Source: a virus
Virus record (IMG/VR): IMGVR_UViG_3300034061_005390
Location: 1-33,602 of that record
Direction: 5' to 3' (one strand)
DNA: 33,602 nucleotides
The translations under genes and the position numbers were made by a program. The notes below the pieces were generated by a model. The model was not told the DNA's origin and did no database searches. It was given only the letters and a program-made list of their open reading frames with translations. Shown one piece after another: positions 1 through 33,602 of this stretch. Positions within the stretch are counted from its first letter, which is position 1. Every line of letters starts with the position of its first letter.

Positions 1-1
1 C

Positions 2-2194
2 TCCGTCAGCAGCTTTCGCGAAAGCAGCAAATTTACCTATCCTTGCTACGCTTATGGAGTCAAAAAGAGCGTCAAATGATTTTACTATATTCGCAGGATC
101 TGCTTTAGATAATGCGTTAAATAATTCTGTAATTGATTTTACAAGTTCAGAAACTTTACCAACCATAAAGCCTATACCTGCTGCGGCGACTCCCATTCCA
201 CCACCAATCATCAATGCTGCAGCACCAATAGCTAACATAACTCCAATAGCTGCAGCCGTTAAAGCAGCTTGTGGTCCACTAACTAAAGCCAATAAGCCTA
301 TCATCATCAAACCAAATGCCAATGTAAATCCAACTACTGCTGCAGCGGCAGGCCAAGCAGCATCACCAAGACCTGAAAACGCCATCACTAATTGTGCCAA
401 TCCTAAAGCTGCCAGTAGTATACCACCGCCAATCATTAAGATTGCAGCACCAAACGCTAATAATCCCTTTGCACTACCTGCTGCTGCTTTGCCAACTTTT
501 TCAACTGCGTTGGCAAATCCACTCCCGGCATCTTCAATTGGTTTTTTAGTGCCAGTTATGGTTTCTTTAAGATTTCTAAATCCTCCTATAATTCCGCCTA
601 TTATAGAAGCGCCTTTAAGTACGATGAATAGAGCAGCAAATACCCCTATTAATCCAAAAATAACATTTCTAAATCCTTCTGACTTATTCATCCATTCCGC
701 AATTTGAGTTAAAATACTTTTAATCGCATCCAATACAGGAATCATAACGATGGCAAATTGTGCCATTATTGCTGTTAATTTTTCTTGCATTGTTGTAACA
801 TCTTGTACCGATTGTGCTAATTCTTTTTCTGCTTGTGCTTTATTTAACGCTTCAACAGTTCCTTGTTCAACTTCATTATTCATCAACTGCTGCAATTCTG
901 TAGCGTCTTCTAATCCAAGAGCTTGTGCTGCAGCCATTCTTTCTTGTTTGCTCATTGCATCAAATGACTTGTTACTTGCTTGCAGTGCTTCTTGCATTAA
1001 TCTAATGCGCTCACCTTCATCGGCATTTAGCAAGTCCAAGCTATTTAAATAATCTCCTCCAAGTATAGCATTTAATTTACCTGCTGAATCAGCAGCACCT
1101 TCAAAAGTATCAAACTGGCCAGTAATTTTTTGAAGTTTGCTAAATTCTATACCAAGATTTTTAGATTGATTTTGTAAATCTAAAAATACTTTTTGCATAT
1201 TTGAACCATGCGCCCTCATACCATTTGAAGCATTGGCAAAATCACCAACAACTTTTTGCATTGGCAATCCCATTGATTTAGCAGTTGCCATAAGTTGTCT
1301 TTGTAAATCTCCTGCTTGTTGGCCAGTCATTTGAAAGCCCTTGACAAGCATGTTTTGAATTTTAATTGTTTCCGTACTAGAAACACCAAGCTTGCTCATT
1401 GTTGCTGTTGTTTGCGCAAGTTGATCTTGTGTTGTTTTAGATACACCGGCAAAACCAGCGAAACCTACCTTAAGATCAGAATATGCTTTAGCAGCATCTC
1501 CAATACTTAATGCGTATTCTACATTAGAACTTCTTAATTCTTCAATTCTGCCTTTAAAAGCATCTACGCCACCGGCAGTTTTTTCAAATTGTGAAAATGC
1601 TTCGTCCATTTCAAAGAATAATTTTTTTGTTTGCCCCACTATTCCATCAACTACAGCAGCTAATACATTACCTACTGTTACAATATTTTTAATATTTGTA
1701 TATGATGCTTTAAAAGCCTCTGATAAAGAACTGCTTTCACCAGATAGTTTTATCATACTACCAAGAAAACTTTTTGATTGCGCTCCAATTCCTGTAATAT
1801 TAGAAAAACTATTTGAAGTAGATTTAGCAAATTCGTTTTCTAAATTATTTCTTCTTTCATATTGTTCATTTTGATCTTTAAAAGTTTGAAGTTCTTTTAA
1901 TCTTGTTTGATACTCCTCCTCGGACATATCAGTTAATTCTTTTTCTAGCTCAAGTTGTTTTCTTAAATTTTCTACTCTATCTTTTTCAATTTCTATCATT
2001 TTGGCAGTGAAATCTAGGTGGTTTTTAAGATCGTCTCCACCTTTTTGCACTATATCATTTAATTTAAGGCTTTCTTCCTCCTGCTGTTGAATCTGTTTGG
2101 TGATTCTTTCTAGTTTTTCTATTTTATTTTCTAATAAAATATTTTCAAGATCTATAGAGGTATTTGAGCTTTTAGGGTCTTTTGGATCTGCCAT
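2..2194 (-). CDS. Tape measure protein (partial, C-terminus beyond window)
   Basis: Reads open from an ATG at 2194 to the left edge, about 731 codons with no stop. Residues about 14-105 are charged and Glu/Lys/Gln-rich with heptad character, a probable coiled coil. The middle is helical and Ala/Gln-rich. From about residue 475 there are several Gly/Ala/Leu-rich hydrophobic segments, including Gly-Gly-Gly runs, as in membrane-interacting parts of tape measure proteins. The family sets tail length, recruits tube subunits and is ejected during infection. Its place directly after tube and chaperone genes fits. An AGGA sequence lies about 9 nt before the ATG. It has its own candidate promoter (2221-2228) behind a terminator, so it is probably transcribed separately from the tube operon. 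The assignment as tape measure rests on size, composition and position; the equivalent in T4 would be gp29. Confidence 0.8.
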   Translation of the reverse strand, partial: MADPKDPKSSNTSIDLENILLENKIEKLERITKQIQQQEEESLKLNDIVQKGGDDLKNHLDFTAKMIEIEKDRVENLRKQLELEKELTDMSEEEYQTRLKELQTFKDQNEQYERRNNLENEFAKSTSNSFSNITGIGAQSKSFLGSMIKLSGESSSLSEAFKASYTNIKNIVTVGNVLAAVVDGIVGQTKKLFFEMDEAFSQFEKTAGGVDAFKGRIEELRSSNVEYALSIGDAAKAYSDLKVGFAGFAGVSKTTQDQLAQTTATMSKLGVSSTETIKIQNMLVKGFQMTGQQAGDLQRQLMATAKSMGLPMQKVVGDFANASNGMRAHGSNMQKVFLDLQNQSKNLGIEFSKLQKITGQFDTFEGAADSAGKLNAILGGDYLNSLDLLNADEGERIRLMQEALQASNKSFDAMSKQERMAAAQALGLEDATELQQLMNNEVEQGTVEALNKAQAEKELAQSVQDVTTMQEKLTAIMAQFAIVMIPVLDAIKSILTQIAEWMNKSEGFRNVIFGLIGVFAALFIVLKGASIIGGIIGGFRNLKETITGTKKPIEDAGSGFANAVEKVGKAAAGSAKGLLAFGAAILMIGGGILLAALGLAQLVMAFSGLGDAAWPAAAAVVGFTLAFGLMMIGLLALVSGPQAALTAAAIGVMLAIGAAALMIGGGMGVAAAGIGFMVGKVSELVKSITELFNALSKADPANIVKSFDALFDSISVARIGKFAAFAKAADG

Positions 2195-2220
2195 TTAATA
2201 GGTTCCTGTAATATACATAA

Positions 2221-2228
2221 TAAATAGT
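2221..2228 (-). promoter_or_regulatory. Candidate late promoter motif for tape measure gene
   Basis: Reads ACTATTTA on the minus strand, 27 nt before the tape measure ATG and just after an intrinsic terminator. The same motif recurs before many genes of the window, mostly at 26-37 nt from the start codon. Confidence 0.55.
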
Positions 2229-2230
2229 AA

Positions 2231-2259
2231 ATTAAGAAAAAAGGAGGTTGTCCCTCCTT
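2231..2259 (-). terminator. Intrinsic terminator after tail chaperone genes
   Basis: On the minus strand a perfect 7-bp stem (AAGGAGG / CCTCCTT, 2253-2259 with 2241-2247) with a 5-nt loop is followed by TTTTCTT. The stem overlaps the stop codon of the 61-codon chaperone frame. It ends the tube-chaperone unit just before the tape measure promoter. Confidence 0.85.
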
Positions 2260-2443
2260 ACTTCTTATTGATTGCTTCTTGTTCCATTTTTAACTGATCT
2301 GCAAGTTTCATCACAAACCAAGATCTTATTTTTACCGGTAAACTATACGCTTCTTGCAAGCTCCAGTTTCCATGATATTTTAAATAAAAGAACTGTTCAT
2401 ATACATTTTCTATATATTTATCGCCCAGACCAAAAAAAGTCAA
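2258..2443 (-). CDS. Small tail assembly chaperone, gp51-like (possibly made by frameshift)
   Basis: 61 codons counted from a TTG at 2443; no ATG exists near the start. The sequence has the pattern typical of the short second chaperone of phage tail operons: a helix, then 'WSLQEAYSLPVKIRSWF', then a charged helix. By family knowledge such proteins (T4 gp51; the T part of lambda G/GT) help load tube subunits or assemble the hub and are not in the virion. It overlaps the end of the upstream zinc-binding chaperone gene by 26 nt in the +1 frame, and the overlap contains seven consecutive T. Either it starts at the TTG, using GGAGG at 2456-2460 with an over-long 12-nt spacer, or it is made as an extension of the upstream protein by ribosomal frameshifting. 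The reading frame is well supported; the start mode is not. Confidence 0.7.
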   Translation of the reverse strand: MTFFGLGDKYIENVYEQFFYLKYHGNWSLQEAYSLPVKIRSWFVMKLADQLKMEQEAINKK

Positions 2444-3269
2444 CCGTGAAGGGCACCTCCATTTCCATTTCGGAATCGCAGGAGCGACATGTGAATTTTT
2501 GTGTCATATCAATATTTGGTATATTATCTGTATACAATTTTCTCATATGCTTTGCATCGCCGGCTGGACACATATCAATAAATTTTTCAATTATATCTTT
2601 ATCATTAACACCATTTACTGATACTACTAGTAACTTTAACTGATCTGACATTGGTGTTTCTTCCTTCTTGGAAGCTTTCTTTTGTTCGGAGAGTTGTGAA
2701 AGAATCTTTTCATCACTACCCTTTAACAATCTCATTTCTACTTCAAATTTTGTTATTGGTAGTTTTGTTTTAAATGTTCTTGTTTCGCAAAGTTGCTTTT
2801 TTACTTCTTCGCTTGGATGTTTATTTGTTAATTCATCCAAATAAAACGTATGTCTAACGTTTGCGCCGCACGATGGACATTGAACTTTTGTATCGTATTC
2901 GTTTCCATAGCCTGTAATGCGAGCACCAACTATCAAAGCGTTTTTATCGCCTATCAATAAATCATCTAATTTAATTTGCTTATCAACAAGAACACTCTCT
3001 AACATTCTATCAACAGCAATACCTTTTTTAAGAAGACTTTTACTTGTAAGTATATCTTCTTCTTTTGCCGTCATAAACCTTATCTCAATTGTATCTTTGT
3101 TGAATAAAGGGTGATCTGGGGTGTAAAACTTTCCTTTTGATGGTAAATCAACAAAATGTGTTGGACTTAAAAAGGATAATAAATCTGCTTTTTTATCTTG
3201 CTTTTGCTCTGCAGAAACAGAAGCTGGCTGATCGTCTGCCAGCCTCTGTTCGTTATTTCTTTCGGACAT
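2418..3269 (-). CDS. gp26-like zinc-binding tail/baseplate assembly chaperone
   Basis: 283 residues. After a polar N-terminus (1-35) comes 'DLPSKGKFYTPDHPL' and a 'MTAKEEDILTSKSLLKKG' segment, characteristic of the T4 gp26-type baseplate hub/tail assembly family of marine and large myophages. Two CxxC pairs (Cys131/134 and Cys261/264) probably form one zinc site. The C-terminus ends in 'PFTVDFFWSGR', like other members whose zinc ribbon is followed by FFW. It sits between tube and tape measure genes, the usual place for tail chaperones, and overlaps the small chaperone frame at a T run. Start ATG at 3269 has GAGG 6 nt upstream. Probably acts in the cytoplasm in hub or tube assembly. The family match is from recognition of motifs; the exact role is inferred. 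Confidence 0.75.
   Translation of the reverse strand: MSERNNEQRLADDQPASVSAEQKQDKKADLLSFLSPTHFVDLPSKGKFYTPDHPLFNKDTIEIRFMTAKEEDILTSKSLLKKGIAVDRMLESVLVDKQIKLDDLLIGDKNALIVGARITGYGNEYDTKVQCPSCGANVRHTFYLDELTNKHPSEEVKKQLCETRTFKTKLPITKFEVEMRLLKGSDEKILSQLSEQKKASKKEETPMSDQLKLLVVSVNGVNDKDIIEKFIDMCPAGDAKHMRKLYTDNIPNIDMTQKFTCRSCDSEMEMEVPFTVDFFWSGR
2432..2438 (-). promoter_or_regulatory. Candidate programmed frameshift site (T7 run)
   Basis: The upstream gene reads GAC TTT TTT TGG here and stops five codons after the second TTT (TGG TCT GGG CGA TAA). The downstream frame reads TTT TTT GGT. A P-site Phe-tRNA slipping +1 along the T run stays fully paired and enters the downstream frame; a -2 slip would do so too, adding one Phe. 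The classic -1 shift would not give the downstream frame. Seen directly: the run, the frames and the overlap. The shift itself is inferred. Confidence 0.5.
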
Positions 3270-3290
3270 TAATAACCTCTTACTTTCTTA

Positions 3291-3911
3291 TCACTTGAAT
3301 CTTGTGAATGGATCTACATCACTAATTGAAGCAGCGAGATCTGTAATTGTTCTTGGGTTCTGAACACCATTTTTAGTTTCCAGGGTTGCCCAATCATATC
3401 TAACTTGTAATTCAATTTCAGTTAATTCTTCTTTGCTATAATCTAAATCGCCAAACTTGACAGATTCAATAAAGGCATTGTGAAGAGTCCAAGTTTCAAT
3501 AGCATCTCCACCAATTAAACCTTGAGGACCGTGAGATTCACTAATTTGTTTTATAACTACAGCCCCAAGAGCAGTGGTAGCAGCAGCTTTTGACATGGTT
3601 GTAACTTGTCCTGGATTAGAGGGAACAACATACCCTGCTGCTTGTATTATTGCCGATAAATGCTGACTAGCATCAGGATTTACTGGATCTACCATCTTGA
3701 TGTTGATTGGATTTGGATCCCAAGTTACCAAACCTGGATAGTGAAATTTGTGACCAAGATACATGTGCTCTTTAGCACTTATTTTTATGCCTGGTTTAGT
3801 TATTGATTTAACATAATAACTAGCAGCCGAGGGCATTTCTCCAATTGTGACCAAAAAACGATATCCACGTTTTGGTTCAAGTCTTGAATCTGTCCAGAAA
3901 AAGTTACTCAT
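3291..3911 (-). CDS. 19: Tail tube protein (T4 gp19-like)
   Basis: 206 residues, close to the 163-200 usual for T4-type tube proteins. It has the family's N-terminal pattern 'RGYRFLVTIGEMPSAASYYV' with the short segment 'VKSITKPGIKI', a 'HKFHYPGLVTWDPNPINIKM' strand region and the C-terminal beta hairpin 'YDWATLE'. Stacked hexamers of such subunits form the inner conduit of a contractile tail, polymerising from the baseplate around the tape measure protein. AGGAG lies 10 nt before the ATG and an ACTATTTA motif lies 29 nt before it, so this gene heads a unit with the two chaperone genes that ends at the terminator at 2231-2259. Directly downstream of the sheath gene, as in T4. Confidence 0.92.
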   Translation of the reverse strand: MSNFFWTDSRLEPKRGYRFLVTIGEMPSAASYYVKSITKPGIKISAKEHMYLGHKFHYPGLVTWDPNPINIKMVDPVNPDASQHLSAIIQAAGYVVPSNPGQVTTMSKAAATTALGAVVIKQISESHGPQGLIGGDAIETWTLHNAFIESVKFGDLDYSKEELTEIELQVRYDWATLETKNGVQNPRTITDLAASISDVDPFTRFK

Positions 3912-3939
3912 CTATTTGTTTCTCCTATAACTCCATTTA

Positions 3940-3947
3940 TAAATAGT
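3940..3947 (-). promoter_or_regulatory. Candidate late promoter motif for tail tube operon
   Basis: ACTATTTA on the minus strand, continuing as ACTATTTATAAAT, 29 nt before the tube ATG and only 15 nt after the sheath stop codon. The opposite strand reads TATAAATA here, the exact T4 late consensus, but that would point away from the genes. Confidence 0.55.
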
Positions 3948-3961
3948 GTGTTATTATTTTA

Positions 3962-6826
3962 TTAGTCGTCAAACGAAGCGCCACTTCTTGTTATAACAAA
4001 GTCAAGAGCTATAAACTCAATAGCACGAGCGGGTTTTAAATATATTTTAGCATACATTATATTTCTATCAACAAGATCTGGTGTTGTTGTAGTCTCGTCA
4101 AGTATTACCTTGTAATCTGATAGACCAAATCTTGATTTGACACTTGATAGGAAAGGATCAACTTCGCCTTTAAATCTATCCCAGGTAACTTTAAGATTTT
4201 GATCAAAAAGAACTCTTGTAGATATACGAGATACTTCTTTCTTTAAGTAAATAAGAAGACGACGAACATTGATTCTGTCAAGAGCAGATTGCGTTACTTG
4301 AAGAGTTTTTTGTCCAAATATTACAACACCTTCATTTGGGAAACTAGCTATTGGATTGATATTGTTTTCATATAGTTTGTCTCTATCTTTTGAAGATAAT
4401 TTTTCTCTTACATCTATAACTGACAAACCACTCAATCCTGACGTTAGCCCACCGCGATTGAATCCGGCAGGAGCAAACCAAACTTCAGTTGATTCTTGTG
4501 AAGAAGCCATTGTACCAAAAGCAACAACCGATGGTGGCATCCACAATGGAACACCAGTGCCGTCATCTTGAACTTTAACCCATGGATAATAAGCACAAGT
4601 ATAGCTTGAATTAATAGATCTGCTCTTTAGACCGGATACAGTTGCCGAAACTGATCCTCTACGATCTTTTTCGCTGCTTGTATTTTCATGTGCTGGTACA
4701 TAACCACCAGGAAGATCGATTATGGCTAATGCATCGCCTCTTGATTCTGCAGTATCAATCATATGTTTTGTAACAACTGTATTTGTAACACCTGGAGCTA
4801 CAAGAAGATTCATATCAAGAACATCTGGGTCTTTTACTGTATCTATTGCTTTTTTAAGACTATAAAGCATCGCATTGTCGTCTTCAAAATCTGATTCATT
4901 CAGAAGAGTGTTTCTAAATGGATCTTTTTCTTTTACATTTAGTCCATCTGTTCCCCCGAAAAGTGGGACAGTAAATCTATCGGCACCATATGCCAATGTT
5001 GCTTTATAACCTTCAAGATCTCCGGAGCCGGTTGCTGCTATGGCCGATATAGAAGTTCCTGGTGATGCTGCTCTTGAGCCCGATTGCCATACGCTCAAGC
5101 CATTGGTATTTGGAAGAGAGATAACATCGTCAAGAGTAAATATCCAAGAAGCTTTTGTTACTCCGCTTTGTGGAGCATGTGAATTGACACCAAGTGGTTT
5201 TGCTCTAACTAGATCTAGATAATCTTCATCAAATCTTGAATCAGTTGTAGATACTATTCCATAATAAGCGTCACTGGCGACCAAAGTACCAGCTGTAGAA
5301 GAACTCACTCTTAATTTCATTGTTGGGAATTTAATGAGCATCTCAGAACCGGTTGGCAACCCAGTCACACCAATTGAACTACTGACAGTTGTTGGTGCAA
5401 AAGGCATCAAATCCGTACCGCGAATCATTGAAGAGGCAGGTATATCAGAACCACTTACAAGAACAACATCATCAAACACTGGTGGACCAAAAAAGCCAAA
5501 CGGCAGTGATTCTTCTGGGATTCCAGACTGTTCAAGCAGTTCAGATAGTTCAACTCTTATGTATGAAGAATTATTTGGATAATTTCCATATTTTATATAT
5601 CTTTTTGTTGTATCATCCCACTCTAGATATTCATCGCCTATTTTGTTTCCAACGAAATCGGCAGAATTTGGATTTAAATTACATCCAGTAAATACTTCTA
5701 GCACAGTAGGATTGGAATCGGTATCGTCGGCTCTTCTAATTTCAACAGTAAATGTTCCAAATTTATTAAAATTATTTGTTGATGGTTTGATATCTCTTAT
5801 GCTAACTTTTATATTTTTCTGTTCCCATTCACCGCCGGCAGTTTCGGTCACAGCAAATCTAAACAATTTTGGCATTTGTTCGGCAACAAAACTAGATGTA
5901 ACAGAACTTAAGTGTTGTGATATTATCCAGCCACTTTTTGCTGTTTCGTTTTGTTTACCAGAAAAATTACCTGCATCAATATCTGGAGAAATTGATTTTA
6001 GTGGGGCGATAAAAGCCATATTCCCACTAACTTGGCTAACATTTTCTGTTAAGAAAGTAGCAAAAGTTTCTCCTAGCCAATAATTTGATAATGAATCGCT
6101 AGTTGTTATATTTGAATTTACTAATGTTGGATTTGTATTGAATACTTTACGAATATATTTTGAGGAATCACGAGAAAAGTTAAATGATGTATCTAATTTT
6201 GTAGCACCAGAAGAATCTACAATTTGTGCTCTAAATTCATAATTTGAATTTATGCTTTTAATTAATTCGCCTGCACCATTAGAAGAAAGCACATTGTTTG
6301 GTCTGTTGCCGACAAGCTTTATGCCACCTGAATTTAGATACCAAACAGCAGCAAGTGTACCAGTTAATGAAGTTAAATTGCTTCCCGATGGAACAACAAA
6401 TAAACCATAAGCACCGCCATTGTTTGCCAAACTTGCAGTAGCGGTGTTGTCTAATTTCCATCCTGCTTTTGCTCTTTCTCCAGCACTTGGTGAGACATTT
6501 GGACTTTGTTGGCCGGCAAGACGAACGAAAGTTAATGGATTTGAGTTTTTTAACCAAGCCTTGGCAGCATAAGCAGCATAAAGAGGAGAAGATGATTTGC
6601 CGCTTCTCCATGTATCATCACCAGCTACGCCTCGTGTTGGTTCGCCAAATTTATCAACAAATTCTAAATAACTATTAACAGTTACCGGAACCATTGTTGG
6701 CCCTCTTTCAGCGCGTCCAATTACGACTGGACCTATTTCTGCTGGGATAGCCGGAATTTGTGACTTGTCTATTTCACTTATAAAAATACCTGGCGAAACA
6801 AAACGAAATTTTTTGCTTGTAGTCAT
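3962..6826 (-). CDS. 18: Contractile tail sheath protein (T4 gp18-like)
   Basis: 954 residues, much longer than T4 gp18 (659). The N-terminal 'FVSPGIFISEIDKSQIPAIP' and 'GPVVIGRAERGP' are hallmark sheath sequences, and the C-terminal region (about 840-950) has 'VRRLLIYLKKEVSRISTRV', 'DQNLKVTWDRFKGEVDPFL' and a final 'KPARAIEFIALDFVITRSG', matching the conserved inner sheath domain. The roughly 300 additional residues lie in the middle (about 130-560), which is Ser/Thr/Asn-rich and probably forms surface-exposed inserted domains. Sheath subunits surround the tube and contract to drive it through the host envelope. SD AGGAG is 9 nt before the ATG; a candidate promoter lies 36 nt before it. Followed directly by the tube gene. 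Confidence 0.95.
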   Translation of the reverse strand: MTTSKKFRFVSPGIFISEIDKSQIPAIPAEIGPVVIGRAERGPTMVPVTVNSYLEFVDKFGEPTRGVAGDDTWRSGKSSSPLYAAYAAKAWLKNSNPLTFVRLAGQQSPNVSPSAGERAKAGWKLDNTATASLANNGGAYGLFVVPSGSNLTSLTGTLAAVWYLNSGGIKLVGNRPNNVLSSNGAGELIKSINSNYEFRAQIVDSSGATKLDTSFNFSRDSSKYIRKVFNTNPTLVNSNITTSDSLSNYWLGETFATFLTENVSQVSGNMAFIAPLKSISPDIDAGNFSGKQNETAKSGWIISQHLSSVTSSFVAEQMPKLFRFAVTETAGGEWEQKNIKVSIRDIKPSTNNFNKFGTFTVEIRRADDTDSNPTVLEVFTGCNLNPNSADFVGNKIGDEYLEWDDTTKRYIKYGNYPNNSSYIRVELSELLEQSGIPEESLPFGFFGPPVFDDVVLVSGSDIPASSMIRGTDLMPFAPTTVSSSIGVTGLPTGSEMLIKFPTMKLRVSSSTAGTLVASDAYYGIVSTTDSRFDEDYLDLVRAKPLGVNSHAPQSGVTKASWIFTLDDVISLPNTNGLSVWQSGSRAASPGTSISAIAATGSGDLEGYKATLAYGADRFTVPLFGGTDGLNVKEKDPFRNTLLNESDFEDDNAMLYSLKKAIDTVKDPDVLDMNLLVAPGVTNTVVTKHMIDTAESRGDALAIIDLPGGYVPAHENTSSEKDRRGSVSATVSGLKSRSINSSYTCAYYPWVKVQDDGTGVPLWMPPSVVAFGTMASSQESTEVWFAPAGFNRGGLTSGLSGLSVIDVREKLSSKDRDKLYENNINPIASFPNEGVVIFGQKTLQVTQSALDRINVRRLLIYLKKEVSRISTRVLFDQNLKVTWDRFKGEVDPFLSSVKSRFGLSDYKVILDETTTTPDLVDRNIMYAKIYLKPARAIEFIALDFVITRSGASFDD

Positions 6827-6861
6827 TATCTAACTCTCCTATAAACTCGCAATTCTTTATG

Positions 6862-6869
6862 TAAATAGT
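6862..6869 (-). promoter_or_regulatory. Candidate late promoter motif for tail sheath gene
   Basis: ACTATTTA on the minus strand, 36 nt before the sheath ATG, in the 62-nt gap after the tail completion gene. No terminator precedes it. Confidence 0.5.
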
Positions 6870-6888
6870 ATTGTTTGCTTCTAACAAC

Positions 6889-7710
6889 CTAAAAATCATT
6901 CTTGTTTTTTATGTCATCATCAATATCGCCAACGACAACTCTTTCTTTTGGCATTTTAACTTCTACATATGTTTCTCTTACAACAAGTTTTGGTTTATTT
7001 TGATTTTTATCTTGCCCTATTAAATACCCAAGTGTATCAATGTTAATTTTAGTTATAAATAGTCTTGTTTCTTCTTGTAGATTTTTTGTATTATTTTCTG
7101 CCGTAAAATCACCTTTAACAAAGCTTTCATATTGGTGACTATTATTTTTAATAAAAAATCTATTAACACCGCCAGTAAATGTTATAAATGGCTGAACCAA
7201 TTCGTTCATTTGTTGTTGAAACTCGGTCCTAATTTCAATAGTGTAAGAAATATTCACATATACAGGAAGAGGAATGCTTAAAGTTTGATATACTATTTTG
7301 TTATTTGAATTAGGATAATTTAATTGGCCTATTTTTTTATTATTTGTTGCTCTAGCAAAATTTGTTGATTTATTCTGCAATATTCTTGTTCCTATTTCTA
7401 AAGATCCGCCTTTTTCATCACTATATTCTGGCAAAGCACTCCAAACAATTCCTTTTTTATTTAAATCTTTTGTTATGTTATTTCTTTCCAACGTTATAAC
7501 TGGAAGAATAAAAGTTCCTTGTGTGTCACGAAAATCTTTGTTTGTTTTTATTTGATGAGCCCTTTCTCCTACAACCCAAACAACTGGCACTTTTTTAAAT
7601 CCATTATTTGTATCGGTAAATAAGCTTAAGTCTTCATTCAGCCACTTATACATTGCTAAATCTATATTTTCAATTGTTGATGGTTCAATACTGAATTCTT
7701 TATCGCTCAT
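6889..7710 (-). CDS. 15: Tail completion / sheath stabiliser protein (gp15-like)
   Basis: 273 residues from the ATG at 7710 (T4 gp15 has 272). The frame is open further upstream to 7776, but that would overlap the preceding gene by 65 nt; the chosen ATG follows that gene's stop by one base. The order of segments resembles gp15: 'FKKVPVVWVVGERAHQIK', a strand 'GTFILPVITLERNNI', then 'NISYTIEIRTEFQQQMNELV' with 'PFITFTGGVNRFF', where T4 gp15 has its own Tyr-Glu-Leu/Arg-Tyr and Pro-Tyr-Phe blocks. gp15 caps the completed tail and joins it to the neck. Position between neck genes and sheath agrees with T4 order. Homology is remote and judged by pattern and synteny. The C-terminal 30 residues are highly charged. 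Confidence 0.65.
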   Translation of the reverse strand: MSDKEFSIEPSTIENIDLAMYKWLNEDLSLFTDTNNGFKKVPVVWVVGERAHQIKTNKDFRDTQGTFILPVITLERNNITKDLNKKGIVWSALPEYSDEKGGSLEIGTRILQNKSTNFARATNNKKIGQLNYPNSNNKIVYQTLSIPLPVYVNISYTIEIRTEFQQQMNELVQPFITFTGGVNRFFIKNNSHQYESFVKGDFTAENNTKNLQEETRLFITKINIDTLGYLIGQDKNQNKPKLVVRETYVEVKMPKERVVVGDIDDDIKNKNDF

Positions 7711-7711
7711 T

Positions 7712-7960
7712 TTATTCTTCCCATTCGGCAAAAGGAATGCCGTAAGTATCTTTTGTATGCCATTGTCCACCTTCATTTAGGTAAAACTTTTTTGGCTCAC
7801 TCAAAGGTTCATATATTTCATCTTCATCTATATCTTTCAAATAAATAATATAACCTTTGTAGTTTTGTGGATTGTTTATCATATCTAAAAAAAGTTCTCT
7901 TCCAGCACTTGTTCTTTTACCAGAAATATGTTTTAAGCGCTCAAAACTTACACTTGACAT
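7712..7960 (-). CDS. 82-residue protein duplicating the gp14 C-terminal domain
   Basis: After an 11-residue lead it aligns with no gap over 60 positions to residues 205-264 of the upstream gp14-like protein; I count about 34 identities. Shared landmarks are 'ISGKRTS', 'NNPQNY', 'IDEDEI', 'KFY' and 'NE-G-WH'. It is therefore a separate small gene derived from, or the source of, that domain. The function is unknown; the position between gp14 and gp15 suggests a neck or head-tail joining role, perhaps as extra subunits on the neck. AAGGAA lies before the ATG at 7960; the gap to gp14 is 11 nt and to gp15 one base, so it is cotranscribed with them. Confidence 0.75.
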   Translation of the reverse strand: MSSVSFERLKHISGKRTSAGRELFLDMINNPQNYKGYIIYLKDIDEDEIYEPLSEPKKFYLNEGGQWHTKDTYGIPFAEWEE

Positions 7961-7971
7961 AAAATATTTCC

Positions 7972-8778
7972 TTATAATGCAAAGAGCTGACTAGGATGCC
8001 ACACGCCATCTTCATTGAAATAAAACTTATCTATTTGATCAAAGTCTCCAAGTATCTCATCTTCGTCTATTTCTGTTAGATAAACTACACAACCTTCATA
8101 GTTTTGTGGATTATTTACATAATCTAAAAACTGTGCTCTTTGAGAACTTGTTCTTTTCCCTGAAATAAGTTGTATTTTGCCTTCACAAGCACCAGTTACC
8201 TCGGTATTTTCTATTATATCAAGTATGTTTTCTTGTGTTTGACGATATTTTTCTCTTATTTGTAGAGCAGCAATAGGTTCGTTGAAGAAGCCCTCTCTAA
8301 CAACCTTACAAATTGCTTGTATCTCAAATTTATTTTCTACTTGTCCAAATAGTAATCTTGGCTCTTTTAGTTTAACAATTTCATAAAATCTCAAACCATA
8401 AAATATAATATCACCTTCTCTTACAAATATATCTTGATCTTCGGTCAATCTTCTACGATGAAAATTTATTATTATATTACTTGACTTATCAAGACCATAT
8501 GAATTGGTGTATGTTTCTTCACCTTCCCATTTTATAAGAGCTTTTATTATTAACGGTCTATCGTATGTTTTTTTTATTGCTTCGCCATAAAGTGGATGAA
8601 AGTTGCTATTTTTTACATTTACTGGAAAATAAACAACTGTTTGACCTATAACTCTTTCAATAAGTTCATCGTTTATTTGTTTTGTAAGATCACGCTCTTT
8701 TTTTCCTAAAAACATAGGAGGAGGTGGTTGTTCTGGCTGAACCCATTTGTTTTGATCTATTTTCTTTTTTCTTGCCAT
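7972..8778 (-). CDS. 14: Neck protein (T4 gp14-like) with extra C-terminal domain
   Basis: 268 residues. The core (about 40-170) carries gp14-family features: 'VIGQTVVYFPVNVKNSNFHP' with 'LYGEAIKKTY', an 'IKWEGEE' stretch followed by 'YGLDKSSNIIINFHRRRL', and 'REGDIIFYGLRFYEIVKL'. gp14 with gp13 forms the neck that closes the filled head and attaches the tail. Residues 205-268 are an acidic module ('ISGKRTS' to 'KFYFNEDGVWH') that is repeated in the neighbouring 82-residue gene. The N-terminus is Lys-rich then Pro-rich. Start ATG at 8778 has only a weak SD (GTGGT). It follows gp13 by 20 nt in one operon. Confidence 0.8.
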   Translation of the reverse strand: MARKKKIDQNKWVQPEQPPPPMFLGKKERDLTKQINDELIERVIGQTVVYFPVNVKNSNFHPLYGEAIKKTYDRPLIIKALIKWEGEETYTNSYGLDKSSNIIINFHRRRLTEDQDIFVREGDIIFYGLRFYEIVKLKEPRLLFGQVENKFEIQAICKVVREGFFNEPIAALQIREKYRQTQENILDIIENTEVTGACEGKIQLISGKRTSSQRAQFLDYVNNPQNYEGCVVYLTEIDEDEILGDFDQIDKFYFNEDGVWHPSQLFAL

Positions 8779-8798
8779 TTATATTACCACTTTATAAA

Positions 8799-10115
8799 CT
8801 AACCAACAAATATAATGTTTGGTATTGCTGCCAATGTTTTATTAGCATTATCAGCCATAGCAGTCCGCTTTTCAGCAAGTATTGCATAGTCTGTATCTTC
8901 AAGTATTTTTAATAGTTCTTCTTTGAGTGCATCTTTTTCTTCTTTACTTTGTGCCCGAAGATCAGCGCCGTTTAGCGTTACACTCTCGCCTGGTATTGGT
9001 ATTGTTTGGAACTTACTACGAACTTCGGCAAGCATACCTTTTGCTACCGCAAGAGCATAGCGACGAATCCAGTGCTTGCCTATGGCATTTATATTTTGGA
9101 ATGGTATATTTGAGAAAGGTAATGTATTTATGTTGTTTACACCACCTATTCTTGGATCTTTATTGGCTGCAGCAACATAAGAAGAACCAGAAATGTTTCC
9201 TATGCCAATGTTTGAACCATTTCCACTTCCAACAGCAAACTCAAACCAAAACGTTCTTATGTCTGTTGAGTCAGGAATCGGGAAAAGACGAAGTTTGTTG
9301 TTTTTTATTTCATACGAATAATGAGAAATACGAGTATAAATATTATCTTCATACGCCATTGCTTGTAGTTTATTGTGCCAAGCAGGAATAACTTCAAATG
9401 TGCTATCATCAGCATATTGGCCGTATGTTGAAAGATTGCCTACAGCGTTTAGACCGCCATAATAACCATAAAATCTCCACATAGCACGGGCAGACTTATA
9501 AAATACTTTTTTTACGGTTATTCTATTACCTGGAGTTACTTTACCAAATAGTGGAGAACTTGAATCACTTGCTGAACTTGATACTATCATTTGTAGATCA
9601 TAATCTTGTTCATTTGCGACGGCTTGAAAAGAAGCAGAATAAATATCTATTCTACCACCAATCCCCGCTTCGTGTGAAAAAGCATCAGCAATATCTCTTA
9701 CTGCAGTTATATCATACATTGGATAAGCGAGACTTAGAGAACCATTTTGATTTACAAGATCAAAAAGAGCACTTCCGCTCTTTATTTCACCATCACTGTC
9801 AAATGTTCCCGTGGGAGAACCAAGAAGAGAACCAATAGAATTTTTTGCTTGATGTAAATTTACAAGATAAGAATAGGTAAGCGTAGCATCTTCATATGCT
9901 GCATAAATCTGACCTTCAGTTATTTCTATATCAAGAACATCACCACCTATCATTTTATAGGTATAAGCAACTTGATCTACTGCTCCACTAATAAAATCAG
10001 TGCTATCTGCGTATACGCCTAGCGGAAGATTGGAAACAACATTAGAAAATGTTCCTGTGGCTGGCAATATAATAGCACTTGTTTGTTGTTTTGGAGTAAG
10101 AACTGGAACAGACAT
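8799..10115 (-). CDS. 13: Neck protein (T4 gp13-like)
   Basis: 438 residues (T4 gp13 is 309). The conserved C-terminal part contains 'KHWIRRYALAVAKGMLAEVR', then 'SKFQTIPIPGESVTLNG' and a Lys/Glu-rich helix, which is the diagnostic block of gp13-type head completion proteins. The N-terminal half is Ser/Thr/Tyr-rich with alternating strands. gp13 and gp14 form the collar between portal and tail. First gene of a unit running gp13, gp14, 82-residue protein, gp15. A TAGGAGA Shine-Dalgarno sequence and a candidate promoter 27 nt before the ATG support the chosen start. It is preceded by a terminator, so expression is independent of the LamG/ASH gene upstream. Confidence 0.88.
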   Translation of the reverse strand: MSVPVLTPKQQTSAIILPATGTFSNVVSNLPLGVYADSTDFISGAVDQVAYTYKMIGGDVLDIEITEGQIYAAYEDATLTYSYLVNLHQAKNSIGSLLGSPTGTFDSDGEIKSGSALFDLVNQNGSLSLAYPMYDITAVRDIADAFSHEAGIGGRIDIYSASFQAVANEQDYDLQMIVSSSASDSSSPLFGKVTPGNRITVKKVFYKSARAMWRFYGYYGGLNAVGNLSTYGQYADDSTFEVIPAWHNKLQAMAYEDNIYTRISHYSYEIKNNKLRLFPIPDSTDIRTFWFEFAVGSGNGSNIGIGNISGSSYVAAANKDPRIGGVNNINTLPFSNIPFQNINAIGKHWIRRYALAVAKGMLAEVRSKFQTIPIPGESVTLNGADLRAQSKEEKDALKEELLKILEDTDYAILAEKRTAMADNANKTLAAIPNIIFVG

Positions 10116-10141
10116 TTATGTGTGTCTCCTATAGACTATTA

Positions 10142-10149
10142 TAAATAGT
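10142..10149 (-). promoter_or_regulatory. Candidate late promoter motif for neck operon
   Basis: ACTATTTA on the minus strand, 27 nt before the gp13 ATG and 19 nt after the terminator at 10168-10202. Confidence 0.55.
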
Positions 10150-10167
10150 CATCATATATATGTTATT

Positions 10168-10202
10168 CAAAATAAGAAAACCCACCATATTTCAGGTAGG
10201 TT
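10168..10202 (-). terminator. Intrinsic terminator after giant ASH/LamG gene
   Basis: On the minus strand AACCTACC pairs with GGTGGGTT (8 bp, one G-U pair) around the loop TGAAATAT, followed by TTTTCTTATTTT. Its sequence is nearly the same as the terminator at 14183-14217, so the two are related copies. Confidence 0.8.
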
Positions 10203-10316
10203 TATAAATTTACTACAAATAAATTATCAATCAGAGCCACCAGAAACATGAATGCTTCTGTAAAAAACATCTGTTAATCATCCTAGGTCAAATACAGTAT
10301 AGTTAGTTTTTTATTT
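10203..10316 (-). other. Non-coding gap with a possible gene-end remnant
   Basis: About 114 nt between the stop of the 1280-residue protein and its terminator. One minus-strand frame ends 'SIHVSGGSD' followed by TGA (near 10229-10260), resembling the 'SLHAVGA' end of the LamG gene at 14238. Another frame gives a 22-codon ORF with a possible AGGA SD, ATG at 10270, stop at 10202-10204. I do not call either as a gene. The stretch may be the old 3' end of a fibre-type gene replaced by recombination. Confidence 0.3.
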
Positions 10317-13300
10317 CTAATAATCACCTGGAGGTGTGAAGCTGCCAGTTCCAGTATATCTTGCTATATTTTTTGTAATTCTAAAATTATCTATTCTTCC
10401 ATCAAACCAACTAGATGTAAGTGCCGTAGGAGATACCCAATAATTGCCAAGTATAGGTGGATGATTTATGTCAGATCTTAATACTAACGAACTATTTGTA
10501 TAAACATCGTTATGTACACCATTAATATACATTCTAAAGTTTTGCCCCTGTCTCGTAACGGCTACGTGTGTCCAAGAACCTGTTTGTATTGTAGCAGTAG
10601 ATAGCAACATTTGTCCTGTTGGCCATGAATTGAATTCTAATTTACCATTCAAAATTCTCAAAAGGTGTACGCCGGTAGTGCCTGGAATGGCACCTCCACC
10701 AAAGTTTGAATAAATAGTTCTGCCGGCTACACCTGTTGTAGAATTTGGATTAATCCACGATTCAATAGTAAAATTATCTACTCCAAAATTGAAAAGTGGA
10801 TTATTTGAAGATGTTCCAATTGAAAGATAACCATCTGTACCATTAAAACTTATAGCTCCGCCATACGAACCACTTGAGGTTAGACTAACGCCGCCAGATG
10901 TGTTGATTTGTAGTGAATTTGGACCGCTATCTGCAAAAGAATCATTACCTCTCAATAATACAGAAATACTTGATGATACTATTTCTGGAATACCGGGGAT
11001 TGAAAAGCTACCTGTATATTTTGCAATACCTTTTGATATTTTAAGTTCGTCTAGATATCCTGCATACCAACCTATAGGGCTATAAGTTGACGCATCTTGC
11101 CAATAACCGCCTATTGTTGGAGCATGTAATGGATCAGGATCCATGGATCTATTCCAAGAATTATTTACAGTCTCTAAATTACCATTATAAAATACTCTAA
11201 GTATAGAACCTGTCTTAGTGATAGCTAAATGATTCCAAGTATTGAATGCAATATTTGAAACAGTTTGAACTTCTAGACTTGAAGGGCGATGATATAGTCC
11301 AAATTTTCCATTAAAAAATCTAAAAAGATACCTATTTGTAGAATTTGTTGTTTGACCATAATCACCATATATTGTTTTACCTATCAAGCTTGATGAAATT
11401 GGCCAACACCAAGTCTCAAAAGTCCAAGAACCGGTTCCAAGATTTAATACTGAAGAACTTACTGCAGAGCCGGTTCCAACATTTATCAAACTACCAGAAC
11501 CATTAAAAAATATACTTGAACTACCAAATATTTTTTGTGTTGTACTTGTAAAGACTTGCCCACTACCGGTAACTGTTCTTGTTAATGTAGTGTTGTACAC
11601 TGAACTATCAATAAAGTTAGTGCCACCATTGGTACCTTCGCCTTTCAAATATAGGTTAAGAAATGCGTCAACTGAACTACCAGTTACAGCAACTGTTTTT
11701 ACATCTCCACCACTCGCACTTAGTGTAATTATACCAAAATTAGAATCTAGATCAGTAGGTGTGAATGAAGCTGTAATTATTCTACTATCTCCACTGCCAG
11801 TTAAAGTAAAGTTTGTTGGTGATAAAATGAAGATACTATTACTGGAACTTACATTTACAGCTTCAGAACCAAAACCTGTAATAGCAGAGACAGTGAATGT
11901 CTGATTGCTTGAAGAACCAACTTGAATGTCCGTGAAGCTTATACTGGAAACACTACTTGATAGAATAATTTGTTGTAAATTATCTGCCGTGCCGGAAAGA
12001 GCTATATTTTTTACATCTCCACCACTAGAGCTAATAACAAGGATACCTGTTTTATTGCCGGCAATAGTTGGAGAGAAAGTGCCTGTTATAAGTGTTGAGC
12101 CACCGGCACTTAAATTAAAACTTGAAGTTGAGAAACTAAAATCAGTAGAATTATCAGATAACGTTACTGTTTCTGTGCCTCCTAAGCCACCAGCAGAAAT
12201 ACTAAACGATAAGCTGCTTGTATTATTTAAGGGCGTATTAGGGAAATTTAACACACTTAAACTTGATGTCAGAATCAATGGAGCATATACGGCAGAACCT
12301 GTCAAAGAAATATTTTTAATATTTCCTCCACTAGCACTCAACGTCATGATTCCTGTACTTACACCTGTTCTTGTTGGATTAAATGAAGCAGTAACTCCAT
12401 AAGAAGTTCCACTTCCTGTCAATGGGAATGTTAGCGTATTAAAACTAAATTGACTAGAATTATCTGAAATAGTTATAATTTCACTACCTATCCCACCGGC
12501 AGAAACATCATATGGTGAAAAATTAGATGTTCCAACATAGCAAGTTCCAAAATCTATAGAACTTACACTTGAAGTTAAAATTAATGGAGGATATATACCA
12601 GAACCTGTCACTCTTAAAGTTTTTACACTTCCACGACTAGCACTTACTGTTACAGAACCAGTAAATAAGCTTTTGGAATCAGGAGTAAAAGAGCCAGTAA
12701 TGATAACAAAAGGATTGGATCCGCTTAGAGGAAATACTGATGGTGTAAAACTAAAATAATTTGAATTATCAGTTATTGTAACTGTTTCATTAATATATCC
12801 AGTTGCAGAAACTGTAAAGGTTTGAAAACTAGAAGTACCAATATATGTATTTGGAAACACAATATTGGTTTTATTTAATCTTAAAATTGCAGGTGGTGGC
12901 GTACAAGTGCCAGTTACTTGAATATATTTTAACTGACCTTGACTTGAGCTTAATGTTATAAGACCAGTTTTTGTTCCATAACTATAGGGATAAAAATAAA
13001 TCGTAACTATATCCGGATTTAAATCACTACCGATTAGCACAAAACTTCTTGGAAGGCGTTGAAAATCAGCTAAGCTTTCTATAACAAAAACAGTAGTGTT
13101 TCCAGAACCTCCAGCTGTAACATTAAATGCTTTTGCTTTAATTGTTCTTAATGACGTTTCCGGAAAAACCAAACTTTCAACACTTGAAGTTAAGAAAAGA
13201 GGAGCAATAATTCCACTTCCCGACAAGGCAACGTCTAATATATCACCACCAGATGAACTAAAAGATATTAAGCCAGATTTTACACCAGTTGATGTTGGAA

Positions 13301-14159
13301 CGAAATCAACATTAATAATTTGTGGACTTCCACCGCCTGTTAAATAAAAATTAGATGGACTAAAATTAAATTGACTTGTATTATCTGTAACAGTTATATT
13401 TTCTATTTGTCCAGAGCCAGCAGCAGAAACAGTAAAAGTATTTGAGCTTGTTGTATTTATATAAGTTCCCGAAAAACTCAACACTGAAACACTAGAGGTT
13501 AAAACTAATGGAGAATGTACACAGGCTCCATCAAGCTGTATAACAAGCGTACTACCACTTGTAGAGGTTAAAGTTAAATTACCTGTTTTTGAACCAAGAC
13601 TTGTTGGAGTAAAACTAGCAGTAACTGTTTGAATTGTTACGCCACCAGTTAATACAAAGCTTGATGGTGAAAATGAAAATTGATCGCTATCATCAGATAA
13701 ATTAACTGTTTCTATATTATCTTCATCTGCTGTAACTGTAAAAGTCTGTTGGCTGCTACTTCCAAGATATAATGAAGGAAAATATATATTTTCAACACTT
13801 GATTTTAAAATCAGTGGTTCTGGAATTCCAAGTCCATTTAATGTAATTTCTAGTGTATCTCCACCTGAAGAGCTTAAAAACAAGCTACCGGTTTTTTGTC
13901 CAACAGTATCTGGAGAAAATACTAATATTATAGGTTGTGGAGGTTCTCCACCGACTAATTCAAAACTAGCAGAAGAATAGCCGAATAAATCGCTACTAGA
14001 AGAAATAAAAACAGTTTCTGTTGCATTTTCTGTGGCAGATATATAAAATACTTCTTCATTACTAATATTATTAATAACCGTTGAATCAAATGTTATACTT
14101 GTAACACTTGAACTTAATTGTAAAATAATTTCTGGTTCTATTCTATAGAAAGCTAGCAT
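10317..14159 (-). CDS. Giant protein: eight ASH/Hydin-type Ig-like repeats and two LamG domains
   Basis: 1280 residues. About 1-835 hold eight repeats of about 102 residues, each beginning like 'LILTSSVSSIDF', passing through 'TFTVSA', 'SFTPT' and ending with 'SASGGDVKTVAVTGS'; this matches ASH/Hydin (choice-of-anchor D) Ig-like domains. About 836-1060 and 1061-1280 are two concanavalin-like LamG_3 domains, each with 'WTFETW' or 'FTIESWINP', 'HLAITKTG' or 'HVAVTRQG', and a terminal 'LDELKISKGIAKYTG' type motif. Such proteins bind polysaccharide or cell surfaces. No signal peptide is seen. It lies between capsid and neck genes, where T4-like phages can carry head decoration genes; by analogy with the Ig-like Hoc of T4 it may be a capsid-displayed adhesin, but a tail fibre is equally possible. 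The start codon is only 12 nt from a promoter motif and lacks a clear SD. Confidence 0.85.
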   Translation of the reverse strand: MLAFYRIEPEIILQLSSSVTSITFDSTVINNISNEEVFYISATENATETVFISSSSDLFGYSSASFELVGGEPPQPIILVFSPDTVGQKTGSLFLSSSGGDTLEITLNGLGIPEPLILKSSVENIYFPSLYLGSSSQQTFTVTADEDNIETVNLSDDSDQFSFSPSSFVLTGGVTIQTVTASFTPTSLGSKTGNLTLTSTSGSTLVIQLDGACVHSPLVLTSSVSVLSFSGTYINTTSSNTFTVSAAGSGQIENITVTDNTSQFNFSPSNFYLTGGGSPQIINVDFVPTSTGVKSGLISFSSSGGDILDVALSGSGIIAPLFLTSSVESLVFPETSLRTIKAKAFNVTAGGSGNTTVFVIESLADFQRLPRSFVLIGSDLNPDIVTIYFYPYSYGTKTGLITLSSSQGQLKYIQVTGTCTPPPAILRLNKTNIVFPNTYIGTSSFQTFTVSATGYINETVTITDNSNYFSFTPSVFPLSGSNPFVIITGSFTPDSKSLFTGSVTVSASRGSVKTLRVTGSGIYPPLILTSSVSSIDFGTCYVGTSNFSPYDVSAGGIGSEIITISDNSSQFSFNTLTFPLTGSGTSYGVTASFNPTRTGVSTGIMTLSASGGNIKNISLTGSAVYAPLILTSSLSVLNFPNTPLNNTSSLSFSISAGGLGGTETVTLSDNSTDFSFSTSSFNLSAGGSTLITGTFSPTIAGNKTGILVISSSGGDVKNIALSGTADNLQQIILSSSVSSISFTDIQVGSSSNQTFTVSAITGFGSEAVNVSSSNSIFILSPTNFTLTGSGDSRIITASFTPTDLDSNFGIITLSASGGDVKTVAVTGSSVDAFLNLYLKGEGTNGGTNFIDSSVYNTTLTRTVTGSGQVFTSTTQKIFGSSSIFFNGSGSLINVGTGSAVSSSVLNLGTGSWTFETWCWPISSSLIGKTIYGDYGQTTNSTNRYLFRFFNGKFGLYHRPSSLEVQTVSNIAFNTWNHLAITKTGSILRVFYNGNLETVNNSWNRSMDPDPLHAPTIGGYWQDASTYSPIGWYAGYLDELKISKGIAKYTGSFSIPGIPEIVSSSISVLLRGNDSFADSGPNSLQINTSGGVSLTSSGSYGGAISFNGTDGYLSIGTSSNNPLFNFGVDNFTIESWINPNSTTGVAGRTIYSNFGGGAIPGTTGVHLLRILNGKLEFNSWPTGQMLLSTATIQTGSWTHVAVTRQGQNFRMYINGVHNDVYTNSSLVLRSDINHPPILGNYWVSPTALTSSWFDGRIDNFRITKNIARYTGTGSFTPPGDY

Positions 14160-14170
14160 ATTCTTTGTTG

Positions 14171-14178
14171 TAAATAGT
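14171..14178 (-). promoter_or_regulatory. Candidate late promoter motif before giant ASH/LamG gene
   Basis: AAAAAACTATTTAC on the minus strand. It is only 12 nt from the ATG, unlike 26-37 nt for most others, so a transcript would be almost leaderless. Confidence 0.45.
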
Positions 14179-14182
14179 TTTT

Positions 14183-14217
14183 TGAAAAAAGAAAACCCGC
14201 CATATTTCAGGTGGGCC
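14183..14217 (-). terminator. Terminator-like hairpin after LamG gene
   Basis: On the minus strand GGCCCACC and GGCGGGTT surround the loop TGAAATAT, followed by TTTTCTTTTTTC. One A-C mismatch interrupts the stem. Closely related in sequence to the hairpin at 10168-10202. Confidence 0.7.
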
Positions 14218-14237
14218 TCTAAATTTGTTATCTTCTA

Positions 14238-15035
14238 TCAGGCACCAACTGCATGAAGTGAGTTTGGTGGTGTGAAATTCTCTGTGTAGCGAGCAACTCC
14301 TTTTGTCACTCTTAGATCATCAATATATCCGCGATATGCACTATTGGCTACAGAAGGTGCGCCGCCTGTATTTGTTCCAATGCCAAAAGCTGAAGCATCA
14401 AAAGAAATGCTGCCGGATGATGTTCCTAACGAATAACCGATACCATTAATATAAACCTTCCAATCACTTCCATTTCTGACATATGCTAAGTGTGTCCAAA
14501 CATTTGAATTGATATACTGACTACCTACAAATGATCTTGAAATTCCCCAGCTTGTGCCATTAAATGAAGCAAAAAAATACAATCTATATTTATTAATAAC
14601 AGTAGCATTGTTAATATGATCCATATAACTCAACATCCAATTAACGGCAGTACCATTTGCTCTTTTGCCAAAAAGATATTTTTGTTGAGTGTTTGATGCT
14701 ATTGTTGGATTTATCCACATTTCAATTGTAAAACTTCCTGTTCCAAAGTTCAAATTATTACTTGAAGGAACTGTCAAATAATCACCGTTGCCATCAAAAA
14801 AAATACTTGAACTGCCGTATTTACTATTAACTGTACTTATCTTAGTTTCTCCAAATCTTGAAACAGTAAGATTGTTGGGACTACTATCAATAATAGTTGT
14901 ACTATTATTTGCACCATCTGCCTTTAGCAATAATGATACGTTTGCAAAGTATGGGTCATAGGTGTCTGGTATAACTCCTGGTTCAATTGGATCTGTTGTT
15001 ACAGATGAACCTGTTGCTTCACTATAAAAAAACAT
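14238..15035 (-). CDS. LamG-domain protein (lectin-like virion protein)
   Basis: 265 residues. After a short variable N-terminus ('MFFYSEATGSSV'), residues about 28-255 form one concanavalin-like LamG_3 domain: 'VSLLLKADGANNSTTIIDSS', 'YGSSSIFFDGNGDYLTV', 'FTIEMWINP', 'NVWTHLAYVRNGSDWKVYIN', 'YIDDLRVTKGVARYTENFTP'. It is a paralogue of the two LamG domains of the downstream 1280-residue protein. LamG folds bind glycans or proteins, so a role in surface attachment of the virion is likely; whether it sits on the head or the tail is unknown. GGAGG 8 nt before the ATG and a promoter motif 37 nt before it; a terminator follows, so it is a single-gene unit. Confidence 0.82.
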   Translation of the reverse strand: MFFYSEATGSSVTTDPIEPGVIPDTYDPYFANVSLLLKADGANNSTTIIDSSPNNLTVSRFGETKISTVNSKYGSSSIFFDGNGDYLTVPSSNNLNFGTGSFTIEMWINPTIASNTQQKYLFGKRANGTAVNWMLSYMDHINNATVINKYRLYFFASFNGTSWGISRSFVGSQYINSNVWTHLAYVRNGSDWKVYINGIGYSLGTSSGSISFDASAFGIGTNTGGAPSVANSAYRGYIDDLRVTKGVARYTENFTPPNSLHAVGA

Positions 15036-15071
15036 TGTTTATTCCTCCGCTGATTATCAGCATAGCAAATA

Positions 15072-15079
15072 TAAATAGT
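15072..15079 (-). promoter_or_regulatory. Candidate late promoter motif for LamG gene
   Basis: AAAACTATTTATA on the minus strand, 37 nt before the LamG ATG and directly after the terminator at 15091-15124. Confidence 0.55.
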
Positions 15080-15090
15080 TTTAGAATATT

Positions 15091-15124
15091 TCAAAAAGAA
15101 AACCCGCCTGAAACATGGCGGGCT
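15091..15124 (-). terminator. Intrinsic terminator after homing endonuclease gene
   Basis: On the minus strand CCCGCC pairs with GGCGGG around the loop ATGTTTCA, followed by TTTTCTTTTT. The loop is the inverted form of the loop in the terminators at 14183 and 10168. Confidence 0.85.
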
Positions 15125-15127
15125 TGC

Positions 15128-15706
15128 TCAAATGTATTTCCAAGATTTATATTCTATAATTGCTTGTATTGTTGATTTACCGACTCCATATTTTCTTGAT
15201 AAACTTTTATATGTTTCATTACCAAGTGAATATAAGCTTCTTATTTCTTCTACTATTTGTTTATTCAATTTAGCAGAACTATTATTTTCGCCTCTATTTT
15301 TCTCTCCCATTTTATTTTTAAGTTCATCGCTTCTATTGTTAGCTATTAGTTTAATTTTATCTTTAGTTTCTTTTGAATGTTGCTTTCCATAAAATGGATT
15401 GTTTTTACCGCTCTTATCTGTAGGATTTTTATCAAAATTATAGCCTATATCTCTTTCATAGCTTTTTGTTTCTTGTAAATAAAAAATTTCTTTTTCTATT
15501 CTATTTTGATCATTTACTTGTTCAATTATAGAAAATTCAAAATTTTCTTCTCCATATTTATCCCAAGCTGCTTGTAAATATGAATTTTCGTGTATTTTAT
15601 TATTTAATTTACTTTTATGATTATTCCATCGTTTATTTATATCGTTTGTGCTTCCAATATAAATTTTATTATTTATTTTGTTTCGTATTTGATAGATTGC
15701 TTGCAT
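15128..15706 (-). CDS. Free-standing GIY-YIG homing endonuclease
   Basis: 192 residues from the ATG at 15706. Residues 4-18 give the GIY-YIG signature ('IYQIRNKINNKIYIG') followed by 'STNDINKRWNNHKSKL' with the catalytic Arg region and a Glu-rich segment. About 105-125 is a NUMOD3-type DNA-binding motif ('NNPFYGKQHSKETKDKI'). The end (about 145-190) is a helix-turn-helix of the kind 'AKLNKQIVEEIRSLYSLG' to 'KYGVGKSTIQAI'. Such enzymes cut phage DNA lacking the insertion and spread themselves by repair. The frame is open to 15781, but that region is the capsid gene's terminator; ATGs at 15718 or 15706 are possible and neither has a good SD. It lies between two terminators with no clear promoter of its own, typical of a mobile insertion. 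Confidence 0.88.
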   Translation of the reverse strand: MQAIYQIRNKINNKIYIGSTNDINKRWNNHKSKLNNKIHENSYLQAAWDKYGEENFEFSIIEQVNDQNRIEKEIFYLQETKSYERDIGYNFDKNPTDKSGKNNPFYGKQHSKETKDKIKLIANNRSDELKNKMGEKNRGENNSSAKLNKQIVEEIRSLYSLGNETYKSLSRKYGVGKSTIQAIIEYKSWKYI

Positions 15707-15721
15707 ATAAGTAAACATTCT

Positions 15722-15752
15722 AACAAATAAAGAAGCCCCTGTGAAGGGGCTT
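15722..15752 (-). terminator. Intrinsic terminator after major capsid protein gene
   Basis: On the minus strand AAGCCCC pairs with GGGGCTT around TTCACA, followed by CTTTATTTG. It is 26 nt after the capsid stop codon. Confidence 0.85.
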
Positions 15753-15777
15753 GCTTTATATAGGTTATATTTTAAGA

Positions 15778-17448
15778 TCAACCTAAGAGATCTTGGATCA
15801 CCACTAAGCCGTACATGTCTGGACGTACCATCTTCTTGGCGTAACGGGTCATAACACCCTTACGTGGTACGAAATCTTCAGTACCAAAGATGGTTGGTGT
15901 AACTTGTAGTGGTACATATGGAGCATATACGAATCCACTTTCGAGGAAACTATTGCCTTTACGACCAACAAGGATCAGGTTGCGTGGGAAGTATGGGTCA
16001 ACAAAGACATCCCATTTCTTACTGAGCGAACCTGCTTTGACAGCACCGATAGTGCCCTTGGCATCATCATGAACAACATTGGCACGGAAGCCACTGGTGA
16101 ATTCAAGGATGTTGGCAACTTCTGGTCCACAAACAACGAAGTTTGCACCACCACGAAGTGTTTTACGGTGAATTGCAGCACTTACATCATTGATTGTTTC
16201 AACGAGGGTTTCATACCACATACTGACGTTACCGGTGAAGTCAGCACCATTTGGATCACTTACACCGCTGGCAATCGCAAGACCGGTTGTACGATCAACG
16301 AATTTACCTGGACGACGTGACCAGTATAGTGTTGCAGCGGTTGCACCACGGACAAGTTCACCAAGCATTTCTTGATCAATTTCAAGACCAATCTGTTCTG
16401 AGAGAATTGAAGTGAGTTCAACTTCTGCATCAAGATTGTGGTAAGCATTGAGGTCTTGACCAAGTTCTGGTGTCCATTTTGCCTTGAGCTTGCGGGTCTT
16501 GGCAGTTACAGCAACACTGTCAACTTTGATGTCAATTTCTGGAATGTTGGCTTCGCCTTCAAATGTTACTTGTTGGGCTGCAATTGCACCTAGTGAATCA
16601 GCAACGTTACCAAGAACATCAGCAACTGGCCAAGTTAATGCACGATTACCAGTTGTTAAGGTATCAGCGCCTGCACCGACAACAACTAATTTGACATGGG
16701 TATAAGTATCACCACCTACAAAATCACCATTTATATCTGACTTAGCAGTTAGACGACGAACTAATGAGCCGCTTGCAAATGTGCCACTAATAGCAATTAA
16801 GTTACTGCGGTCAAGATTTGGAAGAACTGCAACGTCTACTACGAATACTGCAACTGATGAACTGACTGCAATGTCAGCGTCATAACGGCAGTGTTGGTCA
16901 ATTGAAACATCACCAGTGCCAAATGTGCCACTATCTTTTAGAACGCAGCTAATTGTGCTATTGCTACCGGTTGGTAGTGAATAACCGTTGTTTAATGCAC
17001 GAAGTGAATTTTCAGCATTTAGACCTGACAGATTGACACCGCCAGTGAGCTGTGAACCTACAACGCCGCCGCCGAATAGTGATGAACCACTTACTGCACC
17101 TGAACGAGTACGATCAAACTTGAAGTCAAGGAAGAAGATTAGACCGCTTGGGAGACTCATTGGCTGAACGCTGACGAGTTCGTTAGCAATTAAGCTACCG
17201 AAAACACGGCGGACGATTGGGAATGCAACCGCAGCGAAACCTTCTACTTCACCTCCTGACATTGTGTTCGCTTCACGTAGTAATTCTTGTGCTTGACTTT
17301 CTAGTAGGCGAGCCATGTTCGCTTTTGCGCGATCATCGCCAATACCTTCTAATAGACCTGTGTCTGACCATTTACTGAGTAGTGCGCCACCTTCTTTTTC
17401 AAGGTCACGCTTTACGATACCTTCTGTTAATTTTTTGATTACTGACAT
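15778..17448 (-). CDS. 23: Major capsid protein (T4 gp23-like)
   Basis: 556 residues (T4 gp23 is 521). Residues 76-118 carry the family block 'FPIVRRVFGSLIANELVSVQ' and 'MSLPSGLIFFLDFKF', and the C-terminal half has 'GLEIDQEMLGEL', 'GANFVVCGPEVANILEF' and 'FVYAPYVPLQVTPTIFG'. It forms the HK97-fold hexamers of the head. The N-terminus (1-59) is a charged helical propeptide; Leu57-Arg58-Glu59 before Ala60 fits the (L/I)-x-E cleavage rule of the gp21 protease and lies close to the T4 cut (after residue 65). AGGAG is 7 nt before the ATG. It follows the scaffold gene by 28 nt and is cotranscribed with it, and is followed by a strong terminator. Codon use is more G+C-rich than its neighbours, as expected for a very highly expressed gene. 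Confidence 0.96.
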   Translation of the reverse strand: MSVIKKLTEGIVKRDLEKEGGALLSKWSDTGLLEGIGDDRAKANMARLLESQAQELLREANTMSGGEVEGFAAVAFPIVRRVFGSLIANELVSVQPMSLPSGLIFFLDFKFDRTRSGAVSGSSLFGGGVVGSQLTGGVNLSGLNAENSLRALNNGYSLPTGSNSTISCVLKDSGTFGTGDVSIDQHCRYDADIAVSSSVAVFVVDVAVLPNLDRSNLIAISGTFASGSLVRRLTAKSDINGDFVGGDTYTHVKLVVVGAGADTLTTGNRALTWPVADVLGNVADSLGAIAAQQVTFEGEANIPEIDIKVDSVAVTAKTRKLKAKWTPELGQDLNAYHNLDAEVELTSILSEQIGLEIDQEMLGELVRGATAATLYWSRRPGKFVDRTTGLAIASGVSDPNGADFTGNVSMWYETLVETINDVSAAIHRKTLRGGANFVVCGPEVANILEFTSGFRANVVHDDAKGTIGAVKAGSLSKKWDVFVDPYFPRNLILVGRKGNSFLESGFVYAPYVPLQVTPTIFGTEDFVPRKGVMTRYAKKMVRPDMYGLVVIQDLLG

Positions 17449-17472
17449 TTTATAACTCCTGTGAATATATTT

Positions 17473-17488
17473 GGTATCATTTGATACC
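17473..17488 (-). repeat. Inverted repeat between scaffold and capsid genes
   Basis: GGTATCA and TGATACC, 7 bp with a 2-base centre, overlapping the scaffold stop codon and 25 nt before the capsid ATG. No T run follows, so it is not a normal terminator. It might be an RNA processing or stability element that adjusts capsid against scaffold expression, or a protein-binding palindrome. Confidence 0.5.
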
Positions 17489-18892
17489 GGCTAATCTCAA
17501 CCAACGATCTTTATTTTGATCAACTGGTTGTTCTGCTTGTTTGTGAGGTAAACGGAATGAACTCTTTTTACTAATCGCTTCATTCAGTGATTTTGGTGAA
17601 CGTTCTTCTTTTGCATGACCACCCACTGAATTGATTAGTGTTTCATATATTGTTTTTGCTTCACTAACAGAATCAGCCCTAGAAACAGCTTCGACAATTT
17701 GTGTTTTTTGTCGCTCATTCAAGGAGGCGCTTTTCAAGATCTGATTTTCATAAAACAGTCTGGCATTCAGTAGATTTACTTCTTCAAGTTTCTTGAATGC
17801 AGCAGACATTTGTTCTATGGTGGAAGAGAATGATTTATTCTCTTCCAAGAGTTTGTTTATTTTTGCATCTTTGCTCTCAACTTCTTTTAGGAGAACTTGC
17901 GATGCTTTTAGTAGTTCGGTTGTTTTTGATTCTTTTATTTGTTTTTTATCTGCCCTCAGAGCAGCAAAGTCAGCACCAGTTATTTCATCTGCTGGATGAG
18001 CAGCACTGGCTATTTTTTGTTGTTTTGCAGAAAGTTTCTTTTCTTCTGTTGCTGCAAATGGACCTGCAGGTTTATCGCTGGAACCTGGTGTAAAGGTTTC
18101 TTCTTCGCTGTTATATCTAACATTTCCATCTGAATCTAAATGATAATTTTCTGCTTTTTTACGAATCCAAGCTTCATAATCTTCTGTTGAACTATTTGGA
18201 TTGATAAGCTTATACGCAGCTTCTGGGAACTTAAGCTCTAAAGCATTGATTAAACTATGTGGCGGCTCTTGTTGCTGACCTTTGTAAAAAGAATACTCTT
18301 CACCTCTTGCTTCATAATTTGGATCTTCCATTTCGCTTAGTGCTTCATCTAAATTTACTTCTGCAAGTTCTTCTTCTTCAAGAATATCTTCTTCAAGTTC
18401 AATGCTTTCAAGCTCTAAACTTTCTGCCAGACCAGTTCCACCCATTGCTGGTGGAGTTTGCTCTAATCCCATAGAACCTGGTTCTTCTTCTTTATCGCCT
18501 ATTTGTAATTGATCGGCAAGATCGGCAAGATTTATTTCTAATGAAACTTCTTCTTCATCATCTGGACAAGGACAAAGTTTTTCTCCATCTGTTGCAGCAA
18601 GTGGAATATCACTGGCAGTACCAGCAACATAACCTTTATTTGATTCATCTGGTGGAGCACCACCAAAATCAACAGTTGGCATGTCACTTTGACCACCAGC
18701 AAGAGCATCAGTTGGCGATGGAGTATCAGCACTCATTTCATCTTCTTCGTCTTGCTCTAACAGTTTTTCTACTGCTTCTTTTACTTGTGGAGCAAACTTT
18801 TCTAATAGTGCTGCTTGAGCACTTTTATATGCTGAATCTCGTAGTGCTTGTGCATCTACTATTGCTTGTTCTAATAGCTTTGAACTGCTCAT
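17477..18892 (-). CDS. 22: Prohead core scaffold protein (gp22-like)
   Basis: 471 residues from the ATG at 18892 ('MSSSKLLEQAIVDAQALRD'), with AGGAG 8 nt upstream and a promoter motif 33 nt upstream; the longer frame to 18946 would run through that promoter. The protein is highly acidic, with Glu/Asp runs around 50-190, and has a C-terminal coiled coil (about 325-415) ending in 'NERQKTQIVEAVSRADSVSE', which resembles the conserved part of gp22-type scaffolds. It is longer than T4 gp22 (269). Such proteins form the core on which the capsid assembles and are degraded by the prohead protease. Its last residues 'DRWLRLAGIK' resemble the C-termini of two other proteins in the window. Directly upstream of the capsid gene, as in T4. 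Confidence 0.82.
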   Translation of the reverse strand: MSSSKLLEQAIVDAQALRDSAYKSAQAALLEKFAPQVKEAVEKLLEQDEEDEMSADTPSPTDALAGGQSDMPTVDFGGAPPDESNKGYVAGTASDIPLAATDGEKLCPCPDDEEEVSLEINLADLADQLQIGDKEEEPGSMGLEQTPPAMGGTGLAESLELESIELEEDILEEEELAEVNLDEALSEMEDPNYEARGEEYSFYKGQQQEPPHSLINALELKFPEAAYKLINPNSSTEDYEAWIRKKAENYHLDSDGNVRYNSEEETFTPGSSDKPAGPFAATEEKKLSAKQQKIASAAHPADEITGADFAALRADKKQIKESKTTELLKASQVLLKEVESKDAKINKLLEENKSFSSTIEQMSAAFKKLEEVNLLNARLFYENQILKSASLNERQKTQIVEAVSRADSVSEAKTIYETLINSVGGHAKEERSPKSLNEAISKKSSFRLPHKQAEQPVDQNKDRWLRLAGIK

Positions 18893-18924
18893 TAAAAATA
18901 CTCCTAAAATACACTTTACTGAAC

Positions 18925-18932
18925 TAAATAGT
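18925..18932 (-). promoter_or_regulatory. Candidate late promoter motif for scaffold-capsid operon
   Basis: AAAACTATTTAG on the minus strand, 33 nt before the scaffold ATG at 18892. It would drive both scaffold and capsid genes. Confidence 0.6.
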
Positions 18933-18968
18933 TTTATTTTTGACAACTTACCATAACCATGGGCAAAA

Positions 18969-19520
18969 CTATAGTTTATTTATAAAGCATTTTATTAAAT
19001 TACTTTCTCCGTCTACATTTTCAAGTGCTTGTGCTATTACTTTACCAAATAAGTCTCGTTTTGTTCCAAAAATTGTTCGTATTTTTGCTGCACATCCATG
19101 ACCATGTTTGTCACTTGTAACGATCCAGTCGCCTTCATTTACTTTTCCAGTAACAAGAACATATTCTGCACCTAATATTATCGGCTGCTCTTTGCCGTGC
19201 AGTGTTGCTCCAACAACACGATGATCCTCTTTTTTATAGCAAGGTATTGCTTTTCCATTTTCCCAAACAACAACTGTTCCTGTTGGATATTCTGCAAGTT
19301 CTTGTGTTGTTAGACCAGTTTCAAATACTGCACCAACAGTTGTTTGTTGAGCATATATATCATTCCATCTATTTTGTGGAGAACCAATCGTTCTTATTGC
19401 ATCTCCTTGCGGTAGCAAAGAACCTGTTATCTGAATAGAGCCGCTGAAACTCACAGTTCCGTCATTCAATATCTTATGAATATGAGTTGAGCCACTTACT
19501 ACGCTTATGCCTTTAGTCAT
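18969..19520 (-). CDS. Small virion appendage protein, fibre-type
   Basis: 183 residues. Residues 3-35 ('KGISVVSGSTHIHKILNDG' onward to 'ITGSL') resemble the N-terminus of the 953-residue fibre encoded just upstream, including Lys-Gly, Ser-Gly-Ser, Lys-Ile, Gly-Thr-Val and Ser-Gly-Ser-Leu; this may be a shared attachment or trimerisation module. Then comes 'RTIGSPQNRWNDIYAQQT', a common fibre motif, and a compact C-terminal domain with 'PTGTVVVWENGKAIPCYKK', 'LVTGKVNEGDWIVTSDKHGH', found at the end of many marine phage structural proteins. Probably a trimeric appendage; location unknown. The SD is weak (AAGAA), and candidate promoters lie 52 and 20 nt before the ATG. Confidence 0.65.
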   Translation of the reverse strand: MTKGISVVSGSTHIHKILNDGTVSFSGSIQITGSLLPQGDAIRTIGSPQNRWNDIYAQQTTVGAVFETGLTTQELAEYPTGTVVVWENGKAIPCYKKEDHRVVGATLHGKEQPIILGAEYVLVTGKVNEGDWIVTSDKHGHGCAAKIRTIFGTKRDLFGKVIAQALENVDGESNLIKCFINKL

Positions 19521-19539
19521 TTCTTGCCCGCTTCTTCAA

Positions 19540-19547
19540 TAAATATG
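19540..19547 (-). promoter_or_regulatory. Possible second promoter motif within a small hairpin
   Basis: CATATTTA on the minus strand, within the inverted repeat CTTCA...TGAAG (19534-19550), 20 nt before the ATG at 19520. It differs from the common motif at two positions, so it may be chance. Confidence 0.25.
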
Positions 19548-19571
19548 AAGCAAAAAGTTGTTTTTTCTCAA

Positions 19572-19579
19572 TAAATAGC
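19572..19579 (-). promoter_or_regulatory. Candidate late promoter motif for small appendage gene
   Basis: GCTATTTA on the minus strand, one base off the common ACTATTTA, 52 nt before the ATG at 19520 and directly after the strong terminator at 19586-19617. Confidence 0.45.
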
Positions 19580-19585
19580 AGTTTG

Positions 19586-19617
19586 AAATAAAAAACCGGC
19601 ACCTTTTCAGGTGCCGG
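19586..19617 (-). terminator. Strong intrinsic terminator after repeat-fibre gene
   Basis: On the minus strand a perfect 8-bp stem CCGGCACC / GGTGCCGG around TGAAAA, followed by TTTTTTATTT. It is the strongest terminator of the window. Confidence 0.93.
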
Positions 19618-19642
19618 CCTGTAGTTTATATGAAACTACTTA

Positions 19643-22504
19643 TCAGACTGCAAAGAATGGACTTGCGAACCATTCGCCACCTTCACAGAAGTACCATTTC
19701 TGGCCTTGTGGGAAGGCTGCTACAGCGTCATCAGCGGCATCAAGATAGAACATGTGACCGTTGTGTGCTGATTGATCACCACTGGTGTAGGCAGCAGGAA
19801 TTGTAAGAGCAGTAAACTTAGGTGCTTGGAATTTACCGCTTACTGTTATTTGATCTGCTGAACTATTACCTAGTGTTGCATTACCATTTACAGTTAGGTT
19901 GCCAGCGATGGTTACATCATCTGGTAGACCGATTGTAAAGGTGTTTGCGGCACCGAGTGCAAATGAACCACTTACTGTAACTTCATTGGCTGTGCCATTG
20001 ATTACAAGTGAAGTTAGTTCAACACTGTCAAGACGTGCATCAAGTGAATCATCACCAGCAACACGACTTGAAGCTTCGCTTGATAGCGCACTGTTTAGGC
20101 TTGCGTCTGCACTTGCACGAGTTGAACCTTCAACTGATAATGCACTTTCTAGACTTGCGTCTGAACTTGCACGAGTTGAACCTTCAACTGATAGTGCGCT
20201 GGCAAGACTGGTATCAGCACTTGCACGAGCACTTTCTTCTGCAGAAACTCTTGTATCAACACTTGCATCAGCACTTGCGCGACTTGATGCTTCGGTTGAA
20301 AGAGCACTTGCAAGACTGCTATCAGTACTTGCACGAGTTGATGCTTCGCCTGATACAACTGCTTCAATACTTGCAATATTACTTGCAATAGTGCTTGTTA
20401 CGGTTGTAGCAAAGTTTGGATCATCACCGAGTGCTGCAGCAAGTTCATTGAGAGTATCAAGTAGTTCTGGAGCACTATCAACTAGAGCGGCAACTGCTGA
20501 ATCAGTGTAGCTGTTTGCAGCGGCTACAACTGATGCATCACCAGAAACTCTTGCGGATGTTTCAGTTGATAGAGCACTGTTGAGGCTACTGTCAGCACTT
20601 GCGCGAACACTTTCTTCTGCTGATACGCGAGCTTCAAGACTTGCATCTGCACTTGCTCGGATACTTGCTTCTGCTGAAACAGCATTTGCACGATCAACTA
20701 TTTCTGTTGATAGTGCGCTGTTTAGACTTGCGTCTGCACTTGCGCGAACAGATGCTTCGCCCGAAAGAGCACTTTCAAGACTTGTATCTGCTGCTGCACG
20801 GGCACTTTCTTCGGTGCTCATGCGAGTGTCAACTGAAGCGAAGTCTGTTGAAATGTCTACAGTTATAGCATTTTCAAGACTTGCTATTGCACTTTCTCTT
20901 GCTGATGTTTCAGCACTGACTTTACCGTCAAGACTTGCTTCTGCAGATGTTGCGCGTGATTCTTCACTGCTGATCTGACTTGCAAGACTTGCATCACCGC
21001 TTACACGGCTTGAAGCTTCAGAAGAAACACTTGTTGATAGTGCAGTTTGAACTGAACCAATCTTGGTGTCAAGTGAACCTTCGGCTGCTGCAGCGCGTGA
21101 TTCTTCGGTTGATAGTCTGGAAGTTAGACTTGCATCGCCACTTACACGACTTGATGCTTCGCTGGAAATATCAACACTTAGTGAAGCAACACTACTGATG
21201 ATTTGACCAGCTTGTGTTGTATCAAGACTTGCTACATATGCAACAACTTCAGCAAATTGATCAAGATCTGCTGTTGAACCACTAAGGATAGCGTCTATTC
21301 TTGATTTTTCTGCACTGATTTGACTTGCAAGACTATCATCTGCAGCAACACGACTTGATGCTTCTGTTGAAACAGCGGTTGAGAATGCTGCAGCTACACT
21401 TGCATCGCCAGAAACACGACTTGAGGTTTCGGTACTGACTTTTGCATCAAGTGAAGCTTCTGCGGAAGCAGCGCGGGATGCTTCAGCGGAAATGCTTGTT
21501 GATAGTTTTGAATCAAGACTAGTGTCAGCACTTGCAAATGCAGTGGCTAATGATCCTTCGGCAGAAACTGCACGGGATGCTTCACTACTGATTTGTGCTG
21601 CGAGACTTGCTTCTGCGGATTCAGCACGTTCTTCTTCTGCACTAACAAGAGCGGCAACACTGTCATCGCCAGCAACGCGATTTGAAGCTTCAGTTGAAAC
21701 TGCTGCTTCGCGAAGTGATACTTCACTTGAAAGAGCACTTGCGAGACTGCTATCACCAGAAACACGACTTGATGCTTCAGTTGAAACTGCAGTTGATAGT
21801 GCAGTAGCTAGACTTGCGTCACCTGCTGTGCGAGCACTTTCTTCACTTGAAAGACGAACAGTTAGACTGCTGTCTGCTGAAGCGCGAACGCTTTCTTCTG
21901 CTGCAGCACGAACATCAATACTTGCAACACTGGCTGTTAGTTCGTTGACTTTTGAAGTCAGGTCGCCAATACCAGAAACAAGTTGTGATGCTGCTTCGCC
22001 GTCGCCATCAAGGAATTCTTGAATGTCTTTGATGGTGCTTAGTGTACCGGAAAGTACGCCATCGCCGCCGACGAGGACATCTATTCTGTTGTCAACTGCA
22101 GTTTCTAAACTTGATACTGCACTTATACGGGCTGAAACTTCAGAACTTAGTGCGCTGTTTAGACTGCTGTCTGCTGCAGCACGAACGCTTTCTTCTGCCG
22201 ATACGCGAGTGTCAACAGAATCAAAATCTGAAGCAAGTGAGTTTAGAACTGCTTGAACATTACTACCATCGCTGGTTGTAACATTTGCTGCAGCAACTTT
22301 GCCTAACGATGCACTACCTGCTGCATCAATTAGAACAACACGACCTGCACCACTTGCACTTGATGATAAATCAAGTACGAGTGAGCCGCTGACCTTCATA
22401 TCAACTGCTTTATCTTGACCGAATACTACTGTGCCGTTTTCCATGATTTTAGCAACAACTGTGCTAGAACCTGAAATAACTGCAAAACCTTTTTGTTTTG
22501 ACAT
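19643..22504 (-). CDS. Long fibre protein with 18-residue helical repeats
   Basis: 953 residues from the ATG at 22504 (AGGAG 11 nt upstream); the frame is open to 22555, but that part is leader. Residues 1-75 form the N-terminal module shared with the 183-residue protein. About 95-840 hold many copies of an 18-residue unit such as 'RASADASLESALSVEGST', interrupted near 145-200, 420-450 and 690-740 by helical inserts such as 'LLDTLNELAAALGDDPNF'. The unit is Ala/Ser/Glu-rich with Leu at regular places and suggests a long trimeric helical shaft. The end (about 850-953) is a beta-rich tip with 'NLTVNGNATLGNSSADQIT' and a final 'KWYFCEGGEWFASPFFAV'. Similar repeat fibres occur in marine T4-like phages. 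Probably a tail or head fibre; receptor unknown. Single-gene unit with own promoter and terminator. Confidence 0.8.
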   Translation of the reverse strand: MSKQKGFAVISGSSTVVAKIMENGTVVFGQDKAVDMKVSGSLVLDLSSSASGAGRVVLIDAAGSASLGKVAAANVTTSDGSNVQAVLNSLASDFDSVDTRVSAEESVRAAADSSLNSALSSEVSARISAVSSLETAVDNRIDVLVGGDGVLSGTLSTIKDIQEFLDGDGEAASQLVSGIGDLTSKVNELTASVASIDVRAAAEESVRASADSSLTVRLSSEESARTAGDASLATALSTAVSTEASSRVSGDSSLASALSSEVSLREAAVSTEASNRVAGDDSVAALVSAEEERAESAEASLAAQISSEASRAVSAEGSLATAFASADTSLDSKLSTSISAEASRAASAEASLDAKVSTETSSRVSGDASVAAAFSTAVSTEASSRVAADDSLASQISAEKSRIDAILSGSTADLDQFAEVVAYVASLDTTQAGQIISSVASLSVDISSEASSRVSGDASLTSRLSTEESRAAAAEGSLDTKIGSVQTALSTSVSSEASSRVSGDASLASQISSEESRATSAEASLDGKVSAETSARESAIASLENAITVDISTDFASVDTRMSTEESARAAADTSLESALSGEASVRASADASLNSALSTEIVDRANAVSAEASIRASADASLEARVSAEESVRASADSSLNSALSTETSARVSGDASVVAAANSYTDSAVAALVDSAPELLDTLNELAAALGDDPNFATTVTSTIASNIASIEAVVSGEASTRASTDSSLASALSTEASSRASADASVDTRVSAEESARASADTSLASALSVEGSTRASSDASLESALSVEGSTRASADASLNSALSSEASSRVAGDDSLDARLDSVELTSLVINGTANEVTVSGSFALGAANTFTIGLPDDVTIAGNLTVNGNATLGNSSADQITVSGKFQAPKFTALTIPAAYTSGDQSAHNGHMFYLDAADDAVAAFPQGQKWYFCEGGEWFASPFFAV

Positions 22505-22534
22505 ATAATGAGGATCTCCTAATAAAGAAAACAA

Positions 22535-22554
22535 TGTTATCTCTGTAGATAACA
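22535..22554 (-). other. Leader hairpin of repeat-fibre mRNA
   Basis: Perfect 8-bp stem TGTTATCT / AGATAACA with a 4-nt loop, between the promoter motif (22564-22571) and the SD of the fibre gene, followed on the minus strand by TTGTTTTCTTTATT. It may stabilise the 5' end of the mRNA, or act as a weak attenuator. Confidence 0.5.
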
Positions 22555-22563
22555 ATGTAACTA

Positions 22564-22571
22564 TAAATAGT
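22564..22571 (-). promoter_or_regulatory. Candidate late promoter motif for repeat-fibre gene
   Basis: GAAAACTATTTATAG on the minus strand, 60 nt before the ATG at 22504; the extra distance is taken up by the leader hairpin. Confidence 0.55.
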
Positions 22572-22602
22572 TTTCAAATATTATAAAATCAGTAGCGATA
22601 CA

Positions 22603-22618
22603 TACCGTCAAAACGGTA
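22603..22618. repeat. Small inverted repeat after fibre/tip gene
   Basis: TACCGT and ACGGTA, 6 bp with a CAAA (TTTG) loop, 34 nt past the stop of the 468-residue protein. The T run expected of a terminator is absent, so its role is unclear. Confidence 0.35.
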
Positions 22619-22651
22619 GTTGTTGATATATTTGTCTATTAGTGTTTTATA

Positions 22652-24058
22652 TCAAGAAACAGAGATTATTTCAAGCCAAGCAAACCACTTGAAAGTTGTA
22701 GAAGCAGCACCGGTAACTGTAAAAAGTATATTTGCACCACTGGTTGTCACGCCTATTGTTGGAGTGATGTTTTCTTCATTGGCAGATGTCAAACTCATTA
22801 CTGCAGTAGCGATTCCGGATACATTTTTTGCACGAACATTACCTATATAACTGTTTACTGCACCAGTGCTTTGCCTGCAAACACATTGACACATTATGCT
22901 GTACGCAGTATTAGCTGTAGTAGTATGAGTATATATTACTGTAGCGGATGCATCCGTAGTGGTAACATCTCCACTTACACTGCGGCGTTCTCTTCCGCCA
23001 TGAACAACAGAAACACTATTCAATACTGGACTGTATATACCAGTGTCATTATCTCCGTGAAAACTATATGTTGGAGTATTCAATCCGCCGACATCCCATC
23101 TTATCCAAGGACCACCATTTATTAGTGATGTTCCTGCTGTTCCGCCTATATTGAACTTATTTGATGCATTGTGAGAAAATGCCAAAACACCATCTGTGCT
23201 ATTCCAAGACATACCCGAACCAGCAGCATTTTGAAAACTATATGCTGGGTTTGCTGTATTTCCATTTGGACTAAGAGTGCGAACAGTATTTATAATATTT
23301 GTATAATCTATAGTAGACAAATCACCAGCAATAATATCGCGAATTTTATATTGTGACTTATAACCCACAGTATTTGTTATATTGTCTGCAGCCTTGACAT
23401 TGATATCTGCACCGGTATCTGCAGAGACGATCTCTATAGAACCGGTGGTTGTTTCAACTTTTTGATTAGATGTAATAAGTTTTGATGTTGTATATCCCTC
23501 TATTGTTGTGTTTGTTCCAGCAACATAAGCTACATCATTAGCACTTATAACTAAATCGTCACCAGCAGTTATGCTGATATCAGAAGCGGCACCAGTGGTA
23601 GTAATAGACATTGAGCCGGCACGAGAGAAGCCACCGGTATCATTTAGTGTTATTCCACTACCATCTTGTATAATCTTTCCGGTTGTTCCATCAAATCGCA
23701 CTATAGCATTGTCGGTACTGGATATTGCACCAGCAACATTGCCACCAGTAGATGATATAGTGCCGTTGCTTATTAATATGTTTGTTCCGGCTGAAAACCT
23801 GCTTCTTACATCATTTGTAAAATTTGATATATTTGAAGCAGTTAGACTGTGCAGTTGAGAACCGTTTCCTTTGAAAGAAGAGCTTATAATAACATCTTTT
23901 GCATCTATATCTTCATTGAAAGTTGTTGATGCATTTACAGTAAGAGAATCAGTAAATAAATCTCCAATTACTGTATCTCCAGCAATAGACAAGTTGCCAG
24001 GAATGTTTATCCCAGCAGAACTTGATATTTCGCTGTCTTTTATTATTATTTTCGCCAT
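22652..24058 (-). CDS. Fibre-type structural protein
   Basis: 468 residues, Ser/Thr/Gly/Asn-rich and predicted mostly beta. The N-terminus 'SAGINIPGNLSIAGDTVIGD' and the segment 'AISSTDNAIVRFDGTTGKII' followed by 'QDGSGITLNDTGGFSRAG' are recurrent elements of phage fibre shafts. Several short strand-turn repeats follow ('DISITAGDDLVIS', 'SIEIVSADTGADINVKAAD'), then 'NDTGIYSPVLNSVSVVHGG', a widespread motif at the base of fibre tips, and a distinct C-terminal domain (about 375-468) ending 'FKWFAWLEIISVS'. It probably assembles as a trimeric fibre or tip next to the repeat fibre encoded downstream. The SD is modest (AGTAGGT). A variant promoter motif lies 26 nt before the ATG. No intrinsic terminator is evident after it. 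Confidence 0.75.
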   Translation of the reverse strand: MAKIIIKDSEISSSAGINIPGNLSIAGDTVIGDLFTDSLTVNASTTFNEDIDAKDVIISSSFKGNGSQLHSLTASNISNFTNDVRSRFSAGTNILISNGTISSTGGNVAGAISSTDNAIVRFDGTTGKIIQDGSGITLNDTGGFSRAGSMSITTTGAASDISITAGDDLVISANDVAYVAGTNTTIEGYTTSKLITSNQKVETTTGSIEIVSADTGADINVKAADNITNTVGYKSQYKIRDIIAGDLSTIDYTNIINTVRTLSPNGNTANPAYSFQNAAGSGMSWNSTDGVLAFSHNASNKFNIGGTAGTSLINGGPWIRWDVGGLNTPTYSFHGDNDTGIYSPVLNSVSVVHGGRERRSVSGDVTTTDASATVIYTHTTTANTAYSIMCQCVCRQSTGAVNSYIGNVRAKNVSGIATAVMSLTSANEENITPTIGVTTSGANILFTVTGAASTTFKWFAWLEIISVS

Positions 24059-24083
24059 TTTACCTACTCATATATTTCATATA

Positions 24084-24091
24084 TAGGTAGT
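24084..24091 (-). promoter_or_regulatory. Variant promoter motif for 468-residue fibre gene
   Basis: AAAAACTACCTATA on the minus strand: ACTACCTA instead of ACTATTTA, 26 nt before the ATG at 24058. The position fits the set; two mismatches lower confidence. Confidence 0.35.
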
Positions 24092-24093
24092 TT

Positions 24094-24294
24094 TTACTCT
24101 TGTTTATTTTCTGCCTTTTCTTTCTCCATGGCCCTTGCTTTTTGTCTGCGCTTTGTATGAGCCGCCATAGAAGGTTTTACAAAGTATCTACGATCATATA
24201 CTTGTTCTACTATTCTCATTTTCTTTGTTTTTTTGAGAAACTTTTTTATCATTTTTTCTACACTGCCATCAACTTCATCTAAACTTACTTTCAT
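24094..24294 (-). CDS. rpsU: Viral ribosomal protein bS21
   Basis: 66 residues (E. coli bS21 is 71). An N-terminal strand 'MKVSLDEVDGSVEKMIKKF' and helix with Lys-rich face lead to the family signature Arg35-Arg36-Tyr37-Phe38-x-Lys40-Pro41 and a very basic tail 'HTKRRQKARAMEKEK'. bS21 binds the small ribosomal subunit near the anti-Shine-Dalgarno end of 16S rRNA and helps mRNA initiation. Phage copies are known in Pelagibacter phage HTVC008M and many environmental phages and are thought to replace the host protein. Here it is the last gene of the unit with the prohead protease, 15 nt after the preceding stop, with GAGG close to its ATG. Its late-operon location implies synthesis together with head proteins. 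No sign of degradation is seen. Confidence 0.9.
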   Translation of the reverse strand: MKVSLDEVDGSVEKMIKKFLKKTKKMRIVEQVYDRRYFVKPSMAAHTKRRQKARAMEKEKAENKQE

Positions 24295-24309
24295 TTTTTC
24301 CTCGTAATA

Positions 24310-24762
24310 TCAACCTATGTTGAACTTTTTCCCACCAAATAGTCTGCTTATGTCAACGCCGGGATCGTTTGGTGATATTCCCCCAAGCGGATTTGCTACT
24401 GTTTCTTGTATGCTTGCCGGTACAGGAGTTGTTCCACGGAACACATCAACTCCACCAACTTTCATTGATAAACTTTTGCTTACTTGTTCGTTTTGTTTAC
24501 GAAAATCAGCAGCCATTTCTTGTCGTTCTCGTTTTATTTGTTCCATCAAATCATTATTGACCGGTGGCTTTACTTTTGTTGTTTGTTGAGCATTTGTTGT
24601 TTGCACTTTTGATGCTTCTGTTAGAACGGGTAAGGCACCTTTCATAACTTCTTTTATAACACTTGAAAGCAAACCACTTTCAAGAAGTATTTCTTCAACA
24701 CTTTCTCTAACGCATTCTTGAACTATTGGTTTTATTATTTCTTTTAGTTCGCTTTTTTTCAT
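24310..24762 (-). CDS. Head-region protein with CTS-like N-terminus
   Basis: 150 residues; no specific family recognised. It overlaps the protease gene's stop by 4 nt (ATGA), so the two are translationally coupled. The N-terminus 'MKKSELKEIIKPIVQECVRE' is an amphipathic helix like those of two other proteins in this operon, and Leu26-Leu27-Glu28 followed by Ser29 fits the gp21-type cleavage rule. The middle has Gln/Lys-rich, probably disordered sequence and a short helix; the end contains 'PLGGISPNDPGVDISRLFGG'. The context (between prohead protease and bS21, upstream of scaffold) suggests a prohead core or internal head protein. Confidence 0.75.
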   Translation of the reverse strand: MKKSELKEIIKPIVQECVRESVEEILLESGLLSSVIKEVMKGALPVLTEASKVQTTNAQQTTKVKPPVNNDLMEQIKRERQEMAADFRKQNEQVSKSLSMKVGGVDVFRGTTPVPASIQETVANPLGGISPNDPGVDISRLFGGKKFNIG

Positions 24763-25364
24763 TTTCCACCTATAATATCATTTAGCAAGCGGTTTATTCT
24801 ATCTGATTTTGTGAAAATGTTAGGTGCTTTTTTGCTTTCTGAAAGACTCATGAAAGCGCCGCCTGTTGATGGTTCGCTTACAAAGTCAAAGCAAATAAGT
24901 TGAAAGTCATCTTCAACTATTGTTAGACCACCACGCTCTTTTACGCTACCAAGACCACGACTTGATATGCCGAGTTTTACACCACTCTCAACAAGAGACT
25001 TCAATATTTGACCTGATGGTGTTGATAAAACTTTTACTTTACCCATTACATCTTTGCCATTCCACCAAATATCTGTAACAATGTGTGAAGCATTTTTTAG
25101 ATTTATAACACTTTCGTCTGGGTGATCTAACTCGCCAAGAGCACGATTTTCTGCAATAAGTTTTTTATAATTTTCTACTTCTCTGCGAAGAACATTTTCT
25201 GGATAAACACGACCATTACCATTCTTGGCATCTGCTCTTTGAATAACACCCGAAAGCATCATACCGCCACTTTTAACAAAAGTTTTTTCTGCTTCTGTCA
25301 GCAAATCCTGACATACACCGCCTTCACAGAGTTCAAAATATTCACGAAGTAGAAACTTGTTCAT
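24759..25364 (-). CDS. 21: Prohead core protease (T4 gp21-like, peptidase S80 type)
   Basis: 201 residues (T4 gp21 is 212). The body has 'SGVIQRADAKNGNGRVYP', then 'GELDHPDESV' with His81, and 'LGISSRGLGS' with Ser134/Ser135, followed by 'DDFQLICFDFVSEPS' with Asp160. These match the His and Ser regions of the S80 prohead proteases, related in fold to herpesvirus assemblin. The enzyme is packed in the prohead, activated by self-cleavage, and cuts capsid and core proteins at (L/I)-x-E sites before DNA packaging. Its own N-terminus has Leu22-Thr23-Glu24 followed by Ala25, a possible self-processing site. It is coupled to the downstream gene by ATGA and lies 5 nt after the upstream gene. Confidence 0.94.
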   Translation of the reverse strand: MNKFLLREYFELCEGGVCQDLLTEAEKTFVKSGGMMLSGVIQRADAKNGNGRVYPENVLRREVENYKKLIAENRALGELDHPDESVINLKNASHIVTDIWWNGKDVMGKVKVLSTPSGQILKSLVESGVKLGISSRGLGSVKERGGLTIVEDDFQLICFDFVSEPSTGGAFMSLSESKKAPNIFTKSDRINRLLNDIIGGK

Positions 25365-25369
25365 TTATA

Positions 25370-26392
25370 TCAACCTTTTATAAGACCGGCTAATTTTTGC
25401 CAGTGATTTATTTGTTTGTTTTCTTGAACAGTAGTTGGTGCTGCAGCTGGTACTAGAGTGGCAGGTTTTGCTGGTGCTGGTTTTGCTGGTGCTGGTTTTG
25501 CTGGCATTGTTCCTGCATTTGGATCGTTTGCCATTTTTGCACTAGCAGTCAAAACAGTATTAAAAGCTTGAATTGCTTTGCCCATTGCCATGTTCATTTG
25601 TTGTGGCTGCAAACCAGCAAGTCTTTCTTTTGGTAAAGAATCAAAAGCCTTTTTAACTAGCTGAGTAGCATTGACTCCTTTTAATTTCATAGCAGCTGCT
25701 AGCATTGAAGTAAAGCTCTTAGAAACTTGCAATCCTGCATTCATAACAGTTGGATCAGGTGCTGCTACTTGTTCTGCCAATCTAAAACTCTTGAGAGCTT
25801 TTTGTAGTTGTTTTGGATCTTTTAAAGTTTGTTTTGCTACATCGGCAAATATTTTTGCAAATTCTTCTGTAGTTAAAGAATTTAATAAAGCTTCTACTTG
25901 TTTGTTTAGTGCATTAGTCATTAAAAATGCTTGAGATTTTGGAGTTGTAGCAGTGACTTCTTCTTTAACAGGTAATTTTCTATTAACACGAGCCTGATCA
26001 GCAGATACACCACTGCCTAATACTTGTTCTATTTCTTGTTGAACTAATCCTTTTAAAAGAGAATTCATGTATTGTTTAGCTTGACCTACGAAACCAACTT
26101 TTGCTTTTTCAGCAGCTGGTGATGGTCCTGCTTGTGTTGCTGGAGGTTGTGCTGCGGCTGTAGGAGCGGGAGCATCGGCTGGCTTTTGTGCTGGTTCTCC
26201 AGTTGCGTCTTCAACAGGAGGTGTAAACTTAATAGGAGCTGCAGCAGCAGCGGCGGCTGGTTTCTTTTTAAATCTGTTCATTATTCCTGCAGCTGTTTTT
26301 CCAAACCACGCTTCGTCTATTTCGCCTTCATTTTTTAAACTTTGTAATTCTTCTTGAATTATTTGTTTTAATTTTTCTCGTGCAAGTTTCAT
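25370..26392 (-). CDS. Ala/Pro-rich prohead-region protein with CTS-like N-terminus
   Basis: 340 residues, not recognised as a known family. Residues 1-27 ('MKLAREKLKQIIQEELQSLK' onward) form a charged helix ending Ile25-Asp26-Glu27 before Ala28, a good gp21-type site. Then follow a basic patch 'RFKKKP', a long Ala/Pro-rich linker (about 45-95), a helical domain (about 100-280), a second Pro/Ala-Lys repeat ('KPAPAKPAPAKPA') and the C-terminus 'INHWQKLAGLIKG', which resembles the scaffold's end. It lies immediately before the protease, in the place where T4 has gp68. Inference: a prohead core or internal protein processed during maturation. No clear SD stronger than AAGGGAA. Confidence 0.75.
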   Translation of the reverse strand: MKLAREKLKQIIQEELQSLKNEGEIDEAWFGKTAAGIMNRFKKKPAAAAAAAPIKFTPPVEDATGEPAQKPADAPAPTAAAQPPATQAGPSPAAEKAKVGFVGQAKQYMNSLLKGLVQQEIEQVLGSGVSADQARVNRKLPVKEEVTATTPKSQAFLMTNALNKQVEALLNSLTTEEFAKIFADVAKQTLKDPKQLQKALKSFRLAEQVAAPDPTVMNAGLQVSKSFTSMLAAAMKLKGVNATQLVKKAFDSLPKERLAGLQPQQMNMAMGKAIQAFNTVLTASAKMANDPNAGTMPAKPAPAKPAPAKPATLVPAAAPTTVQENKQINHWQKLAGLIKG

Positions 26393-26405
26393 TTATAGTT
26401 CCCTT

Positions 26406-26789
26406 TTATTCTGCTGCTGCGCCTCTACGGCGCATTCCACCAACTGGTGGGTTTACAAGTGTTTTACCGAATTCAGCAGAACTTTCTGGCGAACCGGCTC
26501 CTTTTGGTGTCGTTTTGCTATACAGACCTGCTACATCGTTTGATATTTTTGTTACTTGTAAGCCAAGTTCTTTGTTTCCTTGATTAGAAGCAAGTCCTCG
26601 TAGATCTCCGAGATTCTTTTGAACTACATCAAGTTTCTTTTTTACATCGTCATCGGTAACAAAATCTCCAAACCTTGGCTGTTTGCCAAGCAGTTTGTCA
26701 AGAAAACCTTCTTCAAGTTCTCCCGTTTCTGTCATAGCATCAAGTTCTTCTTTTATAATTTTTTGTAGTTCTTGTTTTGTTACTTTCAT
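26406..26789 (-). CDS. Small prohead-region protein with CTS-like N-terminus
   Basis: 127 residues, unrecognised. Residues 1-27 start 'MKVTKQELQKIIKEELDAM' and end Leu25-Glu26-Glu27 before Gly28, positioned exactly as in the next gene's protein. The rest is a short basic stretch, a helical region (about 45-95) and a Gly/Pro-rich basic tail 'GGMRRRGAAAE'. AGGA lies 8 nt before the ATG, and the gap to the next gene is 13 nt. It occupies the place of T4 gene 67, whose product is a cleaved prohead core protein, so a similar role is plausible. This is by position only; sequence similarity to gp67 was not seen. Confidence 0.72.
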   Translation of the reverse strand: MKVTKQELQKIIKEELDAMTETGELEEGFLDKLLGKQPRFGDFVTDDDVKKKLDVVQKNLGDLRGLASNQGNKELGLQVTKISNDVAGLYSKTTPKGAGSPESSAEFGKTLVNPPVGGMRRRGAAAE

Positions 26790-26800
26790 GCGATAAATCC

Positions 26801-26917
26801 TTATATACTAAAGCAGAATGCGGGCGCAACCCGCACGATACAACTTCCTTTACAGCATCTACGGCTATTGGTCTGCGGAAGAAACCATTTACGAATATTT
26901 TGATCTACTAAGTTCAT
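26801..26917 (-). CDS. Possible 38-codon micro-ORF
   Basis: Runs from an ATG at 26917 with AGG 5 nt upstream and a promoter-like motif 18 nt upstream, to TAA at 26801-26803. The product starts 'MNLVDQNIRKWFLPQTNS' and is Cys- and Arg-rich later. A GC-rich hairpin lies inside its end. Another minus-strand frame through the same DNA is open without a start codon and reads like protein ('RRPIAVDAVKEVVSCGLRP'), so this may be a frameshifted remnant rather than a gene. No known family. Confidence 0.3.
   Translation of the reverse strand: MNLVDQNIRKWFLPQTNSRRCCKGSCIVRVAPAFCFSI
26819..26835 (-). other. GC-rich hairpin upstream of the 127-residue gene
   Basis: TGCGGG and CCCGCA, 6 bp with a 5-nt loop, standing out in AT-rich DNA 30 nt before the ATG at 26789. 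On the minus strand it is followed by TTCTGCTTTAG, a poor T tract. It could be a weak terminator, an attenuator or an mRNA 5'-end element. Confidence 0.4.
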
Positions 26918-26934
26918 ATAAACCTCACAACTTA

Positions 26935-26942
26935 TAAATATC
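26935..26942 (-). promoter_or_regulatory. Variant promoter motif before prohead operon
   Basis: GATATTTATAAG on the minus strand, two bases off ACTATTTA, 18 nt before the micro-ORF ATG and 146 nt before the 127-residue gene. It lies just after the stop of the membrane protein gene and could start the unit that ends with bS21. Confidence 0.35.
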
Positions 26943-26951
26943 TCGTAACTT

Positions 26952-27260
26952 TTATTTATTCGCTATTTTTATCATTATTCCTTCATCACTCAACACTTTG
27001 TCGCACACATAGCTGGTATATGAAGAAATAAACGCAAATACAAGTGCTCCAATGTAAAAGTTAGAAAATATAGACACACCAGCAATCCAGAATAACACAA
27101 ACAGAATATATCCAACATGAAAACCAACACACATACTACAACGGAATAACTCTCCCAGTATTCCGTTTTTTGGTCTTATTTTATCCAATATACTTCCATA
27201 ACACAATATTTGTGTGGCCCCGGCACATGATAAAATAAATAATATGATATCAACTATCAT
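26952..27260 (-). CDS. Small membrane protein with CxxC-x-GF motif
   Basis: 102 residues with hydrophobic segments at about 2-20, 47-66 and 70-88, so two or three membrane spans. Between the first two lies 'LFRCSMCVGFHVGYIL' (Cys-x-x-Cys-x-Gly-Phe), a motif I associate with small phage membrane proteins of the DUF1360 type found in T4-like genomes. The function is unknown. It overlaps the preceding gene by ATGA and is therefore coupled to the portal operon. T4-like proheads are assembled on the inner membrane, so a membrane protein made together with the portal could help to anchor the initiation complex; this is speculation from context. Confidence 0.75.
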   Translation of the reverse strand: MIVDIILFILSCAGATQILCYGSILDKIRPKNGILGELFRCSMCVGFHVGYILFVLFWIAGVSIFSNFYIGALVFAFISSYTSYVCDKVLSDEGIMIKIANK

Positions 27261-27835
27261 AAACCATAAGCGTAACGACGAACTTGATGTATTGGCACTG
27301 AACCTTTTTCTTGCGCTGCAGCAACTTTACCAAGCTCAGTGCTTTCTTTATCGTTTGGATCAGTAACGCTGTCTGTATATGCATCAGCGACTGCTTGCTG
27401 ATAAACAACAGATGGTTTTTCACTGTCTATCCACTTTGAAACAAGCATCAACATTAGATCATCTATTGGCATTTCTTGTGCTGGTTTTATTATTTTGGCT
27501 TCTAAAGAACCATATACATTTCCAGCAGCAATACTATCAAAAACTAATGTGCCTTTTTTAGTTAGATATTTCATAAGACGATCTTGTGTTTGGTAAATGT
27601 GATCGTCAAAGTTTTCTTTTGAGAAAGTTATAACTCGCATTTTTTCAGGCATTATAACAATATCAATATCTGGATGATCTGATACGATAATATTGCCATC
27701 AAGTGTTCGCCTTGCTTTTACTTTTATTGTAAAAAGTTGTTTTTTCTTTTCTGGCTCTTGTGCTTGAATATTATCATCAAAAGCCTGATCTGGCTGCGGA
27801 TCTGTGCTTGTTATTTTTACTTTTAGATCAGCCAT
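27257..27835 (-). CDS. Unknown portal-operon protein (192 aa)
   Basis: No family recognised. The N-terminal 35 residues are acidic and probably disordered. Residues 36-120 look like a compact alpha/beta domain ('LFTIKVKARRTLDGNIIVSD', 'PEKMRVITFSKENFDDHIY', 'GTLVFDSIAAGNVYGSLEAK'). A helical part follows and the end is 'SVPIHQVRRYAYGL'. It overlaps the gene before it by 8 nt and the membrane protein gene by 4 nt, so it is made with the portal. Probably needed for head assembly, but nothing in the sequence gives a mechanism. Confidence 0.75.
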   Translation of the reverse strand: MADLKVKITSTDPQPDQAFDDNIQAQEPEKKKQLFTIKVKARRTLDGNIIVSDHPDIDIVIMPEKMRVITFSKENFDDHIYQTQDRLMKYLTKKGTLVFDSIAAGNVYGSLEAKIIKPAQEMPIDDLMLMLVSKWIDSEKPSVVYQQAVADAYTDSVTDPNDKESTELGKVAAAQEKGSVPIHQVRRYAYGL

Positions 27836-28694
27836 TATTTGTTTCTTCCTTGCTTTCTATTTCTTTTATAAGGCTTTGTATTTTCATGACCTCTTCTATT
27901 AGTGAATTGTCAATGTCTTTTTGTTTATAATTTTCTACTCTTTCCAAAACCATTACTGTTTTATCTTTTAGAAAGCGATCTTCTGCTATTTGTTTTTCTT
28001 CAAGGCTTGTTTTTAGTGAGTTTTTTATTCTTTGTATTTCTTCATTTAGATATAGTTTGAATTCTGTTCCACCATCAGCAAAACTCATTACATACTTTGT
28101 TAGAAGTTCTTTTTGTTCCGAAAGAAGAGAGTTGCTGTATTGTTCATTGAACTTTTTCACAAATAGATTATAAGTTAGCGAATCAAGTGTGACAAGTTTA
28201 TCTTTTTCAGCACTTTCTGGTGTTGATGTCATCTTGCTAACTATTTGTGACTCTAATAATACTTTTTCTTTTACTGGAACGCTATTGTTGAATATTTGAG
28301 ATATTGTGGCAAGATTTTTGTAATCGGATACAAAAGTATTAAATATTGAGCCATTTGATATTTTGTTTAGAATATTTACAAGTTTTGTTTGTTCGTTGAA
28401 TATTTGTTTTTTATCTAAAAGTTCATATTGAAATTTTGCTTCATTGAGTATTTTTTGTGCTATATCGTTAGAAACTTCATATGATTCATGAACGGCGCGA
28501 TATAAATCAAGTTCTTTTTTTAGAACCTGACCGCGAGAGAAAAAAGACTTACAAACTTTTACAAGAAACTTTTTTTGTTCTTCATTTTTTTGCAATACTG
28601 TATTTGTTATTTCACGAACAATGACTTCGTATAAAAAAGCAGTGTTTCGCTTTTTATTGTGTTTAGTCTTCACTATTTTCTTTGTTTGTTGCAT
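27828..28694 (-). CDS. Unknown coiled-coil protein overlapping portal gene (288 aa)
   Basis: The N-terminus is very basic ('KKIVKTKHNKKRN'), followed by 'TAFLYEVIVREITNTVL', then largely helical Lys/Glu/Gln/Asn-rich sequence with probable coiled coils around 190-285. The whole protein is helical with few aromatic residues and no known domain. The start overlaps the end of the portal gene by 32 nt and has GGAG 7 nt upstream. Position right after the portal gene suggests a head core or initiation-complex component, but this is only by context. Confidence 0.75.
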   Translation of the reverse strand: MQQTKKIVKTKHNKKRNTAFLYEVIVREITNTVLQKNEEQKKFLVKVCKSFFSRGQVLKKELDLYRAVHESYEVSNDIAQKILNEAKFQYELLDKKQIFNEQTKLVNILNKISNGSIFNTFVSDYKNLATISQIFNNSVPVKEKVLLESQIVSKMTSTPESAEKDKLVTLDSLTYNLFVKKFNEQYSNSLLSEQKELLTKYVMSFADGGTEFKLYLNEEIQRIKNSLKTSLEEKQIAEDRFLKDKTVMVLERVENYKQKDIDNSLIEEVMKIQSLIKEIESKEETNNG

Positions 28695-30753
28695 TTTTCT
28701 TCTCCAAAGAACTTATAAGTTGCTTCAAGTTGTCGTTGTTAGATAATATTTTCTGCTCAACAATATTATTGTCTTGCTTTTTATCTGCTTCACTCAACAT
28801 CTCTTCACTATAACTATTTTCATATTGTTCGTAAATACCATTACCAAGACCAAATAGTTCTTGTGCGCCAGAACCCATAACATTTCTCATTGAACCACCG
28901 CCAAGTTCTTTACTGAACTTTGACTGATAGCTTCTTGTTCTTGCTCCTGTTGGTCTACTATCTCCACCGCGATATTTTACAGGCATATACATTTTGCCTC
29001 TTGATGCAGGAGTAGTTGTTAGTTTGTCGTCTCTTTTTCCTGGTGCTGCCAATAATGGACCTGCTTCTTCTCCACCGGCTGGTGTTTCTGCTGGTGTTGC
29101 AGCACCTGCTTCTGGTTCAGAAGTAAGTGCTCCTAAATCTATACCGGGACCACCTTCTGTTCCACCGGCACCAGTATCTCCACCAAGACCACCAGTATCC
29201 ATTCCACCGCCAAATGCATCAGCATCACCGGCTGCAGCTTCTTGTTCTGAACCTGCTTTTTCAACAGCGGCTTTAAACTTGAAGTCAAAGAACATTTCGC
29301 GTTGATTCCGCAAAAATTCTTCATCTGAAAGACCAAATATTTTTTTAGCAACCCAACGCTTGCTGAAATATCCTTCTGTTGCAGCACTTGCAACTTCAAA
29401 TTTTGTTTTCCAAGTTTCCAGTTCTTGTAGTTCTGCTATTTTGCTTGGGTTATTTAGTCGTAGTTTGAACTTTATAAGATCTTCATTTCTATAGCCAAGA
29501 ACAAATAGGTGAATAACGCCTATCTTTTCAAGTTCGCTTACAACAGATCTTTGAAGGCGTTGAATTGTTCTGGCAAAACGGATATCTTTTTGTGCCAAGG
29601 TTGTTTTATCTTCTTCACCACCTTCACCGCGAGCAAGATAACTTTGTGGTATCTTTATGGCAGAAAATAATTTATCTCGTAGATATTTTACATCTTCTAT
29701 ATCACCAGTGTATTGGCCACCAGCAAGACTTTCTATTTTTGTTGATTGTTGACCACGAACTGGAATAAAATAATCTTCCTCTATTGACAGTGGGTTGTAG
29801 CGAAGGTCAACGCGACCTGTTTTTTCATCAACAACTTGGTTACGCTTTAGGGCTGTCATTGCTTTTTGCATGAATTGCTCAACATCATTTGGAGCGACGT
29901 TTCCAACATCAACATAGAATACACGACGCTCTGCTGAACGAACAATACGATAAGCCATCATAGCATCTTCAAGCAGAGTCAGTTGTCGCCATATTCTACG
30001 AGCAGGCTCTAACACGCTTGTTCCATATGGAGCATATTTATCGTTTCCAAGAATACGGAAATGACCCATTTGCCAGTTTTCAAAAGTCATGCCGCCACTA
30101 TTCCATTGAAACTGAACATAGTTTGGATTTTTTTCATCCTCACCTTCTATACGCTCAACTTCATATGGAGGAATGCCAATAGCATTTTTTATACCATCGC
30201 GCTCATCAATATCCAGATAAAGAAAAAAGTCGCCAAACTTACACATAGTTCGTGACCAACCAAAAAGATTGAACTCTATGTTCAGTATGTCATAATAAAG
30301 ACTGTGAAGAATGTTTTTTATTTCTTCATTTGGACAGTCTATGTTTAGAACCTTTTCCAGTGAGTTACTTGTTGTCATTTCGTCGGCATAAATATCAAGT
30401 GCCGATGCTATCTCGGGGGTGTATTCCATTTGTTCAAAATCTACATATCTTTCAGCACGGTTTTGGTTGGCCATGCTTTGAGAATGAACATAATCAAATG
30501 GATTATAGGAAGACTTTTTGAACTGTTGGCCTTGTGCTGACTGAAAACGGTATTTATCTAAACGACGGCGACGTTCGCTTTTATAGTTTTGTTGGCGACG
30601 ATTGACAATAGGACCAGAAAATAGTTTTGTAAGTCTTTTGAAAAGACCATTGTCTGGGTTATATGGACTCTTATCTTGATTTACTCTTCCTCTTTTTGAG
30701 GGAGTTATGTTGCGAAAGTCGCTTCTATTCATTGGTTTACTATTGTCAGCCAT
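28663..30753 (-). CDS. 20: Portal protein (T4 gp20-like)
   Basis: 696 residues (T4 gp20 is 524). The conserved clip/stem/wing core has 'MEYTPEIASALDIYADEMTT' (about 107-127), 'LFGWSRTMCKFGDFFLYLDI', 'RIWRQLTLLEDAMMAYRIVR' with 'SAERRVFYVDVGNV', 'YNPLSIEEDYFIPVRG' and 'IKIPQSYLARGEG', all typical of T4-type portals. The dodecamer forms the special vertex, starts prohead assembly and is the channel for packaging. The additional length is mostly C-terminal: a Gly/Ala/Pro-rich flexible linker (about 495-570) and a polar tail. AAGGA lies 7 nt before the ATG, 4 nt after the terminase stop, so terminase and portal are coexpressed. Confidence 0.96.
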   Translation of the reverse strand: MADNSKPMNRSDFRNITPSKRGRVNQDKSPYNPDNGLFKRLTKLFSGPIVNRRQQNYKSERRRRLDKYRFQSAQGQQFKKSSYNPFDYVHSQSMANQNRAERYVDFEQMEYTPEIASALDIYADEMTTSNSLEKVLNIDCPNEEIKNILHSLYYDILNIEFNLFGWSRTMCKFGDFFLYLDIDERDGIKNAIGIPPYEVERIEGEDEKNPNYVQFQWNSGGMTFENWQMGHFRILGNDKYAPYGTSVLEPARRIWRQLTLLEDAMMAYRIVRSAERRVFYVDVGNVAPNDVEQFMQKAMTALKRNQVVDEKTGRVDLRYNPLSIEEDYFIPVRGQQSTKIESLAGGQYTGDIEDVKYLRDKLFSAIKIPQSYLARGEGGEEDKTTLAQKDIRFARTIQRLQRSVVSELEKIGVIHLFVLGYRNEDLIKFKLRLNNPSKIAELQELETWKTKFEVASAATEGYFSKRWVAKKIFGLSDEEFLRNQREMFFDFKFKAAVEKAGSEQEAAAGDADAFGGGMDTGGLGGDTGAGGTEGGPGIDLGALTSEPEAGAATPAETPAGGEEAGPLLAAPGKRDDKLTTTPASRGKMYMPVKYRGGDSRPTGARTRSYQSKFSKELGGGSMRNVMGSGAQELFGLGNGIYEQYENSYSEEMLSEADKKQDNNIVEQKILSNNDNLKQLISSLEKKNATNKENSED

Positions 30754-30757
30754 TTAT

Positions 30758-32356
30758 TTATCCTTTATATAGCCAGTCATACATTTTGTAGAACTCTTTT
30801 AGTTCTCTTTGATTTACTCTTTTTTCGTCTAACGAATAGTTGCTATTATAACCTATCTGGCCAGGTATTTTAGTCTGAACGCGAGTATTTGCCATAGTTA
30901 TGGCATTAAACATTGCTTTTGTATATTCAACATCTCGTTGTGAGGTTGTAAGTGCTGTATCTCGCACCCAACAAGCAATAGCGAGCGACATTGTGAGATC
31001 GTCATTTCTATTTTTCATTGCTTCTGGGCGGCCATTGTTCCATATAAATGTAGATAGTTCTTCAACCATTCTATTAGAATATATTTTTATCATCTTATTT
31101 CGGATAAACTCTTCAAGTTTTGCCACTATAAGGGGTCTTGTTTTTTGGGTTGTTGTAAAACCTGGAACACTGTTTGTCATGCTTTCTGCTTGAACTTGCT
31201 CTATGAATTCGTGTGTTGATTTTATTGAAAAATAAATATTTGGATATTTTCTTTCTATAAGTTTATCAAGAACATTGTAGCCAATATTGTTATTTTCTAC
31301 AACAAGAAGAGCATTGTTATATTCTTTTCCTGTTTGGAAAAGCATGTCGGCATAAATATCTGGTGCTATTTTGCCTTGATATTCTGCTACTTGTTCCATT
31401 GTTTCAAGTTTTATAACATGGAAAGCAGAAAAGTCCTTTCCATCTCCGCGAGCAACATCGGCAACAAGAAGATAAGAAAAGTTTTGTCTTGCCTCTTCCC
31501 ATATCCAGTAGTTTCTATCAAAACCTGTGCGATATTTTGGCTCTAAAACAGATTCTCTTATTTCTTGTAAATCTTGCGAGTTTATAACGCCTTCGCCGGA
31601 TGCGTTGAAAGAGCATTCATATTCTTGCGCTATATCTCGTCTATTCATATTACGAGTAGCGGCCTCAAACCAGTCACGATCTCGTTCTGGATGGGCATCC
31701 CAATTTAGCTTTACAGCGTGAAAGTCATTAGAGTTATTTTCTGCATTTATATAAGTTTCATGGAACCAGTTACCAACACCATTTGGAGTGCTAATAGCTA
31801 TACAACGACCACCTGCGGATAGTGTTGGGAATATACTTTTCCATAAGTCTTCCATACCCTCAACGAATGCTGCTTCGTCTATAACAAGAAGACTTAGAGC
31901 TTCTGAACGACCAGCACTTTCACTTGTTGAAGATGCCTTGATCCACGAGCCATTGTTTAGTTCAAAACTGTTTCGGTTGTCTATTGATATGTCAGCGATA
32001 TTCATCCAAGTTGGTAGGCTTTTTATCATCTTTTTTACTTTTTTTACAAGATTGGCAGCAACATCAAGCTTTGTGGCAACAACAAGAACAGTTTTTTGTC
32101 TGCGGAAAAGAAGCATCCAAGCAATATATCCCGCAACAGCGGTTGATAAACCTAACTGACGGGCTTTTAGAACTATATTAAAGCGATAGTCTTCAAATGC
32201 TTTTATTGTATCTTGCTGATAACCATATAAACTAAATGGTATCAAGCCTTTTTCTGGGTGAGCGATCTTACAATAGTTTGTAATAAAGTATGTGGGATCA
32301 CGCCCACATTTCTTTACTTCTTCCCTTACTTGATCTTTTGTGAGAACATAACTCAT
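30758..32356 (-). CDS. 17: Terminase large subunit (T4 gp17-like)
   Basis: 532 residues (T4 gp17 is 610). ATPase half: an adenine-binding 'YGYQQDTIKAF' (44-54), a Walker A of the terminase type 'ARQLGLST' (65-72), Walker B 'LLVIDEAAF' with Asp160/Glu161, and coupling motif 'ISTPNGVGNWF' (188-198). Nuclease half: 'LLVADVARGDGKDFSAF' with Asp300, 'LLVVENNNIGYNVLDKL' with the second acidic residue, and a late 'RNDDLTMSLAIACW' Asp. It pumps DNA into the prohead through the portal and cuts concatemers. No clear SD precedes the ATG, which lies 3 nt before the previous gene's stop codon ends, suggesting translational coupling. Confidence 0.96.
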   Translation of the reverse strand: MSYVLTKDQVREEVKKCGRDPTYFITNYCKIAHPEKGLIPFSLYGYQQDTIKAFEDYRFNIVLKARQLGLSTAVAGYIAWMLLFRRQKTVLVVATKLDVAANLVKKVKKMIKSLPTWMNIADISIDNRNSFELNNGSWIKASSTSESAGRSEALSLLVIDEAAFVEGMEDLWKSIFPTLSAGGRCIAISTPNGVGNWFHETYINAENNSNDFHAVKLNWDAHPERDRDWFEAATRNMNRRDIAQEYECSFNASGEGVINSQDLQEIRESVLEPKYRTGFDRNYWIWEEARQNFSYLLVADVARGDGKDFSAFHVIKLETMEQVAEYQGKIAPDIYADMLFQTGKEYNNALLVVENNNIGYNVLDKLIERKYPNIYFSIKSTHEFIEQVQAESMTNSVPGFTTTQKTRPLIVAKLEEFIRNKMIKIYSNRMVEELSTFIWNNGRPEAMKNRNDDLTMSLAIACWVRDTALTTSQRDVEYTKAMFNAITMANTRVQTKIPGQIGYNSNYSLDEKRVNQRELKEFYKMYDWLYKG

Positions 32357-32359
32357 ATA

Positions 32360-32593
32360 TCATTTTTTTGGTTTCGTACCATTGACTGGTTCTTTTGTTT
32401 TGGGATCAAGAAGTTTATCTTCATATTTTTTATCAAGAGCAACTTCTGCTTCTATGGCTTTTTTGCCTTGTTCTTTTGAAAGTTCTTCAATAGCCTCTTC
32501 GTCAAGTTCAAGAACATTTTCTTCAACATATTTTTCATGAAGCTCAACTTCTTCACGAATGATTTGCAGCAGTCTTGCTTTGGTTATTTTCAT
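32360..32593 (-). CDS. Small acidic protein with CTS-like N-terminus (77 aa)
   Basis: Start taken at the ATG at 32593, which overlaps the preceding stop by ATGA and gives the N-terminus 'MKITKARLLQIIREEVELHE', matching the helical start of three prohead-region proteins. An in-frame start at 32620 would add nine residues and lose this match. The rest is Glu/Lys-rich and helical. An (L/I)-x-E site is present at Leu30-Asp31-Glu32, less well placed than in the others. Located directly before the large terminase, where T4 has the small terminase gp16, but too short for gp16 and without a recognisable DNA-binding motif. Confidence 0.7.
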   Translation of the reverse strand: MKITKARLLQIIREEVELHEKYVEENVLELDEEAIEELSKEQGKKAIEAEVALDKKYEDKLLDPKTKEPVNGTKPKK

Positions 32594-33120
32594 TTCTTTA
32601 GTCCACCTAATGCTAACCATTTTTGAAATTGTTCGCTACGTTCAACATCTTTTTGATCTTCAAGCTTTGGCATGTCAACATCTTTTATTTTGTAATGACA
32701 TTGTGCTGTTACAAAAACACGGATTCTTGATGTTTCTTCAACAAGCATTTTTACTTCACCATATTTTTCAACATTTAGTTCTTTGCCTGATACTTTTTTG
32801 AATTCTTTTTTTAGATATTTTAGCGCTTCTGCTATATGCTCTTCAACTTGTTCACCAAGCTTTGGACTGTGTGCTTCTTCAAGTTTGAGTTCTGAATGAT
32901 AAGATATTATCAAACAAGGAAAAGAACCATCTTTTGCTGCGTGATGTGTTACGCGAGCACGAAAACCATCAAGGAGACGACATTCACAACTGGTAAATGC
33001 TGGGACTTCTTCACGGCGCAGACCTGCTTTGATTGCCTTACCGTCTTTGTCGGTAGCACCATCATATGTTTGTGCCATTACTTGTGAAATACCGCTTATT
33101 ACATCCATTAGTTCAGCCAT
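32590..33120 (-). CDS. Unknown protein upstream of terminase (176 aa)
   Basis: No family recognised. The sequence suggests an alpha/beta fold: 'EVPAFTSCECRLLDGFRARV', 'FPCLIISYHSELKLEEA', a helix rich in Lys/Glu (about 90-112), 'EVKMLVEETSRIRVFVTAQC'. The C-terminus 'SEQFQKWLALGGLKK' resembles the ends of the scaffold and the 340-residue prohead protein. AGGAG lies 10 nt before the ATG. It is coupled to the next gene by ATGA and belongs to the terminase operon. It could be a packaging or head component. Confidence 0.72.
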   Translation of the reverse strand: MAELMDVISGISQVMAQTYDGATDKDGKAIKAGLRREEVPAFTSCECRLLDGFRARVTHHAAKDGSFPCLIISYHSELKLEEAHSPKLGEQVEEHIAEALKYLKKEFKKVSGKELNVEKYGEVKMLVEETSRIRVFVTAQCHYKIKDVDMPKLEDQKDVERSEQFQKWLALGGLKK

Positions 33121-33143
33121 TTATTATCATCTCCTTGTATGGT

Positions 33144-33338
33144 TCAGTCTTCTTTTGCTTTTACTTCGCGAACTTTTTCCAGAGCAGCATTGCGAAGCTC
33201 TTTTAGCATCTTTGCAAGTGCAGCTACATCTTTACGAAGACGAGTTGCTGCCGAGCGATTGCCTTTATCAACTTTTACTGCATCTGCTTTACACGCTTCA
33301 AGTGCTTTCGCTACTTCTTCGAGTTTTTCAACTACCAT
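33144..33338 (-). CDS. Histone H1/Hc1-like DNA-binding protein
   Basis: 64 residues, helical, Lys/Ala/Glu-rich. The central block Lys25-Gly26-Asn27 followed by 'RSAATRLRKDVAALAKMLKE' matches the conserved part of the Hc1/HctA-like bacterial histone H1 family (KGN-x-x-A-x-R-x-R, then a Leu/Lys helix), known from Chlamydia and, in a short form like this one, from Bacteroidota and some phages. It lacks the long Lys/Ala tail of chlamydial Hc1. It may compact phage DNA or bind the host nucleoid. AAGGTG lies 7 nt before the ATG. The start overlaps the preceding zinc-finger gene by 11 nt, and it lies at the front of the packaging operon. Confidence 0.75.
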   Translation of the reverse strand: MVVEKLEEVAKALEACKADAVKVDKGNRSAATRLRKDVAALAKMLKELRNAALEKVREVKAKED

Positions 33339-33602
33339 TTGTAATCACCTTCTTTCTTTCTTCCCAAAGGTCTTCGCGACCTTCAATATACTTTATAAAA
33401 CACTCATGGCAACATCCAAACTTATTCATATAAACATCATCTTTTACGCTAAAAGAATAACGCCCACATTGTAATACCGGACAAACCCTGGTGGTTTTGG
33501 TAGTAAATAGTTTTTTCTTTACTAAAAACCCATTTTCTTCAACTATTTCTTGTTTTTCGGCCTTTTGTCTAACAACTTGGGCTTGTTCTTTTACTTGTTC
33601 TA
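33328..33602 (-). CDS. Zinc-finger protein, partial (N-terminus beyond window)
   Basis: Open from the right edge to TGA at 33328-33330, about 91 codons. The visible part starts with a Gln/Glu/Lys-rich helix, then a zinc-binding segment with Cys-x4-Cys ('VCPVLQCGRYSF') and a second group Cys-Cys-x-x-Cys ('FGCCHECF'), followed by 'IKYIEGREDLWEERKK'. Small proteins with this CxnC...CxxC and 'YIEGRE..W' ending recur in marine T4-like phages without a known role. It overlaps the Hc1-like gene by 11 nt. The beginning and true length are not visible. Confidence 0.7.
   Translation of the reverse strand, partial: EQVKEQAQVVRQKAEKQEIVEENGFLVKKKLFTTKTTRVCPVLQCGRYSFSVKDDVYMNKFGCCHECFIKYIEGREDLWEERKKVITNGS

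Follow-up and report, generated by a model that had tools for sequence, protein, structure and literature searches.

The internal proteins of bacteriophage T4 are few, and one of them, IPI, is injected and blocks host restriction. To our knowledge, the tag carried by these proteins has been studied in essentially one phage group. The internal proteins (IPs) are made with propeptides of 10-19 residues that direct them into the core; targeting depends on residues 4 and 7 of the propeptide and cutting on residues 8 and 10, and the cargo itself varies among phages (PMC9026906). The protease that makes the cut, gp21, has the specificity L/I-X-E (PMC9026906). In the giant phages SPN3US and phiKZ, inner head and ejection proteins likewise have propeptides that are removed by a gp21-related protease (PMC5694885); these are mostly longer than 100 residues, in contrast to the short helix common to unrelated proteins that is described here.

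The DNA analysed, referred to below as the window, is the whole of a 33.6-kb viral record (IMGVR_UViG_3300034061_005390; 33,602 nt). Its head genes are in T4 order: portal (Pfam PF07230), small proteins, gp21, scaffold, capsid protein, an arrangement seen both in T4 and in Flavobacterium phage immuto, in which the scaffold also lies between gp21 and gp23. Genes for leader-bearing proteins of 127, 340 and 77 aa are found around the gp21-type protease within this cluster (Table). The window has other genes in and near the cluster. The gene for a 66-aa ribosomal protein bS21 (PF01165; 24094-24294, minus strand) separates the 150-aa gene from the capsid genes and shares the strand of the head genes; in the described Bacteroidetes bS21 phages, bS21 is on the opposite strand (PMC9723584). 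A GIY-YIG homing endonuclease with a NUMOD3 motif (15128-15781, minus strand) lies directly downstream of the major capsid gene, and a 970-aa protein made up mostly of degenerate repeats of the type ASADASLNSALSxE (19643-22555, minus strand) is encoded between the gp22-position scaffold and a 468-aa gene.

Table. Features of the window, with the observation on which each assignment is based
Feature	Coordinates	Strand	Basis or remark
127-aa leader-bearing protein	26406..26789	(-)	homologues just upstream of gp21 in related contigs
Leader of 127-aa protein, residues 1-27, MKVTKQELQKIIKEELDAMTETGELEE	26709..26789	(-)	predicted cut before Gly28
340-aa leader-bearing protein, candidate prohead core protein, C-terminus NHWQKLAGLIKG	25370..26392	(-)	scaffold-tail match
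Leader of 340-aa protein, residues 1-27, MKLAREKLKQIIQEELQSLKNEGEIDE	26312..26392	(-)	predicted cut before Ala28
Scaffold-like C-terminal tail WQKLAGLIKG of 340-aa protein	25373..25402	(-)	tail motif
gp21-type prohead protease (Peptidase_S77)	24759..25364	(-)	PF03420, E 1.9e-31; phrog_207
150-aa conserved head-cluster protein, downstream of gp21	24310..24762	(-)	66 homologues in fetched loci
150-aa N-terminal region, residues 1-49	24616..24762	(-)	two confident helices, then candidate site L47-T-E49↓A50
Scaffold candidate, gp22 position, C-terminus KDRWLRLAGIK	17477..18892	(-)	position and tail motif
Major capsid protein (Gp23 family), conserved propeptide site LLRE↓A	15778..17448	(-)	PF07068, E 8e-71
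77-aa leader-bearing protein before terminase	32360..32593	(-)	shared N-terminal module
Leader of 77-aa protein, residues 1-20, MKITKARLLQIIREEVELHE	32534..32593	(-)	nearest (L/I)xE is LHE↓K

The 127-, 340- and 77-aa proteins begin with one common N-terminal module, MK(I/V/L)xxxxLxxIIxEE(L/V). An earlier note on this DNA had proposed that the window encodes a family of cleavable, capsid-targeting-like leaders, and the residues it quoted are all present (↓, position of a candidate cut or, in T4, of the known one): L25-E-E27↓G28 in the 127-aa protein, I25-D-E27↓A28 in the 340-aa protein, L26-L-E28↓S29 in the 150-aa protein, L22-T-E24↓A25 near the N-terminus of the protease and L57-R-E59↓A60 in the capsid protein. 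The protease site is conserved across homologues as LLTE↓A or LLTE↓E; in capsid homologues a small or polar residue comes after LLRE or LLKE. The 127-aa protein has no Pfam or PHROG match, and none was found in phage isolates. Its 16 homologues are 23-86% identical to the window protein and diverge in their bodies, and the columns that are invariant among them (M1, K2, L8, E14, E15, G23, E24 and E27) all fall in the leader and the site. Thus, the leader of this family is not conserved without its site; the one is as conserved as the other, and none of the observations listed in the earlier note as contrary to its proposal turned up. AlphaFold predicts, at low confidence (mean pLDDT 57), a helix over residues 5-21 and a coil at 22-28 that holds the site. 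Translation of the 77-aa protein begins at an internal ATG (32593) within ORF 32360-32620, and its LHE↓K is also present in its closest homologues.

The 150-aa protein, which the earlier note had placed in the same family with a cut after Glu28, is the product of a separate conserved head gene. It has Pro12 in place of the leader Glu, and the protein is conserved as a whole rather than having a variable body; the first ~45 residues define a distinct conserved family with 66 homologues. All of these have Glu28, but in 48 of the 66 another Glu comes right after it, and Glu28 sits inside a confidently predicted helix. Residues 47-49, in contrast, are (I/L/V)xE in nearly all homologues, most often have A, T, S, N or Q next, and are positioned where the predicted helices stop and a disordered linker starts (the AlphaFold model has two helices and a long disordered part). 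L47-T-E49↓A50 is the better fit to gp21; should this protein be cut, 49↓50 is the more likely position.

The leader is a genuine, modular element. In a sample of 80 viral loci fetched by protease similarity alone, 47 have the module on at least one ORF, for a total of 70 ORFs; all 70 are on the protease strand, and they are concentrated at distances of up to 3 kb from the protease and immediately upstream of terminase. By comparison, none of 80 viral loci chosen by tRNA (2060 ORFs) contains it. A DNA pattern for the leader has at least 120 matches in viral contigs and a single match in 257 Gb of cellular genomes, which lies on a phage-like MAG contig whose other ORFs bear further phage-type leaders; two similarly designed control patterns matched 2 and 4 times in the viral collection, and the reversed leader pattern gave no match. 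When the gp21-chosen loci, the DNA-pattern loci and regions of longer contigs are taken together, there are 415 leader ORFs in about 215 related viral loci, and their bodies fall into ~243 clusters, 188 of them singletons, a count that is an upper estimate because clustering at E 1e-3 can split distant homologues. (A smaller, earlier set of 355 leader ORFs gave 227 body clusters.) Among 84 bodies searched, there is no common Pfam or PHROG family; most have no informative match from which a cargo function could be read, and the single matches include one J-domain and one leucine-rich repeat protein. The J-domain body, which is DnaJ-like and has the HPD motif (L173, 6890-7471, minus strand), follows the leader immediately, with no (L/I)xE site. 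Descriptions of leaders of this type, MKITK..LKQII, were not found in the literature searched, a text search for the motifs also gave nothing, and neither a cultured phage with the exact leader nor such a phage with published virion proteomics was found.

Because the regular expression used for selection covers residues 1-15 only, the residues past 15 provide an independent test of whether the leaders end in a cleavage site. In a non-redundant set of 292 leaders, no more than 30% identical over residues 16-45, (L/I)xE ending at residues 18-28 is present in 173, compared to 94.4+-6.1 expected from a null model in which each column is shuffled among the sequences and its composition kept; the same site followed by A, G or S is present in 70 (22.0+-4.3 expected). 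In these 292 leaders, neither control spacings of 1, 3 and 4 nor replacement of E by D or K gives counts above expectation, and residues 33-47 show no excess of (L/I)xE. A 219-cluster version gave the same result, and its P1' ratios are 4.2 (Ala) and 2.9 (Gly). In most leaders the last residue of the site is 21 or 22; residue 27 is typical for the genes around the window protease. The motif enriched at these predicted leader ends matches the specificity of T4 gp21, and sites of this kind are also present in the capsid protein family (LLRE↓A) and the protease (LLTE↓A) of the window phage. The motif is not a property of every leader: about 59% of leaders carry it, versus 32-34% by chance, so that about 40% lack the strict site at residues 18-28, and the surplus above the chance level amounts to just ~40% of leaders. 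The remaining leaders may be cut at weaker sites or may be uncut. A cut within the leader itself, at the conserved I12-x-E14↓E15, is disfavoured, since Glu shows no preference at P1'.

The earlier note had also raised the question of whether the leader always occurs with gp21. A gp21 match is present in 11 of 13 leader contigs of at least 97 kb, versus 7 of 15 tRNA-selected contigs of that size (Fisher p 0.04), an association that is modest because the contigs are fragments; the tRNA-selected contigs serve as the baseline because the two control patterns gave too few contigs. Some leader contigs have no detected gp21, and since the contigs are incomplete, its absence is uninformative. Within contigs of at least 97 kb, 26 of 55 leaders are no more than 20 kb from gp21, compared to 14.4 expected. 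The leader is nonetheless not restricted to the head cluster: in 7 of the 11 long gp21 contigs some or all leaders are more than 20 kb from gp21, and groups of leaders at such distances are found in several. In the long contigs G011, G016, G017, G018 and G019, up to eight leader genes are present per cluster, several in tandem, far from gp21.

The closest described counterpart is the capsid targeting sequence (CTS) of T4 IPI, IPII, IPIII and Alt. Like the leader, the CTS is N-terminal, starts with MK, is carried by unrelated cargo in phages that have gp21, has a hydrophobic i, i+3 spacing (F4/F7 in T4 IPI; L8/I11 here) and ends in an (L/I)-x-E↓A-type gp21 site. The layout of the IPI N-terminus, MKTFKEFTSTTTPVSTITE↓A, is the same: an early hydrophobic pair, a spacer and then the site. 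As with the CTS, one tag is found on unrelated proteins, here the 415 ORFs and their 243 clusters. The leader differs in that it is an extended, K/E-rich helix that precedes the site, has L/I replacing F/Y, and is found on several hundred different proteins of uncultured aquatic phages. It is also longer, at about 18-27 residues (27 in the window proteins) versus 10-19, and the sequence in common is limited to MK and the hydrophobic spacing; with a length outside the T4 range and so little sequence to judge homology by, membership in the T4 CTS family is not claimed. Some leaders, such as MKIKEFKSFIREEIISTLSE and MLKSTFKNFIKEEIRNILRE in loci of the LAG class described below, look intermediate in sequence between the F-x-x-F of the T4 CTS and the L-x-x-I-I of the window.

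The 340-aa protein has no Pfam or PHROG match, but the LAG(I/L) tail at its end is the C-terminus of gp22-position scaffolds in related phages, including that of the window; in the loci scanned for it, the motif was C-terminal in 30 of 33 occurrences. Because the tail of the 340-aa protein matches a scaffold tail, a role as a prohead core protein is likely. The slot of this gene is occupied in L007, L009, L010 and L012 by a protein with a different-looking body and a leader that ends in EIDE↓K at the same position, and in L002-L006 by one with a degenerate leader that has V or M at P3 (GVQE↓G, GVSE↓G, GMSE↓G).

The same tail reappears in a second tag. RMQKLAGI(I/L)xE is found at the N-termini of about 53 unrelated body clusters in Flavobacterium-phage-like contigs (L218-L337). 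Its final Glu was set by the search pattern, but the following residue was free and is mostly N, S or G. All 8 of the contigs of at least 50 kb that were tested have gp21. Without the site, RMQKLAGI(I/L) is the C-terminal tail of gp22-position scaffolds; in phage immuto (L200), gene 204 ends in RWQKLAGIIK, and gene 188 carries a tag of this class, MKKQILSEQFRRMQKLAGIITE↓S; gene 191 of the same phage has a leader of the LRQIIKEA type. Like the MKITK..LKQII leader, this tag is N-terminal, belongs to many unrelated proteins of gp21 phages and ends in (I/L)-x-E. It differs from that leader in being a copy of the scaffold tail, the two have no sequence overlap, and neither was found in the other's loci. 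That cargo should carry a copy of the scaffold tail together with a candidate cut site suggests how such tags work. There is also a third leader class, MK.L.ENWR.(F/Y)L.E, on several ORFs of L216, a contig filed as an Opitutia MAG (1194-1709, 1906-2406, 2403-2843 and 3854-5239), and on 30 ORFs in 23 leader loci.

Taken together, the enrichment of a gp21-type site, the link to gp21 phages and to the head cluster, and the unrelated bodies argue that the shared N-terminus is probably a modular capsid-targeting propeptide, similar to the T4 CTS, that is removed by the gp21-type protease. Read in this way from sequence, the earlier proposal of cleavable targeting leaders is supported for the proteins of 127 and 340 aa, with weaker support for that of 77 aa, and is not supported as stated for that of 150 aa. 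An amphipathic helix at residues ~4-20 (L8-x-x-I11-I12-x-E14-E15) would dock the precursor onto the assembling prohead core, with the gp22-position scaffold as the likeliest partner. During head maturation, the protease would then cut after (L/I)-x-E, a few residues beyond the helix (the last leader residue would be 27 in the 127- and 340-aa proteins, and mostly 21 or 22 elsewhere), the leader would leave the head, and the cargo would be released inside it; some cargo may be ejected from the head into the host. We infer each of these steps: docking, cleavage, location in the head and ejection. Leader genes far from the head cluster would encode internal cargo; the T4 ipI gene is also away from gene 21.

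It is unlikely that the helix is instead an assembly motif of scaffold-like core proteins that gp21 degrades wholly, at many sites, with no targeting of cargo. T4 gp22 and gp67 are indeed cut into pieces (PMC9026906), many leader proteins adjoin gp21, and the 340-aa protein has the scaffold tail as well as the leader. However, sites are enriched at the end of the leader only, the hundreds of bodies are unrelated and unlike scaffolds, as the J-domain and LRR matches illustrate, and some leader genes are distant from the head cluster. A function outside the head, either as a helix for binding or localisation (to membrane, polymerase or a host factor) or as an mRNA element, with the excess of (L/I)xE arising from shared ancestry, is more doubtful still. 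Such a function would accommodate the contigs with no detected gp21 and the leaders located outside the head cluster, but only the correctly spaced (L/I)xE is enriched, and with A or G after it, whereas D, K and other spacings are not; this holds among leaders no more than 30% identical over residues 16-45, and the Ile and Leu codons of the helix vary freely, which argues against an mRNA element. Finally, the motif is short and of biased composition, as might be expected if K/E/I-rich N-termini in AT-rich phages simply resemble one another by chance. That explanation is hardly credible given the control, reversed and tRNA-locus searches, and chance composition as a source of the cut-site motif is ruled out by the column-preserving shuffles, by the spacing and residue controls and by the control patterns.

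If the leaders are capsid-targeting propeptides, the function is T4-CTS-like, on a notable scale. Internal head cargo would become readable from the genomes of uncultured aquatic phages, and for hundreds of unknown proteins one could state where they reside, where they are cut and what probably becomes of them, namely packing into the head and perhaps injection; the rule offered for testing is a tag followed by (L/I)xE↓A/G/S. The tags would also be new ones for loading proteins into phage heads. These sequences point to an extensive, unstudied repertoire of proteins packed in aquatic phage heads. Whether aquatic T4-like phages package a large, fast-changing internal protein set by means of interchangeable tag classes (MKITK..LKQIIKEE, RMQKLAGIITE and NWR.FL.E), at least one of which copies the scaffold tail, is in our judgement evenly balanced; if they do, hundreds of proteins now called 'hypothetical' would be effectors inside the head, perhaps ejected, and could be recognised from sequence alone.
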